From the NCBI RefSeq assembly GCF_003545695.1, contig NZ_QUZZ01000002.1, positions 248,001 through 312,000 on the forward strand: a stretch of DNA of 64,000 bases, in the 5' to 3' direction. Numbering within the stretch: position 1 is the stretch's first letter; each line of letters begins with the position of its first letter. Below, piece after piece: positions 1 through 64,000 of the stretch. Origin of the DNA: Taibaiella helva. GTDB taxonomy: Bacteria; Bacteroidota; Bacteroidia; Chitinophagales; Chitinophagaceae. The position numbers and the translations under genes are program-made. The notes below the pieces were generated by a model that did not search any database, was not told the origin of the DNA, and was given only the letters and a program-made list of their open reading frames with translations.

Positions 1-639
1 CAGCCGTTGCCAGGGGAAGGGCCTCAGGCTGCGCAAATGCATTACGGCAGCCATAAAGATCATCAGGGGAAAAAAGAAAAAGGAATAGGCCTTGCTGAAA
101 TAGGCCAGGGAGCTCAGCAGGCCAAGCAGCAGCCATATCCATACCTTTTTGGTAAAGTCGCTGCGGAGCAGCAACAATAGCCCGAGGCTGAGAAAGAAAT
201 ATTGCCAGAAATCGGTAAAGGACTGGAAGTAAAGTGCGTACAGCCAGAAGCCGGCCGACATCAGCCCGAAGCACCAGCGTTCGAAGGTGGATGTCCTGAA
301 ACGGTTGAACAAGCGCTGTGTGCTGACCATAAGGCCGATCACCGAGACTGTATTGACCACGATGGCCGCGGTAAACAGCTCCAGGCCGCTTGCCTTTACC
401 AGCAAGGCCGTGAGCCAGCAGCCCATGGGGCTCCAGAAGGCATTAACGGCATGGTTGAAATTTCCTTCCAGGTATTGCTTCGCAATGTTGAGGTAGCACA
501 GGGCGTCGCTGTCCACATAATAGCGCATATGCGGCCAGGTCGCCCATACCAGCAGTACCAGCAGCAGCGGGGGAAAAAGGTAAACCGGCCATTGCGGTCC
601 GGATGAGGTCTGTGACCGGGATACAAGATGATCGCTCAT
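1..639 (-). CDS. Membrane glycosyltransferase, GT39/ArnT-like (3' end beyond window)
   Basis: The gene enters from the left edge on the minus strand, so only its first 213 codons are visible; there is no stop before position 1. The product starts MSDHLVSRSQTSSG, followed by a hydrophobic segment (about residues 18-34) and then YYVDSDALCYLNIAKQYLEG. This acidic residue pair after the first membrane helix, with the later NAFWSPMGCW, is the pattern of polyprenol-dependent GT39/ArnT/PMT-type enzymes, which move a sugar from a lipid carrier on the outer face of the inner membrane. More hydrophobic segments follow (LLLLRSDFTKKVWIWLLLGL and beyond). The acceptor and donor cannot be read from this fragment. 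The ATG at 637-639 is the first start in the open frame. The family call is moderate; that it is a polytopic membrane protein is clear. Confidence 0.7.
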   Translation of the reverse strand, partial: MSDHLVSRSQTSSGPQWPVYLFPPLLLVLLVWATWPHMRYYVDSDALCYLNIAKQYLEGNFNHAVNAFWSPMGCWLTALLVKASGLELFTAAIVVNTVSVIGLMVSTQRLFNRFRTSTFERWCFGLMSAGFWLYALYFQSFTDFWQYFFLSLGLLLLLRSDFTKKVWIWLLLGLLSSLAYFSKAYSFFFFPLMIFMAAVMHLRSLRPFPWQRL

Positions 640-815
640 GGGCAGCAGGTACCGGAACAACGGAAGATGGTTTCCGGCAAGCCGTAAAATTAAGGCAATC
701 AGCGATAGGAAGCGGTGAGCCGGAAGAAAACTGCTGCTGTGTGGAAATTTTCTAAATTGGCATCTTTATTCCAGAGGATTTGTTGTGAAGATAGGTCATT
801 TATTAAAGGCAGTCA

Positions 816-1367
816 TTGTCCAGGGATCACTTACATATCGCCGATGAAGAGTTGCTCGCCCGTTTCAGGGCCGATGGCAACAGCGATTGGCTCGGCATTT
901 TGCTGGAGCGTTATACCATGCTGCTTTTCGGCGTATGCATGAAATACCTGCGGCAGCAGGATGCTGCCCGTGATGCTGTGCAGCAGGTCTTCCTGAAGGC
1001 CTTGTCGGAGATACCCAAGTACCCGATCGACAATATAGGCGGCTGGCTCTACCAGGTAGCCCGCAACCTTTGCCTGAGCCAGCTTCGTGGCAAAAAGGAA
1101 TACGCAGATGAAGCGCCGCTGCAATTTATGGCGCAGCCGGAGGAAGTACCCTTATCTTTGCTGATCGAAAAGGAAAGGGATATTGACCGGCTGAAAGCAG
1201 AGCTGGCCACCCTGAAAGAAGAGCAGCGGGTATGCGTGGCGGCCTTTTACCTGGAAAAGAAAAGTTACCAGCAGATCGCCGGCCAGACAGGCTATAGCGT
1301 GAAGCAGGTAAAAAGCCATATTCAGAACGGAAAACGGAACCTGAGGATTAAAATGGAATCTCATTGA
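816..1367 (+). CDS. RNA polymerase sigma factor, ECF (sigma-70 family)
   Basis: A 183-residue ECF sigma factor. Region 2 is visible at about residues 25-95 (ERYTMLLFGVCMKYL, DAARDAVQQVFLKAL, GGWLYQVARNLCLSQLRGKK) and region 4 at about 130-180 (LKEEQRVCVAAFYLEKKSYQQIA, then the recognition helix GYSVKQVKSHIQNGKRNL). It would direct RNA polymerase to a regulon that cannot be read from this window. An in-frame stop at 804-806 limits the start. TTG at 816 has AAAGG six bases upstream and gives a natural N-terminus (MSRDHLHIADEELLARF), so I chose it although TTG is rare. A small membrane protein follows about 57 bases downstream on the same strand and may be its anti-sigma partner, a frequent pairing for ECF factors in this phylum. 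Confidence 0.88.
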   Translation: MSRDHLHIADEELLARFRADGNSDWLGILLERYTMLLFGVCMKYLRQQDAARDAVQQVFLKALSEIPKYPIDNIGGWLYQVARNLCLSQLRGKKEYADEAPLQFMAQPEEVPLSLLIEKERDIDRLKAELATLKEEQRVCVAAFYLEKKSYQQIAGQTGYSVKQVKSHIQNGKRNLRIKMESH

Positions 1368-1424
1368 CCCGGAAGCCTGTATTTAAATCTTTGTATCGTG
1401 CCGAAAAGAAACAGAACAGAGGGA

Positions 1425-1757
1425 ATGCATCACAGCGATATAGACGAAGCGCAGCTGCTCGCCTATATCGAAGGCAGCCTGACGCCCGAAGAGCAGTTCC
1501 GGCTCGAAACCTTGCTGGACCAGGACCCTTTTCTGAGCGATGCGATAGACGGCCTGTCGGCGATAGAAGATAAAGCCCAGTTGAGAATGATCGCCGGGCA
1601 GATCAACGCCCAGCTTCGCAGGCAGATACAAAGTCGCAGAAAGCACCGCCGGCGCCGGCCCCGGCTGGACAATCATTGGGGCTGGATTTTTGTGCTGGTG
1701 CTGCTGTTGCTGGTGCTGTTGAGCTGGTGGGTCATCAGGCAAATGCCCACCCGCTGA
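1425..1757 (+). CDS. Small membrane protein, possible anti-sigma factor
   Basis: A 110-residue protein. Its cytoplasmic N-terminal part (HHSDIDEAQLLAYIEGSLTP, then EEQFRLETLLDQDPFLSDAIDGL) resembles the helical N-termini of anti-sigma-like and zf-HC2-like proteins but lacks Cys ligands. A very basic stretch follows (RRQIQSRRKHRRRRPR), then one membrane helix near the C-terminus (WIFVLVLLLLVLLSWWVI). The position just after the ECF sigma gene supports an anti-sigma role; this is inference from context and topology. An upstream GTG at 1398 would add nine residues. I prefer the ATG at 1425 because MHHSDIDEAQLLAYIEG looks like a natural N-terminus, although the purine-rich GAGGGA sits very close to it. 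It ends 3 bases before the stop of the convergent LytTR gene. Confidence 0.6.
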   Translation: MHHSDIDEAQLLAYIEGSLTPEEQFRLETLLDQDPFLSDAIDGLSAIEDKAQLRMIAGQINAQLRRQIQSRRKHRRRRPRLDNHWGWIFVLVLLLLVLLSWWVIRQMPTR

Positions 1758-1760
1758 TGC

Positions 1761-2516
1761 TCAGCCGCTGAAGGCCTGTAACAGCGCAGCTTTCCTTCGG
1801 GCCGACACTTCCAGCACTTCCCTTCCCTGCAGGGTAATATACCCGCCTCCATTCTTTCCTTTATGGTATTCGATCACCTGGCTGGGATTGACCAGGTGCT
1901 TGTGATGAATACGCAAAAAACCATAACGTTTCAATTCTGATTCATAATCGCCCAGGGACCTTGATGCGACAATACTGCTATGGTCGGTAAACAGGATCAG
2001 CGTGTAGTTGCCCGACGCCTCGCAGCGGACGATATCGTCCACATTCACCAAGGAAAAGCCGTTCAGCGTCGGTATTCTGATCTTCCTGATCTTCATTTGC
2101 CGTTGAAACTGGTCCAGCAGATCGGGCAGTAGGGCGCCGCTATCGCCCGGGCTGCGGCCGGAGGCTTTACGTACCGCTGCAATAAACTCTTCCCGGTTAA
2201 CCGGTTTCATCAGGTAGTCCAGCACCGAGGCTTTGATAGCCTTTAGGGCATAGTGATCGTATGCCGTAACCAGGATCACCCGGGGCAGGAATTCCCGGCA
2301 GGCATCCAGGAGATCAAAAGCTGTTCCGTCGGGCATTTCGATATCCAGGAATACCAGGTCGGGCTGAACCGACCGGATAAGCGCCATGCCCTGTGCGACA
2401 TTCTCTGCCATGCCGCATAGCTGCAAATGGGGAAAGCATTGTTCCAGCAGCAGAGCGATGATGTTCCTGCCGTCGGCTTCATCGTCGATAATAACGATTT
2501 TGCTGAAAAGTTCCAT
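1761..2516 (-). CDS. LytTR-family response regulator
   Basis: 251 residues in two domains. The receiver domain (about 5-120) starts KIVIIDDEADGRN, has the phospho-acceptor Asp near residue 58 (LVFLDIEMPDG), the switch Thr in ILVTAYDHYALKAI, and the conserved Lys in DYLMKPVNREEF. The LytTR DNA-binding domain (about 150-250) shows DIVRCEASGNYTLI, then YGFLRIHHKHLVNPSQVIEY. Such proteins bind paired direct repeats when phosphorylated. It lies 93 bases downstream of the 990-residue sensor kinase on the same strand, which has the LytS-type histidine kinase core that normally pairs with LytTR regulators, so the two form a likely two-component system. The repeats at 5672-5720 are candidate binding sites (inference). 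Confidence 0.92.
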   Translation of the reverse strand: MELFSKIVIIDDEADGRNIIALLLEQCFPHLQLCGMAENVAQGMALIRSVQPDLVFLDIEMPDGTAFDLLDACREFLPRVILVTAYDHYALKAIKASVLDYLMKPVNREEFIAAVRKASGRSPGDSGALLPDLLDQFQRQMKIRKIRIPTLNGFSLVNVDDIVRCEASGNYTLILFTDHSSIVASRSLGDYESELKRYGFLRIHHKHLVNPSQVIEYHKGKNGGGYITLQGREVLEVSARRKAALLQAFSG

Positions 2517-2609
2517 AGTAGGGTTGCCTGGGTTTATGATTCAAAGAAACGACCTGCGCCAGGCCGGATCAAATTTTTTAAACGAATGCGGCTTTTCCTT
2601 CCACAAATG

Positions 2610-5582
2610 CTATCGTGTGCCGGGTGACGGTTCATAAAGATATTCCATGTCGATACACACAACTGCGCCTGTAGTTCCGGGAGTATGATCCTGCCTGTTG
2701 AACGAATGGATCTGTATGTCCAGGTTGAACAGCTCATTGTAAGAATGGGCCCTGGTGCCTGAAAGCCTCAGCCCCAGCGCGCCGGGCCGGCTGTGGCCCG
2801 AGAAGCCGGCGCCATTGTCCTGTATGATTATCCGCAGGCGACCCGCTTCCAGGCCGAAACGGATAAGCAGGGTACCTTCTTCCTGCCCGGCGATGCCATG
2901 CTTTAAGGCATTTTCAACATAAGGCTGTATCAGCATGGCGGGCAGCATGGCAGCCTGGACCACGGCAGGATCTATCTCTACCTGGTAAGTCAGCTTATCT
3001 TTAAAGCGCAGCTTTTCCAGCTGAAGGTAAAGCGACAGGTAGCCGGCTTCTTCGTCGAGCCGTATAAAAGCCTGCCGGGAATAGTGCATGGTCATACGGA
3101 TCAGGCGGGCAAAAAGATCGAGGTACAGCCGGGCCTGCTCATGCTCCGCCTTGTAGTTCAGGTATTGGATCGAATTGAGGCAATTGTAGATGAAATGAGG
3201 ATTGATCTGCGCCTTGATAGCTTCCAGCTCCAGCTCGGCGAGCCTTCTCTTTTCCTGCACTTTCTCCAGCCGCTTGCGTTCCCGGCGAAGTACCCAGTAG
3301 TGCAAAATTGAAAATAGGGTTACTGCTATAACAACAAAGACAGCCACAGTAAAATAGAAAGTCTGCCAGAAGGCAGGGCGGACCAGGATCAGGAGCGCTA
3401 CGTCCTGCCGGCTCCGGATACCCTTCGCATTAAGCGCGTACGCTTCAAAGCGGTACTCACCCGGAGGCAGGCGGGTAAAACGGATATCTGACTCGGCAGC
3501 TGGTATCCATTCCTGCTGGAAAGGGTACAAGCGGTAATAGTAACGCAGGCTGCCGAGGCTTTCATAGGAGATCGCGCTGAGGTTGAGGTACAGATCGCGA
3601 TGCTTATGATCCAGGACAATCTTTTTTCCCGGTTTCCGGAAGCTTAATTCGCTAGCCTGAACCGTGTTAAGGTAAATGGCCGGCGCGGACATGATCTCTC
3701 TTAAGCTGTCTTTGAGCGGGATGACACCAATGCCGTCAGCAGTGGCTATATAGGCGGTATCCCTGCTCACAAAAATGCTGTTGATATTATTGGAAGGAAG
3801 CCCGTCATAAAAAGTATAATTCCTTGACGACTGCAGTGCGCCTGTTTTTCCGAAGATGAGCTGCCAGGCGCCATTGTCTGAAGCCACCCAGTAAATACTG
3901 TCGTTTTGCCGGTAAAGGTCCCGGATACGTTCCGGCTGGCCATCCTTTGTCTGCACGGCAGCTATTCGGCCGTCGGTAGTGTAACGGTGCAGGCCGCGGG
4001 CATTGGTGCCCACAAGCACGCTTCCGTCCGCCATCGTCTGCAGGTCGGAGATATAGCTTTCCTTCAGTGCCGGATGGCCTGTTCTCCCGGCAATCCCTCC
4101 AAGACCTTGCAGGATGTACAATCCGCAGGAAGTGCCCGTCAGTATGCTGTCTCTGCCAAGTACGGCAACGGCTGTACACCGGTCGCGGAAAAGAACCTTT
4201 TCTTTACCGGTGCCGTTAAGAGAAGGGTAATACTTCAGGTTGTTGGTGGTGGCGAGCAGCAGGCCTTTGCCCTTGTAAAGGCAGCAGTCTTTTACATGCC
4301 CGAAAACATTCATGTAACGAAACGTACGGCGCGCAGGGTCGAAAAGAGCGAGGTTGGCAGCATACAGAAGGTATCGCCCATCGCCGGTAGGCAATACCTT
4401 GCGGATGCCCTGGATGAAAGAAGAATTGAGCCGGAAAGAACGTTTTTTCCGGTTATCGATGTAATCCAGCTCGGGACTGTTGATGTAGCCGATCAGCAGC
4501 CGGCCCTGCTCGTCGCCCGAAAGGGCCTTGGGCGTCTCCTGTCGTGCGGGAAAATTCTTTGTCAGCAGGGCATTCTGAAAGTGCTTTTGCGATAAAAAAT
4601 ACAAGGTATTGTTCCTGGAAGTCATCCATAGATTGCTGTTTCGGTCGATAAAAAGCGTATTAAGCGCCATGGGCTTCATAAACTGGAAGAAGTCGGCATC
4701 GGTGCCCTGCTCCACATGGCCATAGTAGGCCACCCCACCTTGTCCGTAAAATTTGATCCACAGGTGGGACAGGTTGTCAACCAGGATCTGGCAATCGGGG
4801 GAAGCGCCGGAAGGCAGGCGTATCGTGCGGACAGAATGTAATATGCTGTCGCCTTCGATGTACCGGTACGCGGTGATTTCCCGCTTTAATGGCCGGTACA
4901 TCAGGATATAGGGAGCGTTGCAATCTGCTGTCACCAGCAGACTCCGGCTATCGTGCCGTAGTTTTTTGTGCTGCTCATCGTAAAGATAACGGCTGGTGCG
5001 GGAGGAGCGCGCATAGTCCAGCAGATAAGATCCTTTGATGCCGATAATATGGTCGTTGAAGATATAGCGGAAGGTGAAGTCCCGGACAGGCAGGCGATAC
5101 ACCCTGAAGCTGTCGCCGGAAAAGCGATGCAGCAGCTGTGTACCGAAATTATTGGACAGCCAGCGATCGCCCGTTAACGGGTCTCGGGTAAGCACATTAA
5201 GGTCTCTTTGAGTAGTATCCAGCAGACGCAGATCTTCCCGGGCAGTGATCAGCTTCCCGTTTTTCAACAGGCGCAGGTTATGATTGACAGGGACCAGGAG
5301 AATGCAGTCTTTTCCCACCGGGCTACAGGAAATGATATCGACATCAGACGAGTGCCTGAGCTCCTGCAGCATACTGAATTTTCTTCCATCGAAACGCATG
5401 CCGCCATTGTCGGTTCCTATCCATAAAAAACCATCCGCATCCTGGTCGATCAGGTAACCTGTTGATGCTGTATAGCCGTCGAGCTGCGTATAGCGGCGCA
5501 TACCCGGCAGCTGAGCGCAAGCAGTGTAGCCTGCGCCGTAAAGCAGCAGCAGGAACAGGTATAGCTTACTGCCGATGCGCAT
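2610..5582 (-). CDS. Two-component propeller sensor histidine kinase (LytS-type)
   Basis: 990 residues. A signal peptide (KLYLFLLLLYGAGYTACAQ) leads into a periplasmic region of about 700 residues made of two-component propeller repeats; examples are GYLIDQDADGFLWIGTDNGG and SNLWMTSRNNTLYFL. A Y_Y_Y-type beta-sandwich follows (LPPGEYRFEAYALNAKG). One membrane helix (about 755-780, FYFTVAVFVVIAVTLFSIL) leads to a short coiled coil (RRERKRLEKVQEKRRLAELE). The cytoplasmic kinase core has the His motif INPHFIYNCLNSIQYL near residue 797 and an ATPase domain with MLIQPYVENALKHGI (N box) and IIIQDNGAGF (G box). The build resembles the sensors of polysaccharide-linked systems, but no glycan-use genes lie nearby, so the signal is unknown. 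It is probably co-transcribed with the downstream LytTR regulator and diverges from the T9SS gene at 5836. Confidence 0.92.
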   Translation of the reverse strand: MRIGSKLYLFLLLLYGAGYTACAQLPGMRRYTQLDGYTASTGYLIDQDADGFLWIGTDNGGMRFDGRKFSMLQELRHSSDVDIISCSPVGKDCILLVPVNHNLRLLKNGKLITAREDLRLLDTTQRDLNVLTRDPLTGDRWLSNNFGTQLLHRFSGDSFRVYRLPVRDFTFRYIFNDHIIGIKGSYLLDYARSSRTSRYLYDEQHKKLRHDSRSLLVTADCNAPYILMYRPLKREITAYRYIEGDSILHSVRTIRLPSGASPDCQILVDNLSHLWIKFYGQGGVAYYGHVEQGTDADFFQFMKPMALNTLFIDRNSNLWMTSRNNTLYFLSQKHFQNALLTKNFPARQETPKALSGDEQGRLLIGYINSPELDYIDNRKKRSFRLNSSFIQGIRKVLPTGDGRYLLYAANLALFDPARRTFRYMNVFGHVKDCCLYKGKGLLLATTNNLKYYPSLNGTGKEKVLFRDRCTAVAVLGRDSILTGTSCGLYILQGLGGIAGRTGHPALKESYISDLQTMADGSVLVGTNARGLHRYTTDGRIAAVQTKDGQPERIRDLYRQNDSIYWVASDNGAWQLIFGKTGALQSSRNYTFYDGLPSNNINSIFVSRDTAYIATADGIGVIPLKDSLREIMSAPAIYLNTVQASELSFRKPGKKIVLDHKHRDLYLNLSAISYESLGSLRYYYRLYPFQQEWIPAAESDIRFTRLPPGEYRFEAYALNAKGIRSRQDVALLILVRPAFWQTFYFTVAVFVVIAVTLFSILHYWVLRRERKRLEKVQEKRRLAELELEAIKAQINPHFIYNCLNSIQYLNYKAEHEQARLYLDLFARLIRMTMHYSRQAFIRLDEEAGYLSLYLQLEKLRFKDKLTYQVEIDPAVVQAAMLPAMLIQPYVENALKHGIAGQEEGTLLIRFGLEAGRLRIIIQDNGAGFSGHSRPGALGLRLSGTRAHSYNELFNLDIQIHSFNRQDHTPGTTGAVVCIDMEYLYEPSPGTR

Positions 5583-5671
5583 AGACAGCTTAATTTAAAA
5601 ATGCTTTTGGTATTGGTGGTTTTAAAGATAATGGTTTTTTGTGCTTCCCATAGGGAAACGCTCAGCTATTT

Positions 5672-5720
5672 ACTTATTGCTTTAAAAGTACACTTATTGC
5701 TATAAGACGACACTTAATCA
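5672..5720. promoter_or_regulatory. Three 20-bp-phased direct repeats (ACTTATTGC), candidate LytTR operator
   Basis: ACTTATTGCT occurs at 5672, again identically at 5692, and in degenerate form (ACTTAATCAT) at 5712, spaced exactly 20 bases apart. They lie in the 253-base divergent region between the sensor kinase (starts at 5582, minus) and the T9SS gene (starts at 5836, plus). LytTR regulators typically bind short direct repeats about two helical turns apart, so these are plausible sites for the adjacent LytTR protein. Assignment to that regulator is inference. A CCAAAATTTTGG palindrome also lies in this gap, near 5792. Confidence 0.45.
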
Positions 5721-5835
5721 TTGGCGGTTGGCCGGGAAGCACATGGTTTACTAACTTGATGGTCAATATTATTTACTTCGACCTGACACCAAAATTTTGG
5801 CCACATTTAGACAAGTGTAAACGTGGCGCCCACTC

Positions 5836-7542
5836 ATGAAAAAGTGTAGCCTGGTCCTGTTCTCCTTATTCCTGTTGCTCGCCTCGTCCAATGCCCAGAA
5901 CCTCATACGGCATTTCCCCAACAGCGCCTCGGGTATCCGCTATGAACCGTCGGCCAACCAGTATATTCTTTTTGGAAGCATTGCGCCTCCCTTACTTTCG
6001 GGTATGGACAACACCGGTCCGGCCGGTCCGCTGCCCCGAATCCAGCTGCAGGCGCTCGACGATCAGTTGAATACTTTATGGTTGAAAACCTACGCTACAC
6101 AAACCGAGGTCAGCTACGCCCTGAGTGTGCAGGGAAGCTGCCGCAAGCTGATCAACGCCTTTTATACCGCAAGCGCCATAAGGACGGCAGACGGAGGCTA
6201 TCTTATCTGCGGCAGAAGCCGGCAGAATCCCGAGATCAGCGGCTGCTCCGGAATTCCCTTTTTTAACCAGCCTTTTTTGCTGAAAACAAACAGCAGCGGC
6301 GCTGTTATGTGGTATAAGCGCTATGATGTGGAAGGTGACTTCAGCGCCGTGGTGGAAGACCGGGCCACGGGGCGGCTGATCGCCTGCGGTAGTATGAATG
6401 GCTACTATTCCGACGGGCTGATCGTGTGTACGGATCCGGCAGGTAATGTGCTCTGGAGCCGCGGCGATAAAGTGCCGGATCCTTATCCGGGCGCCAATCT
6501 CAGCACCAGCTATTCCCGGATCATTCCCTTTACTACAGCAGGTGGCCAGTTTTGCTATGCCCTGGCAGGCAATGCCGATCAGAGGGGGATGGGCGTAGAC
6601 GGCGGCATCCTCATTACCCTGATCGATGCCTACGGGTCTTTTTATCATGATGCCATGGTACACCAGGGTGCCTTTCATATGTTCCCCAAATGCTTTGACG
6701 TTGCCGATGCCGGCGGCGGAAAGCTGGTGTTGACCGGCTCTTCTATTGACGCTTCCGGCGGCTATCCCTGCGGCAGCGATCTCAGTTCTGCGCTCATTAT
6801 GATCAAGCTGGATCCTACGACCCTTGTGGTCGATTTTTTCAAGCAGTACAACAAGGTACCCGGGACCTATTCCTATGGCGTAGGGCTTAAAGTGTGGCAG
6901 CGCGGGCTGCTCACCCGTTACTGTATATCTGGCTCATACAGCGGCACCGCCATTTACCTGGAAACAGACGACAACGGCAATGTGCTTCGTTATACGCCGC
7001 ACAATCCTTCCGACATTTCCGACGGCGGTCTTATGACGATGAATACCCTGGGCAACTATCCGGTATACTCCGGTGGATATCCCGGAGGCACTGCTGTTGT
7101 CCGTAATAACTATGGCTTCGATTGCGCCAGTGATATTGCAGTACCGGTAACGGATCTGCCCTCCGTAAATGCACCCTCGGATCATTATGGATTTTCCTTG
7201 CCGGTTATCGAGGAAGTAATGCTCAGCTACGACGTACCTTATAGCGAATACGATGCCTGCGGTCTTCCCAAACCCGGAACTACCGGCCTGGCTATGCAGC
7301 CTGGCACACAGGCAATCGCGCTTTTCCCCAACCCGGCACACAACACGCTCCAGGTGCAAACCGGAGACGACAGGGAAGCACAGGTTACCGTTTATGACCT
7401 TACCGGCCGCGAAATCCTCCGGAAAAAAGTTACAGGAACCTCATTCAGTCTCCCAGTTGCTTCATTGGTGCCGGGTATCTATGGCCTGCGCATAGCGGAC
7501 CGGAACGGCCAGGTGCAGCATGCCCGGTTTGTAAAAGAATAA
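5836..7542 (+). CDS. Secreted protein with type IX secretion (type A) sorting domain
   Basis: 568 residues. A Sec signal peptide (MKKCSLVLFSLFLLLASSNAQ) is followed by about 450 residues rich in repeats of the form GGYLICGRS, GRLIACGSMNG, GGKLVLTGSS, each with short strands and a 'Gly-x-Val/Leu-Trp' motif (AVMWYKRYD, GNVLWSRGD). This is typical of beta-propeller proteins reporting 'recorded value' repeats. The last 80 or so residues form a type A sorting domain: ALFPNPAHNTLQVQT, VTVYDLTGREILRKKV, SLPVASLVPGIYGLRI, ending ARFVKE. The protein should cross the outer membrane through the T9SS and be anchored or released. No enzyme active site was recognised. It diverges from the sensor kinase gene and lies 93 bases upstream of the lanthipeptide-like gene on the same strand. 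Confidence 0.85.
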   Translation: MKKCSLVLFSLFLLLASSNAQNLIRHFPNSASGIRYEPSANQYILFGSIAPPLLSGMDNTGPAGPLPRIQLQALDDQLNTLWLKTYATQTEVSYALSVQGSCRKLINAFYTASAIRTADGGYLICGRSRQNPEISGCSGIPFFNQPFLLKTNSSGAVMWYKRYDVEGDFSAVVEDRATGRLIACGSMNGYYSDGLIVCTDPAGNVLWSRGDKVPDPYPGANLSTSYSRIIPFTTAGGQFCYALAGNADQRGMGVDGGILITLIDAYGSFYHDAMVHQGAFHMFPKCFDVADAGGGKLVLTGSSIDASGGYPCGSDLSSALIMIKLDPTTLVVDFFKQYNKVPGTYSYGVGLKVWQRGLLTRYCISGSYSGTAIYLETDDNGNVLRYTPHNPSDISDGGLMTMNTLGNYPVYSGGYPGGTAVVRNNYGFDCASDIAVPVTDLPSVNAPSDHYGFSLPVIEEVMLSYDVPYSEYDACGLPKPGTTGLAMQPGTQAIALFPNPAHNTLQVQTGDDREAQVTVYDLTGREILRKKVTGTSFSLPVASLVPGIYGLRIADRNGQVQHARFVKE

Positions 7543-7635
7543 TGGTAGCTGACCGGTAGCCGGTTCTTAATAGAAAGATCGCCGAACAACCGCCCCATGG
7601 CGCGACAGGGGAGGGCCCTTAACAAAAACATCTTT

Positions 7636-7890
7636 ATGAAAAAGAAAGTAGTGAAGCTGAGCAAGCTCAGCCTGAACAAAGAAACAATCGGATCACTGTC
7701 ATCAGATAAGGTGATCGGTGGTGTATCGGAGCTAGCCAGCTGCATCTGCCTCACCAGGGAATTCATTGATGACACCTGCAGGTTTGGTTGTAGCAATACC
7801 TGTCCCGGACCCAGCAATGGAGACCCCTGCCAGACCGGTGGTTGTCCTTCTATAGATACCCATTGCGCCGGTTGCGGTATCGGCGGATAA
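7636..7890 (+). CDS. Class I lanthipeptide-like precursor peptide (orphan)
   Basis: 84 residues. The leader (about 1-29) is MKKKVVKLSKLSLNKETIGS, then LSSDKVIGG; the LSLNKETI block followed by a GG cleavage motif is characteristic of Bacteroidota class I lanthipeptide precursors (the pinensin type). The 55-residue core is rich in Cys (36, 38, 48, 52, 56, 65, 70, 77, 80) and in Ser/Thr, as needed for thioether rings. The ATG at 7636 is preferred over the longer frame from 7597, because the leader then starts in the standard MKKK form. A second gene with the same leader type is at 16759-16911. No LanB, LanC, protease or exporter is encoded within the window, so modification would need enzymes elsewhere. 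Whether the core is really modified is unknown. A strong hairpin terminator follows at 7944-7978. Confidence 0.75.
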   Translation: MKKKVVKLSKLSLNKETIGSLSSDKVIGGVSELASCICLTREFIDDTCRFGCSNTCPGPSNGDPCQTGGCPSIDTHCAGCGIGG

Positions 7891-7943
7891 ATAGCTGTTA
7901 CCTGGAATTTTTTTAGCAATACCTGTCCTCATGAATAACCATG

Positions 7944-7978
7944 GCAAAAGGCTGTCCGTACATTGGACAGCCTTTTGC
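7944..7978. terminator. Intrinsic terminator (bidirectional)
   Basis: A perfect inverted repeat GCAAAAGGCTGTCC / GGACAGCCTTTTGC with a 7-base loop. It lies 54 bases after the lanthipeptide-like gene and upstream of the ssb stop codon, so it can serve transcripts from both sides. Confidence 0.8.
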
Positions 7979-8103
7979 TCCTTTCACGGGCATTATGCTT
8001 AAAGGTAGGGTATAGGGGCCCGGTTATACCGCCGCGAGCGGCTTTATGTGTTTCGTCGGCTCATTCCATATGGAGGGTGCTGAATCTGGAAGAATGATCC
8101 TTT

Positions 8104-8502
8104 CTAGAATGGCAGCCCGTCATCTTCGGGTTCTGCCAGGGCGGCCGCCGGCTCTGCCTGCTCCTGCTGCTTTTTGTCCAACAGCATCATGCTCACCGCC
8201 CTGATCTCGGTAATGTACTTTTTGGCTCCGGTGTTGTCGGTATAGGATCGATTGACCAGCTTGCCTTCCAGCATCACATAGCTGCCTTTGTGAAATTGCT
8301 GCTCGGCGCGTTCGGCCAGTTTTTCCCAGGCATTAATGCTGTGCCAGGTCGTTTCAGCCTTCCACTCGCCGCTGGCAGTGCGGTAGCTTTCATTGGTGGC
8401 CATGCGCAGGCGGGCCACTTTGGTGCCGTTCTCCAGGGTTTTCATTTCGGGGGCTGCGCCCAGGTGTCCAATCAGTTGAACTCGGTTTCTTAAAGTGCTC
8501 AT
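8104..8502 (-). CDS. ssb: Single-stranded DNA-binding protein
   Basis: 132 residues. The OB fold is recognisable from MSTLRNRVQLIGHLGAAPEM, then GTKVARLRMATNES, the aromatic WKAETTWHSINAWEKLAE, and GSYVMLEGKLVNRSYTD. A short acidic tail ends in EDDGLPF, the protein-interaction tip typical of SSB. It coats single-stranded DNA during replication, recombination and repair. The open frame extends 34 codons upstream, but MSTLRN at 8502 matches the family start and the upstream residues (MASCHPHLCF...) do not. The tail is short and the linker is rich in Ala, Glu and Gln. It stands alone, with no rpsF/rpsR or mutY beside it, so it could be a second SSB copy; this cannot be settled from the window. 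Confidence 0.92.
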   Translation of the reverse strand: MSTLRNRVQLIGHLGAAPEMKTLENGTKVARLRMATNESYRTASGEWKAETTWHSINAWEKLAERAEQQFHKGSYVMLEGKLVNRSYTDNTGAKKYITEIRAVSMMLLDKKQQEQAEPAAALAEPEDDGLPF

Positions 8503-8684
8503 AATATAAAATTTAAAAAATGAAAAAATGGATATTGCTGTTTTGTGGTTGCGTCGGTCTTTCCGGTCAACGCTGAAGCAAAGATGGGGGTGGCATGAAG
8601 CCATAGCCGGTTTTTAACCATTTATGAGCGGATGTAACTGATTGTTGTCGTTTGAAAACGGAAATTTTTCCGTAGCTTTAGGGA

Positions 8685-9059
8685 ATGGAAACAAAGCCCC
8701 GCCTGTGTCTCACCTGCGGTAAGCCGCTGAGAGGCCGTATCGATAAAAAATTCTGCGACGATGCCTGCCGGAACACCTTCAACAACCAGCAGAACAGCGA
8801 CCAGAACAATTATGTGCGCAATGTGAACCATATTTTGCGCAAGAACCGGCGTTTGCTGGAGGAGCAGATACCCGATGGGGAGGAGATGAAAAAGGTGCCC
8901 CGCGAAAAGCTGGCCCGGGCCGGCTTCGATTTCAAGTATCATACGCATCAGTACCAGAACCAGAAAGGCCAGGTGTATTATTTCAGCTATGAGTACGGCT
9001 ACCTGCCGCTTGAAGGGGAATGGCTGCTGGTGGTCAGAAGAAAAGCGGAGGGAGCATAA
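8685..9059 (+). CDS. Conserved zinc-ribbon protein of unknown function
   Basis: 124 residues. The N-terminus carries a four-Cys zinc ribbon: CLTCGKPL (CxxC), then FCDDACRNTFNN (CxxxC), of the type seen in small DNA/RNA-associated proteins with a DUF2116-like knuckle. The rest is basic and aromatic (YVRNVNHILRKNRRLLEEQI, DFKYHTHQYQNQKGQVYYF), ending in YGYLPLEGEWLLVVRRK. I do not know a function for it. It diverges from ssb, with a 182-base shared upstream region containing TAGCTTTA near 8672 as a possible -7 element. The next gene starts 35 bases downstream on the same strand. Confidence 0.75.
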   Translation: METKPRLCLTCGKPLRGRIDKKFCDDACRNTFNNQQNSDQNNYVRNVNHILRKNRRLLEEQIPDGEEMKKVPREKLARAGFDFKYHTHQYQNQKGQVYYFSYEYGYLPLEGEWLLVVRRKAEGA

Positions 9060-9094
9060 GCAGGAAAAATTAGCGCCGGGCAGTAAAACGATCC

Positions 9095-9586
9095 ATGATG
9101 ACCTTAAAACCAATAGTACAAAGTATGGCCGCACTGCTGCTGCTGGTATGTGGCTGCAATACCCGCAAGCCTGCAGCAACAAGCTATAAACCGGTATCGG
9201 AATCTTTGTACCGGGATATCGCCCGCCAGGACAGCCTGATGTTCGATGCCTTTAACCGGTACGATCTGGCCGGGCTCATGTCTTTTTTTACAGAGGACCT
9301 TGAATTTTATCATGACAAGGGAGGCCTTGCGGGATACGAGCAGACCAGGCAAGGCTTCGCACGGCTTTTTGTGCAGCATGCGACCACTGGTCTGAAAAGG
9401 GAATTGATCCCCGGCAGCCTGCAAGTATATCCCGTCAAAGGTTACGGAGCGATCGCAGAAAGCCGGCATCGTTTTTGCCACCTCGAACAGGGAAAGCAGG
9501 ACTGCGGGACGTTTAAAAATACGATGATCTGGCGCCGGACGGACAAGGGCTGGAAAGTGAGCCGTGTGCTCAGCTACGACCATTGA
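9095..9586 (+). CDS. Lipoprotein with NTF2-like (DUF4440/SnoaL-type) domain
   Basis: 163 residues. The N-terminal signal ends in LLLLVCGC, a usable lipobox with the lipidated Cys at about residue 21. The mature part is an NTF2-like cone: YRDIARQDSLMFDAFNRYDL, AGLMSFFTEDLEFYHDKGGL, GYEQTRQGFARLF, then GYGAIAESRHRF and FKNTMIWRRTDKGWKVSRVLSYDH. This matches the DUF4440 family of small ligand-binding or enzyme-like proteins of mostly unknown role. It would sit on a membrane facing the periplasm. It follows the zinc-ribbon gene by 35 bases, and its last 17 bases overlap the end of the convergent histidine kinase gene. Confidence 0.8.
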   Translation: MMTLKPIVQSMAALLLLVCGCNTRKPAATSYKPVSESLYRDIARQDSLMFDAFNRYDLAGLMSFFTEDLEFYHDKGGLAGYEQTRQGFARLFVQHATTGLKRELIPGSLQVYPVKGYGAIAESRHRFCHLEQGKQDCGTFKNTMIWRRTDKGWKVSRVLSYDH

Positions 9587-11732
9587 CAGCTGCCTCAGGA
9601 GCTTGCTCCCATTCCAGCCGTGCCGTAACATATCCTGTCTGCTCCTCGGTGAAGTGAAGGCGGATACCGATGCGCTCGGCGAGATCGCTGGCAATCTGCA
9701 GTCCCAGGCCGTAATTGCTGCTGCTCACGGCTTCCTTTTGCAGCAGGTCGTTGAGCGCAGCAGCGCTCATGCCCGATGTGGACGGATTGGATATCCAAAC
9801 CGCATTATCCTGTACTTTCAAAGTAATGGTACCCGAATCTTTACTGTACCGGACGGCATTCTGCAACAGGTTGCGCAGGATAATGCTGACAAAATTCTCG
9901 TCCGTAACGGAAAAGAAAGACTCTGGTATCTGGTTGTCGATCTTCAGCGATTTCTCTTCTACGGGCCCGTGCAGCAGGCTCATTTCTTTTTCCGCCAGTT
10001 CCCTGACCGCTACAGCATGGTACTCCGGCGTAAAATTTTCCATTTGGCTCTTGCTCCACAGCAGCAGGTCTTCCATCGTATTCAGCAGGTTGGCGGTGGT
10101 CTGTGTAAATTTCTCATGATATTCCGAGCGGGCGTTATCGTTGAAGAGATCGGGGTTTTCCTTTTGCAGGCGCAGGAACTGGGCGATCTTGCTTACCGGC
10201 GAGCGCAGGTCGTGGCTGAAGATGCCGAACAGCCGCGCCTTGGTTTCGTTGGCCAGGGCCAGCCGCGCATTGAGCCGGTCCAGCTCCCGGTTCCTTTCGT
10301 TCATGACCTTGTTGAGCTTTTCTTTATTGCGGTAAATGCGGAACAGGAGCAGCGAAATAATGCCCAGCGCCACCAGGCCGGCGATCAGCAATAGCCTCAG
10401 CCGGGTTGCATTTTTCAGCTCCAGCGCACGCAGCTGGTTCTCGCTGCTCAGCGAGCTGATCTGCTTTTCCTTTTCCCGCGAACGGTATTGCACGTTAAGG
10501 TCGGCGAAGTAACGGTTCATATTGGCCCGGGTGAAGGTATCCTTCTCGCGGTCGTACTGATCGTAATAAGTCATGGCTTTGCCCAGGTTGCCTTTGGCTT
10601 TATAGGATTGTGCGATCAGGTATAGGTCTTCGAGGTAATTGCCTTTATTAACATCTTTGTTTATCACCATTGCTTTTTCGAGCAGGGAAATGGCTTCGTC
10701 ATAAGCGCCGGTATGGAACTTATAGATGCCTTTTATGTTCTCTACCTGGTGGATGAGAAAGGGTGCTTTGCTGGCTTCGGCCAGGGTCGTTGCCTTGTCA
10801 ATATACGTCAGCGCCTGCCCGTAATCTCCTTTCTTTACATAAAACTGTCCCAGGGCGATGTTGGAGATCACATATTCGGAGCCTGTGGTCCGGGCCGGCT
10901 GCGCCTGCTCTTCGAGCAGGTGGTAATAATACAGTGCGGAGTCTATATTGGCTACGGGTAGCGTGGTATAAGCATCTACATAAGCCGAGTAATAGCGCTG
11001 GGTAAGCGAGCTGGCACTGTGCAGGTAACGGCTGCCTTCCCTGAGCGCCTGCAGCGCCTTGTCGTATAGTTCGGTATTGCCGTACACTTTATACAGCATA
11101 TAATTCTGGACGGCATAGTCCATACGGTACCGGTTGTCCGACGAAGTGTCCATCAAATGCCGTATGATCTCGAGGCTCCGCAGGAAATAGCTTTGGGCAG
11201 TAGCATAGTAAGAACGGAGGTAATAGTAATTGGCCAAACCGTAATAGCACTTGCTCAGCGCTCCCCGGTCCCTGGAAGTATCGGCGATCAGCTTCAGCTC
11301 TTCCGCTACGGAATCGGCTGCGGGTAAATGCTGGCTTTGCATATACAGGGGAATCAGGTTGCTTCTGCTCCAGGCAATCAGCAGGTTGTTTCGGGCGGGA
11401 ACGCTTTCAGCAGCAGCCAGCTTCATATAGACCAGGGCGCTGTCGAAGCGGGCGATGGAATAATAGCCGATGCCTGCTACCAGGGCAAACTGTGCTTTGT
11501 GACGATGGTCATCCTGCCTGGTCATATCCAGGCCTTTCTGCCCGTATACAATGGCTTGCGGAAAATTAACGCCCCTGGAAGCATCGCTGCCGAGCAGGAT
11601 GTTGCAATAGGCTCTGAGACTGTCCATTTTTGCATCGTAATTCTTGATGCGTCCGAAATCAGGCACAGGAGGCTGTTGGGCAAGAAGCGGCAGGAATCCG
11701 CAAAGCAAAAACAGGGTAAAGCTATATTTCAT
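9570..11732 (-). CDS. TPR-containing sensor histidine kinase (HisKA type)
   Basis: 720 residues. A signal peptide (MKYSFTLFLLCGFLPLLAQQ) is followed by a periplasmic region of about 370 residues of tetratricopeptide-like helical pairs, for example DSALVYMKLAAA, ATAQSYFLRSLEII, KGDYGQALTYIDKATTLAE and GNLGKAMTYYDQYDRE. One membrane helix (LLLIAGLVALGIISLLLF) leads into a coiled coil (KEKLNKVMNERNRELDRLN) and a kinase core with the phospho-acceptor His in IFSHDLRSPVSKI (about residue 505), an N box (LRNLLQNAVRYSKDSG) and a G box (SSNYGLGLQIASDLA). The ATG at 11732 gives the signal peptide; 10 extra residues are possible from 11762. No cognate regulator is adjacent: the LytTR gene at 12252 is of the class normally served by LytS-type kinases. 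Confidence 0.88.
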   Translation of the reverse strand: MKYSFTLFLLCGFLPLLAQQPPVPDFGRIKNYDAKMDSLRAYCNILLGSDASRGVNFPQAIVYGQKGLDMTRQDDHRHKAQFALVAGIGYYSIARFDSALVYMKLAAAESVPARNNLLIAWSRSNLIPLYMQSQHLPAADSVAEELKLIADTSRDRGALSKCYYGLANYYYLRSYYATAQSYFLRSLEIIRHLMDTSSDNRYRMDYAVQNYMLYKVYGNTELYDKALQALREGSRYLHSASSLTQRYYSAYVDAYTTLPVANIDSALYYYHLLEEQAQPARTTGSEYVISNIALGQFYVKKGDYGQALTYIDKATTLAEASKAPFLIHQVENIKGIYKFHTGAYDEAISLLEKAMVINKDVNKGNYLEDLYLIAQSYKAKGNLGKAMTYYDQYDREKDTFTRANMNRYFADLNVQYRSREKEKQISSLSSENQLRALELKNATRLRLLLIAGLVALGIISLLLFRIYRNKEKLNKVMNERNRELDRLNARLALANETKARLFGIFSHDLRSPVSKIAQFLRLQKENPDLFNDNARSEYHEKFTQTTANLLNTMEDLLLWSKSQMENFTPEYHAVAVRELAEKEMSLLHGPVEEKSLKIDNQIPESFFSVTDENFVSIILRNLLQNAVRYSKDSGTITLKVQDNAVWISNPSTSGMSAAALNDLLQKEAVSSSNYGLGLQIASDLAERIGIRLHFTEEQTGYVTARLEWEQAPEAAVNGRS

Positions 11733-11837
11733 CAGAAGCAGAATTGCATGTGCAGGAAGCAAAACAGAATCGCTGATGTTTGGTCTGGTCAGAATCTGCT
11801 GCTAAGATAATATTTAAAACAGGAATCTTATAATATC

Positions 11838-11866
11838 AAAAGGCCTGCATTATGTGCAGGCCTTTT
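11838..11866 (-). terminator. Intrinsic terminator after the 89-residue gene
   Basis: A perfect inverted repeat AAAAGGCCTGCA / TGCAGGCCTTTT with a short loop, 17 bases past the minus-strand stop at 11883. It separates that gene from the histidine kinase downstream. Confidence 0.8.
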
Positions 11867-11882
11867 GAGGGGATACCTTGTT

Positions 11883-12152
11883 TTATTTGATGTTGAATTG
11901 CTTGCTGTCCCTTTCTTCACCATTCTCATAGATGGCGCAGGTGTAAGTTCCGGGCAGCAGTCCCTCCACGGGAAAGGTCAATACGGCCTGCTCGGCAGGG
12001 CTGAGATGCTCAAAGGTCTTTATGGGCTTGCCGTTGCTGTAGGTTACGCCTACTGATACGTCGTTGTGGGAATTGGAGCTGTAAACGATGGTTACCTCTT
12101 TGTTGTCGGCGGTAACACCTACCAGGATGATAATGTACTCTTCTGTTTTCAT
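11883..12152 (-). CDS. Hypothetical protein, small beta-rich
   Basis: 89 residues, not recognised. The sequence alternates short predicted strands with turns (EEYIIILVGVTADNKEVTIV, DVSVGVTYSNGKPIKTF, LTFPVEGLLPGTYTCAIYEN, ERDSKQFNIK), suggesting a small immunoglobulin-like or C2-like beta sandwich. There is no signal peptide, membrane helix or conserved active residue. It lies 99 bases downstream of the LytTR regulator on the same strand and is closed by a strong terminator, so it may be expressed with the regulator. The base and codon usage do not stand out from the neighbours. Confidence 0.6.
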   Translation of the reverse strand: MKTEEYIIILVGVTADNKEVTIVYSSNSHNDVSVGVTYSNGKPIKTFEHLSPAEQAVLTFPVEGLLPGTYTCAIYENGEERDSKQFNIK

Positions 12153-12251
12153 AAGTGTGGGGGTTAAAGGGTTATTGCAGACCGCAAAAATAGCAGTTAG
12201 GAATATTGGTAGGGAGTAATGTTTGTTAAATATTCTTAATATAGCAGCGGT

Positions 12252-12962
12252 TCAGCTCATGCGGGTGCTTACAGAAGCCTTGAACGATTTGCCCACGGGC
12301 AGCTCTACGCCTTGTATGGTCACCTTGCCGGTTCCTACCGACTCCACTTTGCGCTGGTTGATGGCATAGCTCCGGTGGATCCTCAGGAATTTATCTTCAG
12401 GCAGCTGCTTCAGCAGGCTGCTGAGCGTTTCCAGCACCAGCAGGCTTTGTCCCGAGATCGTCCTGATCTTGGTATAATCTTTCATGGCCTCCAGGTAGAT
12501 GATATCGCTGTGGTGCAGCCGGTGCTTTTCATATCCCTGCTTTACCTGGATATAGCCGTTTTCATCGGGGGCAATATCCATGGCGCGCTGGCGCAGGCGG
12601 AAGAAGTCCTGGATGCGGCTCATGCACTTTTCGAAACGCTCGGAGGACAAGGGTTTCAGGATATAGTCGAATACTTCGAGGTCGTAGCTTTCCAGCGCAA
12701 ACTCGGGGTGGGAAGTAATGAATACCGGAACCGGCACCCTGCCATACAAGGCACGCATCATCTCCATGCCGTCCATATCCGGCATTTCAATATCGGAAAA
12801 TACGATATCCGGCTTCAGGTGCAGGATGTATTCGACGGCTTCCTTTCCGTTTCTGCAGGTACCCACCCGTTGCAAGCAGGTGTACTTGGTCGCTTCCCCG
12901 ATAAGGGTGAGCCGGTCCAGTTCGTCGTCGTCAACAACCAGGTAAGTAAGGGTATCGGGCAT
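12252..12962 (-). CDS. LytTR-family response regulator (second copy)
   Basis: 236 residues. The receiver domain (3-120) shows TYLVVDDDELDRLTLI, the phospho-acceptor Asp near residue 57 (IVFSDIEMPDMDG), VPVFITSHPEFALES and the Lys in DYILKPLSSERF. The LytTR domain (about 145-236) shows HHSDIIYLEAMKDYTKIRT, LPEDKFLRIHRSYAINQRKV and the closing ELPVGKSFKASV. No LytS-type kinase is adjacent; the kinase downstream at 9570-11732 belongs to the HisKA class. The partner therefore cannot be assigned from the window. Its start ATG at 12962 has no competing upstream start in the short intergenic region. Confidence 0.92.
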   Translation of the reverse strand: MPDTLTYLVVDDDELDRLTLIGEATKYTCLQRVGTCRNGKEAVEYILHLKPDIVFSDIEMPDMDGMEMMRALYGRVPVPVFITSHPEFALESYDLEVFDYILKPLSSERFEKCMSRIQDFFRLRQRAMDIAPDENGYIQVKQGYEKHRLHHSDIIYLEAMKDYTKIRTISGQSLLVLETLSSLLKQLPEDKFLRIHRSYAINQRKVESVGTGKVTIQGVELPVGKSFKASVSTRMS

Positions 12963-13037
12963 AGGCGTGGGTATTATTGTTTTTATTGGCGCTATGAATT
13001 TAAGCTATTTTTTGCCCGGTAGGTGTTAAATCGAAAA

Positions 13038-13062
13038 ATGCAGCGCCTGTAAGGCGCTGCAT
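13038..13062 (-). terminator. Intrinsic terminator of the reductase gene
   Basis: A perfect inverted repeat ATGCAGCGCC / GGCGCTGCAT with a 5-base loop, followed on the minus strand by a run of T. It lies 23 bases past the stop at 13086. Confidence 0.75.
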
Positions 13063-13085
13063 GATCAAAAATGTTATAGGCGAGC

Positions 13086-14177
13086 TTATTTAATGTCGAA
13101 ATCCACGACCACTTTTTCAGTGCGGGGATGCGACTGGCAGGTCAGGATAAAGTTGGCCGCCAGCTCATCGGGCTCCAGGGCATAGTTCACTTCCATATCC
13201 ACTTCGCCCGATACCAGCTTGGCTTTACAGGTGCTGCATACGCCGCCCTTGCAGGCATACGGCAGGTCGGCGCCCTCCTGCAGCGCGGCATCCAGGATAT
13301 TGTTGCCGCCATAGGCCAGGTCCATTTCAAAGGCCGCGCCGTCGAGGCGTACAGTTACGCGGCTCATCTTGCTGCTGTCGATCTGTTGCTTCTTCTCTTC
13401 CCAGGCCTTATGTACGACCCGCGGCTGATTGGGTGAAGAGAACAGCTCGAAATGCACTTTCTGGGCGGGTATTTTTTTTTCTTCGATAAAGTAATCGCGC
13501 AGCCCGAGGATCATGTCTTCGGGGCCGCAGATAAAGATCTCATCGATAGGATCGAGATCGATAAGCCGCTCGCAGAAGGCCCGGGCTTTTTCTGTGTTGA
13601 TACGGCCGTTGAACAAAGGTGTGTCCATGGTCTCGCGGGTAAACACATGGTAAACCCTGAGCCGCTCCATGTATTTATTCTTCAGCGCTTCGATGTGCTC
13701 TTTGAAGATGATCGAGCCCCTGTTCTTGTTGCCGTAAACGAGTGTGAACTCGCTTCCCGGTTCGCGCTGCAGCACGGTTTTCATGATCCCGATCACAGGT
13801 GTGATGCCGCTGCCTGCTGCGAAGGCCAGGTATTTTTTTGCCGTTTTCTCACTATCCCGCGGCGTGAATTTACCCAGGGGAGGCATCACTTCCAGTTCAT
13901 CACCGGCTTTCAGCCCTTCATTCACATAACCGCTGAACTTGCCCTGGTCCACTTTTTTCACTGCTACACGCAATTCGTCGCCGGGAGCAGAGCAGATGGA
14001 GTAGGAGCGGCGCACCTCCGCGCCATCGATAATGGTACGTAAAGTGAGGTATTGGCCGGGTAAAAAATGAAAGGTCTCTTTAAGGTTTTCCGGGATATCG
14101 AAGGAAACCGATACGCATTCAGCCGTTTCGGGGCGCACCTCTTTGATCCTGAGCAAATGAAAATGGGGCGTAGACAT
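13086..14177 (-). CDS. FAD/NAD(P)H ferredoxin-type reductase with C-terminal 2Fe-2S domain (PaaE-like)
   Basis: 363 residues with the domain order of PaaE and related oxygenase reductases. The FAD-binding barrel (about 1-105) has FLPGQYLTLRT and the RxYS signature RRSYSICSAPG. The NAD(P)-binding domain (about 110-250) has AAGSGITPVIGIMKTVL, FTLVYGNKNRGSIIF and EIFICGPEDMI. A plant-type 2Fe-2S ferredoxin domain follows, with ligands in LPYACKGGVCSTCKAKL and ILTCQSHP. It passes electrons from NAD(P)H to an oxygenase or similar acceptor. No phenylacetyl-CoA epoxidase subunits (paaABCD) lie beside it, so the acceptor is unknown and the PaaE name is by similarity only. I chose MSTPHFHLL at 14177; seven more codons are open upstream. 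Confidence 0.85.
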   Translation of the reverse strand: MSTPHFHLLRIKEVRPETAECVSVSFDIPENLKETFHFLPGQYLTLRTIIDGAEVRRSYSICSAPGDELRVAVKKVDQGKFSGYVNEGLKAGDELEVMPPLGKFTPRDSEKTAKKYLAFAAGSGITPVIGIMKTVLQREPGSEFTLVYGNKNRGSIIFKEHIEALKNKYMERLRVYHVFTRETMDTPLFNGRINTEKARAFCERLIDLDPIDEIFICGPEDMILGLRDYFIEEKKIPAQKVHFELFSSPNQPRVVHKAWEEKKQQIDSSKMSRVTVRLDGAAFEMDLAYGGNNILDAALQEGADLPYACKGGVCSTCKAKLVSGEVDMEVNYALEPDELAANFILTCQSHPRTEKVVVDFDIK

Positions 14178-14331
14178 ATTGGGCGCAAAAGTAAACAATG
14201 CAGGCTATATTTCGCCGCTTTGGCCCTGGGAATACGGAAATCGCGAAAGCGGGCAAAACAAAAGCGCACCCGGTTTTTGAATTTTGCATATTTCATGCAT
14301 GTTCTTATATTTGGAAAATAACACAGCGACT

Positions 14332-15870
14332 ATGCTCGTAAAAGTATTTGCCAGCGCCGTACTGGGCGTGGAGGCTATGACGATCACTGTAGAAGCCGAT
14401 GTGGCGCCGGGATTGGGCTATGCTATTGTTGGCCTGCCCGACAATGCAGTAAAGGAGAGCATCGACCGCATCCTTTCTTCCTTCAAAAACAACGGCTTTG
14501 AGCGGCCCCGTAGCCGCGTGGTGATCAATATGGCGCCTGCCGACCTGAAAAAAGCCGGTTCCGCCTACGATCTGCCTATCGCCGTGGGCATGCTGGGCGC
14601 CACCGGGCAATTGCCTCCCGACTTGCTGAAGAGCCATGTTATTATGGGCGAGCTGTCGCTGGATGGTGCACTGCAACCGGTAAAAGGGGTGTTGCCCATG
14701 GCGATACAGGCCCGTAAGGAAAGGTTCACCGCCATGATCCTGCCGGAGCAGAATGCCCGGGAGGCCGCATTGGTATCGGGCCTGGACGTTTTTGCTGTCG
14801 CCGGCCTCAGGGAGGTCGTAGCTCTGCTGAAAGGGGAAGGCAAACCGCCGGTATCCAAGGTCGATACCCGTGCCGAATTTTTTTCAACCCAGGACCATTT
14901 CGATATCGATTTCAGCGAAGTCAAAGGCCAGGAGCACATCAAACGGGCGCTGGAGATTACTGCCGCCGGCGGGCACAACGCCATACTCATCGGCCCGCCC
15001 GGCGCGGGAAAGACCATGCTGGCCAAACGGCTGCCCACGATACTGCCGCCGCTTACCCTGCACGAAGCGCTGGAAACAACCAAGATCCATTCCGTAGCCG
15101 GTAAGCTGCCTGCACAGGCGGGTCTTGTTGCCTGCCGTCCTTTTCGCAGCCCGCACCATACCATCAGCGATGTGGCGCTGGTGGGCGGCGGCGGCTTTCC
15201 GCAGCCCGGCGAAATATCGCTGGCCCATCATGGGGTATTGTTTCTCGACGAGCTGCCCGAGTTTAAACGAACCGTGCTGGAGGTGATGCGGCAACCGATG
15301 GAAGAGCGGCGGGTCACTATTTCCCGGGCAAGGCTCAGCATCGACTTCCCGGCCAGCTTCATGCTCATTGCTTCGATGAATCCCTGCCCCTGCGGTTATT
15401 ATACCCATCCTGACAAAGAATGCAACTGCTCCCCGCAGATGGTGCAGCGTTACCTCAACAAGATCTCGGGGCCTTTGCTGGACCGTATCGACCTGCATGT
15501 GGAAGTGACGCCGGTAGCCTTTACCGAGCTGTCGTCGCAGCGGCAGGCCGAAACCAGCGCCGCCATCCGCGAACGGGTGGTGAAGGCCCGCAACCGGCAG
15601 GCAACGCGGTTTAAAGCGCATCCGGGTATCTATTGCAATGCCGTTATGGGTAGCAAATTGCTGAAAGAGATCTGTGTGCTGGATTATGCCGGCAGCAATC
15701 TGCTGAAGACCGCTATGGAAAGGCTCAACCTCAGCGCCAGGGCCTACGATCGCATCCTGAAGGTAGCCCGCACCATCGCCGATCTCGATGTTTCATCTGC
15801 CATCCGTTCCACGCATGTAGCCGAGGCCATCCAGTACCGCAGCCTGGACAGGGAGGGATGGGCGGGATAA
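14332..15870 (+). CDS. comM: YifB/ComM-family Mg-chelatase-like AAA ATPase
   Basis: 512 residues, full length for the family. The N-terminal domain (about 1-170) has the ribosomal-S5-like ChlI fold: AVLGVEAMTITVEADVAPGL, GYAIVGLPDNAVKESIDRI, VVINMAPADLKKAGSAYDLP. The AAA module carries Walker A near residues 222-229 (IGPPGAGKTMLAKR), Walker B near 302 (VLFLDELPEF) and sensor regions (SMNPCPCGYY). The C-terminal Mg_chelatase_C part ends with LNLSARAYDRILKVARTIADL. In competent bacteria ComM is a hexameric helicase that promotes branch migration during integration of transformed DNA. Whether this organism is competent is not shown here. The start MLVKVFASAVLG fits the family; the open frame continues 16 codons upstream without homology. 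Confidence 0.9.
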   Translation: MLVKVFASAVLGVEAMTITVEADVAPGLGYAIVGLPDNAVKESIDRILSSFKNNGFERPRSRVVINMAPADLKKAGSAYDLPIAVGMLGATGQLPPDLLKSHVIMGELSLDGALQPVKGVLPMAIQARKERFTAMILPEQNAREAALVSGLDVFAVAGLREVVALLKGEGKPPVSKVDTRAEFFSTQDHFDIDFSEVKGQEHIKRALEITAAGGHNAILIGPPGAGKTMLAKRLPTILPPLTLHEALETTKIHSVAGKLPAQAGLVACRPFRSPHHTISDVALVGGGGFPQPGEISLAHHGVLFLDELPEFKRTVLEVMRQPMEERRVTISRARLSIDFPASFMLIASMNPCPCGYYTHPDKECNCSPQMVQRYLNKISGPLLDRIDLHVEVTPVAFTELSSQRQAETSAAIRERVVKARNRQATRFKAHPGIYCNAVMGSKLLKEICVLDYAGSNLLKTAMERLNLSARAYDRILKVARTIADLDVSSAIRSTHVAEAIQYRSLDREGWAG

Positions 15871-15942
15871 TGCATAAGACCTGTGCATGAATATAAACCT
15901 GGTATGCTATATTCGCGTACTATTCATTTTAAGCACGAAAAT

Positions 15943-16164
15943 ATGACAACAGAGTCCCTCGAATTATTGAAAAAATACCACCAGAGAACAGCAGAAGCCC
16001 TGGCCGACTTTGACAACACGATGATCAACCTGATCAAAGCGGGTGTGAAGAATTTTGCAGACAACCCCGAGTATAAATCCAGGAAAAAGAAATGGCGCAA
16101 AGCAGCCAAAGATTATATGGGGCTGGCAGAGTTGCTTTCGGAGCTGGATAAGAACTACAATTAA
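15943..16164 (+). CDS. Hypothetical small helical protein
   Basis: 73 residues: MTTESLELLKKYHQRTAEAL, then DFDNTMINLIKAGVKNFADN, ending with KDYMGLAELLSELDKNYN. It is probably all-helical, basic in the middle (YKSRKKKWRKAAK) and soluble. I do not recognise a family. The ATG at 15943 is chosen over one at 15883 because the upstream residues are unlike a protein N-terminus. It starts 72 bases after comM and ends 50 bases before the membrane-protein gene on the same strand. Confidence 0.6.
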   Translation: MTTESLELLKKYHQRTAEALADFDNTMINLIKAGVKNFADNPEYKSRKKKWRKAAKDYMGLAELLSELDKNYN

Positions 16165-16213
16165 TATTTATTCCGGAAGAGCGCTTCATTCCTTAATCCA
16201 GTCCTTTTTCACC

Positions 16214-16696
16214 ATGGATATTCCTAACAACCTGTTCCCGTCCGGGCTTGAAGCGCTCCTCGTCTTCCTGGCCGTATTGATCCTCCTGGTGATCTCCTTC
16301 GTCCTGTACCTGATCACCCTGCAAAATACCCTTAAGGCGATACAGTCCGAAAACCAGCGTATGCCGCCCGGCCAGGTATGGCTGCTGTTCATTCCCCTGT
16401 TCAACCTTGTCTGGCAATTTATCGTCGTCAGCCGTGTGGCATCGTCGATACAGGCGGAGCAAAGGGCGCGCGGTGTCGAATACCCCGATCCTTCAGTCAA
16501 TAATATAGGGCTTACCTATTGTATACTGAACTGCCTGGGCATCATACCGTTTGTTGGTGCGCTGGCCCGGCTGGCCGCCATGGTCTGCTGGATCATTCAT
16601 TGGGTAAAAGTGAATGCTTACCGGAAACAATTCCTGGCGGAGCCCTTCATTCCCCGTGCGGACGACAGCGAAATATTCGGCTATGGGAAACTTTAA
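16214..16696 (+). CDS. Four-helix membrane protein (DUF4328-like)
   Basis: 160 residues. Four hydrophobic segments are visible: ALLVFLAVLILLVISFVLYL, VWLLFIPLFNLVWQFIVV, IGLTYCILNCLGIIPFVGAL and AAMVCWIIHWVKV. The polar loop SRVASSIQAEQRARG and the closing VNAYRKQFL resemble DUF4328-type inner-membrane proteins of unknown function. The long frame upstream (from 16055) overlaps the preceding gene, so I start at the ATG at 16214. A bidirectional terminator follows at 16717-16744, which separates it from the convergent peptide gene. Confidence 0.7.
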   Translation: MDIPNNLFPSGLEALLVFLAVLILLVISFVLYLITLQNTLKAIQSENQRMPPGQVWLLFIPLFNLVWQFIVVSRVASSIQAEQRARGVEYPDPSVNNIGLTYCILNCLGIIPFVGALARLAAMVCWIIHWVKVNAYRKQFLAEPFIPRADDSEIFGYGKL

Positions 16697-16716
16697 GTCA
16701 TTCCTCTTACACAAGA

Positions 16717-16744
16717 AAGCGGCTCCCCGTACAGGGAGCCGCTT
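16717..16744. terminator. Bidirectional intrinsic terminator
   Basis: An inverted repeat AAGCGGCTCCC / GGGAGCCGCTT with a 6-base loop, between the convergent membrane-protein gene (ends 16696) and the 50-residue peptide gene (ends 16759 on minus). Confidence 0.8.
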
Positions 16745-16758
16745 CCGGCTTTTTCATA

Positions 16759-16911
16759 CTACTCAATAACGGCTTGCTGGTCGCAGCAGCACCTTGTTGC
16801 GTATTCCAGTGAGTTTACACCGCCGACAACAGCCTGGGCCTTCTTGCCGTTCAATGCGATAATGGTCTTCTTATCGAGCGAGAGCTTCGACTTTACGATC
16901 CTTTTCTTCAT
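16759..16911 (-). CDS. Short class I lanthipeptide-like precursor (orphan)
   Basis: A 50-residue gene that is easily missed. The product reads MKKRIVKSKLSLDKKTIIAL, NGKKAQAVVGGVNSLEYATR, CCCDQQAVIE. Its leader aligns with that of the peptide at 7636: both have a basic MKK start, KLSL(N/D)K.TI..L, and a V.GGV motif, the hallmark of Bacteroidota class I lanthipeptide leaders. The core after GG is only 19 residues, with Ser, Thr and three consecutive Cys, so at most two dehydratable residues upstream of a CCC cluster. The ATG at 16911 is the natural start, and the TAG stop lies at 16759-16761. There is no modification, protease or transport gene nearby. It may be a real orphan precursor fed to enzymes encoded elsewhere, or a remnant. 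The leader match is seen directly; the function is inferred. Confidence 0.7.
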   Translation of the reverse strand: MKKRIVKSKLSLDKKTIIALNGKKAQAVVGGVNSLEYATRCCCDQQAVIE

Positions 16912-17142
16912 AAGACATGATTTAAGAGGCTAAATTATGATGATTGTAAAAGCTGGTCTATACCGCTTTTCCGGGATTTTCTGTCAAAGAAATGCAAAGA
17001 ATCAGCAGTAAAGCCGGGGCTTTCCCGGCCGCGTCCATACCCTCTGCTTTTATGAAAATAAGGTAAACCTTTAGCCGGGAGCATTGTACTATAAATGATA
17101 AGCTATACTGAAATGTTTCAATCATCAGTAAAAGGAACGTTT

Positions 17143-17319
17143 ATGAAAAATACCAAACCGCAGGTGCCGGAGAAGCATATGAATCCCGACAACAGGAAGA
17201 GCCGGCCCGATGTACGCGATAACCTCGATAACAGGACAGGTGAAGAGCAGGACGATAAGGGCGATGATGTAACCCACAATAAAAAGGAGCATCACAGCCC
17301 GCCGAAAAAGAAAGAATGA
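17143..17319 (+). CDS. Small hydrophilic protein of unknown function
   Basis: 58 residues, strongly hydrophilic and probably disordered: MKNTKPQVPEKHMNPDNRKS, then RPDVRDNLDNRTGEEQDDKG and HNKKEHHSPPKKKE. No hydrophobic core is present. AAGGAA lies about eight bases before the ATG at 17143, and a clean intrinsic terminator follows at 17341, which together make it a likely real gene despite its size. Such short charged proteins are often stress-related in Bacteroidota, but nothing in the sequence proves that here. Confidence 0.55.
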   Translation: MKNTKPQVPEKHMNPDNRKSRPDVRDNLDNRTGEEQDDKGDDVTHNKKEHHSPPKKKE

Positions 17320-17340
17320 TCCTGCCTCTCCCGAACTTAT

Positions 17341-17368
17341 GGCGCTGCAGACTTGCAGCGCCTTTTTT
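17341..17368 (+). terminator. Intrinsic terminator of the 58-residue gene
   Basis: An inverted repeat GGCGCTGCA / TGCAGCGCC with a 4-base loop, followed by TTTTTT. It starts 21 bases past the stop codon. Confidence 0.85.
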
Positions 17369-17568
17369 GTATGCCGCTTGTTCCTAAAAAAAGGTTAAGC
17401 AACGGGTGCTGTTTCAGGCCTGCGCCCCGATGAAAGCCCTTTAAGCCTTCTGCACTTGCCGTGCGCTGATTATAATGGTTTTATCGTACTGTTGCATAGG
17501 CAAAACTCCTTACCTTCGTTCATCCGTTTTTTGGGGAGGGGGGATATTCTGAACATAAATAAACCTAC

Positions 17569-18759
17569 ATGCAACTAGCGAAACGACTTGACCGTATTTC
17601 TGAGCCGCAAACGATATTAATGGCCAAGCTTGGCCGCGAGCTGAAAGCGAAAGGCGTACATGTTATCGATCTGAGCCTGGGCGAGCCCGATTTTAAGACA
17701 CCACAGCATATTATTGAAGCAGCAGACAAAGCGATGGAGGAGGGTTATACCAAATACCCGCCCATAGCAGGTTTCCCCGAGCTGAGGCAGGCGATCGTCA
17801 CCAAGCTGCAACGCGACAATCACCTGGATTATACGCCGGAGCAGATCATCGTCAGCACAGGCGCCAAGCAGGTGCTGGCCAATGCTATCCTCAGCATCGT
17901 CAATCCCGGCGATGAAGCGATTATTCCCACGCCCTTTTGGGTTACCTATGCCTCGCTGGTGAGCCTGGCCGAAGGAAAGAATGTGTTCGTGCCCTGTGGC
18001 ATTGAGGACCATTTCAAGATCACGCCCGAAAAGCTGGAAGCTGCCATCACCGAGCGGACGCGCCTGTTCGTGTTTTCTTCGCCCTGCAATCCCAGCGGCG
18101 CGGTCTATTCCCGGGAAGAGCTGAAAGCACTGGCCGAAGTGTTCCAAAAATATCCCGATATCGTCATCATCAGCGACGAGATCTATGAGTATATCAATTA
18201 TGTGGGCAAGCACGAAAGTATTGCGCAATTTACGGAGCTGAAGGACCGTGTGGTCGTGGTGAATGGTTTTTCCAAAGGATTTGCAATGACGGGCTGGCGC
18301 CTCGGCTATATGGCCGGGCCCGTAGAGCTGGTAAAGGCCTGCGACAAGCTGCAAAGCCAGTTCACCTCCGGCGCCAATTCGATTGCGGAGAGGGCAGCCA
18401 TTACTGCGCTGCTGGCCGATCTTACGCCTTCCTTCGATATGGTGAAAGCCTTCAGGGAAAGAAAGGAATTCTTTATCCCTGCCTTGCAGGCGATCAGGGG
18501 CGTGCAGATCAGCGCACCTGAAGGCGCTTTCTATGCCTTCCCCGATATCTCTTCTTTCTACGGCAAATCTAACGGCGCGGCGACCATCAATAATGCTGAC
18601 GATATGGCGATGTACCTGCTCAATACCGCGCATGTGATCGGAGTGAGCGGCGCCGCATTCGGTGATGCCAATTGTATCCGCTTCTCCTTTGCCGCATCGA
18701 TGGAGACCTTGCAGGAAGGCGCCCGCCGCCTTAAAGAGGCTCTGGAAGCACTGCATTAA
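17569..18759 (+). CDS. PLP-dependent aminotransferase, class I (aspartate aminotransferase type)
   Basis: 396 residues, the usual length for subgroup I-gamma aspartate aminotransferases. Recognisable parts are VIDLSLGEPDFKTPQHI, YTKYPPIAGFPELRQAI, IIVSTGAKQVLANAI, the PLP-contact FSSPCNPSGAVYSREEL, SDEIYEYINY, and the Schiff-base lysine in VVNGFSKGFAMTGWRLGYMA. The C-terminal substrate-binding Arg lies in NCIRFSFAASM. It would exchange amino groups between aspartate (or another amino acid) and 2-oxoglutarate in the cytoplasm; the exact substrate cannot be fixed from sequence. It appears to be a single-gene unit bounded by terminators at 17341 and 18825. Confidence 0.9.
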   Translation: MQLAKRLDRISEPQTILMAKLGRELKAKGVHVIDLSLGEPDFKTPQHIIEAADKAMEEGYTKYPPIAGFPELRQAIVTKLQRDNHLDYTPEQIIVSTGAKQVLANAILSIVNPGDEAIIPTPFWVTYASLVSLAEGKNVFVPCGIEDHFKITPEKLEAAITERTRLFVFSSPCNPSGAVYSREELKALAEVFQKYPDIVIISDEIYEYINYVGKHESIAQFTELKDRVVVVNGFSKGFAMTGWRLGYMAGPVELVKACDKLQSQFTSGANSIAERAAITALLADLTPSFDMVKAFRERKEFFIPALQAIRGVQISAPEGAFYAFPDISSFYGKSNGAATINNADDMAMYLLNTAHVIGVSGAAFGDANCIRFSFAASMETLQEGARRLKEALEALH

Positions 18760-18824
18760 CCCGCTTTGACCTTGTCGCACAGGAGCCGTATGGTCACAGG
18801 AAACGACAAGATGACTAAACGATA

Positions 18825-18859
18825 AAAAAAGGTTTAAGTTTCGCTGCTTAAACCTTTTT
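18825..18859. terminator. Bidirectional terminator after the aminotransferase gene
   Basis: AAAAAAGGTTTAAG pairs with CTTAAACCTTTTT around an 8-base loop, with A and T runs on both sides. It lies about 65 bases past the aminotransferase stop and before the lipoprotein gene. Confidence 0.8.
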
Positions 18860-18902
18860 CCTTAGCCCTTGTCATAGCTTTGCACTAACAATCAGATGAA
18901 CA

Positions 18903-19544
18903 ATGAGAAAGATAGCTTCAATTATCGCGGTAGCAGGCATGGTTTTGTTTTTTTCTTCCTGTGACAGGGACCGGGGGCCTTATCCTGCTGTCCAGCGCAG
19001 CTTTGTAGAGGAGTTCTACGATAACCGCATGGGCTGGGAATTTGCCGACCCGGCAAACAATGCCTACGGTGAAGTGAACAACGGGATCTATATGTTTGAC
19101 TACAATGATGACTTCACAGAGGCTTATTATGTATCCAAGCTGATCGGCTTTAACCGCTACAGCGACTTTACGATCTATACCCGCATCCGTTCCAACAACA
19201 ATATGGGCCTGCTCTTCGGCGACAACAGCAGCGTGGGCAGCTATGGTTACAGCTTTACCATCGACTACGACGGTTATTACGCGTTGTACGACGAAGGCGG
19301 CAACGGCTATGGCCCCGATGTACAGACCATCGTAGCGCCAACGACCAATAACAGGGTGGTGCCTAACGGCGGATGGAACGACCTCCGGCTCGAACAGAGA
19401 GGCGATCGCTGGATCGGTTTCGTTAACGATGTACAGGTATTCAATGTGCCTGCCCAGAACCTGCTGGGTACCAATGTGGGCTTTGTAGATGTGAAGAATA
19501 CCCAGGGCGATGCAGATTACCTGCAGGTCGACTGGTGGGAATAA
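18903..19544 (+). CDS. Lipoprotein with concanavalin-like/LamG-type fold
   Basis: 213 residues. The signal MRKIASIIAVAGMVLFFSSC has a lipobox with the lipidated Cys at residue 20. The mature part resembles DUF1080/LamG-type jelly rolls: RSFVEEFYDNRMGWEF, NNGIYMFDYNDDF, DFTIYTRIRSNNNMGLLFGD, YGYSFTIDYDGYYALYDEGG, WNDLRLEQRGDRWIGFVNDV, ADYLQVDWWE. Such domains often bind sugars, but no carbohydrate-active catalytic residues can be identified. It is probably attached to the periplasmic or outer face of a membrane. TAGCTTTG lies about 25 bases before the ATG as a possible -7 promoter element. A hairpin at 19591 separates it from purD. Confidence 0.75.
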   Translation: MRKIASIIAVAGMVLFFSSCDRDRGPYPAVQRSFVEEFYDNRMGWEFADPANNAYGEVNNGIYMFDYNDDFTEAYYVSKLIGFNRYSDFTIYTRIRSNNNMGLLFGDNSSVGSYGYSFTIDYDGYYALYDEGGNGYGPDVQTIVAPTTNNRVVPNGGWNDLRLEQRGDRWIGFVNDVQVFNVPAQNLLGTNVGFVDVKNTQGDADYLQVDWWE

Positions 19545-19590
19545 ACATACCAAGCAAATTTCAAATGTAAATTCCAAAATCCAGATAATT

Positions 19591-19623
19591 AAAGCGGGTT
19601 GTCCTCATGGGGCAGCCCGCTTT
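19591..19623 (+). terminator. Intrinsic terminator between the lipoprotein gene and purD
   Basis: AAAGCGGGTTG pairs with CAGCCCGCTTT with one G-T wobble and an 11-base loop, 46 bases past the lipoprotein stop codon. Confidence 0.7.
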
Positions 19624-19710
19624 GCTTTATTCCCGTTTTTGCAGCGAAGCATGGCGGGGCCCGCGATATTGTTTACCTTTGTGCCTCTTTTCAAATTACC
19701 TGTTCAAAAA

Positions 19711-20982
19711 ATGAATATACTGCTTTTAGGTTCCGGCGGGCGGGAATGCGCTATTGCCTGGAAACTGGCCCAAAGCCCCCTTTGCTCCCGCTTGTTTATT
19801 GCACCGGGAAATGCCGGTACCCGCGATCATGGTACCAATGTGGCCCTGTCACTGACCGACTTCAAGGCAATCAAAGACTTTTGTCTTGCGGAGAATATCA
19901 GCTTATTGTTCCCTGGCGGAGAAGATACCTTGGTAGCCGGCATCTGGGATTTTTTCAAGAACGATAAGGAACTGCAGCATATCATTGTTGCCGGACCCTC
20001 CAAAGCCGGGGCGCAGCTGGAAGGCAGCAAAGCCTTTTCGAAAAAATTCATGCAGCGCCATGGTATTCCTACAGCAGCTTACCGCGAGTTTGACGACAGC
20101 AATTTTGAAGAGGGCCTGGAATACCTGGAGCAGCATACAACACCTATCGTGCTGAAAGCCGATGGTCTGGCAGCAGGCAAAGGCGTGGTGATTACCAGCG
20201 ATAAAGAAGAAGCCAAAGCAGTATTCAGCGCGATGATCCGCGAATCGCGCTTCGGTGATGCCGGCAAAAAAGTAGTGGTGGAGCAATTCCTGGCCGGCAT
20301 TGAAGTATCCGTATTTGCTTTAAGCGATGGCAGGCATTATGTATTGCTGCCCGAAGCCAAAGACTACAAGCGGGTAGGAGAGGGCGATACCGGGCCCAAT
20401 ACCGGCGGTATGGGCGCCGTGTCTCCCGTACCTTTTGCCCGTGGCGCGTTTATGGAAAAGGTGATCGAACGCATTGTACAGCCGACGGTTGCAGGCCTTG
20501 CTGCTGAAGGTATCGTTTACCAGGGCTTCATCTTCTTCGGACTGATCAATGTAGCGGATGAGCCTTATGTGATCGAATACAATTGCCGCATGGGCGATCC
20601 GGAAACAGAGGTGGTAATGCCCCGGCTCGACAGCGACCTGGTAGACCTCATCTGCGCCATGAACGATAATAAGCTGGACCAGGTAAAAGTACAGCACAGC
20701 GATAAGGCTGCCTGCACCGTGATGCTGGTATCGGAGGGCTATCCCGGCGATTACGCCAAAGGAAAAGTAATGAGCGGCCTGGATCAGGCCGGAGGCAGCC
20801 TGCTGTTCCACGCCGGTACCGCGTTGAAAGAGGACGAAGTGGTGACGAGCGGCGGCCGTGTGCTGGCCATCACCTCTTACGGAACTGATCTAAAAGAAGC
20901 CCTGGCACAGTCCTATCTTAACGCAGGAAAGATTAACTTTGAAGGAAAGCAGTACCGCAAGGATATCGGCTACGAGTTCTGA
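19711..20982 (+). CDS. purD: Phosphoribosylamine--glycine ligase (GAR synthetase)
   Basis: 423 residues, the normal length. It has the N-terminal NILLLGSGGRECAIAWKLAQ, ATP-grasp segments (VLKADGLAAGKGVVITSD, VVVEQFLAGIEVSVFALSDG), the PurD signature NTGGMGAVSPVPF, YQGFIFFGLI and YNCRMGDPETEVVMPRL. It joins glycine to 5-phosphoribosylamine using ATP in the second step of purine synthesis. The ATG at 19711 starts the Rossmann-like fold exactly; the open frame upstream has no homology. TACCTTTG at 19674-19681 is a good -7 element about 30 bases before the ATG. The DUF3109 gene follows after 39 bases on the same strand and is probably co-transcribed. No other pur genes are present. Confidence 0.95.
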   Translation: MNILLLGSGGRECAIAWKLAQSPLCSRLFIAPGNAGTRDHGTNVALSLTDFKAIKDFCLAENISLLFPGGEDTLVAGIWDFFKNDKELQHIIVAGPSKAGAQLEGSKAFSKKFMQRHGIPTAAYREFDDSNFEEGLEYLEQHTTPIVLKADGLAAGKGVVITSDKEEAKAVFSAMIRESRFGDAGKKVVVEQFLAGIEVSVFALSDGRHYVLLPEAKDYKRVGEGDTGPNTGGMGAVSPVPFARGAFMEKVIERIVQPTVAGLAAEGIVYQGFIFFGLINVADEPYVIEYNCRMGDPETEVVMPRLDSDLVDLICAMNDNKLDQVKVQHSDKAACTVMLVSEGYPGDYAKGKVMSGLDQAGGSLLFHAGTALKEDEVVTSGGRVLAITSYGTDLKEALAQSYLNAGKINFEGKQYRKDIGYEF

Positions 20983-21021
20983 GGCCGTCCGTATTGTTAA
21001 TGATTAAAAACAAATGAAGAC

Positions 21022-21603
21022 GTGATTGCGATAGACAATATATTGGTCAGCGACGAAGTGGTGGAAAAGCAATTCGTTTGTAACCTGGATAAATGTAAGG
21101 GTGGTTGCTGCGTGGACGGCGATACCGGCGCTCCTATCACCCAGGAAGAAGCAGGCATCATTGAAGATATCTACCCTCATATCAAGCATCTGCTCAGTCC
21201 GCGGGCGATCGACCTTGTCGAGGACGAAGGCACCCACACCTTCGACGATGAATACGGCCTGGTAACGCCGACGCTCGACGGCGGCATCTGTGTGTACGGC
21301 TACTACGATGAAAAAGGTATCGTGAAATGCGCGATCGAGCATGTGTATAAGGAAGGTAAGATCGATTTTAAAAAGCCGATCAGCTGTCACCTCTTCCCTA
21401 TACGCATTACAGAATATGAAAGTTTTGAAGCGGTCAATTACGAGCCCAGGGAATCTTTGTGCAAGCCTGCCTGCAAGCTGGGCCAGTCGCTTAAGGTACC
21501 GGTTTACCAGTTCCTGAAGGAACCGCTGATCCGTAAATACGGCGAGGAATTCTATGAGGCGCTGGATGCCACGGCCAAAGCGCATTTCGGGATAGAGGAA
21601 TAG
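21022..21603 (+). CDS. DUF3109 family protein (Cys-rich)
   Basis: 193 residues, matching DUF3109 in length and Cys pattern: FVCNLDKCKGGCCVDGDTGAPI, GGICVYGYYDEKGIVKCAIEHV, PISCHLFPIRITEYESF, then ESLCKPACKLGQSLKVPVY. The eight or more conserved Cys and nearby Asp suggest a metal or Fe-S centre related to the YkgJ-type zinc/iron-chelating domains. The biochemical role is not known. GTG at 21022 is the likely start: an ATG eight bases earlier is out of frame and stops at once, and the protein then begins at the family's usual IAIDNILVSDEVVEKQF. It follows purD by 39 bases and ends at the strong terminator at 21624. Confidence 0.85.
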   Translation: MIAIDNILVSDEVVEKQFVCNLDKCKGGCCVDGDTGAPITQEEAGIIEDIYPHIKHLLSPRAIDLVEDEGTHTFDDEYGLVTPTLDGGICVYGYYDEKGIVKCAIEHVYKEGKIDFKKPISCHLFPIRITEYESFEAVNYEPRESLCKPACKLGQSLKVPVYQFLKEPLIRKYGEEFYEALDATAKAHFGIEE

Positions 21604-21623
21604 CTTTGAACAGTCTTTATAAA

Positions 21624-21659
21624 ACCGGCGCGGGAAGATATTTCCCGCGCCGGTCTTTT
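21624..21659 (+). terminator. Intrinsic terminator of the purD-DUF3109 unit
   Basis: ACCGGCGCGGGAA pairs with TTTCCCGCGCCGGT around a tiny loop, followed by a T-rich run. A near-copy of the same stem lies at 22023-22051, ending the unit that comes from the other side. Confidence 0.85.
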
Positions 21660-21744
21660 ATTGCCTGAAGTATTCATCTTCCGAAATTACATTTTGTAAT
21701 TGCCTCCCTCAAGATATAATGTTGCGAGGGCTGGCTTCATGATT

Positions 21745-21920
21745 ATTTTCATGTTCTTTGCCTTGACGCAAAAGAACCAAAAAATCAAGGCCTGTAGAAA
21801 AATGACTAAAGATGGCTTGCCAGACTGGAAATTTTTAAACTCGGCCTTCGTCGTCCTCAGACAGTAAAAATTCTTAACCGTCCGGCAAGCCATTTTCTTA
21901 ACGCCATTTTTCTAAGGGCC
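21745..21920. repeat. Non-coding nested inverted-repeat element (dispersed-repeat candidate)
   Basis: Three nested or adjacent inverted repeats fill this gap. GTTCTTTGC / GCAAAAGAAC and CCTTGA (21761) / TCAAGG (21785) form the left hairpins. GGCC plus AGAAAAATG (21789-21804) pairs with CATTTTTCT plus GGCC (21905-21920). ATGGCTTGCC (21812) pairs with GGCAAGCCAT (21884-21893). No credible ORF fits. Elements beginning 'CTTTTGCCTTGA...CAAAAGAACCAAAAA' are, from memory, common between genes of Bacteroidota; that needs a genome comparison. The element sits between the two convergent terminators at 21624 and 22023. Confidence 0.5.
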
Positions 21921-22022
21921 GCCAAAGCACCCTGGTTCTATTCCCGATCCTTTTTTGCACTTCAGTATCTACCTTTGATCTTTGATCCATTTATTTGAAA
22001 TGAGATGATTGTATAAACAAAT

Positions 22023-22051
22023 CCGGCGCAGGAAGAATATTCCTGCGCCGG
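22023..22051 (-). terminator. Intrinsic terminator of the Mrp/ApbC gene
   Basis: CCGGCGCAGGAA / TTCCTGCGCCGG with a short loop, just past the minus-strand stop at 22075. It resembles the stem at 21624 in sequence. Confidence 0.75.
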
Positions 22052-22074
22052 TATATTTATTAAATAGCTACTGC

Positions 22075-23175
22075 TTAATTCAGCTTGATCGCCGATACCC
22101 TGCTGGGATCAAGGTTCGCATTGCGCATAGCGACATTCCGGGCCACCGCAGCGGCCATATCTGTGAAGGCTTTCTTACTTACCGGCTCATCATTCAGTAC
22201 GGCAGGGAAGCCTTTATCGCCACCTTCGCGGATGCTTTGTACAATAGGTATCTCACCCAGGAAAGGCACTTCGAACTGTTCGGCCAGGTGCTGACCACCT
22301 TGCTTGCCGAAGATATAATACTTGTTGTCGGGTAGCTCGGCTGGCGTGAAGTAAGCCATGTTTTCCACCACACCCAGGATCGGTACATTGATCTGGCCCT
22401 GTTTGAACATCATCATCGCTTTCTTGGCATCGGCCATGGCCACAGCCTGGGGCGTGGTCACGATCACGGCGCCGGTAACGGGTATGGTCTGTACCATAGT
22501 CAGGTGGATATCGCCGGTGCCGGGAGGGAGGTCAAGGATCAGGTAATCCAGCTCGCCCCAGTATACATCGCTGATGAACTGGCGCAGCGCCGAAGTGGCC
22601 ATAGGTCCCCTCCAGATCACCGCCTGCTTCTCGTCTACCAGCAGGCCGATCGACATTACTTTCACGCCGAAACGTTCTACCGGCTCGATCATCCCTTTGC
22701 CATCTACGTCGCGCATCATCGGCCTTTCACCCTGCAGGCCGAACATCATAGGTGTGGACGGGCCGTAGATATCGGCATCCAGGATGCCTACTTTCGCTCC
22801 TTCCTGCGCCAGGGCAAGGGCGAGGTTGGTCGATATGGTAGACTTGCCCACACCGCCTTTGCCCGAAGCCACGGCAATAATATTCTTTACGCCGGGCAAT
22901 ATGGCGCCGCCATCTTTCCGGTTGGTATTGACCCGCGCTGTCATATTGACCGTTACCTGGGCCTCCTTGTCGACGAAGATCTTTACGGCATTGACACAGG
23001 CCGAGCGGATCATGTCCTTCATAGGGCAGGCAGGCGTTGTCAGCTCAACGGTAAAGGACACCTGCTTATCGTCTATTTTAATATCCTTTACCATGTTCAG
23101 GGTCACGAGGTCCTTGCCCAGGTCCGGATCATCTACATTGGTCAGTGCTTTCAGTACAGCTTCTTCAGTAATCAT
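22075..23175 (-). CDS. apbC: Mrp/NBP35 family Fe-S scaffold ATPase
   Basis: About 366 residues. An N-terminal DUF59/MIP18-like domain (MITEEAVLKALTNVDDPDLG, TTPACPMKDMIRSACV) is followed by a deviant Walker A P-loop (IAVASGKGGVGKSTISTNLA), DADIYGPSTPMMFGL, the switch region VDEKQAVIWRGPM, and LILDLPPGTGDIHLTMVQ. Proteins of this family bind a 4Fe-4S cluster at the dimer interface and deliver it to apo-proteins in the cytoplasm. The usual C-terminal CxxC is not obvious: the C-terminal region reads GVVENMAYFTPAELPDNKYY, where many relatives have 'NM..F.C..C'. This absence is worth noting, although the family is known to vary there. The start may be two codons earlier, at 23181 (MHM). Confidence 0.9.
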   Translation of the reverse strand: MITEEAVLKALTNVDDPDLGKDLVTLNMVKDIKIDDKQVSFTVELTTPACPMKDMIRSACVNAVKIFVDKEAQVTVNMTARVNTNRKDGGAILPGVKNIIAVASGKGGVGKSTISTNLALALAQEGAKVGILDADIYGPSTPMMFGLQGERPMMRDVDGKGMIEPVERFGVKVMSIGLLVDEKQAVIWRGPMATSALRQFISDVYWGELDYLILDLPPGTGDIHLTMVQTIPVTGAVIVTTPQAVAMADAKKAMMMFKQGQINVPILGVVENMAYFTPAELPDNKYYIFGKQGGQHLAEQFEVPFLGEIPIVQSIREGGDKGFPAVLNDEPVSKKAFTDMAAAVARNVAMRNANLDPSRVSAIKLN

Positions 23176-23320
23176 GTGCATGTATATTATTCGGGGATAT
23201 GGCTTCCCATCGCCGGCAGTAACCGGATAGCGACCGGCAGCGCCGCAAAGTTACGGTTTAACTTCCTGTTTAAGGAATTGCGGCTGATATAATTGTATTG
23301 GAATTAGTGATACGGAAACG

Positions 23321-23349
23321 TTGCAATTGCAACCTTTATCTTACTTTTG
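23321..23349 (+). promoter_or_regulatory. Bacteroidota-type promoter
   Basis: TTG at 23321-23323, an 18-base gap, then TACTTTTG at 23342-23349, matching the -33/-7 form TAnnTTTG. The ATG at 23357 lies only eight bases beyond the -7 element, so the mRNA would have an almost absent leader. Confidence 0.6.
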
Positions 23350-23356
23350 TTTGCAG

Positions 23357-24010
23357 ATGAGAAGCCACTATAAATTATTTGTTGCGACCTTCCTGGTCTG
23401 CTTCCTTGGCCTTGCGGCAACTGCGCAGAACCATTTCTGGGATAATGTGATCCAGATCACCGGCGTTACCATGACTGCCGATAGCCTGCGTGCTGTGCCC
23501 GATGTCACCATCGAGGTCAAAAATAAGGACAGGGGTACCTACTCCAGCAAATACGGTGTGTTTTCCCTGGTCTGTTCCAAAGGGGATACGCTCAGCTTCT
23601 CGGCCGTTGGCTTCAGGCCCAAAGATTATGTAATCTCCCGCAATATCGAAGGACAATACTTCAATATGGTGCAATTGATGGTACAGGACACCTTCTTCCT
23701 TCCCGAGACCATCATCAGGCCCCTGCCTTACGGCGATGAGTTTGACTATGCTTTCAAATACTGGGACATACCGGATGATAAATATGCGGTAGCCCAGAAG
23801 AATACCAGCAAGCGCGCCATGGCTTACCTGATGCAGAATACCCCCAAAGATGGCCGTGAAAACCAGGCTTATTACCAGGCCGACCAGGCCCGACAGGGAT
23901 ATTACTACGGTCAGCAGCGGCCGATCGGTATTTTCAATCCCTTCAAATGGGGCGAATTTTTCAACGCCTGGAAGCGTGGCGACTTCAAGCGTAAAAACAA
24001 CAACAATTAA
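23357..24010 (+). CDS. Secreted protein with carboxypeptidase-regulatory-like domain
   Basis: 217 residues. A signal peptide (MRSHYKLFVATFLVCFLGLA ending in ATAQ) precedes a CarboxypepD_reg-like beta domain: ITGVTMTADSLRAVPDVTIE, GTYSSKYGVFSLVCSKGDTL, SFSAVGFRPKDYVIS. Normally this domain is the N-terminal part of SusC-type receptors or stands alone. Here it is followed by an unrecognised tail rich in Tyr, Gln and Asn (NQAYYQADQARQGYYYGQQR, FKWGEFFNAWKRGDFKRKNN). It is probably periplasmic or outer-membrane attached. It starts at the ATG just after the promoter, and the DUF4920 gene follows 84 bases downstream. Confidence 0.75.
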   Translation: MRSHYKLFVATFLVCFLGLAATAQNHFWDNVIQITGVTMTADSLRAVPDVTIEVKNKDRGTYSSKYGVFSLVCSKGDTLSFSAVGFRPKDYVISRNIEGQYFNMVQLMVQDTFFLPETIIRPLPYGDEFDYAFKYWDIPDDKYAVAQKNTSKRAMAYLMQNTPKDGRENQAYYQADQARQGYYYGQQRPIGIFNPFKWGEFFNAWKRGDFKRKNNNN

Positions 24011-24094
24011 GGCCCAACTTTTGCGCCGGATGGCTTGTCTTATGGAAAGAAAGCATTTGTCCAGGATAACGGACAACTTAAAATCAAACATTGC

Positions 24095-24577
24095 ATGATG
24101 AAAAAAATCATATTCTTTTCCCTGCTGGCTTTATCTTCCGGTATCGCACCGGCTATTGCGCAAAAAGCCGCTCCTGCTGTCCCGCCCAGGGTTTTCGGCG
24201 TTGTGACGCTGGAGAAAGGCGCCCTTTCCACGAACCGTTTAGGTACCCTTATGCACAATCAGCAAAGTGTAGCTACGCAGCTGACTGGCATTGCCAAAGA
24301 AGTTTGTCAGAAAGAAGGTTGCTGGATGAAGATCGGCGTAGCCAAACGGGATGATTTTGATGTGCTGGTTAAAGTAAAGGACCATGCTTTTGTGCTGCCC
24401 CAGAATATTACCGGTCGGCAGGTATTGGTGAACGGTACGCTAACACAAAAGACCCTGAGCGTCGCAGAGCAAAAGCATTACCTGGAAGATGCCGGCGCTT
24501 CCCGCGAAGAGATTGCCAAAGTAACCGCACCCAAACAGGTATATGAAATGCAGGCTGCCGGTGTGGCCATACAATAA
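24095..24577 (+). CDS. DUF4920 domain protein, exported
   Basis: 160 residues. The signal MMKKIIFFSLLALSSGIAPA ends in IAQK. The mature part matches DUF4920: RVFGVVTLEKGALSTNRLGT, IAKEVCQKEGCWMKIGV, DDFDVLVKVKDHAFVLPQNI, TGRQVLVNGTLTQKTLSV, HYLEDAGASREEIAKV. The conserved CxxxxCW motif is present and may bind metal; the function of the family is not known. The doubled ATG at 24095/24098 leaves one codon of doubt. It ends at a hairpin terminator (24602) just before the beta-lactamase gene. Confidence 0.8.
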   Translation: MMKKIIFFSLLALSSGIAPAIAQKAAPAVPPRVFGVVTLEKGALSTNRLGTLMHNQQSVATQLTGIAKEVCQKEGCWMKIGVAKRDDFDVLVKVKDHAFVLPQNITGRQVLVNGTLTQKTLSVAEQKHYLEDAGASREEIAKVTAPKQVYEMQAAGVAIQ

Positions 24578-24601
24578 GCTTATTTTTAAGTCTTTTTTCG
24601 G

Positions 24602-24629
24602 AAAGCGCATCCCCTGAGATGCGCTTTTT
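24602..24629 (+). terminator. Intrinsic terminator of the DUF4920 gene
   Basis: AAAGCGCATC / GATGCGCTTT with a 6-base loop and a T run, 24 bases past the stop. It insulates the beta-lactamase gene that starts 16 bases later. Confidence 0.8.
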
Positions 24630-24645
24630 GCTGTTATTTTGCGGC

Positions 24646-25398
24646 ATGAAACTTTACCGGTATATGCTTTTGGCATTGGGGCTGTCGTCCTTTGCTGCAC
24701 CTGCTGCTGCGCAGCAGCATCCTCGCCTGCAGATCACACCGCTCGACCATAAACGCTTCTTTGTTTATACAACCTACGGTACACTCGACGACGGCAGCAC
24801 TTTCCCTTCCAACAGCCTGTATGCAGTAACCCCGGCAGGCATAGTAATGATCGATGTTCCCTGGGATACGACGCAGACGCTGCCACTGCTCGACAGCATC
24901 GAAAAGAAACACGGTACAAAGGTGGTGGCCTGCATTTCGACCCATTTTCACAAAGACCGTACCGCCGGTCTGGATATGCTGAAGCGACGCGGTATCCGTA
25001 CCTATGCCACACGGCAAACCGACAGCCTTTGCGTGCTGAAGGGCGAAGAACGCCCTGAGTTCCTCCTGGACAAGGATACGCTTTTCAACTTTGGTGGCGT
25101 GCAGGTGAAGACCTTCTATCCCGGACCGGGACATACTTCCGATAATATCGTGGTCTGGTTTCCGGGGGAAAAAGTACTCTATGGCGGCTGTTTTGTCAAA
25201 AGCATAGAAGCGGAAAACCTGGGCAATCTTGAAGATGCCGACCCTGCCCGCTGGCCGGCCTCCATAAGCCGTGTGGAGCGGGCATTTCCACGACCCCGCT
25301 ACCTGATCCCCGGTCATGGCAGCTTCAGCAGCCAGAAAGCGCTACGGCATACCGCAGTCCTGGCGGAGCAATACGAAAAGCAACGCAAAGGAAAATAA
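24646..25398 (+). CDS. Subclass B1 metallo-beta-lactamase
   Basis: 250 residues, with a signal peptide (MKLYRYMLLALGLSSFAAPA ending AAAQ). The full zinc-ligand set of subclass B1 is present: the HxHxD motif at residues 100, 102 and 104 (STHFHKDRTAG), His163 (PGPGHTSDN), Cys182 (YGGCFVKS) and His224 (IPGHGSFS). The Lys after the Cys (residue 185) and Asn-rich loop (LGNLEDAD), which bind the substrate carboxylate in B1 enzymes, are also there. Such periplasmic enzymes hydrolyse penicillins, cephalosporins and carbapenems. The match of all ligands makes the family call strong; activity and spectrum are not proven. B1 enzymes are a chromosomal trait in many environmental Bacteroidota. There are no mobile-element signs around it. 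Confidence 0.9.
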   Translation: MKLYRYMLLALGLSSFAAPAAAQQHPRLQITPLDHKRFFVYTTYGTLDDGSTFPSNSLYAVTPAGIVMIDVPWDTTQTLPLLDSIEKKHGTKVVACISTHFHKDRTAGLDMLKRRGIRTYATRQTDSLCVLKGEERPEFLLDKDTLFNFGGVQVKTFYPGPGHTSDNIVVWFPGEKVLYGGCFVKSIEAENLGNLEDADPARWPASISRVERAFPRPRYLIPGHGSFSSQKALRHTAVLAEQYEKQRKGK

Positions 25399-25442
25399 AA
25401 CATAACAATCGCTCAAAAAGTACAAAGCCCCCTGTCGGGCAC

Positions 25443-25559
25443 TCTGCAAATCTTAAGGCAAAAAGTAAGGGCTGTTGGTGATAACTCTGTCAGCGGCGGA
25501 AAATGGCAAGATAGTACAGCCCGGCATCGCTAATGAGATCTATAGGATAGATTTGCAGA
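25443..25559. other. Structured non-coding segment (candidate ncRNA or MITE remnant)
   Basis: The 449-base gap between the beta-lactamase and atpG genes holds no credible ORF. In it, TCTGCAAATCT (25443-25453) pairs with AGATTTGCAGA (25549-25559), and GGGCTGT (25469) pairs with ACAGCCC (25516-25522) inside. The remaining 25560-25745 has repeated pieces such as 'ATAGAAGCC' and 'GTAGAAGCCC' but no clear structure. A further hairpin TCCTGAACCCTTA / TAAAGGTTCAGGA lies at 25746-25788. The arrangement suggests either a structured RNA or a decayed miniature element; I cannot tell which. Confidence 0.35.
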
Positions 25560-25794
25560 TGACTTTATAGCTGCCGCGCTATAACGCTCCATAGAAGCCA
25601 AACGTTTGCAGCGCCAGCACGAACAAGCATAAATTGCTTTGTAGAAGCCCAATCAGGGCTGAAAGAAAGATACGGATTTAGCCGCCGTTCAGGCCGTTGC
25701 TTTCATAAATACATGCCTCATTTCTCCCCGAATTTTTCCAACTGATCCTGAACCCTTACAGCGGCTTTTCAGGGGTAAAGGTTCAGGAAAATAA

Positions 25795-25822
25795 AAAATC
25801 CATTCCTGCGGGAATGGATTTT
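25795..25822 (-). terminator. Intrinsic terminator of atpG
   Basis: A perfect AAAATCCATTCC / GGAATGGATTTT stem with a 4-base loop, 26 bases past the minus-strand stop of atpG. Confidence 0.8.
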
Positions 25823-25847
25823 GAAAAAGTATATTCTGTGTAGCCTG

Positions 25848-26729
25848 TTAGCCTTTCAGCGCTGCTGCACCGCTCACGATCTCGGTCAGCTCGGTAGTGA
25901 TAGCCGCCTGGCGGGCACGGTTGTAAGAGATTTTCAGGCTGCGCAGTATCTCCGCGGCATTTTCCGTAGCCTTATCCATAGCAGTCATACGGGCGCCGTG
26001 CTCGGAAGCGTGCGCATCCAGGATGGCCTTGTACACCTGTGTGTTCAGGATCTTGGGCATCAGCTCCTGGATCAGGATCTCCTTTGAAGGTTCAAAAATG
26101 AAGTCCGTTTGCTTTTTGCTTTCTGTAGCTTCCACTTTGGGGATCGGCAGGTAGGGTTCGCTCACAAAGACTTGTGTAGCGGCGTTCTTGAACTGGCTGT
26201 ACACCAGCTCTACGCGGTCGTATTCCTTGCGCAGGAATGCTTCCTGGGCATAAATAGCGGCGCGGCGTACATTCTCAAAGCTCAGGTCGGCAAAGAGGTT
26301 CCAGTAATCATCTACCAGCTTATAGCCGTGGCGCTGAAAATATTCGTAGCCCTTTTTACCGATAGGCAGTATGGTTACATTGCCTTTGGCCTGCTGGGCA
26401 GCATATTTGGTCTCGATGGTCTGGCGGGCAGTCTTGATGATATTGGAGTTGTAAGCACCGCAGGTACCGCGGTCGCTGGTGATCGGGATGATCAGCACGC
26501 GCTCTGTCGCTCTTTCTGCGGCCAGGGGCAGCTCCATATCGCCGCTGAGGCTGCTTACGATATTGGTCAGCATTTCCTGCATCTTCTGGGTGTAGGGACG
26601 CATTTGCAGAATGGCATCCTGCGCGCGGCGCAGCTTGGCGGCGCTCACCATCTTCATCGCCTTGGTTATCTGCTGGGTAGAGGTTACTGACTGTATGCGT
26701 AAACGAACTTCCTTAAGCTGTCCGGACAT
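25848..26729 (-). CDS. atpG: ATP synthase F1 subunit gamma
   Basis: 293 residues. The N-terminal helix (MSGQLKEVRLRIQSVTSTQQ, ITKAMKMVSAAKLRRAQDAI) and C-terminal helix (HGARMTAMDKATENAAEILR, RSLKISYNRARQAAITTELT, EIVSGAAAL) form the coiled-coil shaft of F1; the middle has IPITSDRGTCGAYNSNI. The gamma subunit rotates in the alpha/beta hexamer and couples proton flow to ATP synthesis. In this window the gene is alone: kynureninase lies upstream with 155 bases between, and downstream is the terminator at 25795. There are no atpA, atpH, atpD or atpC genes nearby, so this subunit has become separated from its usual operon partners. Confidence 0.95.
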   Translation of the reverse strand: MSGQLKEVRLRIQSVTSTQQITKAMKMVSAAKLRRAQDAILQMRPYTQKMQEMLTNIVSSLSGDMELPLAAERATERVLIIPITSDRGTCGAYNSNIIKTARQTIETKYAAQQAKGNVTILPIGKKGYEYFQRHGYKLVDDYWNLFADLSFENVRRAAIYAQEAFLRKEYDRVELVYSQFKNAATQVFVSEPYLPIPKVEATESKKQTDFIFEPSKEILIQELMPKILNTQVYKAILDAHASEHGARMTAMDKATENAAEILRSLKISYNRARQAAITTELTEIVSGAAALKG

Positions 26730-26884
26730 ATAATAAAATTATTTTTAATTTCTCTATTTGGCTGCAAAGGTACGACCCAAATGCGTGATGTGCAAATTTT
26801 AACGGGCCTACTTTCAGGAAATTTCCGCGGCATTTTTCCCGCACCTTGAAACCCGCTCCCGGGGCCGATGAACAAGCCGGTTGG

Positions 26885-28150
26885 CTACAGGCTCAGTCCT
26901 TTAAGCACCTCGTAAAAACGGTAGGCATCCTCAAAAGAATTATAGAGCGGCACCGGTGCGATGCGGATCACATTGGGTTCGCGCCAGTCGGCGATCACGC
27001 CCTCGGCGGCCAGCGCTTCGAATACCTTGCGGCCGTCTTTGCCAAACAGCAGGGACAGCTGCGCGCCGCGGCGTCCGGGCTCCGGCGGGGTAATGATCTC
27101 GAAGCTGAGGTGATCGAGCTGCTTCAAAAGGTACTCGAGATAGGCGGTCAGCTTCAGGCTTTTTTCGCGTAATACCTGCATCGTGGTCTTATCGAATATA
27201 TCGAGCGAAGCCTTATGCGCCACCATATTGAATACCGGGGCATTGCTCATTTGCCAGCTGGCCGCGCCTTTTGAAGGAATGAAGCCTTTCTTCATCTGGA
27301 AGCGGGTGCTCTCCTCGTTGCCCCACCAGCCGGCCAGCCGGAAGGTATCGGGGTTATTGCCATGCTGCTCGTGGACGAAGATGCCGCCTACGCCGCCGGG
27401 GCCCGAGTTCAGGTACTTGTAGGAGCACCAGCAGGCAAAATCCACGTTCCAGTCGTGCAGCTGCAGGGGAAGATTACCCATGGCATGCGCGAGGTCAAAG
27501 CCCGCATAGGCGCCTGTAGCGTGTGCCGCTTCCGTAATGGCTTTCAGGTCGTAATACTGCCCGGTATAGTAATTGACCGCACCGATCATGACGCAGGCCA
27601 GCGCGCTACCTGCGTCCGCGATCGTTTGCAGGATATCTTCATCGCGCAGGGTATGCTCACCGGCCCTGGGCGTCAGCTCGATGATCGCGTCGGAGGGATC
27701 GTAGCCGTACATCCGTACCTGGGTCTCGATGGCATACTGGTCGGAAGGAAAGGCGCCGGCTTCCATGATGATCTTGTACCGGCCTTCTTTGGGACGGTAA
27801 AACGATAGCAGCAGCAGGTGCAGGTTGACCGTAAGCGTATTCATGGCAACCACCTCTTCGGGCCGGGCGCCTACAATACGGGCCAGGGATGCAGAAAAGG
27901 GCTTCTGGTAGCTGAACCAGGGATTCTCTGCCTGGAAATGACCCTCAACGCCCCACCTGGCCCAGTCGTTCAGCTCCTTTTCAAAAAGATAACGGGTGCT
28001 TTTGGGCTGGAGGCCCAGGGAATTGCCGCAAAAATAGATGGCATCCTTATCCCCGTGCCGGGGAAAATGAAAACGTTCCCGGAAGGAGAATAAAATATCT
28101 ACATCGTCCAGGGAACGGGCGTATTCGAGAGTAGGTTCGAAGTTTGTCAC
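26885..28150 (-). CDS. kynU: Kynureninase
   Basis: 421 residues, the family length. Visible parts: DAIYFCGNSLGLQPKSTRYL, the dimer segment WARWGVEGHFQAENPWFSYQ, EVVAMNTLTVNLHLLLLSFY, ETQVRMYGYDPSDAIIELTP, CVMIGAVNYYTGQYYDLKAI, YAGFDLAHAMGNLPLQLHDW, and the PLP-binding lysine in FACWCSYKYLNSGPGGVGG. It cleaves kynurenine or 3-hydroxykynurenine to anthranilate or 3-hydroxyanthranilate plus alanine in tryptophan breakdown or NAD synthesis. No other kynurenine-pathway gene is in the window. It is 36 bases downstream of lspA on the same strand, so it may be co-transcribed with it. Confidence 0.95.
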   Translation of the reverse strand: MTNFEPTLEYARSLDDVDILFSFRERFHFPRHGDKDAIYFCGNSLGLQPKSTRYLFEKELNDWARWGVEGHFQAENPWFSYQKPFSASLARIVGARPEEVVAMNTLTVNLHLLLLSFYRPKEGRYKIIMEAGAFPSDQYAIETQVRMYGYDPSDAIIELTPRAGEHTLRDEDILQTIADAGSALACVMIGAVNYYTGQYYDLKAITEAAHATGAYAGFDLAHAMGNLPLQLHDWNVDFACWCSYKYLNSGPGGVGGIFVHEQHGNNPDTFRLAGWWGNEESTRFQMKKGFIPSKGAASWQMSNAPVFNMVAHKASLDIFDKTTMQVLREKSLKLTAYLEYLLKQLDHLSFEIITPPEPGRRGAQLSLLFGKDGRKVFEALAAEGVIADWREPNVIRIAPVPLYNSFEDAYRFYEVLKGLSL

Positions 28151-28186
28151 GGAAGAATGTTGCGGTTGAAGCGTACAGATAAAGAG

Positions 28187-28867
28187 TTATTGATCGGTAT
28201 TTTCTTTGGCCAGGGGTTGTGCCTGCCCGCTAGTGTTGTCGGGAGCAGCTTTCCGGCTCTGCGCCAGGAATTTTTTCTGGAACAGCAGCAGGGTGATCAC
28301 CCCTACGGAAATAGCAGCATCGGCCAGGTTAAAGATCGGCTCGAAAAACTGGAAGGGCCTGCCGCCGAATACGGGCACCCATTTGGGCCATACGGTATCG
28401 ATAATAGGAAAGTAGAACATGTCCACCACCTTACCATGCAGGAAGGAGCCGTAACCCTTGCCGGGAGGCACCAGCCGGGCCAGCTGCATAAAATCGCTCT
28501 CGGTAAAGATGAGGCCGTAAAACATACTGTCGATCAGGTTACCTGCCGCGCCGGCCAGGATAAGGGCGGCACAGATGAGCAGGCCTTTGCTGTAGCGCTT
28601 CCTCACCAGGTTCCTTACCCAGAAAAAACCGAAGCCTACGGCCACCAGGCGAAACAGGGTCAGGATCACTTTACCCGGCGGGGAATCCATAATGGTCATG
28701 CCGAAGGCCATGCCTTCATTCTCTATAAAGCAGAGCTGGAACCAATCTCCGGCCACGTGTACCGCGCCGGCATTACCGATCAGAAAATGGGTCTTGATAT
28801 ATATTTTGATGATCTGGTCGAGCAACAAGATCAGGAATACGATAAGCAGAAGGTGTTTATATTTCAC
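28187..28867 (-). CDS. lspA: Lipoprotein signal peptidase (signal peptidase II)
   Basis: About 226 residues, longer than the usual 160-170. The two catalytic Asp motifs are present: GAAGNLIDSMFYG and FNLADAAISVG, with the conserved NEGMAFGM (Asn-x-Gly) earlier. Four membrane helices are visible. It removes lipoprotein signal peptides below the lipidated Cys; this window contains several candidate substrates. An insert before the second Asp (LVPPGKGYGSFLHGKVVDMF through FGGRPFQFFEPIFN) and a polar tail (KKFLAQSRKAAPDNTSGQAQ) are typical of Bacteroidota forms. GTG at 28867 gives VKYKHLLLIVFLILLLDQII, the natural start; a TTG at 28930 would add 21 unlike residues. Confidence 0.88.
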   Translation of the reverse strand: MKYKHLLLIVFLILLLDQIIKIYIKTHFLIGNAGAVHVAGDWFQLCFIENEGMAFGMTIMDSPPGKVILTLFRLVAVGFGFFWVRNLVRKRYSKGLLICAALILAGAAGNLIDSMFYGLIFTESDFMQLARLVPPGKGYGSFLHGKVVDMFYFPIIDTVWPKWVPVFGGRPFQFFEPIFNLADAAISVGVITLLLFQKKFLAQSRKAAPDNTSGQAQPLAKENTDQ

Positions 28868-28994
28868 GCAGAATAGTTTAGGCCGGAAATTTTGCCTGCA
28901 AAAATAGCTTATACGCGCCGAATTATTCAAATTTTTCGCTGTATGGCACTGATAGCGGTTTCTCCCCGGTAAGAAGTCAGCTTTCAGTTATAAA

Positions 28995-29029
28995 CGAGAA
29001 GTCAAGTTTTAAAAAAACTTGACTTCTCG
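28995..29029 (-). terminator. Intrinsic terminator of the S9 peptidase gene
   Basis: A 16-base perfect stem, CGAGAAGTCAAGTTTT / AAAACTTGACTTCTCG, with a 3-base loop. It lies 24 bases past the minus-strand stop at 29053 and upstream of lspA. Confidence 0.85.
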
Positions 29030-29052
29030 CTACACGATTACACATTACCCCC

Positions 29053-31323
29053 TTAATTCAGGTACTGGCTGAAGAAGCCCATCATGGCCTTGTAGAATTC
29101 TATCGAATTCTCTTCATGGTGATAGCCGTGACCTTCGTTGTACTTCACCATATACGGAACATTGAATCCTTTGGCACGCATGGCTTTCACGATCTGGTCC
29201 GACTCGTTGATGTTCACCCTGGGATCATTGGCGCCCTGCACCACGAACAGCGGCTTGTTGATCTTGTCGAGCTGGTAGAAGGGCGAAACCTCTTTGGCGA
29301 TCTTTGCCTCTTCAGGATTATCCAGGTCGTACCAGATCTCTTTCACCATTTCTTTGTAGGGCTTCCAGTACTCGGGGAAGGAGGCAAAGAAGGTTTCGAT
29401 ATTGGAGACACCTACATAGTCTACGCCGCATTTGTACAGCTCCGGAGTTTTGACCAGGCCCATCAGTGTAGCATAGCCGCCGTGGCTGCCGCCGTAGATG
29501 CCAATATGGTCTTTGTCTACCCAGCCTTGCGCAATTACATATTTAACCCCGTCTTCGACGTCGTCCATCGCTTTGCGGCCGATCTGCTTGAAGCCGGCGC
29601 GGAGGAACTCTTTACCGTAACCGCCGGAGATACGGAAGTTGACCTGCAAGGTGGCATAACCGTGGCTGGCAAACAACTGTGTTTCGGGATTGAAGCCCCA
29701 GCTGTCGCGGACGCCTTGCGGGCCGCCGTGCGGGTTCACGACCAGGGGTACCTTCTTGCCTTCCAGCGCTGCTTTGGGCAAGGTAATATAGCCATGGATC
29801 GTAAGGCCATCGCGGCTTTTGAAGGTGATCGGCTTCATTACGGCCATGTCTTCTTCCTTCAGCTGCGGCATCAGGTCGTACAGCAGGGTAGCTTTGCCGG
29901 TTTTGGTATCATACAGGTAATACTTTCCATAAAGCTTGTCGCTTTGCACCATCACCATGAACTTGTCTTCGTCATCTGTCTTACCGATAATATTGTACTC
30001 ATAGCCTTTGAATTGCTTCTCCAGGTTGTTGTAGATCGTTTTGAAGGTTTTGCTCACCGGAACGATCTCCACTTTCTCCCCTTCGTAACCCAGGTAGTCG
30101 ATCTCCCAGTTCCGCTTGCGGGACAGGCTGATGATCGATGCGTCGAAGTCTTTATTGGAGAATATTTCTTTCAGGATCTTTTTGGCTTTGAAGTCGTACA
30201 GCACAATACGGGTCTTGTCGCCGTCGAGGTTGGTTGTAATGTAAGCGTCGTCAGGATTGGCCGAAGCGTAGTCGAAGGAAATGATATTGAAGCCCTCGTC
30301 CCATTTGCTTTCCTGGGCCAGGTGAAAATCCTTGTCCCCGCTGTTCCTGAAGTACAGCTGCGTCATGGTGCCGTTCTTCATTTTGGAGTAGGCCCTTAAG
30401 TTGCCATCCTTGTCAAAGTCGTAACCGGCGATGGGATTGGCCGGATCATCGTTGCTGAACAGCTTTTCCATAGCGCCGGTAACCACGTTTACCTTATACG
30501 GCTCGTGTACCTGCTTATTGTCCTTATTCATCGAAACGATGATGAAGTTTTTCTGTTCTTTAAGCATTTTGAGAATGCTGGCCTGAACGCCGTCAAATGG
30601 TGTGAGATCCTTGGTATTGCTGCCATCCAGGTTGGTCGCGAACACATGGTAGTTCTCATCGCCGCCTTTGTCCATCACATAGGCCAGCCGCTCGTCGTTG
30701 ATCCATCCGTAGCCCCTTATCAGCTCATCTTTCTCCTCGATGGCGCGGGTCACCTTGCCGGTGGCGGTCTCTTTTACATAGACATGATTTTTACCATTGG
30801 CATCTTTTTCCTGGTAGGAAAGGTATTTGCCGTTGGGAGAAAGCTGGAAGCCGGATGAGGCGGGCTTTTTGAAATAGTCTTCAACGGTATACTTATAGTT
30901 GCCCTTGCCCTGGGCCATCAACTTCTTCAGGTCTGCTTCCGAAGAGGGTAGGGTAGGATCGCCGGGCTTCTTGATCTCTGTTTTGACCAGGTTAAGCGGC
31001 AATTGCTGGCCGGCCTGCTTCAGGGTGCCTTTGATCTCGTTGCCTTCCAGCACGCCTTCATAGGTCATGCCGGCCTGCGATACGCCGAGCGTCAGCTTAG
31101 GGTTTTCAAACTGTGCCTTGTCTACGGGTATGCCCATGGCGCCCTGGTCGGGAATATCGAGGGTGGCCGAGAGGCTGCCGTTCTCTTCCTTAAGGTTGAA
31201 AATGATGCCGATCTTTGCTGGACCTGCATCCAGCGTGCCTTTCCAGGCGCCGCCAATTTGTGCGAAAGCTTGTGCCATACCCAAAAGTACGAGCGCCAGC
31301 GTGAATAATGTGTTTTTCCGCAT
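29053..31323 (-). CDS. S9-family serine peptidase (prolyl oligopeptidase/DPP-like) with extra N-terminal beta domain
   Basis: 756 residues, exported: MRKNTLFTLALVLLGMAQAF, then AQIGGAWKG. Residues about 20-130 (GAWKGTLDAGPAKIGIIFNL, GSLSATLDIPDQGAMGIPVD, YEGVLEGNEIKGTLKQAGQQ) form a small beta-barrel-like domain that is not part of the standard S9 fold. A seven-bladed propeller follows (for example YGWINDERLAYVMDKGGDEN). The C-terminal alpha/beta hydrolase has the nucleophile Ser in GIYGGSHGGYATLMG, Asp in VQGANDPRVN and His in YNEGHGYHHEEN. It would cleave peptides in the periplasm. The ATG at 31323 starts the signal peptide; the frame from 31365 does not. The extra N-terminal domain is seen in some Bacteroidota alpha/beta hydrolases; its role is unknown. 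Confidence 0.88.
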   Translation of the reverse strand: MRKNTLFTLALVLLGMAQAFAQIGGAWKGTLDAGPAKIGIIFNLKEENGSLSATLDIPDQGAMGIPVDKAQFENPKLTLGVSQAGMTYEGVLEGNEIKGTLKQAGQQLPLNLVKTEIKKPGDPTLPSSEADLKKLMAQGKGNYKYTVEDYFKKPASSGFQLSPNGKYLSYQEKDANGKNHVYVKETATGKVTRAIEEKDELIRGYGWINDERLAYVMDKGGDENYHVFATNLDGSNTKDLTPFDGVQASILKMLKEQKNFIIVSMNKDNKQVHEPYKVNVVTGAMEKLFSNDDPANPIAGYDFDKDGNLRAYSKMKNGTMTQLYFRNSGDKDFHLAQESKWDEGFNIISFDYASANPDDAYITTNLDGDKTRIVLYDFKAKKILKEIFSNKDFDASIISLSRKRNWEIDYLGYEGEKVEIVPVSKTFKTIYNNLEKQFKGYEYNIIGKTDDEDKFMVMVQSDKLYGKYYLYDTKTGKATLLYDLMPQLKEEDMAVMKPITFKSRDGLTIHGYITLPKAALEGKKVPLVVNPHGGPQGVRDSWGFNPETQLFASHGYATLQVNFRISGGYGKEFLRAGFKQIGRKAMDDVEDGVKYVIAQGWVDKDHIGIYGGSHGGYATLMGLVKTPELYKCGVDYVGVSNIETFFASFPEYWKPYKEMVKEIWYDLDNPEEAKIAKEVSPFYQLDKINKPLFVVQGANDPRVNINESDQIVKAMRAKGFNVPYMVKYNEGHGYHHEENSIEFYKAMMGFFSQYLN

Positions 31324-31761
31324 TGTTGTTTGTTTTTTGCGTGATTGTTGCTGTTTCCGGTACAAAAGTAATAGGAGCGCTTGCCGTAACGGCCGGAATT
31401 AGACCAACGGGGGTAAATCTTCGACGAAACGATATGCTTTTGCTTTGTTGCGAATCAAGAAATCTTTTCCCGGATAGCTATGTCGCTTGCACAGTAGGAT
31501 GAGGAATGAAGATTTCAGCACAAGCACGAAACGGCAATGGGTTCCTATGCCTGCACTATCGCAGCGGGGAAAAAGAAGCTTACGCGGCATGTGCAGTGAC
31601 GGATCCCGATCCCGCATTGTATTTTCCTGTTGCATTACAAATGCACAGAAACCTTATGCTGTGCGGCTGCCGGTTAAAACGCGATAGCGGTCTGAACGAC
31701 GAAGGTTGCGGGTATAGAACGACAAGTCCACTAAGTCATTTCAGGATCGCGATAAAAAAAA
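31324..31761. other. Intergenic region without a recognised gene
   Basis: Only short overlapping frames of 60-90 codons exist on both strands, and none shows a leader, domain or codon bias like its neighbours. The right end leads into the SAM-riboswitch promoter. A stretch around 31500-31720 has the look of a decayed repeat, but I could not align it to anything in this window. Confidence 0.5.
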
Positions 31762-31794
31762 TTTGGTGAATTGAAAAAGTCACTGTTATCTTTG
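31762..31794 (+). promoter_or_regulatory. Bacteroidota-type promoter of the methionine operon
   Basis: TTTG at 31762-31765, a 21-base gap, and TATCTTTG at 31787-31794, an exact TAnnTTTG. Transcription would start about five bases later, 25 bases before the SAM riboswitch P1 stem. The same spacing occurs at 33368-33400. Confidence 0.75.
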
Positions 31795-31823
31795 CACCCG
31801 AAGTTCTTTTTTCAATTATTGCT

Positions 31824-31924
31824 ACTTATCCAGAAAGGTGGAGGGAAATGGCCCGATGATACCTTAGCAACCTATACCAGATATAAGGTGCTAATTCCAA
31901 CTTGCACAAGCAAGGCAGATAAGT
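31824..31924 (+). promoter_or_regulatory. SAM-I (S-box) riboswitch
   Basis: The conserved S-box core is readable: ACTTATC (31824-31830) pairs with GATAAGT (31918-31924) as P1; between them are AGAAAGGTGGAGGGAAATGG, CCCGATGATACCTTAGCAAC and GGTGCTAATTCCA, with the pseudoknot and kink-turn elements in canonical order. It senses S-adenosylmethionine. It lies 160 bases upstream of the trans-sulfuration gene and just before an intrinsic terminator, so high SAM should stop transcription. Confidence 0.95.
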
Positions 31925-31965
31925 CAGGTCACAGCTTTAGAAAGATATCCGCAATCTCTTTATAC

Positions 31966-31997
31966 AGCTCATCTGATTTATCAGGTGAGCTTTTTTT
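31966..31997 (+). terminator. Riboswitch-controlled terminator
   Basis: AGCTCATCTGA / TCAGGTGAGCT with a TTTA loop and a following run of seven T, 41 bases after P1 of the SAM-I riboswitch. It is the likely expression platform. Confidence 0.9.
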
Positions 31998-32083
31998 ATG
32001 CCCGCCTGGTAATGATGCTTTCCGGATGGTACGCAAAAACTGTTTAATCATTTTTTTGTCCACCTGTTTAATCAACGAAAGCG

Positions 32084-33277
32084 ATGAGCACAACCACGCA
32101 AATCCTGAGCAGCATTCCCATCGATGCGCAAACCGGCGCGATCAGCGTCCCCATTTACCAAACGGCCACCTTTGTACAGGAGGCTCCCGGTGTCAACAAA
32201 GGCTATGATTATTCCCGTAGCGGCAATCCCACCCGTGCTGCGCTGGAACAAGTGCTGGCAACGCTGGAAGGCGGGGTCACCGGCCTGGCTTTCGCCAGCG
32301 GCCTTGCTGCTATCGATACCGTATTGAAACTGCTGAACAGCGGCGACGAAATACTGGCTGTCGACGATATTTACGGCGGCGCTTACCGCCTGTTCACTCA
32401 TGTCTATGAAAAGTTCGGTATTACCATCCGTTATGTCGATACCAGCGACATTGAGCTCGTGCGTCGCTCGATCACATCGGCCACCCGCCTGGTATGGCTG
32501 GAATCGCCTACCAATCCTACTTTGAAGGTATCCGACATCCGGGCTATCGCAGAGCTGGCCAGGGCGCACAATGCCTGGCTCTGCGTCGACAATACTTTTA
32601 CTTCTCCTGTGCTGCAAAAGCCCCTGGAGCTGGGCGCCGACATCGTGGTGCACAGCGCGACCAAATACCTGGGCGGACACAGCGACCTGATCGCAGGCGC
32701 GGTGATCGCTAAAGATCCCGAGCTGGGCGCCCGGCTGAAGTTCCTGCAAAATGCCGGAGGCAATGTGCTGGGTCCTTTTGACAGCTGGCTGGTACTCCGC
32801 GGACTGGAAACCCTGCCGCTCAGGGTACGCCAGCAATCACAATCTGCGCTGGCGATTGCAGCATACCTTAACAGTCATGAAGCCGTAGCGGAAGTCTATT
32901 ACCCGGGTCTGGCTTCGCATCCCAACCATGAGTTGGCCGCGCGCCAGCAGAAAGGCTTCGGCGGCGTGATCAGCTTTCGCCTGAAGCAGGACGACCAGGG
33001 ATTGGCTACCGCTTTCCTGAAAACGCTGCAGCTGTTTCACCTGGCCGAGAGCCTCGGCGGCGTGAAGAGCCTTTGCTGCCTGCCCTGCGAAATGACCCAT
33101 AAATCGGTACCTCGTGAAAAGCGGCTGCAGACGGGCGTTACAGACGGCTTCATCCGCTTGTCTGTAGGCATAGAAGAGACGGAGGACTTGATCGCGGACC
33201 TGGACCAGGCTTTTGAAAAGCTTGCGGATGCAGCCTTTACGACTGGTATCCCTGAACATTTGCTGGCCACCGCATGA
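32084..33277 (+). CDS. metB: Trans-sulfuration PLP enzyme (cystathionine gamma-synthase/lyase family)
   Basis: 397 residues. Family marks: GAISVPIYQTATFVQEAPG, YDYSRSGNPTRAALEQVLAT, GLAFASGLAAIDTVLKLL, DDIYGGAYRLF, WLESPTNPTLKVSDI, the PLP lysine in VVHSATKYLGGHSDLIAGAV, and LAESLGGVKSLCCLPCEMTH. It is a cytoplasmic enzyme of the Cys/Met metabolism group. The SAM riboswitch in front and homoserine dehydrogenase genes behind favour the synthetic direction (homoserine ester plus cysteine or sulfide), hence metB as the working name. The family cannot be split from sequence alone: gamma-lyase or O-acylhomoserine sulfhydrylase activity is possible. No metX/metA is in the window. Confidence 0.85.
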   Translation: MSTTTQILSSIPIDAQTGAISVPIYQTATFVQEAPGVNKGYDYSRSGNPTRAALEQVLATLEGGVTGLAFASGLAAIDTVLKLLNSGDEILAVDDIYGGAYRLFTHVYEKFGITIRYVDTSDIELVRRSITSATRLVWLESPTNPTLKVSDIRAIAELARAHNAWLCVDNTFTSPVLQKPLELGADIVVHSATKYLGGHSDLIAGAVIAKDPELGARLKFLQNAGGNVLGPFDSWLVLRGLETLPLRVRQQSQSALAIAAYLNSHEAVAEVYYPGLASHPNHELAARQQKGFGGVISFRLKQDDQGLATAFLKTLQLFHLAESLGGVKSLCCLPCEMTHKSVPREKRLQTGVTDGFIRLSVGIEETEDLIADLDQAFEKLADAAFTTGIPEHLLATA

Positions 33278-33296
33278 TACGAAACACATAAACATT

Positions 33297-33337
33297 ATAA
33301 CCCTTCCGGCCCGGAAACGGCTGCTGGAAAGGGTTAT
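33297..33337. other. Hairpin after metB
   Basis: ATAACCCTTCC pairs with GGAAAGGGTTAT across an 18-base loop, shortly past the metB stop. It lacks a T run on the plus strand, so it may be an mRNA-stabilising hairpin or a weak terminator rather than an efficient stop. Confidence 0.45.
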
Positions 33338-33367
33338 AGAGACAGACAATGGCCGCTTCAAATTAAT

Positions 33368-33400
33368 TTTGGAAAATAAAAACGGAAACCCTTAGCTTTG
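33368..33400 (+). promoter_or_regulatory. Second Bacteroidota-type promoter inside the methionine region
   Basis: TTTG at 33368-33371, a 21-base gap, and TAGCTTTG at 33393-33400. It would drive osmC-hom-prx-hom apart from the riboswitch. A leader of about 215 bases results; it contains a hairpin at 33453-33492 (CTACAC ... TGACGCA / TGCGTCA ... GTGTAG) but no recognised riboswitch. Confidence 0.6.
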
Positions 33401-33621
33401 TAAGAACGCTTGCATGCTATTGCAAATACTATGATTCACGCAACAAATTTTACTACACGAATTCGAATGACGCAGCCCTGCGTCATGTGTAGCTATTGTT
33501 GCTGCTGGTAATATCCAGGTATCTTTTTTCTTTTTCCCTTTTCTTTTTTGAATGTTCTTGTTGCTTGCCTGTAAAAGGTTTCAGCTACGAACCATTTTGT
33601 CATCTTTTCATTTTCCCGATC

Positions 33622-34074
33622 ATGGCTACTTTAAATTTCTCATTTGCCGGAGAGAGCATCAATGCCGCGAAGCTGCAATCCAGGACCCGTAAGTTCGACC
33701 TTGAATTTGAGAATCCTGTTTATGCAGAAGTGAATGGCGCACAGTTTACCGTTGAGTATTTTTTTTCCATCAACCGGTATGCTGAAAACCTGAGTGAAGC
33801 GTTTCACCTGGCTGCGCGCGAAGCGGGCGTGGCCGTTGAGCACCTCGCGCTCAACATTACCGGATCGCTCAGCTCCGGCGGCAGGCAGGGATACGGCAGC
33901 CGCGACCAGCGCTTCAACAGGATCGATGTGTCTCTGGCCATTGCCGCCGATGCCCCGGATGCCTTGCTGGAAGACATTTTCCGGCTGGCGAAAGAGCTTA
34001 GCCCGGTCGAGGAAGCCCTTTCCGATAAGGTACAGTTCCGCTTTTCACTTAATACTATTATTCATCTGAATTAA
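33622..34074 (+). CDS. OsmC-like protein lacking both catalytic cysteines
   Basis: 150 residues. The second half follows the OsmC fold: EAFHLAAREAGVAVEHLALN, ITGSLSSG, NRIDVSLAIAADAPDALLED, IFRLAKELSPVEEALSDKVQ, FRFSLNTII. Active OsmC/Ohr peroxidases have two redox Cys, but this protein contains no Cys at all. It therefore cannot be a thiol peroxidase of the usual kind. The ATG at 33622 is chosen because the longer frame from 33496 reads as random hydrophobic residues. It sits 18 bases before homoserine dehydrogenase in a SAM-linked operon, so a role in sulfur or methionine metabolism (for example binding a small molecule or persulfide) is possible; that part is inference. Confidence 0.7.
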   Translation: MATLNFSFAGESINAAKLQSRTRKFDLEFENPVYAEVNGAQFTVEYFFSINRYAENLSEAFHLAAREAGVAVEHLALNITGSLSSGGRQGYGSRDQRFNRIDVSLAIAADAPDALLEDIFRLAKELSPVEEALSDKVQFRFSLNTIIHLN

Positions 34075-34091
34075 TCTTAAAAAAACAGAGC

Positions 34092-35357
34092 ATGTCTGAG
34101 AATAAAAAATTGGTCATCGGCCTCTTCGGCTTTGGCGTGGTGGGCGAAGGCCTTTATAAGGTCCTGCAGCAGACGACGTCGCTGAATGGCACCATCAAGA
34201 AGGTCTGCATTAAACATCCCGAGAAAAAGCGGAATGCGCCCGATACCCTTTTCACCACAGAAAAAGAAGCGCTGCTAAACGATAAGGACATCAATGTGAT
34301 CGTCGAAGTGATCGATGATGCGGGTGCTGCATTCGATATCGTACAGACGGCGCTGCGCAACGGTAAGGCGGTGGTCAGCGCGAGCAAAAAAATGATCGCC
34401 GAGCACTTGCCTGAGATCCTTTCCCTGCAAAAGGAAACCGGACTGCCCTTCCTGTACGAAAGCGCTGCCTGCGCTTCCATACCGGTGATCCGCAACCTCG
34501 AGGAATACTATGATAACGACTTGCTGCATTCGATCAGGGCGATCGTGAACGGCTCCACCAATTTCATCCTCACCAAGATACTGGAAGACAAGCTGGACTT
34601 TGCCGACGCGCTGAAGCTGGCGCAGGAGCTGGGCTTTGCGGAAAGCGACCCGAAGCTCGATGTAGAAGGTTACGATGCCGCCAATAAGTGGACCTTCCTG
34701 CTCACCCATGCCTATGGTATCGTAGCGCCGACAAGCAGCATCCTCTTTAACGGGATACAGAATATCCAGCTGAACGATGCCCGGATCGCCCGCGGGCGGG
34801 AGTGTGAGATCAAGCTGGTGGCGCAGGCCAAAAAGCTGGATGATGGCGGCGTAGCGGCCTTTGTGCTGCCGCAGTTCGTGCCGCAGCATGATGCGCTGGC
34901 CTTTGTGCGGCAGGAATACAACGGTGTGGTGATCGAAAGCGGCTTTGCCGATAAGCAGTTTTTCTATGGTAAGGGGGCGGGTAGCTTTCCTACAGCCTCT
35001 GCCGTGCTGAGCGATATCTCGGCGCTGCGCTACGATTATAAATATGAATACAAGAAGCTGTATTACCATGAGCCTTCGAAGCTGTCGTCCGACTTCTATC
35101 TGAAGGTGTATATCAGTGCTGCCGACTGGTCGCAGCTGCCTAAGGAAGAGCTGGAATGGATAGATGAATGGCATAGCGGCCAGCAACGCAGCTATCTTGG
35201 CGGGGTGATCCACTATAGCAGGCTTAAGGACAGCGATTGGTGGAAGCAGCCCGGAGTATCGCTGATACTGGCGCCCGAGGCTATTATCGAGCCGGGTGAG
35301 CTGGAACAATTGCGGCCCGTCAGGACCAAAGCTAGCCTTGAAGATATCCTGGCTTAA
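34092..35357 (+). CDS. hom: Homoserine dehydrogenase (copy 1)
   Basis: 421 residues. The NAD(P) Rossmann motif is KLVIGLFGFGVVGEGLYKVL; further marks are NVIVEVIDDAGAAFDIVQTA, KAVVSASKKMIAEHLPEILS, SIRAIVNGSTNFILTKILED, and the signature ELGFAESDPKLDVEGYDAAN with KW following. It reduces aspartate semialdehyde to homoserine, the branch point to threonine and methionine. The C-terminal 100 residues (KLSSDFYLKVYISAADW, WWKQPGVSLILAPEAI) replace the usual ACT domain with a related but unrecognised sequence. It is in an operon with the OsmC-like gene (18 bases before) and the peroxiredoxin (33 bases after). A paralogue lies at 36060. Confidence 0.9.
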   Translation: MSENKKLVIGLFGFGVVGEGLYKVLQQTTSLNGTIKKVCIKHPEKKRNAPDTLFTTEKEALLNDKDINVIVEVIDDAGAAFDIVQTALRNGKAVVSASKKMIAEHLPEILSLQKETGLPFLYESAACASIPVIRNLEEYYDNDLLHSIRAIVNGSTNFILTKILEDKLDFADALKLAQELGFAESDPKLDVEGYDAANKWTFLLTHAYGIVAPTSSILFNGIQNIQLNDARIARGRECEIKLVAQAKKLDDGGVAAFVLPQFVPQHDALAFVRQEYNGVVIESGFADKQFFYGKGAGSFPTASAVLSDISALRYDYKYEYKKLYYHEPSKLSSDFYLKVYISAADWSQLPKEELEWIDEWHSGQQRSYLGGVIHYSRLKDSDWWKQPGVSLILAPEAIIEPGELEQLRPVRTKASLEDILA

Positions 35358-35389
35358 AATTATTTTCTTATTTTCTTAAAACAAACTGT

Positions 35390-36022
35390 ATGTCATTAAG
35401 ACTGGGTGATGAAGCCCCTGATTTCAAAGCGGCATCGACCATCGGCGATATCCGTTTTCACGAATACCTGGGCAATAGCTGGGGCGTGCTGTTCAGCCAT
35501 CCTGCCGATTATACGCCGGTGTGCACTACCGAACTCGGACGCACCGCGCAGCTCAAAGATGAATTTGACCGCCGCAATGTGAAGGTACTGGCGCTTAGTG
35601 TAGATACGCTTAGCCAGCACCAGGGCTGGATCAGGGATATTGAGGAAACGCAGCAGACCAAAGTGGTTTTCCCTGTGATCGCCGATGAGGACCGCAAGGT
35701 GGCCGGCTTGTACGATATGATCCATCCCAATGCATCGGCTACCGCTACCGTTCGCTCATTATTTGTGATCGGTCCCGATAAGAAGATCAAGCTCACGCTG
35801 ACCTACCCGGCTTCTACAGGCCGCAACTTTAACGAGGTGCTCCGCGTGATCGATTCGCTGCAGCTGACCGCCGGACATAGCGTGGCGACGCCTGCAGACT
35901 GGCAGCAGGGTGAAGATGTGATCGTGGTGCCCGCCATCAGCACGGAAGAAGCCGAAAAGAAATTCCCCGCAGGGCTGCGGATCGTTAAGCCTTACCTGCG
36001 CTACACGCCACAGCCGGAGTAG
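35390..36022 (+). CDS. 1-Cys peroxiredoxin (Prx6 type)
   Basis: 210 residues, the usual length of Prx6-type enzymes. The peroxidatic Cys45 lies in SHPADYTPVCTTELGR, and the rest follows the family: RNVKVLALSVDTLSQHQGWI, VVFPVIADEDRKVAGLYDMI, SLFVIGPDKKIKLTLTYPAS, TGRNFNEVLRVIDSLQLT, and the C-terminal extension DVIVVPAISTEEAEKKFP. There is no resolving Cys, as expected for the 1-Cys group. It reduces hydrogen peroxide or alkyl hydroperoxides in the cytoplasm with an external reductant. It lies between two homoserine dehydrogenase genes with gaps of 32 and 37 bases, so it is probably co-regulated with methionine synthesis. Confidence 0.92.
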   Translation: MSLRLGDEAPDFKAASTIGDIRFHEYLGNSWGVLFSHPADYTPVCTTELGRTAQLKDEFDRRNVKVLALSVDTLSQHQGWIRDIEETQQTKVVFPVIADEDRKVAGLYDMIHPNASATATVRSLFVIGPDKKIKLTLTYPASTGRNFNEVLRVIDSLQLTAGHSVATPADWQQGEDVIVVPAISTEEAEKKFPAGLRIVKPYLRYTPQPE

Positions 36023-36059
36023 ACGCATTCATGATTACCTTAAACAGATCAACGACAAA

Positions 36060-37307
36060 ATGGAAAATCCAATCCGTATAGGACTGTTTGGCTATGGTGT
36101 GGTCGGCTCAGGCTTTGCCCGGCTCCTGGAAGACATCCCGGGCGCGGTGATCAGCCGGGTTATGGTCAAGCATCCCTTCCTGCACCAGGAGCTGGACGCC
36201 GAGCTGCTCGCCGGCCACCTGCACGATATATTGTACAGCAAGGAAATTGACATCATTGTAGAAGCGATAGACGATGCCGAAGCGGCGTTTACGATACTGA
36301 AGCTGGCGCTGGAGCAGGGCAAGCCGGTGATTACAGCCAATAAACGGATGATCGCAAACCATTTGCCCGAGATCATCAGGCTACAGAAACGTTTCAACAC
36401 CCCCGTATTGTACGAAGCCGCCTGCTGCGCAGGTATTCCGGTAATCAGAACGCTGGAAGAGTATTTCAGCCCGGAGCTTACCGCCGGCCTGAGCGGGATC
36501 ATTAACGGCTCTACCAATTATATATTGACGGCAATGGAGCGTTTTCGTTTTCGCTTCGATCATGCGCTGCAACTGGCCCAGGAAGCGGGCTTCGCGGAAA
36601 GCGATGCTGCGCTTGACGTTGAAGGCAAGGACGCCGTCTGTAAACTAAGCATTATTGTACGCCATCTGTGGGGCTTACACGTCGCGCCCGAAGCGCTGTT
36701 GCATACCGGTATCCAGCATGTGCTGCCCCAGGACCTGCGCCTGGCCGAGCAATTGGGTGGGGTAGTGAAGCTGGTGGCCCAGACAAGAAAGCTGGGCCCC
36801 GGCAGCATTACGGCCTTTGTATTGCCCCGGCTGATCGTTAAGGGAACGCCGCTGTACCAGGTGCTGCATGAATACAATGGTATTGTGCTCGAAGATATTA
36901 ATGGCGACGAGCAATTGCTTTACGGCAAAGGCTCCGGTGCCGAACCTACGGCCCGCGGGCTGTGGGCCGATCTTCAGGCCTGGCGCAGGGGCTACCGCTA
37001 TAGCTATCCCGAAAAAGAACCTGTATCGCTGGCCTACGACCAGGAACTGATCCTTCATTTCTCTTTGCCCCATGGCGCCTATGTACCGCCGCAGGTACAG
37101 GAGCAGCTGGAATATTACGCATCCGACAGCCGGTACCGGTATTTCACCGGCAGGTTGTCGCTTGCGGTATTGGCCGTGGGCAGCTGGTGGAAGGAAGAGG
37201 GTATTTCGCTATTGGACATTTCGGCTATCGCCGGCGATGAAGCGGAGCTGAAAGAACAGCTGAATACCCTGATGCTGTTGCGGGCCGATATCTTTCAACC
37301 GGTATAA
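36060..37307 (+). CDS. Homoserine dehydrogenase (copy 2)
   Basis: 415 residues, paralogous to the gene at 34092 across its length. The Rossmann motif is IRIGLFGYGVVGSGFARLLE; shared marks are DIIVEAIDDAEAAFTILKLA, KPVITANKRMIANHLPEIIR, GLSGIINGSTNYILTAMERF and EAGFAESDAALDVEGKDAVC. The C-terminal part (LAYDQELILHFSLPHGAYVP, SWWKEEGISLLDISAI) also matches copy 1, so the two arose by duplication of the whole gene. The duplicate keeps the catalytic core features that I can identify. It ends the operon at the terminator at 37311. Confidence 0.88.
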   Translation: MENPIRIGLFGYGVVGSGFARLLEDIPGAVISRVMVKHPFLHQELDAELLAGHLHDILYSKEIDIIVEAIDDAEAAFTILKLALEQGKPVITANKRMIANHLPEIIRLQKRFNTPVLYEAACCAGIPVIRTLEEYFSPELTAGLSGIINGSTNYILTAMERFRFRFDHALQLAQEAGFAESDAALDVEGKDAVCKLSIIVRHLWGLHVAPEALLHTGIQHVLPQDLRLAEQLGGVVKLVAQTRKLGPGSITAFVLPRLIVKGTPLYQVLHEYNGIVLEDINGDEQLLYGKGSGAEPTARGLWADLQAWRRGYRYSYPEKEPVSLAYDQELILHFSLPHGAYVPPQVQEQLEYYASDSRYRYFTGRLSLAVLAVGSWWKEEGISLLDISAIAGDEAELKEQLNTLMLLRADIFQPV

Positions 37308-37310
37308 AGG

Positions 37311-37343
37311 CAAACATGCGGGCTGAAATGGCCCGCATGTTTG
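37311..37343 (+). terminator. Intrinsic terminator of the methionine operon
   Basis: CAAACATGCGGGC / GCCCGCATGTTTG with a 7-base loop, directly after the second hom gene. It can also serve the convergent gene ending at 37362. Confidence 0.85.
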
Positions 37344-37361
37344 TGTGGGGTTTGCGTTTGG

Positions 37362-38195
37362 CTATTCCCGCTCACTGCTGTTGCTGCTCTGCCTGGAAAA
37401 GCGCGGCGCATAATGGCCAACCACACCAAAGGAAATGAACATGGGCGCTGTGCCGCTGACGCGGTTGTCCCGGGTCATCTGGGTGCCGAAGCCGGCCTGT
37501 ATATTGAACTTGACATAGGGCGATCCGAACTCAAAATTGACAAAAGGCTCCACGAAGGGGAACAGGTTGTTCTCTACGTTGGCGCCGTCGCCGGTAATGT
37601 AGTTGACCAGGTTAGGGTCATTGACCGGCTTGAAGTCGTAATATTTATGTACGGCAAAGCGGAGACCTGCCGTGAAGGATATCTTATCGTCGCCGAAGCC
37701 CAGCGCGGGCTGGATGAAGTAGCGATGGTAACGGGTATCGTAATCGTAATTGAGGCGGCGTATGCCCCGTCTTTCCAGCTTACCGTTGGCATAGCCGGCA
37801 TAGACCTCTACCTTGCCGCGGCTGCCGAACGTGCTGAAATAGCCGGCGCCGATCTCGAAGCGGTGCCCGTTGAATTTACCGCCCACATTCTTCTCGGTCA
37901 GGAACGTGCCCGACTCCTCTTTAATATAGCGGTTAAGGGTGGAACGGTAAGAGGCGATGATCCCGAAGTGATTGGCCGGGGCAAAGGCAATATCAAAAGC
38001 CGGGCTGAGAATGCCGCCCTTGGAGTCGCCGCTGTCGATATCGTTGGTCTGCGGTTTGAACGAAAGGGTAGCCTTACCCTCCAGCGCTTCGGTAAGTCCC
38101 GGAGTATTGGCTCTCTCGGGGAAATACATCTTTTGCTGACAGGAGAGCAGGAGCAAGGGCAAGGCAAGCAAAAACAGCATGTAGTTTTTCTTCAT
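37362..38195 (-). CDS. Outer-membrane-type beta-barrel lipoprotein of unknown function
   Basis: 277 residues. The signal MKKNYMLFLLALPLLLLSC is a clear lipobox with Cys19. The mature part has repeated amphipathic strands ending in aromatic residues: FDIAFAPANHFGIIASYRST, GHRFEIGAGYFSTFGSRGKV, EVYAGYANGKLERRG, RYFIQPALGFGDDKISFTAG, YVKFNIQAGFGTQMTRD. This is the pattern of outer-membrane beta barrels (OprF/PorT-like), but the combination with a lipid anchor is unusual. No function is known. The long frame from 38315 was rejected as the start because it covers the kup promoter region. Confidence 0.65.
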   Translation of the reverse strand: MKKNYMLFLLALPLLLLSCQQKMYFPERANTPGLTEALEGKATLSFKPQTNDIDSGDSKGGILSPAFDIAFAPANHFGIIASYRSTLNRYIKEESGTFLTEKNVGGKFNGHRFEIGAGYFSTFGSRGKVEVYAGYANGKLERRGIRRLNYDYDTRYHRYFIQPALGFGDDKISFTAGLRFAVHKYYDFKPVNDPNLVNYITGDGANVENNLFPFVEPFVNFEFGSPYVKFNIQAGFGTQMTRDNRVSGTAPMFISFGVVGHYAPRFSRQSSNSSERE

Positions 38196-38303
38196 AAAAA
38201 GGGGGATTCGTGAGTAATATTCCGGGTGCTGAAGGTTGGTTCGGCCCTTCACCGGATGAGAATCAAATATTAAAATACAAAATTTATGGCAAAATAACAA
38301 TAA

Positions 38304-38332
38304 TTGCAATTTCAAGTAAACTGCTACCTTTG
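38304..38332 (+). promoter_or_regulatory. Bacteroidota-type promoter of kup
   Basis: TTG at 38304-38306, an 18-base gap, and TACCTTTG at 38325-38332. Transcription should start near 38337, about 20 bases before the GTG start of kup. This position rules out an earlier start in the same frame. Confidence 0.75.
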
Positions 38333-38357
38333 CCCCCTAAATAAATTTCACCTCGTT

Positions 38358-40301
38358 GTGGGAACACTTGTTAAGAAGGCGACTTTTGCCGGAATTATTA
38401 TTGCACTGGGCATTGTTTTTGGTGATATTGGTACTTCCCCGCTTTACACAATGGGTGCGATCGTCAGGGGGAAGGTTATTTCTGAATTACTGGTTATCGG
38501 CGGGGTTTCCTGCATTATCTGGACCCTTACGCTTCAAACGACCGTCAAATATGTAATGCTCACCCTCCGGGCCGATAACAAGGGAGAAGGAGGGATCTTC
38601 TCGCTCTTTGCGCTGGTCCGGCGACACGCCAAATGGATCGTATTTTTTGCTATGATCGGCGGCGCCGCTTTGCTTGCCGATGGATTGATCACCCCACCTA
38701 TCACGGTTACTTCTGCTATTGAGGGGCTTGAACTCAGCCCTAAGCTCACAATCACTACGGTACTGATCATTATCGGCGGCATCTTTTTCATGCAGCAGTT
38801 CGGCACCAATTCCATCGGTAAGCTGTTCGGGCCCATTATGGTCACCTGGTTCCTGCTGATGGCTATCCTGGGTATCATGCACCTTGGGGATAATATGCGT
38901 ATCTTCATGGCTTTTAATCCCTATTATGCCATTAAGCTGCTGATCGAATACCCGCATGGCTTCTGGCTGCTGGGCGCCGTATTCCTTTGTACTACCGGGG
39001 CCGAGGCCTTGTATTCCGACCTGGGGCACGTAGGCCGTGCGAATATACGCGCATCCTGGGCTTTTGTAAAAATATGCCTGCTGTTGAACTATATCGGGCA
39101 GGGTTCTTACCTGCTGCAGAATTTCCTGGGTCGTCAGTATACCGGTGAGACCAGCGTTTTCTTTGCCCTGGCGCCCGAAGGTCCTGCGCGGGTAGCCGCT
39201 ATCGTAGTGGCTACCCTGGCCGCGATCATCGCTTCGCAGGCATTGATCTCCGGCTCGTTTACCCTGGTGAACGAAGCCATCAAGCTGAACCTGTGGCCTA
39301 AGATGAAGATCAATTTCCCTACCACCGAAAGGGGCCAGCTGTTTATCCCCGGCATTAATTTCGTGCTTTGGCTGGGCTGCTCCGTTGTGGTGCTCTTCTT
39401 CCAGACTTCCGCCAACATGGAAGGCGCCTATGGTTTGTCCATCACCATTACGATGATCATGACCTCGCTGCTGCTGAGCTTTTACCTGTTCACCAGGAGA
39501 GTGCCCCGCGCCTGGATCGCTGTGTACCTGGCCGTCTATCTCACCATCGAATTCTCGTTCCTGATCGCCAACCTGGAAAAATTCCCTTATCCGCACAATG
39601 GTTTCGTAACCGTATTCATCGCCGGTGGTATTTTCGGCGTGATGTTCATGTGGTACAAAGCCCGGCGCATCAAAAACCGCTACGTGGAGTTTGTGCGCTT
39701 GGAAGATTATGTGCCCATTATCCAGGAGCTGAGCAACGACCGCAGCATTCCCAAATATGCGACGCACCTGGTTTATATGACCAGCGCCAACTTTTCCAAA
39801 GAAATAGAGCATAAGATCATTTTTTCCATCCTCTACAAAAAGCCCAAACGCGCCGATATCTACTGGTTTGTGCATGTGGACGTTATGGATGAGCCTTATA
39901 CCATGGATTACGTGGTGCAAACGGTGATCCCCAACGAGATCATCCGCATCGAATTCCGCCTGGGCTTCCGCGTGGAGCACCGCATCCAGATGATGTTTAA
40001 GAAAGTGGTGGAGGAAATGGTTGCCAACAAAGAAGTGAATGTAACGAGCCGCTACGAATCCCTTAGCAAGAACAACGTACGCGGTGATTTCCGCTTTATC
40101 GTCATGGAAAAATTCCTGTCACGCGACAACGACCTGCCCTTCCTGGACAAGCTGGTCATGCGCGGCTATTTTTTCCTTAAAAAAGTAAGTCTTTCCGAAG
40201 AACGGAGCTTTGGCCTTGACCAGAGCGATGTAACCGTGGAGAAATTCCCCCTGCTGGTTTCCAAAGCCTCCGACATCAAGCTGCGCCGGGTAGGCGATTA
40301 A
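38358..40301 (+). CDS. kup: KUP-family potassium uptake protein
   Basis: 647 residues. The N-terminal signature is IIIALGIVFGDIGTSPLYTM, followed by IIWTLTLQTTVKYVMLTLRA, DNKGEGGIFSLFALVRR, and about 12 membrane helices in the first 440 residues (for example FGPIMVTWFLLMAILGIM, IAVYLAVYLTIEFSFLIANL). A cytoplasmic domain of about 200 residues ends the protein. KUP proteins take up K+ with protons. The start is GTG at 38358 (VGTLVKKATFAGIII), because the promoter element lies at 38325 and the upstream frame reads through it. ribF follows after 37 bases. Confidence 0.92.
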   Translation: MGTLVKKATFAGIIIALGIVFGDIGTSPLYTMGAIVRGKVISELLVIGGVSCIIWTLTLQTTVKYVMLTLRADNKGEGGIFSLFALVRRHAKWIVFFAMIGGAALLADGLITPPITVTSAIEGLELSPKLTITTVLIIIGGIFFMQQFGTNSIGKLFGPIMVTWFLLMAILGIMHLGDNMRIFMAFNPYYAIKLLIEYPHGFWLLGAVFLCTTGAEALYSDLGHVGRANIRASWAFVKICLLLNYIGQGSYLLQNFLGRQYTGETSVFFALAPEGPARVAAIVVATLAAIIASQALISGSFTLVNEAIKLNLWPKMKINFPTTERGQLFIPGINFVLWLGCSVVVLFFQTSANMEGAYGLSITITMIMTSLLLSFYLFTRRVPRAWIAVYLAVYLTIEFSFLIANLEKFPYPHNGFVTVFIAGGIFGVMFMWYKARRIKNRYVEFVRLEDYVPIIQELSNDRSIPKYATHLVYMTSANFSKEIEHKIIFSILYKKPKRADIYWFVHVDVMDEPYTMDYVVQTVIPNEIIRIEFRLGFRVEHRIQMMFKKVVEEMVANKEVNVTSRYESLSKNNVRGDFRFIVMEKFLSRDNDLPFLDKLVMRGYFFLKKVSLSEERSFGLDQSDVTVEKFPLLVSKASDIKLRRVGD

Positions 40302-40338
40302 GACAGGCCGCCTCTTCCGCAGCAACAATTATTGCATA

Positions 40339-41262
40339 ATGGCCGTATTTCATCAATTAGACCAATTCCCTTCTTTCCGTAATCCTGTAGTGACTATCGG
40401 CTCGTTCGATGGTGTGCATCACGGGCATAAAGTGATCCTCTCCGAAGTCGTAAAGGCTGCCCGGGCCGTGAATGGCGAAAGTATCCTGATTACCTTTGAG
40501 CCGCATCCGCGGAAGATCATTCATCCCGAGCAACCCCTGGGCCTGCTGACCTCGCCCGAGCAGAAGATTGCGCTCATCACCGCCGAAGGTATCGACCATG
40601 TGGTTGTGGTGCCCTTCACACGCGACTTCTCTATGATGTCTGCTGCGGAATACGTAGCCGATTTCCTGCTGAAGAATTTTAAGCCGCATACTATTATTAT
40701 CGGCTACGATCATCGCTTCGGCCATAGCCGCGAAGGGAATATTGACCTGCTGAAGCAAATGCTACCCGGTACCGTCAAGGTGATCGAGATACCGGCGCAG
40801 CTGATTGAAGATGCTGCTGTGAGCTCGACCAAGATCCGCAATGCTTTGCTGAAGGGCAATGTAGCGGAGGCCGGCGAAATGCTGGAACGCTCCTATTCCT
40901 TTAGCGCTATGGTAGTGCATGGCGACAAGATAGGCCGCACGATCGGCTATCCCACTGCAAACCTGCAGCCGGTCTATCCCGACATCCTGGTGCCCGGTAT
41001 CGGCATTTATGCCGTAGGTGTTACCTGGAAAGGAAAGCAATATAAAGGAATGATGAGCATCGGCTACCGGCCTACAGTAACCGAGGAGAAAAAGATCACC
41101 TGCGAGGTCAATATCCTGGACTTCAACGAAGATCTTTACGGCCAGGTGCTGACCATTCAATTCCTGCATTACATCCGCGGCGAAGAGAAGTTTGCTTCGC
41201 TGGATGCGCTGAAGGAACAGATCGCCAGGGATGAGGTAAGGACAAGGGAGCTGCTGGCCTGA
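40339..41262 (+). CDS. ribF: Bifunctional riboflavin kinase/FAD synthetase
   Basis: 307 residues, full length. The N-terminal FAD synthetase (nucleotidyltransferase) part shows VVTIGSFDGVHHGHKVILSE, LITFEPHPRKIIHP, IIGYDHRFGHSREGNIDLL and VSSTKIRNALLKGNVAEAGE. The C-terminal riboflavin kinase part shows GRTIGYPTANLQPVYPDILV, GIGIYAVGVTWKGKQYKGMM and CEVNILDFNEDLYGQVLTI. It makes FMN and then FAD from riboflavin in the cytoplasm. It follows kup with a 37-base gap and is closed by the terminator at 41293. Confidence 0.95.
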   Translation: MAVFHQLDQFPSFRNPVVTIGSFDGVHHGHKVILSEVVKAARAVNGESILITFEPHPRKIIHPEQPLGLLTSPEQKIALITAEGIDHVVVVPFTRDFSMMSAAEYVADFLLKNFKPHTIIIGYDHRFGHSREGNIDLLKQMLPGTVKVIEIPAQLIEDAAVSSTKIRNALLKGNVAEAGEMLERSYSFSAMVVHGDKIGRTIGYPTANLQPVYPDILVPGIGIYAVGVTWKGKQYKGMMSIGYRPTVTEEKKITCEVNILDFNEDLYGQVLTIQFLHYIRGEEKFASLDALKEQIARDEVRTRELLA

Positions 41263-41292
41263 AACAAATGATAACATGATTTTGCGGCATAC

Positions 41293-41325
41293 AAAAGCGG
41301 CCAGGTGGATCACCTGGCCGCTTTT
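41293..41325. terminator. Bidirectional terminator between ribF and the T9SS gene
   Basis: A perfect 15-base stem, AAAAGCGGCCAGGTG / CACCTGGCCGCTTTT, with a 3-base loop. It lies between the convergent stops at 41262 and 41343. Confidence 0.9.
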
Positions 41326-41342
41326 ACTATTGTTATCTCTGG

Positions 41343-43688
41343 CTACCTAATGAGCGTAATATCGCCCTGGTAGGTAAACTCCTTATTGCCCATTTCGCAG
41401 GTATAGCGGATACGGTAGAAATAGGTGCCGGCATCCAGGGTGCCGCCGTCATTGTAATGGCTGCCATTCCAGCCTTCATTGAATTTGGTGGTATAGAATA
41501 CGCGTTGTCCCCAACGGTTGAAGATCGCCATCTCATACTTGGGAATGGGCCTGTTGGTTACGGCTACGAATTTATCGTTGTTGCCGTCGCCGTTGGGGCT
41601 GAAAGCATTGGGAATACCGATCTTACAGCAGGACTCTTCATCTATGGAAACACTGGTTTCGCCGGTACAGCCATAATAATCGGTCACAATAACTTTATAG
41701 GTGCCTTTGGGCAGATTGTTCATGACAGGCCCTTTCCCATTAGGCAGGTTGTCCCAGAAATAGGTGTAAGGACTGGTGCCGCCGCCCGCGGTGATCGTTA
41801 CCTTACCACCGAGACCGCCGGCATCGCACCAGGCATTCTCTCCTTCGCCTTCGGCAGTCAGCTTATAGGAGGTATTGGTCAGCGTAACGGTGGTATCGCT
41901 TTCACAATTGTTCTGGTCCCTGATGGTAATGGTATGTGTACCGCTTGCCAGGTTGTTGAAACGGGGAGAACCGCCAAAGGCGCCGCCGTCGATGCTGTAC
42001 TGGTAAGAAGGTGTGCCGCCTATACCGCCCACTTCGATAAGACCGTTGCTGGTGGTACAGATCGTGTTGGCCGTGTCCTTCACGCGGATAAATACAGGCG
42101 AAGTGTTACCGGTAATGGTATAGTTCTCGGAGAAGGTACAGCCATTGCCCTGGGTAACGGTTACCGTATAGTTGCCCGGCGCTACACCGTTAAGGTCCTG
42201 TGTGGTTTGCGGAGGAGTGGAATTCCAGCTATAGCTGATGGGCGCCGTGCCGCCGGTAGGGCTGAGGGTAACACTGCCGTTATTGCCTTCGCATACTACA
42301 GGACCTACCACACCGTTAAGCGCCAGCGGTGCTGTGCCAAAGGTAAAATAAGCAGGCTGGTTAAATGTGGTCGAAGCATACAGCTCGGTGCCGTTGTCCT
42401 GTATCGGGATGAAAGTAACGCCTGTGGTGAATCCCGGATCGCCGGCAACGATCAGCTGGGTGATCTGCGGAGGTACATTGGCCTTCTTCAGGGCCAGGGT
42501 TACTGCGCCGGGTGCGCCGGTGGTTTGTACCTTCCAGGTCCTGGGCATACGGGAAAAACGACCGTCGCTGCTGCAAAGGTTGACCAGGGTATCGGCCTGG
42601 TTGTCGCCAAACAGCACATAAGTATGGTTTGCGGCAAAAGCATTGGTGTTATCGGCATTTACCGCGGGAAAGGTACCGGCAATATTGCCGTTGTACATCG
42701 TTACCATAGCCTTGGTATTAACGGAAAGCGATTGCCGCTGATCAAGGGTCGAAGAGTCGTCCCGTCCCACACCTGTAATATTATTAATAAAAGGTGCATT
42801 GCCGGTATGATTCCAGATCGAGGTGCCTATGCCCGAGTTGTAATCTGTAGCATCTGCTCCGGTCTGGGGCAGGGTATAGCCGTATTTCACCGCCAGGTAG
42901 GATTCCACCTTATTGCGTTCGGCCGCTGTCAATGCTCTCTTATATAGAATGAACTCGGCAATATCGACCTTGGTAGGATAGTCGTCGCCGTAAGGTTCCG
43001 CGCCCAGGGTGATCCTGCTGGCGTTGGTGCCGGGAGAGAAGGTGCCGGAAACAGCAATGGAAGCATCCTGGGCGCCGTTCAGCCTTATGGTCTTTTGCGT
43101 GCTGCCGGCTTCCTGGGTCACTATAGTGCTTTTTTCAAAGATATTGGTAGCAGAATAGAAGCTGCCGGTATTGGTCCTGAAATCGAAACGTACGCAACCC
43201 GGATTGCTGGTGTTGTGCTCGTTGCCGAGGCGGGGACCCGCATAGGGATTGGTCGCCCACTGCCATTTTACCCATACACCGGTGCTGGTCATGGTGCGCA
43301 GCCGTATTACCTGGAACATGGTGCAGAAGGTGCCGTCCAGGATCTGTGTTCCGGTTACGGCATTGCCGCTGGATACGGAATTGGGTGTAGCCGTATTGTT
43401 GAACTGGATATAAGGGTTAAAGTTGAGACCATTGGCCAGGAAACCGGGCGGCTGGTGTGTCGGTTTATTGATCGCCGGTCCCTGGGTGGAAAAGTCGCCG
43501 GTAATCGCCGCACCCGATTGCTCGGCCCAGGTGGTCACGGTATTTGTCGGGCTCAGCGTTACCCCGTTGTTGGCTTTTAGCCATATGGTATTGCTACCGG
43601 TTACGCCGCCCGGCGATTGGGCGCGGGCGCTTTCCGAAGCAGCTAAAAGCCCCAGTAAAACCAGGAGTGAGTATCGGTTCTTGTTCAT
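41343..43688 (-). CDS. T9SS type B (gliding-type) sorting domain adhesin-like protein with SprB-like repeats
   Basis: 781 residues, secreted: MNKNRYSLLVLLGLLAASES ending ARAQS. Residues about 25-280 form a concanavalin-like/DUF8202-type domain (VTGSNTIWLKANNG, ILDGTFCTMFQVIRL, VDIAEFILYKRALTAAERNK, VESYLAVKYGYTLPQ), followed by ITGVGRDDSSTLDQRQSLSV. Then come three SprB-type repeats (for example GSVTLSPTGGTAPISYSWNS, GNYTVTVTQGNGCTF; GLIEVGGIGGTPSYQYSIDG; GKVTITAGGGTSPYTYFWDN). The tail is a gliding-motility C-terminal domain: IPNAFSPNGDGNNDKFVAVT, MAIFNRWGQRVFYTTKFNEG, ending DITLIR. It should be exported through the T9SS to the cell surface, where such proteins act as adhesins. The start ATG at 43688 gives the signal peptide. 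Confidence 0.9.
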   Translation of the reverse strand: MNKNRYSLLVLLGLLAASESARAQSPGGVTGSNTIWLKANNGVTLSPTNTVTTWAEQSGAAITGDFSTQGPAINKPTHQPPGFLANGLNFNPYIQFNNTATPNSVSSGNAVTGTQILDGTFCTMFQVIRLRTMTSTGVWVKWQWATNPYAGPRLGNEHNTSNPGCVRFDFRTNTGSFYSATNIFEKSTIVTQEAGSTQKTIRLNGAQDASIAVSGTFSPGTNASRITLGAEPYGDDYPTKVDIAEFILYKRALTAAERNKVESYLAVKYGYTLPQTGADATDYNSGIGTSIWNHTGNAPFINNITGVGRDDSSTLDQRQSLSVNTKAMVTMYNGNIAGTFPAVNADNTNAFAANHTYVLFGDNQADTLVNLCSSDGRFSRMPRTWKVQTTGAPGAVTLALKKANVPPQITQLIVAGDPGFTTGVTFIPIQDNGTELYASTTFNQPAYFTFGTAPLALNGVVGPVVCEGNNGSVTLSPTGGTAPISYSWNSTPPQTTQDLNGVAPGNYTVTVTQGNGCTFSENYTITGNTSPVFIRVKDTANTICTTSNGLIEVGGIGGTPSYQYSIDGGAFGGSPRFNNLASGTHTITIRDQNNCESDTTVTLTNTSYKLTAEGEGENAWCDAGGLGGKVTITAGGGTSPYTYFWDNLPNGKGPVMNNLPKGTYKVIVTDYYGCTGETSVSIDEESCCKIGIPNAFSPNGDGNNDKFVAVTNRPIPKYEMAIFNRWGQRVFYTTKFNEGWNGSHYNDGGTLDAGTYFYRIRYTCEMGNKEFTYQGDITLIR

Positions 43689-44019
43689 ATCATTTGTTCG
43701 GTTTGCAACAAAAATAAAAGAATAGTTAAGAATCTCTAGTAGGGTGGCGGCGCCCTTCCACCCGCTGTCCTGCAGCATACCGATACTTGCAGCACAGCTA
43801 CCAGGGAAGCGTTTCTAAATGTTTGATTTACTTATTATTAAGAAAGGTTGCTTTGTTATAAAGGTTGGGTGAAAAACGGTTATAAATGTGGTTCCTACAT
43901 CTATATGTGGTGAAAGGGATGAACAAAATGGGACGGATGCCGCGGCAAATGAAAGCATGGAAAAAGGACAAGGTAGAATCGCCGGACCTTACTACCTTTG
44001 CCGCTCTATTCAAAAGAGA
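43689..44019. other. Intergenic region with the plsC promoter
   Basis: No gene is seen in these 331 bases. Near the right end, TACCTTTG at 43993-44000 is a good -7 element for plsC, about 20 bases before its ATG. Frames running through the region into plsC (from 43888) would have to start inside promoter sequence, so they were not used. Confidence 0.5.
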
Positions 44020-44763
44020 ATGAATATTTTCAAAAGAATTGCCGGGCATCTGTATTTCTTTGCCGGGATGATCCTGTTCGTAGCGACAATGTTGGTCGTG
44101 ATGTTGCCGGCAGGTATCGCCTTGTTCTTCCCCGAGCCGCGAAGAGCCCGCATCATTCACCCCACCTATAAAATATGGATGAGCATTTTTCTGCCCCTGG
44201 TAGGTTGCCCGGTGAGGCGTAAAGGGAAGCATCATTTTAAAAAGGGTGAAAATTATGTCGTGGTAGTCAATCACAATTCTCTTGTTGATATCCCGGTATC
44301 CACACCCTGGATCCCTGGTCCCAATAAAACATTGGCTAAAGTGGAAATGGCCCGGATTCCCCTGTTTGGCATTATATACCGGGCCGGTTCGATCCTGGTC
44401 GACCGCAAGGCCGATGCCAGCCGTAAGGAAAGCTTTACCCGTATGCAGGAAACACTGAGGCTGGGCATTCACCTGTGCCTGTATCCAGAAGGTACCCGGA
44501 ACAAATCAACAGCGCCGCTGCAACCTTTTTACGACGGCGCCTTTATTGCAGCGATCCGCGCGCAAAAGCCGATCGTGCCCGCCGTGATCTTCGGTACAAA
44601 AGAAATATTACCCAACAAGCCCAAGCTTTGGGCGCGGCCGAAGACCATCCGTTACCATTTCCTGGAGCCGATACCCACCAAAGGACTTTCGATGAGCGAC
44701 CGGCACGAGCTGAAGGAAAAGGTATTCCGGATCATGGAAAGCTATATCATACAACACGCTTAA
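44020..44763 (+). CDS. plsC: 1-acyl-sn-glycerol-3-phosphate acyltransferase
   Basis: 247 residues. An N-terminal membrane segment (GMILFVATMLVVMLPAGIAL) precedes the acyltransferase fold with motif I VVVVNHNSLVDIP (HX4D), motif II GIIYRAGSILVDRKADAS, motif III CLYPEGTRN (EGTR) and motif IV KPIVPAVIFGTKEI. It adds the second acyl chain to lysophosphatidic acid at the inner membrane in phospholipid synthesis. The ATG at 44020 gives MNIFKRIAGHLYFFAG. The DUF2520 gene follows after 16 bases, then the KdsC-like gene, so the three probably form an operon. Confidence 0.92.
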   Translation: MNIFKRIAGHLYFFAGMILFVATMLVVMLPAGIALFFPEPRRARIIHPTYKIWMSIFLPLVGCPVRRKGKHHFKKGENYVVVVNHNSLVDIPVSTPWIPGPNKTLAKVEMARIPLFGIIYRAGSILVDRKADASRKESFTRMQETLRLGIHLCLYPEGTRNKSTAPLQPFYDGAFIAAIRAQKPIVPAVIFGTKEILPNKPKLWARPKTIRYHFLEPIPTKGLSMSDRHELKEKVFRIMESYIIQHA

Positions 44764-44779
44764 CGTTTTTCTATCCCCC

Positions 44780-45556
44780 ATGCGTATCGTCTTTATCGGT
44801 TCCGGCAACATCGCCCATTTCTTTGCTACCCGGCTGCAGCGCAAGGGACACGACCTCGTCCAGGTGTACAGCCGCGATGCCGGCCATGCTGCGGCCCTGG
44901 CTGCACTTTGCGGAATGCCTTCCGTGACAACGGAACTTTCAGACATCGACCATAGTGCTGACGCCTATATCCTGGCTATAAAAGATGACGCCTTGCCTGA
45001 GGTGGCCCGGCAGTTGCGCTTCGACGGAAAAGTAGTGATCCACTGCGCAGGCGCGCTTCCCCTGGAGGCCATTGCCGGCACTGCCGGTGACCTGGCGGTG
45101 ATCTGGTCCCTGTATTCGGTCAAAAAGGCCAACCTGCCACAAAGCGACGAGGTGCCCCTGGTTGTGGAGGCCAATACCGGCAGGGCCCGGGAAACAGCCC
45201 TGGCCCTGGCCCGCGATATTTCCGGCACGGTGCTGGAAACAGATTATACCCGCCGGCAGATGCTGCACCTCAATGCCGTATTCGCCAATAACTTTACCAA
45301 TCACCTGCTGGCGATTGCGCAAAAGATCAGCGAGATCCATCAGCTGCCTTTTGAGATATTGCAGCCGATCATCCGTCAGACCCTGGAGCAGACGGCCCGG
45401 GTACTGCCTGCCGAAAGCCAGACTGGTCCTGCCGTACGGCACGACGAGGCTACCATATCCCGGCACCTGGCTTTGCTGGAAGATCATCCCGAATGGCAGC
45501 AGGTATATGCCGGCATTACGGCGTCCATACAGCAGATGAATCCTTCCCGTTCTTAA
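44780..45556 (+). CDS. Rossmann-fold/DUF2520 protein
   Basis: 258 residues. The NAD(P)-type Rossmann motif is MRIVFIGSGNIAHFFATRLQ, followed by VQVYSRDAGHAAALAALCGM, DAYILAIKDDALPEVARQL, VIHCAGALPLEAIAGTAGDL, and SLYSVKKANLPQSDEVPL. The C-terminal helical DUF2520 part (MLHLNAVFANNFTNHLLAIA, LLQPIIRQTLEQTA-like segment) resembles the 6-phosphogluconate/ketopantoate reductase fold. It is probably a dehydrogenase-like enzyme of unknown substrate. It lies between plsC (16 bases) and the KdsC-like phosphatase (15 bases), an order common in Bacteroidota. Confidence 0.85.
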   Translation: MRIVFIGSGNIAHFFATRLQRKGHDLVQVYSRDAGHAAALAALCGMPSVTTELSDIDHSADAYILAIKDDALPEVARQLRFDGKVVIHCAGALPLEAIAGTAGDLAVIWSLYSVKKANLPQSDEVPLVVEANTGRARETALALARDISGTVLETDYTRRQMLHLNAVFANNFTNHLLAIAQKISEIHQLPFEILQPIIRQTLEQTARVLPAESQTGPAVRHDEATISRHLALLEDHPEWQQVYAGITASIQQMNPSRS

Positions 45557-45571
45557 AGCACCCTTTACCTT

Positions 45572-46069
45572 ATGAATGTTCTTGAATTATTTGAAGCGAT
45601 AAAAGTATTTGTATTCGATATCGACGGCGTGCTCACCGATGGCATGCTGCATGTGCAGGAAGACGGGGAGCTGCTGCGCCGTATGAATATCAAGGATGGC
45701 TACGCCTTACAGCTGGCTATTAAAAAAGGATATAAGGTATGGGTGATCTCGGGAGGGAAGACCCTCGCCGTACGGAACCGGCTGGATAAGCTGGGCGTGA
45801 CGGAAGTGCATGTAGCTATAGAAGACAAGCTGGGCCTGCTGCGCAGCCTGATGGCCGCCGGAGGGCACCGTGCAGAAGAACTGCTGTACATGGGCGACGA
45901 TATGCCCGACAAGGCCTCGATGCTGCTGTGCGGGCTGCGTGCTTGTCCGGCCGATGCCGTGGGCGATATCAAACAGATCGCGCATTATATCTCCCCGCTG
46001 AAAGGCGGCGCCGGCTGCGTGCGCGATGTGATCGAAAAGGTGATGAAAATTAACGGGCATTGGGAATAG
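45572..46069 (+). CDS. KdsC-like HAD phosphatase (3-deoxy-D-manno-octulosonate 8-phosphate phosphatase family)
   Basis: 165 residues, a cap-less C0-type HAD protein of KdsC length. The catalytic motif is VFVFDIDGVLTDGMLHV (nucleophile Asp and the second Asp two residues later), with motif II in YKVWVISGGKTLAVRNRL and motif III/IV in LLYMGDDMPDKASMLLCG. It would remove phosphate from KDO 8-phosphate in LPS synthesis, forming tetramers in the cytoplasm. Specificity is inferred from the family; other sugar phosphates are possible. No kdsA or kdsB is in the window. It ends the plsC operon. Confidence 0.8.
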   Translation: MNVLELFEAIKVFVFDIDGVLTDGMLHVQEDGELLRRMNIKDGYALQLAIKKGYKVWVISGGKTLAVRNRLDKLGVTEVHVAIEDKLGLLRSLMAAGGHRAEELLYMGDDMPDKASMLLCGLRACPADAVGDIKQIAHYISPLKGGAGCVRDVIEKVMKINGHWE

Positions 46070-46080
46070 CGCTGTTGCGC

Positions 46081-46108
46081 GTAGAGCCGTTGCATGCAAC
46101 GGCTCTAC
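46081..46108. repeat. Perfect 28-bp palindrome, REP-like
   Basis: GTAGAGCCGTTGCA is followed directly by its exact reverse complement TGCAACGGCTCTAC. It lies 12 bases after the KdsC-like stop. Palindromes of the form GTAGAG-n-TGCA-n-CTCTAC are, from memory, a common dispersed repeat in Bacteroidota genomes. Confidence 0.7.
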
Positions 46109-46130
46109 AGGAGATGTGAATTTTTTACAT

Positions 46131-46166
46131 GCCTGTTATGCTACGCATAGCAGGCTGTATTTTTTT
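46131..46166 (+). terminator. Intrinsic terminator of the plsC-DUF2520-KdsC unit
   Basis: GCCTGTTATGC / GCATAGCAGGC (one wobble) with a TAC loop and a run of T, overlapping the stop of the convergent HPP gene by two bases. Confidence 0.8.
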
Positions 46167-46761
46167 AATCCCTGTTGCGATTGAGGACACCCCTGATATA
46201 AGAGGTGAAACGGTTGGTGGTCGGGTAGCGGCGGTGCGGTGTCATATTGTTGAAGAGCAGCGCCATCAGCAGCAGGATGCAGGCGCCGGTCAGCACGGGC
46301 GATAGTACAAACAGGTAGCCCATAGCCTTTATTTTTTCACCGCTGGACACGGCGATCAGGGCGGTGGCGCCACCAGGCGGATGCAAGGTTTTGGTCACCT
46401 GCATCAGTACAATCGAGATAGCCACTGCGAGCGGCGCCGTCAGCCAGATGATATCGGGCAGCAGTTGGGCCACGGTCACGCCCGCCAGGGCCGATACGAG
46501 GTGCCCCCCGATAAGGTTGCGCGGCTGGGCCAGCGGGCTTTGAATAGCGCCATAGACCAGCACGCTCGAAGCGCCGAACGACCCGATAAGGAAAATATTT
46601 TCGAGGCGGCTCAGCTGCAGGCTCTGCAGGAAAGCGATGATACCAATGCCGGCAAAAGCGCCGATAAAGGACCAGAAATGCTCGCGGTAGTCAACCAGCG
46701 TTTCTTTGTAGATCACGTAGCGGGATACCCGCAATCCTCTTTTGATCTTCTTGCGGACCAT
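46165..46761 (-). CDS. HPP family membrane protein
   Basis: 198 residues. Family marks are YREHFWSFIGAFAGIGIIAF, IGSFGASSVLVYGAIQSPLA, QPRNLIGGHLVSALAGVTV, and the HPP motif in VTKTLHPPGGATALIAVSS. Four membrane helices are predicted. HPP proteins are suggested to transport nitrite in plastids and cyanobacteria; in Bacteroidota the role is not known. The basic N-terminus (MVRKKIKRGLRVSRYVIYKE) fits the inside-positive rule. The RNase P RNA gene lies 40 bases upstream on the same strand. Confidence 0.88.
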   Translation of the reverse strand: MVRKKIKRGLRVSRYVIYKETLVDYREHFWSFIGAFAGIGIIAFLQSLQLSRLENIFLIGSFGASSVLVYGAIQSPLAQPRNLIGGHLVSALAGVTVAQLLPDIIWLTAPLAVAISIVLMQVTKTLHPPGGATALIAVSSGEKIKAMGYLFVLSPVLTGACILLLMALLFNNMTPHRRYPTTNRFTSYIRGVLNRNRD

Positions 46762-46801
46762 ATCGCCGTTCTAAAAGCTTCAGATGAATATTGGAAAAAA
46801 A

Positions 46802-47163
46802 CTACAAACCCTGTAAGCCGGATTTTGTCCGCCGCAAGCGGCGGTGCTGCCATTTATCTGGGTGTTACCTCGCGGCAACACTCTATCTGCCTACCCGCAG
46901 GCATCGGACGAGCAGCCCTCAATCGCCTGCCTATTGGGCATTTCATCACGCAAGGCTTGCCCATAATTGCAGTTACCTGCAACTATCGTGCGCTCTTACC
47001 GCACATTTTCACCCTTACCCCTCGACAAGCTCGGGGCGGTTATTTTCTGTGGCGCTGTCTGTATTCCCTTTGCAGGGAACCCCATCCGTTAGGTGGTGCG
47101 TCGCTCTGTGCTGTCCGGACTTTCCTCTCTTCCTTTCGGAACAGCGGCAGCACGGGTTTGTAG
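46802..47163 (-). ncRNA. rnpB: RNase P RNA, bacterial class A
   Basis: On the minus strand the 5' end GAGGAAAGTCCGGACAGCAC (about 47110-47131) and the 3' end ACAAAATCCGGCTTACAGGG (about 46808-46827) are the conserved P4 partners. The terminal helix P1 is GGGTTTGTAG (47154-47163) with CTACAAACCC (46802-46811), so the boundaries are supported by pairing. At about 362 bases it has the usual length. With RnpA it removes the 5' leader from pre-tRNA. An upstream TATCTTTG (minus strand, 47169-47176) is a suitable promoter element. Confidence 0.95.
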
Positions 47164-47168
47164 CGGCG

Positions 47169-47176
47169 CAAAGATA
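47169..47176 (-). promoter_or_regulatory. -7 promoter element of rnpB
   Basis: On the minus strand this reads TATCTTTG, an exact TAnnTTTG, six bases before the predicted 5' end of RNase P RNA. A clear -33 element was not found. Confidence 0.6.
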
Positions 47177-47353
47177 AGTTTAATTTTTCTCGTGGTACGG
47201 GTTACTTTCCGCTGCGGCACGATGCACCAGTTTGGGAGTAGTAAAAAAGAAGACTTCTCTTCCTTATATTTATTGCTCACTAAGGCAATGGCTTTAGAAG
47301 GAAAAATGAAACATGACTGTTTATGTCTCCATCGACTGTGATAAAGCACTTGG

Positions 47354-47570
47354 GATCCTTCTCTTCGCATGCTTCGCAAGCTGCGATCAGGATGACAATA
47401 GGGAGTCTACCGTTAGCACAAAGCTAAAAACATCTCATTGTCATGCTGACATCTGCGGGCGCCATGGAAGCATCTCTGTTGCTGTCGCACTTTGTTTGAC
47501 AATAAATATGTTTTGGGCGCTGACAAGCAGTATTGCTTTATAACGCATTGTCCCCCTGAGCGTAGTCGAA
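47354..47570. repeat. Degenerate fragments of a dispersed palindromic repeat
   Basis: Three pieces resemble the Bacteroidota intergenic repeat built from CATCCTGAGC and its complement with 'GTCGAAG': GATCCTTCTCTTCGCATG ... CAGGATGACAAT (47354-47399), ATTGTCATGCTGAC ... GGAAGCATCTC (47437-47476) and CCCCTGAGCGTAGTCGAAAG (47552-47571). No gene is seen in 47177-47574 otherwise. The likeness is from memory of such repeats and needs a genome comparison. Confidence 0.45.
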
Positions 47571-47574
47571 AGGT

Positions 47575-47615
47575 GGAAAGAGCAGTCTTCTTTTCAAAAG
47601 AAGACTGCTCTTTCC
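47575..47615 (-). terminator. Long perfect hairpin, terminator of lepB
   Basis: 20-base perfect arms, GGAAAGAGCAGTCTTCTTTT and its reverse complement, separated by one base, 46 bases past the lepB stop. It is much longer than the usual intrinsic terminator. Confidence 0.75.
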
Positions 47616-47660
47616 GCTGCGTTTTTGTGCCGCCGCGAGAAATACAATAAGGGAAAAACG

Positions 47661-49220
47661 TTACTGCTGTAAAGCGCCAACACCCCTGAACAAGCGATCC
47701 CAGCGGATGCCATTCTTTGTTGTATAGGAGCTGGGGCCGTCTTCGCCATCGCCGCCATAGCTCAGCCATACAAAGGAGGCTTTGCCCACGATATGATCTG
47801 CGGGTACAAATCCCCAGAAACGGGAGTCCTCCGAATTATGGCGGTTATCCCCCATCATCCAGTAGTAGTTCATCTTAAAGGTATATTGCGTTGCCGGCTT
47901 GCCATTGAGGTAGTAGCGGCCGTCGCGTATGTCGAGCCGGTTCTTTTCATAAGTACGGATGGCGCGGGCGTACAAGGCCAGGGTGGCGGGATTCAGGTCG
48001 ATGGTTGTGCCTTTGCCCGGGATCAGGATAGGACCGTAATTGTCCTGGTTCCAGGGATACAGGTCCTTGTTTTGCGGAAAGGTAGCCCTTCCGCTGCCGT
48101 CAAGATAACCTTTTGGCTCTGTGAAAAGTGTTACAGCGGCGACTTTGGATAGTTGGGCTATTGCTGCAGCTGTTTGCTGCTCCATTTCAAGTATGAGGTT
48201 ACCTGCCTGATCGGTGCCCTTGTAAAGAATATGCTGCTCTTCTGTATAATCGGGCGACAGGTAAAAGCCGCTTTGGGCCTGTACCCTATAGTCGGTACGC
48301 TGGTGCGGGAAGCTATTGCCCTTTACACCGTTGACATACAGCAGCCCGTCCCTGATCTCTACCTGGTCGCCAGGTATGCCCACACAGCGCTTGATAAAGT
48401 GCTCCTTCTTATCTACGGGTCTGGTCAGGATACTGGTACGGCGCCATACGGTCTCCCGGCCTTCATTGCGGACAGCGGCGTAGTAGTCGCGGCCGGGGGC
48501 ATCGGCCATTGCGGTATCATTATGCGGTACATTGAACACAACGATGTCGTAGCGTTTTACTTTGCCCATTCCCGGCAGGCGATGGTAATCCCATTGTACC
48601 AGGTCGCTGTAAGACCGGCCGCCGGTGAGCGGAAGCGTATTGTGCACCAGGGGCACAGCCAGCGGTGTCATCGGCATGCGGGCGCCATAGGCCGATTTGC
48701 TGACGAACAGGTAATCGTTGGTGAGCAAAGTGCCTTCCATAGAACCGGAAGGAATGGTATAGCCTTCGATAAAGAAAGTGCGGATGATGGTAGCGGCCAC
48801 TACGGCAAAGGCTGCGGCATCAACCCATTCGCGTACCAGCTTGCGTGGTCCCTGTACCGGGATCAGGCGGGAAGGCGCCTGGTATTGGTCCTTACGGTTG
48901 AAGCCGATATAGAGGAAATAGGCAAAGGGCGCTACAGCGGTAAGCGCCTGCTGGTAGAACTTCGTCTTACCGAAGCAGCGGACAAACTCAAGGAAAATAC
49001 CTATGGTGAAAATATAACCCAGGAAAGGGATCAGCTGGGCGGCGATCCACCACTTGGGGCGCCGGGTAAGCCGCAGCATATGCCAGGTGTTGAGCACCGG
49101 GATCAGCGCCAGCCAGGCGGGTATGCCGGCTTTCTGAAACATCTTGTACAGCCCGATCACAGGCAATACAAAGGCGATAAAGATAAACGCAAGGGTAAGC
49201 GGGAGCTGACTCCATTCCAT
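47661..49220 (-). CDS. lepB: Signal peptidase I
   Basis: 519 residues, long like other Bacteroidota LepB proteins. The N-terminal 130 residues form a DUF5684-like membrane module (LTLAFIFIAFVLPVIGLYKM, AGIPAWLALIPVLNTWHMLR). The peptidase S26 part has the catalytic Ser in YTIPSGSMEGTLLTND and the Lys in KEHFIKRCVGIPGDQVEIRD, with the closing box GDNRHNSEDSRFWGFVPADH. An insert of about 120 residues separates the two catalytic boxes. It removes Sec signal peptides at the inner membrane. The ATG at 49220 gives MEWSQLPLTLAFIFI; the frame from 49349 adds an unlikely N-terminus. Confidence 0.92.
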   Translation of the reverse strand: MEWSQLPLTLAFIFIAFVLPVIGLYKMFQKAGIPAWLALIPVLNTWHMLRLTRRPKWWIAAQLIPFLGYIFTIGIFLEFVRCFGKTKFYQQALTAVAPFAYFLYIGFNRKDQYQAPSRLIPVQGPRKLVREWVDAAAFAVVAATIIRTFFIEGYTIPSGSMEGTLLTNDYLFVSKSAYGARMPMTPLAVPLVHNTLPLTGGRSYSDLVQWDYHRLPGMGKVKRYDIVVFNVPHNDTAMADAPGRDYYAAVRNEGRETVWRRTSILTRPVDKKEHFIKRCVGIPGDQVEIRDGLLYVNGVKGNSFPHQRTDYRVQAQSGFYLSPDYTEEQHILYKGTDQAGNLILEMEQQTAAAIAQLSKVAAVTLFTEPKGYLDGSGRATFPQNKDLYPWNQDNYGPILIPGKGTTIDLNPATLALYARAIRTYEKNRLDIRDGRYYLNGKPATQYTFKMNYYWMMGDNRHNSEDSRFWGFVPADHIVGKASFVWLSYGGDGEDGPSSYTTKNGIRWDRLFRGVGALQQ

Positions 49221-49374
49221 AGCAGGGAAATTTAAAGGTGGACAATAGGACCAGAACTTAAAATTAACGTGCTCCGGAGGCTGATGGCTTGTGTTAACTA
49301 TCTTCTTCGGTAAAAAATAGGCGAACGGGCAGAGAGGAACGGTAAACATACTGCCGGGAAGATGATGCCCGGGA

Positions 49375-50157
49375 TCAATCCGGTAGCGCCAGCTGATCCA
49401 GGTTGGCTTGAATAAAGTCGTAGAGCTTATTGGTCAGCAGTTCCCGGCTGGCCAGGAAAAAACGGCGGGCGGCCTGGTAGTCTTTATCCTTGTTCAAGGC
49501 CTTGTAAAAGGCCGGTCCCTGCTGATGCGTTTCTTCATGCTCGTTGTAGATATCCCTGGCCATGCGTAGCGCGGCTGCGAGGTTGGACTGATCCAGTACC
49601 TGCATCTGCGTCACAGCCAGATCGAGATTATAGAACAAGGCATTTTCAAAGCCTTCGGAATCTTCAAAGCGCAGCCACTCCGTTAGTGCCAGCACACAGC
49701 GCGAAGGTTCATTCAGCTGCAGCAGGAGCTCTTCGGCCAGCCAGGGATGTTCATAATAGCCTACCGATTTCCAGTCACGCTTCAGCTGTGCTTTCTTTTC
49801 GACAAGCGTCGCCAGCTGTTCCACCGCCTCTTTCTTATTGTTTCGGTATTTGTGCAGGAGATAGACCGGCAGTGGCTGTGGTACGCCGTCGACCAGGCGG
49901 AAGTCGTCCAGTATCTGGTCTATGGCTCGTCCGGCATCATACTTATACTCCTCCAGGTAGGGTAGAACGTTTTCTTCCGGCAGCCTTACGAAATCTGTGG
50001 TGACGCGAAGCATTTTCTCTTTAAAGCGCGCCGAAGCCTGCGCCACATCGCCCCCGGTTTGATCCAGCAGGTCCAGGCCTTCCTGGATACCCATGCACAG
50101 CTGCTCCCGTAGCTGCTTTACCTTTTGTATGTATTCTTTTTTAGATCCGCGCTGCAT
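49375..50157 (-). CDS. Hypothetical helical protein with UBA/EF-Ts-like N-terminal repeats
   Basis: 260 residues, no signal or membrane segment. Residues about 10-45 (YIQKVKQLREQLCMGIQEGL, DLLDQTGGDVAQASARF) strongly resemble the TS-N/UBA-like fold at the N-terminus of elongation factor Ts (VKELRE.TG.G....K.AL....GD...A). A second similar unit follows (LPEENVLPYLEEYKYDAGRA, IDQILDDF). The rest is helical and acidic with a long unit from about residue 110 (NNKKEAVEQLATLVEKKAQL, EHPWLAEELLLQLNEPSRCV). I know no function. The gene is on its own, 154 bases upstream of lepB on the same strand. Confidence 0.7.
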   Translation of the reverse strand: MQRGSKKEYIQKVKQLREQLCMGIQEGLDLLDQTGGDVAQASARFKEKMLRVTTDFVRLPEENVLPYLEEYKYDAGRAIDQILDDFRLVDGVPQPLPVYLLHKYRNNKKEAVEQLATLVEKKAQLKRDWKSVGYYEHPWLAEELLLQLNEPSRCVLALTEWLRFEDSEGFENALFYNLDLAVTQMQVLDQSNLAAALRMARDIYNEHEETHQQGPAFYKALNKDKDYQAARRFFLASRELLTNKLYDFIQANLDQLALPD

Positions 50158-50440
50158 TTCCTCTTCCGTTTTCAGGGAAACTGATCAATGTGCTGTTCAA
50201 TATTGGTATAGCGTTGAAATGTTCTCCGGCCGCCGCTTTCCGTAAAGTGTCCAGACGGATGTCTCAAAGTTATTGGTTTATTCCCTTTCGCAATGCATGA
50301 GCTGCTCCGAAAAATATGGCTGTTTACGGGGATATCCTTTGTATGCGCCATTCCTATTTTTGTATTCATCTGCAGATGGCGTGAAGGGATTGCCGAAAAC
50401 CTTGGACAGAGTAGGCGGGAAATATAAAATGAACATTTAA

Positions 50441-50641
50441 ATGAAAAAGCAAGCAAAGCAAATGGCATCGATCAAGGCCTTAAGCGAAATGGACATGCAA
50501 CAGATTACCGGCGGTACGGCCGATTTCTCCGATGTGCAAGGTGGCGTATCTTCAACGGATGAAATGTGGAGCACGACACCAACATGCTTTGGCAATCCTG
50601 ACGGCGGTGATTTCTTTTGCTATTATATGAAGCTTAATTAA
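50441..50641 (+). CDS. Small precursor peptide with GG leader (natural-product precursor type)
   Basis: 66 residues: MKKQAKQMASIKALSEMDMQ, QITGGTADFSDVQGGVSSTD, EMWSTTPTCFGNPDGGDFFC, YYMKLN. The leader LSEMDMQQITGG is the double-glycine type cut by C39/PCAT transporter peptidases and resembles the GG-Bacteroidales precursor family (a basic start, AL.E.em..i.GG). The core of 41 residues has two Cys (49 and 60), a few Ser/Thr, and no strong hydrophobic part. Its leader differs from the LSLNKETI type of the peptides at 7636 and 16759. No transporter or modifying gene lies nearby. A terminator follows at 50661. The coding call is moderately supported by its start and length; the natural-product role is inferred. 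Confidence 0.65.
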   Translation: MKKQAKQMASIKALSEMDMQQITGGTADFSDVQGGVSSTDEMWSTTPTCFGNPDGGDFFCYYMKLN

Positions 50642-50660
50642 AAGCCTCCTTCAGAAAAAA

Positions 50661-50690
50661 ACAGGCATAGCTCCTAATAGCTATGCCTGT
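50661..50690. terminator. Bidirectional terminator between the GG peptide gene and sucA
   Basis: ACAGGCATAGCT / AGCTATGCCTGT with a 6-base loop, flanked by A and T runs. It serves the convergent genes ending at 50641 and 50714. Confidence 0.85.
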
Positions 50691-50713
50691 ACTTTTATTT
50701 AGGTTATTAACGG

Positions 50714-53506
50714 TTATACGGCAAACGCTTCGTTCACCAGCATCGCCTGTTCCTGCACATGCTTGCGGGCAAAGCCGGTAGCGGTGGCAGCGCTGGCCTG
50801 GCGGGTCAGGTAGCCGATATTGATGTTTTCCAGGTTCATCTTCAGGAAAGAGGCTGCGCCCATGTTGCGGGGCTCTTCCTGCACCCACAGCCATTGTGCC
50901 GACCGGTACTTTTCATACAGGGCATTCAGCTGCTGCTGGGGCAGGGGGAACAGCTGTTCCAGCCTGATGATAGCGATATCCTCGCGGTTATCGTTCAGTT
51001 GCTTTTCGCTCAGGTCGAAATAGATCTTGCCGCTGCAGAGCAATACGCGCTTCACCCTGGATACATCTTTCACGTTGGGATCGTCGATCACCTCGCGGAA
51101 ACCGCCCTGGGTAAACTCCGCTACGGCCGAGTAGGAGCGCACGTGGCGCAGGTTGGCCTTGGGCGAGAAGTTGATCATCGGTATGCGGAAGGGCAGTGTC
51201 AGCTGACGGCGCAGGGCATGGAAGAAATTGGCAGCAGTAGTAATGTTGGTGATGAACACATTGTTCTCAGCAGCTTGCTGCAGGAAGCGTTCCAGGCGGG
51301 CGCTGGAGTGGTCGGGACCACCACCTTCATAGCCATGGGGCAGCAACATGACAAGACCGTTCTGCGTGGTCCATTTCTGCTCGGCGCTGGTGATGTACTG
51401 ATCGATCACGATCTGTGCGCCATTCATAAAGTCGCCATACTGGGCTTCCCACAACACAAGGTTGTTGGGGTTGGCCATGCCGTAGCCGTACTCAAATCCC
51501 AGCACCGCATATTCGCTCAGCAGGGAATTGTAGATATAGAACCGGCCCTGGTCTTCGGAGAAGTGATTGAGCCTGCTGTATTCCTTATTGGTATTCTCGT
51601 CCATAATGCAGGCATGACGATGGGAGAAAGTACCACGTTTTACGTCTTCGCCGCTTAAGCGCACATCATGCCCTTTCACCAGCAGGCTGGCATAGGCCAG
51701 CAGCTCGCCGGTAGCCCAGTCGATCTTGTTCTCGGCCTCGAGCAGCTTGGTCTTGTCAATCAGCAGCTTTTCCACTTTGCGCAGCGGCTTGAAGTTTTCG
51801 GGGAAGCTCATCAGCTTATTGAACAGCTCACGCACTTCGGCCTCAGATATAGCGGTATCGGGCGACTGAACAAAGTCTTCATTTTTAGACTTGCGCAGCT
51901 CCTGCCATTTCTTTTCCGGCTCTTGGTAAGTATAAGGAATGGGTTTTTGCTTGATCTCGTCCAGGCGGGCCTGCAGCTCATTCCAGAACTTCTGCTCCAT
52001 TTCCTTGGCCATGTCTTTGGCTTCCGGCTCGCCATTGTCCAGCAGGTATTGGGTATAAACCTCGCGGGGATTGGGATGCTTTTCGATAAGGGCATACAGG
52101 CCGGGCTGGGTAAACTTAGGCTCATCGCCTTCGTTGTGGCCATGCTTGCGGTAGCACACCATATCGATAAAGATATCTTCGTTGAATTCCTGGCGGTAGT
52201 TGATCGCAAAAATAGCAGCCTTTACTACGGCTTCCGGATCGTCGCCGTTAACGTGCAGCACGGGAGCATGCACCATGGCCGCGAGGCTGGTACAGTAGTC
52301 GGCCGAACGGGCATCGTCGAAATCGGTGGTGAAGCCGATCTGGTTGTTGATTACAAAGTGAACGGTACCGCCTACTTCGTAGCCTTTCAACTTGCTCATC
52401 TGCAGCAGCTCATAGATCACGCCCTGGCCGGCTACAGCAGCATCGCCATGGATCAGGATAGGCAATATTTTATCGTAATCGCTGCCATACAGCACATCGG
52501 CTTTGGCGCGGGAGAAGCCGGCAACAATGGGATCCACTACCTCTAGGTGCGAGGGGTTGGGCAGCAATTGTACATTTACCGTCTTGGCCGAAGGCGTTTG
52601 AATATTGCTGCGGAAACCCAGGTGGTATTTCACGTCGCCGCTGCCCATAGTCATATCGGTGGGCATATTGCCCTCAAATTCGGAAAAGATCTGGTCGTAG
52701 GTCTTCCGCATGATATTGGTGAGCACATTCAGGCGACCGCGGTGCGCCATGCCGATCACGACTTCCTGCACGCCGCCGTCGGCAGCGGTATTGATCATGG
52801 CATCAAGCGCCGGGATCATGCTTTCACCGCCTTCCAGGCCAAAACGTTTCTGGCCGATGAATTTGGTGTTGAGGAATTTTTCAAAGATCACACCGTAGTT
52901 CAGCTTTTCCAGGATACGCTTCTGCTCTGGCAGCGTAAACTTCTGCTCCATCAGCTCTTCAAAGCGGTTCTGCACCCACATATGCGCCTCCATGCGGTTC
53001 ATGTAGGTGTACTGGATGCCGATATTGCCTGCATAGATCCGATGCAGCTTGGCGTAGATATCTTTCAGCTTGGCCTTACCCAGGCCGATAAAGTCGCCGG
53101 CGTAAAACTCAGTATCCATATCGGCATCACCCAGGCCAAATTCGGAAAGGTCGAGATGAGGCTTACGGTCGATCCTGGGGCGGATAGGATTAGTCGTTGC
53201 AATAAGATGCGCTCTCTTACGATAGGCCCTGATCAGTTCGAATACACCAAATTCCTTCCGCAGATCTACCGGCGCAGCAATTGTTGATCCAAAAGCAACA
53301 TTGGCCGCTGTGGCTTCTTTTTCGGCGCCGGTGGCAGGCGCAGCCTTGGCATGTCCGTTCCCGTTTGTCCTGGTTATTGCAAAATCAAAACCTTCGAAGA
53401 ACTTCTTCAGTTCGGGGTCAACAGTCTGGGGATTTTTAAGATAGTCGTTGTAGATCGACTCAATATAAGCCGGATGGGAATTGGTAATGTACGAAAAATC
53501 TTCCAT
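50714..53506 (-). CDS. sucA: 2-oxoglutarate dehydrogenase E1 component
   Basis: 930 residues, the normal length. The N-terminal lipoyl-synthase-type segment (AYIESIYNDYLKNPQTVDPE) is followed by the thiamin-diphosphate domains: GMAHRGRLNVLTNIMRKTYD, VKYHLGFRSNIQTPSAKTVN, NPSHLEVVDPIVAGFSRAKA, ILIHGDAAVAGQGVIYELLQ, YCTSLAAMVHAPVLHVNGDD, RKHGHNEGDEPKFTQPGLYA, and near the end QEEPRNMGAASFLKMNLENI. It decarboxylates 2-oxoglutarate and passes the succinyl group to the E2 lipoate in the TCA cycle. sucB is not next to it: downstream is the GG peptide gene and upstream an empty gap, so the E2 gene must be elsewhere. The start ATG at 53506 is the family start MEDFSYITNSH. Confidence 0.95.
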   Translation of the reverse strand: MEDFSYITNSHPAYIESIYNDYLKNPQTVDPELKKFFEGFDFAITRTNGNGHAKAAPATGAEKEATAANVAFGSTIAAPVDLRKEFGVFELIRAYRKRAHLIATTNPIRPRIDRKPHLDLSEFGLGDADMDTEFYAGDFIGLGKAKLKDIYAKLHRIYAGNIGIQYTYMNRMEAHMWVQNRFEELMEQKFTLPEQKRILEKLNYGVIFEKFLNTKFIGQKRFGLEGGESMIPALDAMINTAADGGVQEVVIGMAHRGRLNVLTNIMRKTYDQIFSEFEGNMPTDMTMGSGDVKYHLGFRSNIQTPSAKTVNVQLLPNPSHLEVVDPIVAGFSRAKADVLYGSDYDKILPILIHGDAAVAGQGVIYELLQMSKLKGYEVGGTVHFVINNQIGFTTDFDDARSADYCTSLAAMVHAPVLHVNGDDPEAVVKAAIFAINYRQEFNEDIFIDMVCYRKHGHNEGDEPKFTQPGLYALIEKHPNPREVYTQYLLDNGEPEAKDMAKEMEQKFWNELQARLDEIKQKPIPYTYQEPEKKWQELRKSKNEDFVQSPDTAISEAEVRELFNKLMSFPENFKPLRKVEKLLIDKTKLLEAENKIDWATGELLAYASLLVKGHDVRLSGEDVKRGTFSHRHACIMDENTNKEYSRLNHFSEDQGRFYIYNSLLSEYAVLGFEYGYGMANPNNLVLWEAQYGDFMNGAQIVIDQYITSAEQKWTTQNGLVMLLPHGYEGGGPDHSSARLERFLQQAAENNVFITNITTAANFFHALRRQLTLPFRIPMINFSPKANLRHVRSYSAVAEFTQGGFREVIDDPNVKDVSRVKRVLLCSGKIYFDLSEKQLNDNREDIAIIRLEQLFPLPQQQLNALYEKYRSAQWLWVQEEPRNMGAASFLKMNLENINIGYLTRQASAATATGFARKHVQEQAMLVNEAFAV

Positions 53507-53853
53507 TTCGTTTAAATAGAGAACTTATTATGATTAATGAATGCAGTTGATGTTACCTTGCCAGGCAAAAACGGGTATTCTTGCCATAAAAGCCCCCAAA
53601 GTTACTATAATTGGCTGCATATACCCAACCAAAAAATAAAATTAGGGACTATAGTATCTTTTTCTGAATCTATTAGGAAATCTCCGTGGGGGTAAAGGGA
53701 AAATAGCTTGTCTTCCTGTTGCATTTGCTACCTGAATGCTACTATCAGCCTGTATTTCCTGCTTTGGCATGGTTTTTGGTCCAAACTAAACAGGCAGATC
53801 AACCGTAACGCAAATTTATTGTTAACCCTGCAAACAACTAAAACAACACGATT
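53507..53853. other. Divergent intergenic region, no gene seen
   Basis: These 347 bases between sucA (minus) and the barrel gene (plus) hold no frame with coding signs. They are A+T-rich in places (ACCAACCAAAAAATAAAATT near 53625) and must carry the promoters of both genes, but no exact TAnnTTTG match was found with confidence. Confidence 0.5.
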
Positions 53854-54489
53854 ATGAAAAAAGGAATCATTCTCGCCGCTATGGCCGTAGCAGCCGCACA
53901 ATTTGCGCATGCACAGTTAAGCATTAACCCCGAAGCGGGTATCAATATCGCTAATATGAGCCAGAAAATCGGTGGCGACAAAGTGAGCAGCAGCTCTAAA
54001 ATCGGCTTCAAAGTCGGCGCTATGGTAGACATCGGCATCGTAAAAGGATTTTACATCCAGCCAGGTATTCTGTATTCGGTGAAAGGGACTGAGTTCAAAT
54101 CATCGTTTCTGAATTCAAGTGCTAAAGTGACCCTCAATTATCTTGAAATACCGCTGAATTTTGCCTACCGTTACGATTTTGATAATGCCGGTGCTGTATT
54201 TGCTGCCGTAGGGCCATACATCGGTATCGGTATGAACGGAAAGACTAAAACGGAAGTTGGAGGTGCTTCTACTGAGACCGATATCAAATTCGGCAGCAAA
54301 ATCGGGGAAACCAAAAAGATCGACTACGGCGCTAACTTCAGTGTCGGCTATATTTCACCCATCGGTCTTTACGTAAGGGCGCAGTATGGCCTGGGTCTGG
54401 CTAACCTGTCCAATGCAGACAATACCAGTTCCAAGAACAGGGTATGGGGCTTCTCCCTGGGCTATGCCTTCGAGCTGAATGAAAGATAA
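53854..54489 (+). CDS. PorT-family outer membrane beta-barrel protein (copy 1)
   Basis: 211 residues. The signal MKKGIILAAMAVAAAQFAHA ends in QLSINPEAGINIANMSQ, the usual opening of this family. Strands such as IGFKVGAMVDIGIVKGFYIQ, PGILYSVKGTEFKSSFLNS, LNYLEIPLNFAYRYDFDNAG, AVFAAVGPYIGIGMNGKTKT, NFSVGYISPIGLYVRAQYGL and FSLGYAFELNER form an eight-strand-type barrel ending in an aromatic-rich last strand. PorT-like barrels are common in Bacteroidota; only PorT itself is linked to T9SS function, so no such role is claimed. A paralogue follows 154 bases later. Confidence 0.85.
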   Translation: MKKGIILAAMAVAAAQFAHAQLSINPEAGINIANMSQKIGGDKVSSSSKIGFKVGAMVDIGIVKGFYIQPGILYSVKGTEFKSSFLNSSAKVTLNYLEIPLNFAYRYDFDNAGAVFAAVGPYIGIGMNGKTKTEVGGASTETDIKFGSKIGETKKIDYGANFSVGYISPIGLYVRAQYGLGLANLSNADNTSSKNRVWGFSLGYAFELNER

Positions 54490-54510
54490 TTTTTACCTCA
54501 TCATGGAAGA

Positions 54511-54536
54511 CAAGGACTGCCAACCGGCGGTCCTTG
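54511..54536 (+). terminator. Intrinsic terminator between the two barrel genes
   Basis: CAAGGACTGCC / GGCGGTCCTTG (one wobble) with a 4-base loop, then a T-rich tail, 22 bases past the first barrel stop. Confidence 0.75.
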
Positions 54537-54643
54537 TTATTTAGTGCAATAAACTGTTCTATAGGGAGCGGGTGTTTAAAGCCATTTTTCCCCTTAATTT
54601 CGCCGTCATTTTAAAAGTTACCCTTACCAAAATGCAATTGACT

Positions 54644-55291
54644 ATGAAGAAAATGATGCTGACCCTTGCAGCCGGTATAGCAATCAGCAATGCCCAGGCC
54701 CAGATCTCCATTGCGCCGGAAGCCGGCCTGAACCTGGCCAATGCTTCTGTTTCGGGCGGCGGCACCAGCATGCGTCCCGGTCTCAAAGCCGGCGCCGTAG
54801 TGGAAATTCCTGTTGTGAAAGGATTTTTTATCCAGCCCGGTATCTTTTATACGATGAAAGGTACCCAAAGCGAAGCCTCCGGCAGCTTGGGAGGTATCGT
54901 ATTCAACGCTAAAGAAAAAATATCGCTGAACTACATCGAAGTGCCGGTCAATTTGGGCTACCGCTATCATGTTGGTAATGCGGGTAGCCTTTTCGTGACC
55001 GCAGGACCTTACCTGGGCTATGCCTTGTCGGGTAAGGTGAAGGTTGAAGGTAATGTGGCTGGCTTAGGCGGAACAAGAGAAAGGGATATCGATTTCGGTT
55101 CGAAAGAAACCGAAATGAAAGCGCTGGACTTCGGTCTTAATTTCAGCGCCGGCTATCAATTGCCCATTGGCCTTTACGCCCGTGTGCAATATGGCTTCGG
55201 CCTCACCAACCTGGCCAATGCCAGCGGTTCCAGCTATAAGAACAATGCGCTGGCCTTTACCCTCGGTTATGCTTTTGCCCTGGGAAAATAA
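54644..55291 (+). CDS. PorT-family outer membrane beta-barrel protein (copy 2)
   Basis: 215 residues, paralogous to the preceding gene throughout: MKKMMLTLAAGIAISNAQAQ, ISIAPEAGLNLANASVSGGG, GLKAGAVVEIPVVKGFFIQP, ISLNYIEVPVNLGYRYHVGN, AGSLFVTAGPYLGYALSGKV, and the last strand NALAFTLGYAFALGK. The shared sections (PEAG.N.AN, KGF.IQPG, YRY, GPY.G) show a tandem duplication with later divergence. The ATG at 54644 gives the signal peptide; 54632 would add four residues. The large gene at 55415 follows on the same strand. Confidence 0.85.
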   Translation: MKKMMLTLAAGIAISNAQAQISIAPEAGLNLANASVSGGGTSMRPGLKAGAVVEIPVVKGFFIQPGIFYTMKGTQSEASGSLGGIVFNAKEKISLNYIEVPVNLGYRYHVGNAGSLFVTAGPYLGYALSGKVKVEGNVAGLGGTRERDIDFGSKETEMKALDFGLNFSAGYQLPIGLYARVQYGFGLTNLANASGSSYKNNALAFTLGYAFALGK

Positions 55292-55414
55292 ACCGGCATG
55301 CTCCCCGGGAAAAATGTTGAAAGCGCTGTTCCTAACCCATGGACAGCGCTTTTCCTTCATCCCGTACGGAAATATTTTCCTACTTTTCGCGTTGTATTTC
55401 CGGCGCATTTGTAC

Positions 55415-58400
55415 TTGAAGTCTATATATCGGATCCTGGTTGTATTCCTTATCTTTTGTTTGCCCCGGCATATGTGGGCCCAGGCAAAAGATACCCTGGC
55501 GGTGCGCAGCAACCTGCGCAGCAGGGTAGTGTCGGCTGCCCGTCCGGATACGCTCTTTATCGACAGCTTTTCGCTCGACCGCAGCAGCTTCAGGATAGCG
55601 GATGTCGCCGATTCCAGCTATACCCTTTATCCCGAGCAGGCCTTCCTGGTGTGGAAGCATCTCCCCCGTACCGATTCGCTGAAGCTGCAGTACCGGGTTT
55701 TGCCCTTCCTGTTTACCAGTAAACGAACGCACAAGAGCACGGGCCTTATCGCAACCAATGTTCCCTTTTCTCCTTTCCGTTATTCGCTGGGCGATACGGC
55801 CATGAGCGGCTTTGTCGACTTCAGCAGCATCGAATACAATGGGACTTATGGTCGCAGCCTTACTGTCGGCAACAGCCAGGACGTGTCGCTCAATTCCAAT
55901 TTCAACCTGCAGCTCAACGGGTACATACTCGATAGCGTACGGATAGAAGCGGCCGTTACCGACAACAACATACCTGTTCAGCCAGACGGGAATACCCAGC
56001 AGATACAGGAGTTTGACCGTATTTACATCACCTTCGAAAAAGGGAAGCACAAGCTTACCGCAGGCGATTATAACCTTGAACGGCCCAACAGCTATTTCAT
56101 CAATTTTACCAAGAGGGTGCAGGGGTTGATGTACCAGACCGAGCTGCCTTCCAGCAAAAATGTCCGGAACAAATTCGGGTTGAGCGGATCGATCGCCAAA
56201 GGACAGTTTGCACGCAACATTATCCAGGGTATCGAAGGCAACCAGGGGCCTTACAAGCTTACGGGAAACAACGGCGAACAGTTTTTTATCGTGCTGGCCG
56301 GTACGGAAAAAGTCTACATCGACGGCATGCTGATGGAGCGGGGGGAGGACCGCGACTACGTGATCAACTACAATACGGGCGAGATCACCTTTATGCCGCG
56401 GCAGCTCATTACCAAGGATAAAAGGATACAGTTCGAATTTGAATACCAGGACCGGAATTACCTCAACACGCTTATCTATGCCTACGATGAGCTGCAATTG
56501 GGGAATAAATGGAATTTCCGTTTCAATGCCTATTCCAATCAGGATGCCAAAAACCAACCTTATACCCAGAACCTTACCGGGGAGCAAAAACGTTTCCTGG
56601 AAGGGATCGGCGACGATATTGACCAGGCTTTCTTCCGCGTGATCAATACGGATACATTCGCGGCCAATAAGATCCTGTATAAAATGGTAGACACCACTGT
56701 GAACGGCACGACCTACGACAGCGTCTTCGTTTATTCCACCAATAAGGACAGCGCCCGTTATTCCCTTGGCTTTTCTTATGTAGGAGAGGGTAAAGGCAGC
56801 TATATCATTTCGGGGACCAACACCAATGGCCGTTCCTACAGCTGGATCGCCCCGGCGAACGGACAGCTGCAGGGCAACTATGAACCGGTAGTGCTGCTGA
56901 TCACACCCAAAAAGCAACAGCTGTTTACCCTGGGCTCGACTTACCAGGTCGATTCATTTAAGCGGATCAGCGTGGAGCTGGGCGCCAGCAATTACGCGCC
57001 CAACCTTTTTTCCGCGCGGGATAAAGGTGAGCACTGGGGCTTCTCGGGACGGGGCATTTACGATGAGCTCCGGTTTATGGGAAAGAAAGACAGCCTGGGG
57101 CGCAAGCCTATAAGCTGGAAAAACCAGCTGAGCTATGAGTTTGTGCAAAGCCGGTTCAAGGCCATTGCGCCGTACCGGAATGTAGAGTTTGCACGGGATT
57201 GGAACATCCCGCAGGATGCGGAGCCGGAAGACGAGCATCTCATAGGATACAATACCGAGCTGAAGAAGAACGCATTGGGCAGCCTGCAGTATAACCTTAC
57301 CTGGTATCAGCGGGGGGCCGATTATAAGGCCAATCGCAATATCGTCAGCCTCAATTACGAGCACAAGCAGGTAAGGGGAAATATTACCTTCAACCTGATG
57401 CAGTCCAGCAGCCCTTTTCAGAAAACCTTATACTTCAGGCCATCCGGCTTCCTGGAAAAGACCTTTCCGAAACTGGGCGGGATCACGCTGGGTGCACGTT
57501 ACCAGAAAGAGCACGACGAGATCCGGTATACACCTACCGACACCCTGATGCCTTCGGCTTTTGCTTTCGATATCTACAACGTTTACCTGAAAAGCAAAGA
57601 GGACCGCAAGACGCGGCTGGAGCTCAACTATACCTTGCGCAAAGACATGGCTGTGGTCAATAATGGCTTCAGGGGGCAGAATGAAGGCCATACCATAGAT
57701 GGGAAGCTTGGCTTGTACCAATGGGCCAATCAGCAGATCACGTTTACCGGCGCTTATCGCAAGCTGTTCATCCATATTCCGTCGCCCGTTGCGCCGGAGC
57801 AGGGAGAGAATGTGCTGGGCCGTGTCGAGTATAACGGTACTATAGCTAAGGGTTTCCTGGTACCTTCGCTGCTGTACGAGGTGGGCTCGGGGCAGGAACA
57901 GAAGCGGATCTATACCTATGTGGAGGTGCCGGCAGGGCAGGGGATTTATATGTGGAACGATTATAATAAAGATGGCGTACAGCAGGCCAACGAGTTTGAG
58001 CTGGCCCTCTATCCCGATCAGAAAAAATACATCAGGCTGATTACGCCTACCAATGAATACACAAAAGTAAACTATGTAATCCTAAACCATTCGCTGCAGC
58101 TCAACCCGGAGAACCTGTGGGTGTCTAACGGGAAAAAGAAAGGCTGGCAGCGCTTCGTCAGCCGCTTCTCCGACCAGCTTTCCCTGCAGATCAACAACCG
58201 TGTGCTGGCGACGGCCGGCTTTTCCGCCTTCAACCCCTTCGCCGGAAATGTGCAGGATACGAACATCATCGCCAATCTTACCTCTATCAGCAATACCTTT
58301 TTCTACAACCGGAGCAGTGCCGTGTGGGGCGGTGAATACACGACTGCTTACAATGCCGGTAAAACGCTGCTGACTTACGGATTGGAGGGAAATAACCTGC

Positions 58401-58921
58401 TGCGGCATGCCGTAAAGCTGCGGTGGACCTTCCTGAGGTCGCTGACAGGTAACCTGGCTGCCCAAACCGGGGAGAGAAGCTATCGCTCATCGCTGAACGA
58501 CGGCCGGAGCTACCTGGTGCGGCAGAATAACCTGGAGCCTTCGCTTACCTGGATACTGCGATCGGCCTTCAGGCTTACCGGCGGCTACAAATACGACGAT
58601 CGCCGGAATAGTCCTGAATATGGCGGCGAGCTGGCGCTGATCCAATCGGCCAACCTGGACGCCCGTCTGACTACTAAAACGCTGGGAACCATCCAGTCGA
58701 GAGCGACGTATGCCAACATCCGCTACAGCGGCGCGCCCAATACTTCATTGTCTTTTGTGATGCTGGATGCCTTGCAGAATGGCAGCAACTGGCTTTGGTA
58801 CCTGAACTGGGAAAGGCGATTGAGCAAGGGGATAGAGCTGTCGCTCGAATATGAAGGCCGGAAGCCCGGCGACAATCCTGTTGTGCATACCGGCCGGATG
58901 AGCATAAGGGCCATTTTGTAG
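55415..58921 (+). CDS. Large outer-membrane-type beta-rich protein (function unknown)
   Basis: About 1,168 residues. It starts with a signal peptide (KSIYRILVVFLIFCLPRHMW ending AQAKD). The N-terminal part has strands around LYPEQAFLVWKHLPRTDSLK and GFVDFSSIEYNGTYGRSLTV, resembling the opening of SprA-type and DUF-type large barrels. The centre has a motif I associate with Bacteroidota large surface/OM proteins: EQFFIVLAGTEKVYIDGMLM, ERGEDRDYVINYNTGEITF, RIQFEFEYQDRNYLNTLIYA. The second half is a long series of amphipathic strands (for example FRFNAYSNQDAKNQPYTQNL and, at the end, RRLSKGIELSLEYEGRK then VVHTGRMSIRAIL), typical of a big outer-membrane barrel. No specific function is known. The start is uncertain: in-frame TTG at 55409 or 55415, as no ATG or GTG fits; a TACTTTTC -7-like site lies at 55381. 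Confidence 0.65.
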   Translation: MKSIYRILVVFLIFCLPRHMWAQAKDTLAVRSNLRSRVVSAARPDTLFIDSFSLDRSSFRIADVADSSYTLYPEQAFLVWKHLPRTDSLKLQYRVLPFLFTSKRTHKSTGLIATNVPFSPFRYSLGDTAMSGFVDFSSIEYNGTYGRSLTVGNSQDVSLNSNFNLQLNGYILDSVRIEAAVTDNNIPVQPDGNTQQIQEFDRIYITFEKGKHKLTAGDYNLERPNSYFINFTKRVQGLMYQTELPSSKNVRNKFGLSGSIAKGQFARNIIQGIEGNQGPYKLTGNNGEQFFIVLAGTEKVYIDGMLMERGEDRDYVINYNTGEITFMPRQLITKDKRIQFEFEYQDRNYLNTLIYAYDELQLGNKWNFRFNAYSNQDAKNQPYTQNLTGEQKRFLEGIGDDIDQAFFRVINTDTFAANKILYKMVDTTVNGTTYDSVFVYSTNKDSARYSLGFSYVGEGKGSYIISGTNTNGRSYSWIAPANGQLQGNYEPVVLLITPKKQQLFTLGSTYQVDSFKRISVELGASNYAPNLFSARDKGEHWGFSGRGIYDELRFMGKKDSLGRKPISWKNQLSYEFVQSRFKAIAPYRNVEFARDWNIPQDAEPEDEHLIGYNTELKKNALGSLQYNLTWYQRGADYKANRNIVSLNYEHKQVRGNITFNLMQSSSPFQKTLYFRPSGFLEKTFPKLGGITLGARYQKEHDEIRYTPTDTLMPSAFAFDIYNVYLKSKEDRKTRLELNYTLRKDMAVVNNGFRGQNEGHTIDGKLGLYQWANQQITFTGAYRKLFIHIPSPVAPEQGENVLGRVEYNGTIAKGFLVPSLLYEVGSGQEQKRIYTYVEVPAGQGIYMWNDYNKDGVQQANEFELALYPDQKKYIRLITPTNEYTKVNYVILNHSLQLNPENLWVSNGKKKGWQRFVSRFSDQLSLQINNRVLATAGFSAFNPFAGNVQDTNIIANLTSISNTFFYNRSSAVWGGEYTTAYNAGKTLLTYGLEGNNLLRHAVKLRWTFLRSLTGNLAAQTGERSYRSSLNDGRSYLVRQNNLEPSLTWILRSAFRLTGGYKYDDRRNSPEYGGELALIQSANLDARLTTKTLGTIQSRATYANIRYSGAPNTSLSFVMLDALQNGSNWLWYLNWERRLSKGIELSLEYEGRKPGDNPVVHTGRMSIRAIL

Positions 58922-59103
58922 ACCCCTTTGCTCCTTCCGGTGGCTTGGTATTGGAAATTCATGGTGACAGGGGCTACAGGTGCGGTCAAAACAGTACATC
59001 TTCCCCAGGGGGCGGTTATTGGTAGCATATTAGACAGAGGCCTCCGGCAAAAGGTTGGCGCGGACCGCAAAAAATAAATAGCCCTTTTTAACGGCTGCTT
59101 TTT

Positions 59104-59111
59104 TATTTTTG
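59104..59111 (+). promoter_or_regulatory. -7 promoter element before the dihydroorotase-like gene
   Basis: TATTTTTG, an exact TAnnTTTG, eight bases before the ATG at 59120. Transcription should start at about 59117, leaving a leader of a few bases. No clear -33 element was seen. Confidence 0.5.
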
Positions 59112-59119
59112 CGCTTCGT

Positions 59120-60364
59120 ATGTCTCTATTAATTAGAAATGTTTCTATATCCGACCCGCTTTCTGAGCACAATGGCCGGAAAACCGATATCCTGGTCCGT
59201 AACGGATCCATTGTTTCCATAGGAGAAAAGCTGAACGAAAAGGCAGAAAAAGTACTGGAAGCCGGGCACCTCTATGCCGGTCCGGGCTGGGTAGATGTAT
59301 TGGCCGACTATTGCGATCCCGGCTATGAGCATAAGGAGTCCATTGACAGCGGGCTTAAGGCTGCTGCTGCCGGCGGATTTACAGATGTGCTGGTTGTGCC
59401 CAATACCCAGCCTGCTATTACGACCAAGGCTGTATTGGAGTACGTGCAGCGCAAGGCGGCCGGCCACCCGGTAAAGCTGCATGTCATAGGAGCAGTATCC
59501 CGCAACCTTGAAGGCCGGGAGCTGGCGGAGATGATGGACATGTATCATTCCGGTGCGGTAGCCTTCAGCGACGGCTGGCAGGCGCTGCAGCATGCGGGGC
59601 TGATGCTGAAGGCCCTGGAATATGTAAAAGCATTCAACGGGATCATTATCCAGCTGCCGGTATATGCCTCGCTGGCGCAGGGCGGATTAATGAACGAAGG
59701 AGAAATGTCGATGCGGCTGGGCATGAGCGGTATCCCCAATATAGCAGAAAGCCTGCTGGTACAGCGGGATATCGAGCTGCTGCGCTATACGGGATCACGT
59801 CTTCATTTTTCAGGCATCAGCACACCGGAATCCCTGGCGCTGATCCGCGCCGCCAAAAAGGAAGGACTGGACGTTACCTGCTCCGTTACGCCTTATCATC
59901 TTTATTTCACAGATGAGGCCCTGCAACAATATGATAGCGTTTATAAAGTAGAGCCTCCATTGCGGACCGAAGCCGAGCGGCTGCTGCTGGTGGCAGCGCT
60001 GTCTGATGGTACCATCGATTGCATCGCCACACACCACCGTCCCCAGGACTGGGATGCCAAGACCAAAGAATTTGAATATGCGCAGCCGGGAATGACCGGG
60101 CAGGAAACCTGCTTCGCCATGCTTCGTGCGGCAGCGCCGGAGCTGCCCATGACCCGCTGGGTGGAGCTGCTTTCCACCAATCCCAGGAAGATATTCGGGT
60201 TGCCGCAGGCTACCATAGCCGAAGGAGCGCCTGCAGCCATCACGCTCTTTGATCCGGAGGCGAGCTGGGTGTACGAAGGTGGGGAAAAGCAATCGCTGGG
60301 GGTTAATCATCCCTGGATCGGAAAAACGATAAAAGGCAGAAGTTATACTATAGAAAGACTGTAA
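59120..60364 (+). CDS. Dihydroorotase-like protein without metal ligands (pseudo-dihydroorotase)
   Basis: 414 residues of the amidohydrolase/dihydroorotase superfamily: MSLLIRNVSISDPLSEHNGR, TDILVRNGSIVSIGEKLNEK, GFTDVLVVPNTQPAITTKAV, KLHVIGAVSRNLEGREL, NIAESLLVQRDIELLRYTGS, LHFSGISTPESLALIRAAKK, CSVTPYHLYFTDEALQQYDS and the closing IFGLPQATIAEGAPAAITLF. In active enzymes the first zinc site is D-x-H-x-H; here the matching place (PGWVDVLADYCDPGYEH) has Leu and Asp instead of the two His. The later Asp of 'IATDHAP' is replaced by His in IATHHRPQDW. It is therefore predicted to be inactive as a dihydroorotase. A structural partner role for aspartate transcarbamoylase, as in other PyrC' homologues, is possible. 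DUF4199 and GT2 genes follow at 4 and 40 bases. Confidence 0.8.
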   Translation: MSLLIRNVSISDPLSEHNGRKTDILVRNGSIVSIGEKLNEKAEKVLEAGHLYAGPGWVDVLADYCDPGYEHKESIDSGLKAAAAGGFTDVLVVPNTQPAITTKAVLEYVQRKAAGHPVKLHVIGAVSRNLEGRELAEMMDMYHSGAVAFSDGWQALQHAGLMLKALEYVKAFNGIIIQLPVYASLAQGGLMNEGEMSMRLGMSGIPNIAESLLVQRDIELLRYTGSRLHFSGISTPESLALIRAAKKEGLDVTCSVTPYHLYFTDEALQQYDSVYKVEPPLRTEAERLLLVAALSDGTIDCIATHHRPQDWDAKTKEFEYAQPGMTGQETCFAMLRAAAPELPMTRWVELLSTNPRKIFGLPQATIAEGAPAAITLFDPEASWVYEGGEKQSLGVNHPWIGKTIKGRSYTIERL

Positions 60365-60367
60365 AGC

Positions 60368-60895
60368 ATGGAACCCTCTAAATCGAAAACAGGCCTTATT
60401 TTCGGTGTTATTGCCGGCGTTGTTTATATGTTGATCATCGCGGTGAGGTATCGTTTCTTTGGTCATACGCCAACGGAGTTTACGATAAGTTCTGTAGTGG
60501 GTTACCTTATTATCTTATCCCTGTTTGTGGCGGCTGGTGTATACAGGCGAAAACAATTGGGTGGTTGGGCGGAGCTCAGGGATATTTTTGGTACCTTGTT
60601 CATTGCCATACTGATCACCGAGCTTTGCTTTACTGCGTTCAACTATATTTATCTGTGGTACATCGATTCCGGTTTCCTGGATCGCTTTGCGCAAAGCACG
60701 CTGGACCAGATGCGCAGCGCCAAAATACCCGAAGACAAACTGAAAGAATTTGAACTGACCATGGCCGCGCAAAAAGATACCAATGCAGGTACCATCTTGT
60801 TCGGCTTCGCCAGAGCGGTAGTGTTCGATAGTCTTGCCGGTCTTATTATTGCCTTTGCGCTGAAAAGGAAAAACGGAGGAGTACCTGCCGCCTGA
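60368..60895 (+). CDS. DUF4199 membrane protein
   Basis: 175 residues with four membrane segments: TGLIFGVIAGVVYMLIIAV, TISSVVGYLIILSLFVAAGV, FGTLFIAILITELCFTAFNY and ILFGFARAVVFDSLAGLIIA. This is the layout of DUF4199, a family of unknown function nearly confined to Bacteroidota. The loop between helices three and four is charged and helical (LDQMRSAKIPEDKLKEFELT). It begins three bases after the dihydroorotase-like stop and lies before the GT2 gene with a 39-base gap, so the three genes are probably one operon. Confidence 0.88.
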   Translation: MEPSKSKTGLIFGVIAGVVYMLIIAVRYRFFGHTPTEFTISSVVGYLIILSLFVAAGVYRRKQLGGWAELRDIFGTLFIAILITELCFTAFNYIYLWYIDSGFLDRFAQSTLDQMRSAKIPEDKLKEFELTMAAQKDTNAGTILFGFARAVVFDSLAGLIIAFALKRKNGGVPAA

Positions 60896-60934
60896 TTGTA
60901 AAACGTCCTTCAGGACAAAAAAGGAGAAATTGCA

Positions 60935-61948
60935 TTGAACCAAGAACGCATACCGATAACCGATACCCTGGTAGCTCCTGTAACGGAGCGCCCCAAACCT
61001 GATATGCTTTGCCTGTCGATCATTGTTCCCTTGCTCAATGAAGAGGAATCGCTGCCGGAACTGACGGAGTGGATATCCCGTGTGACCACGGAGCATGGAT
61101 TGAGCTACGAGATCATATTCGTCGACGACGGCAGCACAGACGGCAGCTGGACAGTGATCCGGCAGCTGGCGGGGGCGAATCCCCATGTAAAAGGAATCAA
61201 ATTTCAGCGTAACTATGGCAAGAGTGCTGCTCTGAATGAAGGGTTCAAAGCGGCAACGGGCGCAGTGGTCATTACAATGGACGCCGATCTGCAGGACAGT
61301 CCTGATGAAATACCGGAATTGTACCGGATGGTTATCGAAGATGGCTACGATCTTGTAAGCGGATGGAAAAAGAAGCGCTACGATAACGCCTTCACCAAGA
61401 ACCTGCCCTCCAAATTCTATAATGCCGTAACCCGCCGTATGAGCGGCATTAAGCTGCATGATATGAACTGCGGATTAAAGGCCTACAGGAAAAACGTTGT
61501 GAAGAGTATCGAAGTGTACAGCGAAATGCATCGTTACATTCCGGTTTTGGCCAAATGGGCGGGGTACCGGAAGATCGGAGAAAAAGTGGTGGAGCACCGC
61601 GCCCGTAAGTTTGGGGTGTCCAAGTTTGGGATGATAAGGTTCATCAATGGCCCGCTTGACCTGGCCAGCATTATGTTTGTAGGCCGCTATGGTAAAAAGC
61701 CAATGCAGTTCTTCGGTCTTATCGGCCTGTTTGTCTTTTTCGTCGGCTTTCTGTCGGCGGGATACATGATCGTTGCCAGGCTGGTATACGACGACTACTG
61801 GCTTACCAGCAGGCCGCCATTCTTTATTGCGCTGATCTGCATCTTGCTGGGATCCATCTTTTTCCTGACTGGGTTCCTGGCTGAGCTCATCGTCCGGAAC
61901 GCACCCGAACGCAACCATTACCTGATTGAAGAAAAACTGAAGGTGTAG
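60935..61948 (+). CDS. Glycosyltransferase family 2 (DPM1/GtrB-like) with C-terminal membrane helices
   Basis: 337 residues. The GT2 domain has LSIIVPLLNEEESLPELTEW, YEIIFVDDGSTDGSWTVIRQ, VKGIKFQRNYGKSAALNEGF, VVITMDADLQDSPDEIPELY, and MNCGLKAYRKNVVKSI. Two C-terminal helices (FFGLIGLFVFFVGFLSAGYM and FFIALICILLGSIFFLTGFL) anchor it in the inner membrane. Such enzymes move a sugar from a nucleotide donor to polyprenyl phosphate for cell-envelope glycans. The start is TTG at 60935, supported by AAGGAG eight bases upstream; the next ATG (61004) would cut into the domain. It ends the DUF4199 operon and is followed by rpoN after 65 bases. Confidence 0.9.
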   Translation: MNQERIPITDTLVAPVTERPKPDMLCLSIIVPLLNEEESLPELTEWISRVTTEHGLSYEIIFVDDGSTDGSWTVIRQLAGANPHVKGIKFQRNYGKSAALNEGFKAATGAVVITMDADLQDSPDEIPELYRMVIEDGYDLVSGWKKKRYDNAFTKNLPSKFYNAVTRRMSGIKLHDMNCGLKAYRKNVVKSIEVYSEMHRYIPVLAKWAGYRKIGEKVVEHRARKFGVSKFGMIRFINGPLDLASIMFVGRYGKKPMQFFGLIGLFVFFVGFLSAGYMIVARLVYDDYWLTSRPPFFIALICILLGSIFFLTGFLAELIVRNAPERNHYLIEEKLKV

Positions 61949-62013
61949 CATAGAACAGGCCGGGGCATACGCCTTCTGCTTTCTATGATTACCTTCGTAC
62001 GGAATTTAACCAC

Positions 62014-63498
62014 ATGCTCAGACAGACCCAGCAACAGAAACTAGCCCAGAAACTTTCCCCGCAACAGATCCAATTAATGAAGCTGTTACAGGTGCCTACG
62101 GCCAGTCTTGAAGAGCGGATCAAAGATGAGCTGGAGAGCAACCCTGCGCTGGATGTGGGTTCCGACAATGAGCATGATCCTTATGGATTAAATGAGCAGG
62201 AGAAAGGCGCAGATAACCAGAGTGAGGATGAGCGGGACCAGAACGGCGACGATGACTTTGAGAGCATCGATGTGAGCGATTACCTGCGCGATGAAAATGA
62301 TATGCAGGGCGATTATCACCTGAATGAAGGGCATGACGACGACGATGAGCCTAAGTCTATCCCGGTAAAGGTCGAAACGACATTTACCGATTACCTCAAT
62401 AACCAGCTGGGTATGCTGGAGCTCGATGAGCGGCGACAGGAGATTGCCGAGCAGATCATCGGCAGCATCGACGATGACGGTTACCTGCGGCGGGATGCTA
62501 TGTCCATAGCCGACGACCTGGCTTTCAACCGGAACATTGCTACTGATGAAGAAGAGGTGGGCGGACTGATCAAATTGATACAGGATTTCGATCCGCCAGG
62601 TATTGCAGCCCAGGATCTGCGGGAATGCCTGCTGCTGCAGCTGCACCGCCTGAAAGACCAGAATGCCGCCGTAAAAACGGCGACCATTGTCCTCACCGAC
62701 TATTTTGATGAGTTTACCCGTAAGCATTACGAAAAGATCAAGCAGCGGCTCAAGATCAACGAAGAGCAATTCAGGGAGGCGATAGGTGTTATCCTGAAGC
62801 TTACGCCTAAACCGGGCGGCGCTTTCTCTTCTTCCGATAAAGTCGGCGGCTATATCATTCCCGATTTCTTTGTCTTTAACAATAACGGTACGCTGGAGCT
62901 AACGCTGAATGCCCGGAATGCACCCGAGCTACGCATTTCGGAGGGATATCGCGAAATGCTGAAGACCTACGACGCCGGGCAGAAGAAGAACAAAAGCCAG
63001 CGGGAAGCCCTGGTCTTTATCAAGCAGAAGATCGACGCCGCGAAATGGTTTATTGATGCGATCAAACAAAGACAGCATACGCTGCTTGTTACCATGAACG
63101 CGATCATGGAATACCAGAAAGAATTTTTCCTCTCCGGCGATGAAGGCTCGTTACGTCCCATGATCCTTAAGGACATCGCGGACCAGATCAATATGGATAT
63201 CTCCACAGTATCCCGCGTCGCCAACAGCAAATATGTGCAGACCGAATACGGAACTTTCTTGCTTAAGTTCTTTTTCTCGGAAGCGATCGTAAATGAAAGC
63301 GGCGAAGAAGTATCGACGCGTGAGGTAAAACGGATCCTTACCGAGCTGATCGAAGAAGAGGACAAGCGCAAGCCTATATCCGACGAGCGTCTTATGGAGC
63401 TGCTGGCGGAGAAGGGCTATAATGTCGCCCGCCGCACGGTGGCCAAATACCGCGAGCAGCTGGAGATACCGGTAGCCCGGCTTCGCAAGCAGGCATAA
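62014..63498 (+). CDS. rpoN: RNA polymerase sigma-54 factor
   Basis: 494 residues. Region I is MLRQTQQQKLAQKLSPQQIQ, LMKLLQVPTASLEERIKDEL, ESNPALD. An acidic region II follows (QSEDERDQNGDDDFESIDV, GHDDDDEPKSI). Region III has the core-binding part (LIKLIQDFDPPGIAAQDLRE, LKLTPKPGGAFSSSDKVGGY, PMILKDIADQINMDISTVSR), and the RpoN box is ARRTVAKYREQLEIP. It recognises -24/-12 promoters and needs an AAA activator; none is encoded in this window. TACCTTCG about 25 bases upstream is a near -7 element. It converges with meaB. Confidence 0.95.
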   Translation: MLRQTQQQKLAQKLSPQQIQLMKLLQVPTASLEERIKDELESNPALDVGSDNEHDPYGLNEQEKGADNQSEDERDQNGDDDFESIDVSDYLRDENDMQGDYHLNEGHDDDDEPKSIPVKVETTFTDYLNNQLGMLELDERRQEIAEQIIGSIDDDGYLRRDAMSIADDLAFNRNIATDEEEVGGLIKLIQDFDPPGIAAQDLRECLLLQLHRLKDQNAAVKTATIVLTDYFDEFTRKHYEKIKQRLKINEEQFREAIGVILKLTPKPGGAFSSSDKVGGYIIPDFFVFNNNGTLELTLNARNAPELRISEGYREMLKTYDAGQKKNKSQREALVFIKQKIDAAKWFIDAIKQRQHTLLVTMNAIMEYQKEFFLSGDEGSLRPMILKDIADQINMDISTVSRVANSKYVQTEYGTFLLKFFFSEAIVNESGEEVSTREVKRILTELIEEEDKRKPISDERLMELLAEKGYNVARRTVAKYREQLEIPVARLRKQA

Positions 63499-63570
63499 AA
63501 GTATTACCAGGCCTGCTCTTAGCCGAAGTACTGCAATAGCCTTCCTTGCGTTTCCTGTGCCGGTAACCTG

Positions 63571-64000
63571 CTATACATGCTGCATAATGCGGCTAACCGC
63601 TGTATAAGGACTGATATTGCCCTGCAATATTTCCTGCTCCAGGCGCAACACTTCATCTTTCAGTCCATGCCTTGAATACAGCATTTGCTGGAGCTGTTCG
63701 TTCAGCAGCCGTTGAAAGGCAAACCGGTTTTGCTCGCTGCGTTGCTGCTGCAGAAATCCATTGGCCGTTTGGTGTGTGATATACTTCTCGATCATCGCCA
63801 GCACTTCGGCAATGCCCGTCTGATCATAGGCCGAGCAGATCTTTACCTCGGGTATCCAGCCCGATGGCTGGGGCGGGAGAAAATGCAGGGCCCTTGCATA
63901 CTCGTTGCGTGCCGCTTTGGCCTTTTCCTTGTTCTCACCGTCGGCCTTGGTGATCACCAGCCCGTCGGCCATTTCCATAATGCCTCTCTTGATGCCCTGC
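63571..64000 (-). CDS. meaB: Methylmalonyl-CoA mutase-associated GTPase MeaB/ArgK (5' end beyond window)
   Basis: Only the C-terminal 142 codons are inside the window; the frame is open to the right edge. The visible part begins with the G4 motif of the MeaB GTPase: GIKRGIMEMADGLVITKADG, then NEYARALHFLPPQPSGWIPE, VKICSAYDQTGIAEVLAMIE, and a helical end (QNRFAFQRLLNEQLQQMLYS, LEQEILQGNISPYTAVSRIM). MeaB loads and protects adenosylcobalamin-dependent methylmalonyl-CoA mutase. The P-loop is outside the window, so intactness cannot be judged. Confidence 0.9.
   Translation of the reverse strand, partial: QGIKRGIMEMADGLVITKADGENKEKAKAARNEYARALHFLPPQPSGWIPEVKICSAYDQTGIAEVLAMIEKYITHQTANGFLQQQRSEQNRFAFQRLLNEQLQQMLYSRHGLKDEVLRLEQEILQGNISPYTAVSRIMQHV

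Follow-up and report, generated by a model that had tools for sequence, protein, structure and literature searches.

A three-cysteine precursor gene of Taibaiella helva, a probable orphan class I lanthipeptide precursor with candidate modifying enzymes encoded elsewhere

Overview

A 50-codon gene on the minus strand of the window, the whole stretch of 64,000 nucleotides of Taibaiella helva DNA that was analyzed, is in our judgement from sequence comparison a real gene that is kept by selection. We consider it likely that this gene is an orphan class I LanA of Taibaiella, whose product would be modified in trans by enzymes from other contigs, cleaved by a C39 peptidase and exported. The gene itself, the selection acting on it, the class of its leader and the presence of genes of the enzyme families in the genome are established. 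The features of the window are compiled in Table 1, and the gene product is referred to below as the CCC precursor.

Table 1. Positions of the CCC precursor gene, its parts, its surroundings and the second precursor in the window
Feature	Position	Strand	Remarks
Probable class I lanthipeptide precursor gene (orphan, lanA-like)	16759–16911	–	50 aa plus stop, ATG start
Leader, residues 1–31	16819–16911	–	NF038153 match spans residues 1–31
Core, residues 32–50, VNSLEYATRCCCDQQAVIE	16762–16818	–	first 16 residues same in T. koreensis
Three successive Cys codons (residues 41–43)	16783–16791	–	no other CCC lineage in the 207 Cys-bearing cores read
Convergent gene for a hydrophobic protein of 160 aa that resembles DUF4328	16214–16696	+	26.1 bits, cut-off 27.2
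14-bp hairpin between precursor and convergent gene	16715–16746		fold –27.6 kcal/mol, z –4.6
Divergent gene for a small charged protein (MKNTKPQ...)	17143–17319	+	flank common to T. koreensis and G003
Class I/II aminotransferase	17569–18759	+	in 4 of 4 genus genomes compared
Other class I lanthipeptide precursor gene in the window	7636–7890	+	84 aa, 9 Cys in core
Pseudoknot RNA before the gene at 7636	7577–7616	+	model match

A short gene with a class I lanthipeptide leader

The original prediction of a 50-residue open reading frame on the minus strand, opening with ATG, was borne out, and the residue counts that it had given for the core agree with ours. The translation consists of the leader MKKRIVKSKLSLDKKTIIALNGKKAQAVVGG, which ends in Gly-Gly at residues 30 and 31, and the core VNSLEYATRCCCDQQAVIE, in which 19 residues include three adjacent Cys, a single Ser and a single Thr, the bare minimum for two rings. 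Searched with the NCBIfam model NF038153 (class I lanthipeptide leader, cut-off 22 bits), the leader scored 24.5 bits with an E-value of 2.3e-4 in the whole genome and ranked 45th among the 71 matches of this genome. The peptide encoded at 7636, to which the leader had been likened, scored 31.8 bits, so that both lie over the cut-off and their likeness goes beyond chance.

The leader also carries an LxLxKx5L motif at residues 10–20. In the available part of Walker 2020 (PMC7268733), this motif is described for a number of class I LanAs of Bacteroidetes, many of these leaders end in GG, and the cluster often contains a C39-family protease. Read in this light, the motif of the CCC precursor would serve recognition and its Gly-Gly is likely to be a C39 cleavage site. 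The assignment of the peptide as a lanthipeptide-type precursor, as originally proposed, is supported by the NF038153 leader, the LxLxKx5L motif and the LanB, LanC and C39 genes of the genome.

Other leader types were also considered. The CCC precursor matched only NF038153 and NF038158 together with a sub-threshold PheRS_DBD1 hit (18.6 bits, cut-off 26.2), which was taken as chance, and no Nif11-type leader was found among these matches. A radical-SAM type precursor was rejected, as TIGR04149, which we take to be the model of the radical-SAM GG-Bacteroidales precursors, was absent from the NCBIfam matches of the CCC precursor at E ≤ 1.

From its surroundings, the CCC precursor gene appears to stand alone between a convergent and a divergent gene. 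A sigma-70 scan found no promoter on the strand of the gene. The hairpin toward the convergent gene is a possible terminator for one or both of the convergent genes, and the corresponding interval of T. koreensis holds a hairpin that differs in sequence (z –3.6). A terminator pattern scan accepted the hairpin at 16715–16746 on the plus strand only and found none in the interval of T. koreensis, where the downstream hairpin misfits the pattern. The hairpin may therefore serve the convergent gene alone.

Conservation in relatives

Relatives were sought with two short peptide patterns over a collection of genome contigs, a search that has only close relatives within its reach. The genomes of the genus that were compared are the one studied here (G000), one taken as T. 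koreensis (G002) and two others (G001 and G003). The pattern search gave one relative, the ortholog of Taibaiella koreensis THG-DT86, which is 82% identical over the 50 residues, has the same start, the same stop and the same CCC, and lies in the same place with neighbours that are alike on both sides. A profile made from the two sequences matched 3 of 394 sampled family genomes at 1e-6, at full length only in the present genome and in G002.

Comparison of the 50 codons, which align without any indel, shows 31 base differences between the two species, and 18 of these fall at third positions. By the NG86 method, dN is 0.12, dS is 0.98 and dN/dS is about 0.12. The first 16 codons of the core contain seven base changes and zero residue changes, a result that was reproduced in none of 100,000 neutral simulations, and Cys 41–43 are the same in both species. 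Identity to T. koreensis is 79% in the coding sequence, 46% in the 150 bases upstream and 45% in the 100 bases downstream (gaps counted). The ortholog in its place, the low dN/dS, the unchanged core and the poorly conserved flanks argue that the CCC gene is under selection.

A spurious open reading frame might be suspected from the length of only 50 residues and from the antisense frame, which is likewise open and moderately conserved (dN 0.16, dS 0.65). Constraint is, however, stronger in the sense frame, and the match to a curated leader model, the synteny, the dN/dS and the island of conservation centred on the frame rule out such an artefact as far as sequence can; we give it next to no credence. 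Hardly more credible is descent from a longer precursor by decay or truncation, a reading that would suit the shortest Cys-bearing core of 207 and its weak likeness to longer paralogs, for example one with a core starting VTNTEALSAC. Such a pseudogene is largely ruled out by purifying selection (dN/dS 0.12), by the stop shared between two species and by the conserved core, the identity of which (0.89) exceeds that of the leader (0.77). Among 45 ortholog pairs, defined as reciprocal best hits between the present genome and T. koreensis among the peptides read, this core identity ranks seventh, the medians being 0.78 for cores and 0.75 for leaders. Conservation of the CCC core thus equals or exceeds what is typical of the other cores.

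In G003, the CCC gene is absent within 5 kb beside the aminotransferase gene, though two flanking genes are kept. Of this neighbourhood (5 kb inspected), G001 has kept nothing but the aminotransferase gene, and the CCC gene is missing there too. As one refuting outcome, the original prediction had named a lack of conservation of frame and leader in relatives with shared flanking genes; T. koreensis retains the gene, and the reading survived this comparison. The genome that shares two flanks without the CCC gene, G003, has no LanB, LanC or leader matches.

Enzyme genes and the leader family

As the original prediction had suggested, the genome was searched for LanB, LanC and C39 genes and for more such leaders. 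This profile search of the contigs returned two LanB genes, four LanC genes and one C39 peptidase-transporter gene, along with about 70 precursors. The enzyme matches are located on contigs C31–C33 and the CCC precursor on C21, a contig of 599 kb without any LanB, LanC or C39 match; an adjoining LanB or LanC gene, which is usual for a precursor and not obligatory, was not found at the CCC gene. At 194.6–202.6 kb of contig C33, a LanA gene is followed by genes for a full-length LanB (PF04738 and PF14028), a C39-ABC transporter and an HlyD protein, and at 60–65 kb of the same contig a LanA gene is followed by LanC and by a LanB split over two genes. Both PF04738 and PF14028 were found in each of the two LanB sets. 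Jointly, the two sets on C33 are predicted to hold all three activities that the CCC precursor would need.

NF038153 matched 71 places in the genome at E ≤ 10, 65 at E ≤ 0.05 and 48 at 22 bits or more. At E ≤ 10, 5 of 14 control genomes gave matches too, none of them over the cut-off, and at E ≤ 0.05 none of the 14 did. One of the matches of the present genome at E ≤ 10, C27:557449, is doubtful, being a 14-residue stretch inside a frame of 342 residues. No LanB, LanC or C39 match was found within 10 kb on the contig for 64 of the 71 leader matches, and for 44 there was no second leader match within 5 kb. Orphan placement is therefore the rule in this assembly of 34 contigs; this dispersal was measured in G000 alone.

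At E ≤ 0.05, the leader was matched 65 times in G000, 73 times in G001 and 105 times in G002, genomes that have two or three LanB genes each, while G003 showed neither leader nor LanB nor LanC matches. Outside the genus, we found at most seven leader matches per sampled genome, as against at least 19 in each of G000, G001 and G002. The large precursor set is thus special to three of the four genus genomes compared. In the family sample, the leader (E 0.001) was found in 17 and LanB in 45 of 394 genomes. LanB was present in 15 of the 17 leader-bearing genomes compared with 30 of the 377 others (Fisher p = 8e-14, kinship ignored), which indicates that leader and LanB go together; in two of the 17 no LanB was found.

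These distributions bear on an alternative in which the leader would have no use beyond export and cleavage by C39, and the three Cys would act as free thiols, making the product a disulfide-linked dimer or a soft-metal binder with no lanthionine. G003 has a C39 match yet no LanB, LanC or leader matches, and in this one genome the leader thus seems to follow LanB and LanC rather than export. The leader of the CCC precursor, moreover, bears the motif ascribed to class I LanAs. The composition of the core, in contrast, favours this alternative, as set out below.

The CCC core compared with the precursor repertoire

Peptides were read for 70 of the 71 matches of the present genome (one had no locus), 65 of them with a GG split. 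With a purpose-built leader profile, 96 precursor frames were found in the 72 regions for the places listed for G002 and 51 in 28 regions, which cover part of the G001 places. Automatic splitting at GG put some cores wrongly, for example that of C31:276869. In total, 210 cores were read in G000, G001 and G002, and the three without Cys were left out, leaving 207.

Among these 207 Cys-bearing cores, three Cys in a row occur only in the CCC core and its ortholog, which are also the shortest and the only ones of 19 residues or less. Two Ser/Thr or fewer are found in four cores, these two included, and fewer Ser/Thr than Cys in eight, among them the CCC core. In a non-redundant set of 187 cores, CC was observed 48 times where shuffling led us to expect 136, and CCC in one core where 13 were expected. 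The ring layout, which had been called odd from the sequence of this one peptide, is indeed so by comparison, with adjacent Cys depleted and a sole CCC lineage among the peptides read.

We also analyzed the spacing of Ser/Thr and Cys. In 166 non-redundant cores, Ser/Thr occurred five residues before Cys 332 times as compared with 179 expected (z 13.5), while no excess was observed five residues after Cys (160 vs 178 expected). The signal was present in each genome alone (z 7.0, 10.3, and 8.9) and stayed at z 11.2 after exclusion of any Ser/Thr that follows another Cys by one or two residues. Ser/Thr two residues after Cys were enriched as well (254 vs 193, z 5.2), suggesting that other composition rules are also at work. 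A one-sided signal over five residues is what thioether rings closed from N to C would leave, and the preference for Ser/Thr-x4-Cys together with the avoidance of adjacent Cys may reflect a favoured ring size.

The [ST]x4C spacing is present in 177 of the 210 cores and missing from 30 of the 207 that bear Cys, the CCC core among them. In this core, Thr39 precedes the three Cys by 2, 3, and 4 residues and Ser34 by 7, 8, and 9. In the pooled cores, offsets of 3 (z 4.7) and 4 (z 3.7) are mildly and 9 (z 2.4) weakly favoured, 2 (z –0.5) and 8 (z 0.4) are not favoured, and 7 (z –2.4) is disfavoured; taken by itself, G001 disfavours offset 3 (z –2.6). Without an [ST]x4C pair, with fewer Ser/Thr than Cys and with a Cys run that is otherwise avoided, the CCC core may be a poor thioether substrate.

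The same features speak for the export-only use of the leader described above: just one Ser and one Thr face three Cys, CC and CCC are depleted to the extent given, no [ST]x4C pair is present, and Cys 41–43 are nevertheless the same between species. Weighed against the leader motif and the pattern in G003, we regard this alternative as unlikely, though it deserves more weight than any other.

Cys-rich cores are typical substrates of enzymes such as MNIO/DUF692 and radical SAM proteins. Another RiPP enzyme of this kind could accordingly act on the Cys cluster by way of this leader. No such enzyme was recognised among the neighbouring open reading frames scanned, however, and the leader matched only lanthipeptide models in NCBIfam, so that we consider this explanation very unlikely.

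A further odd pair of precursors was seen in the same repertoire. G000:C21:365039-365125 and its counterpart L202 in G002 have a core nearly devoid of Ser/Thr that ends in SYGCTL and contains a single Cys.

Proposed maturation and product

For the orphan class I LanA that we favour, the following route is proposed. The CCC precursor is probably transcribed on its own. One LanB and one of the four LanC proteins, encoded on other contigs, would recognise the KLSLDKKTIIAL leader in trans, and the C39 peptidase-ABC transporter would cut after Gly-Gly and export a product of 19 residues. As at most two thioethers can be formed from Ser34, Thr39, and Cys41–43, the product would keep at least one free thiol. 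From the Ser/Thr-Cys spacings that the repertoire favours, the ring most to be expected would be a small methyllanthionine that joins Thr39 to Cys42 or Cys43. As to its role, we can only guess at a secreted signalling or antagonistic peptide, possibly reactive toward metals or thiols.

More speculatively, the CCC gene may represent one lineage of a prochlorosin-like class I system, with about 65 to 105 LanA genes and two or three LanB genes per genome, that has been retuned for free thiols. A small ring at Thr39 would then leave neighbouring Cys for contact with a metal, a redox partner or a second peptide in a dimer, and selection would keep this arrangement even though consecutive Cys are avoided elsewhere in the repertoire. 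We put this forward tentatively, as an idea that is rather improbable in all its parts.

Relation to known systems

The CCC precursor shares with the class I LanAs of Bacteroidota, as far as these are covered by NF038153 and by the available part of PMC7268733, the leader model, the motif and the GG, and its genome contains genes for LanB, LanC, and a C39 transporter. It differs from them in that its gene lies apart from LanB and LanC and that its 19-residue CCC core has two Ser/Thr and no [ST]x4C spacing. Class I lanthipeptides of Bacteroidota likewise include, according to the available text on them, the PedA15 group of Pedobacter lusitanus NL19 (Bothwell 2021; Caetano 2020), of which PedA15.2 was freed of its leader by the GG-cutting protease LahT150 according to the part of PMC12328550 at hand.

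The nearest parallel in layout to the Taibaiella precursor set is provided by the prochlorosins. In the accessible portion of PMC10783134, these class II peptides and the synechococsins are described with 29 precursors for ProcM and 79 for SyncM, scattered in the genome. Like them, and within the limits of that source, the present genome has few enzyme genes and dozens of mostly distant precursors with common leaders and divergent cores. The prochlorosins are, however, class II, with LanM and a Nif11 leader, whereas the present genome is one of the Bacteroidota and has LanB/LanC and an NF038153 leader. Our literature search, with the primary work on Pedobacter lusitanus outside its scope, found no prochlorosin-like class I system, and we make no claim to priority; it found no paper combining 'lanthipeptide' and 'Taibaiella'.

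In its own search, as Walker 2020 (PMC7268733) states in the part available, precursors were looked for no more than seven genes away from a protein with a LanC domain. A gene of 50 residues without a nearby LanC escapes LanC-centred precursor searches. With about 70 such genes in one genome, the chemical repertoire of these Bacteroidota may far exceed cluster-based counts. The conserved CCC core also offers a test of the core variation that LanB and LanC accept and of thiol-bearing products.

RNA elements upstream of precursor genes

In 25 of the 216 precursor genes read (nine in the present genome, nine in G002, and seven in G001), a pseudoknot RNA of the type CGCTGAACAACCNCCCCATGGCG...AAAGACAGGGGAGGA lies about 30–40 bases upstream of the start codon. 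The 25 loci were chosen by the presence of GACAG in this interval. In the two-helix pseudoknot, 94.8% of cells pair, compared with 44–51% when the alignment was slid by 1–3 columns, a lenient control, since the structure was drawn from the same sequences. Changes on both sides were found in 27 cells, and none of 500 shuffles reached these two values or the covariation score. However, 155 of 500 shuffles attained as many double-change pairs (five), and 4 of 500 as many further pair types.

Rfam gave no family match at the elements of 11 loci at E ≤ 1, nothing but a chance-level antisense match for one element at E ≤ 10, and no match at the pseudoknot element when the window was searched at the gathering score. 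At E ≤ 0.01, the pseudoknot model had matches in 15 genomes of the 394 in the family sample. Of the 14 loci that lie outside the genus, eight have the element ahead of a small open reading frame of 45–85 codons, six of these with GG in the leader position, and the other six loci showed no such frame. The pseudoknot is a candidate cis-regulatory element for secreted peptides. The model found no match upstream of the CCC gene, where a single GACAG, in a different context, is located 74 bases ahead of the start codon.

The window also contains a DUF805b RNA (Rfam RF02914) at 50383–50417 of the plus strand (36.7 bits, gathering score 35.6), which has GCCGAA and GACAG stretches in common with the pseudoknot RNA. 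Just after it, at 50441–50641 (+), lies an open reading frame for 66 amino acids with a different GG leader (MKKQAKQMASIKALSEMDMQQITGG). Further Rfam matches in the window are an ordinary SAM riboswitch at 31823–31925 (+) and an equally ordinary RNase P RNA at 46798–47163 (–).
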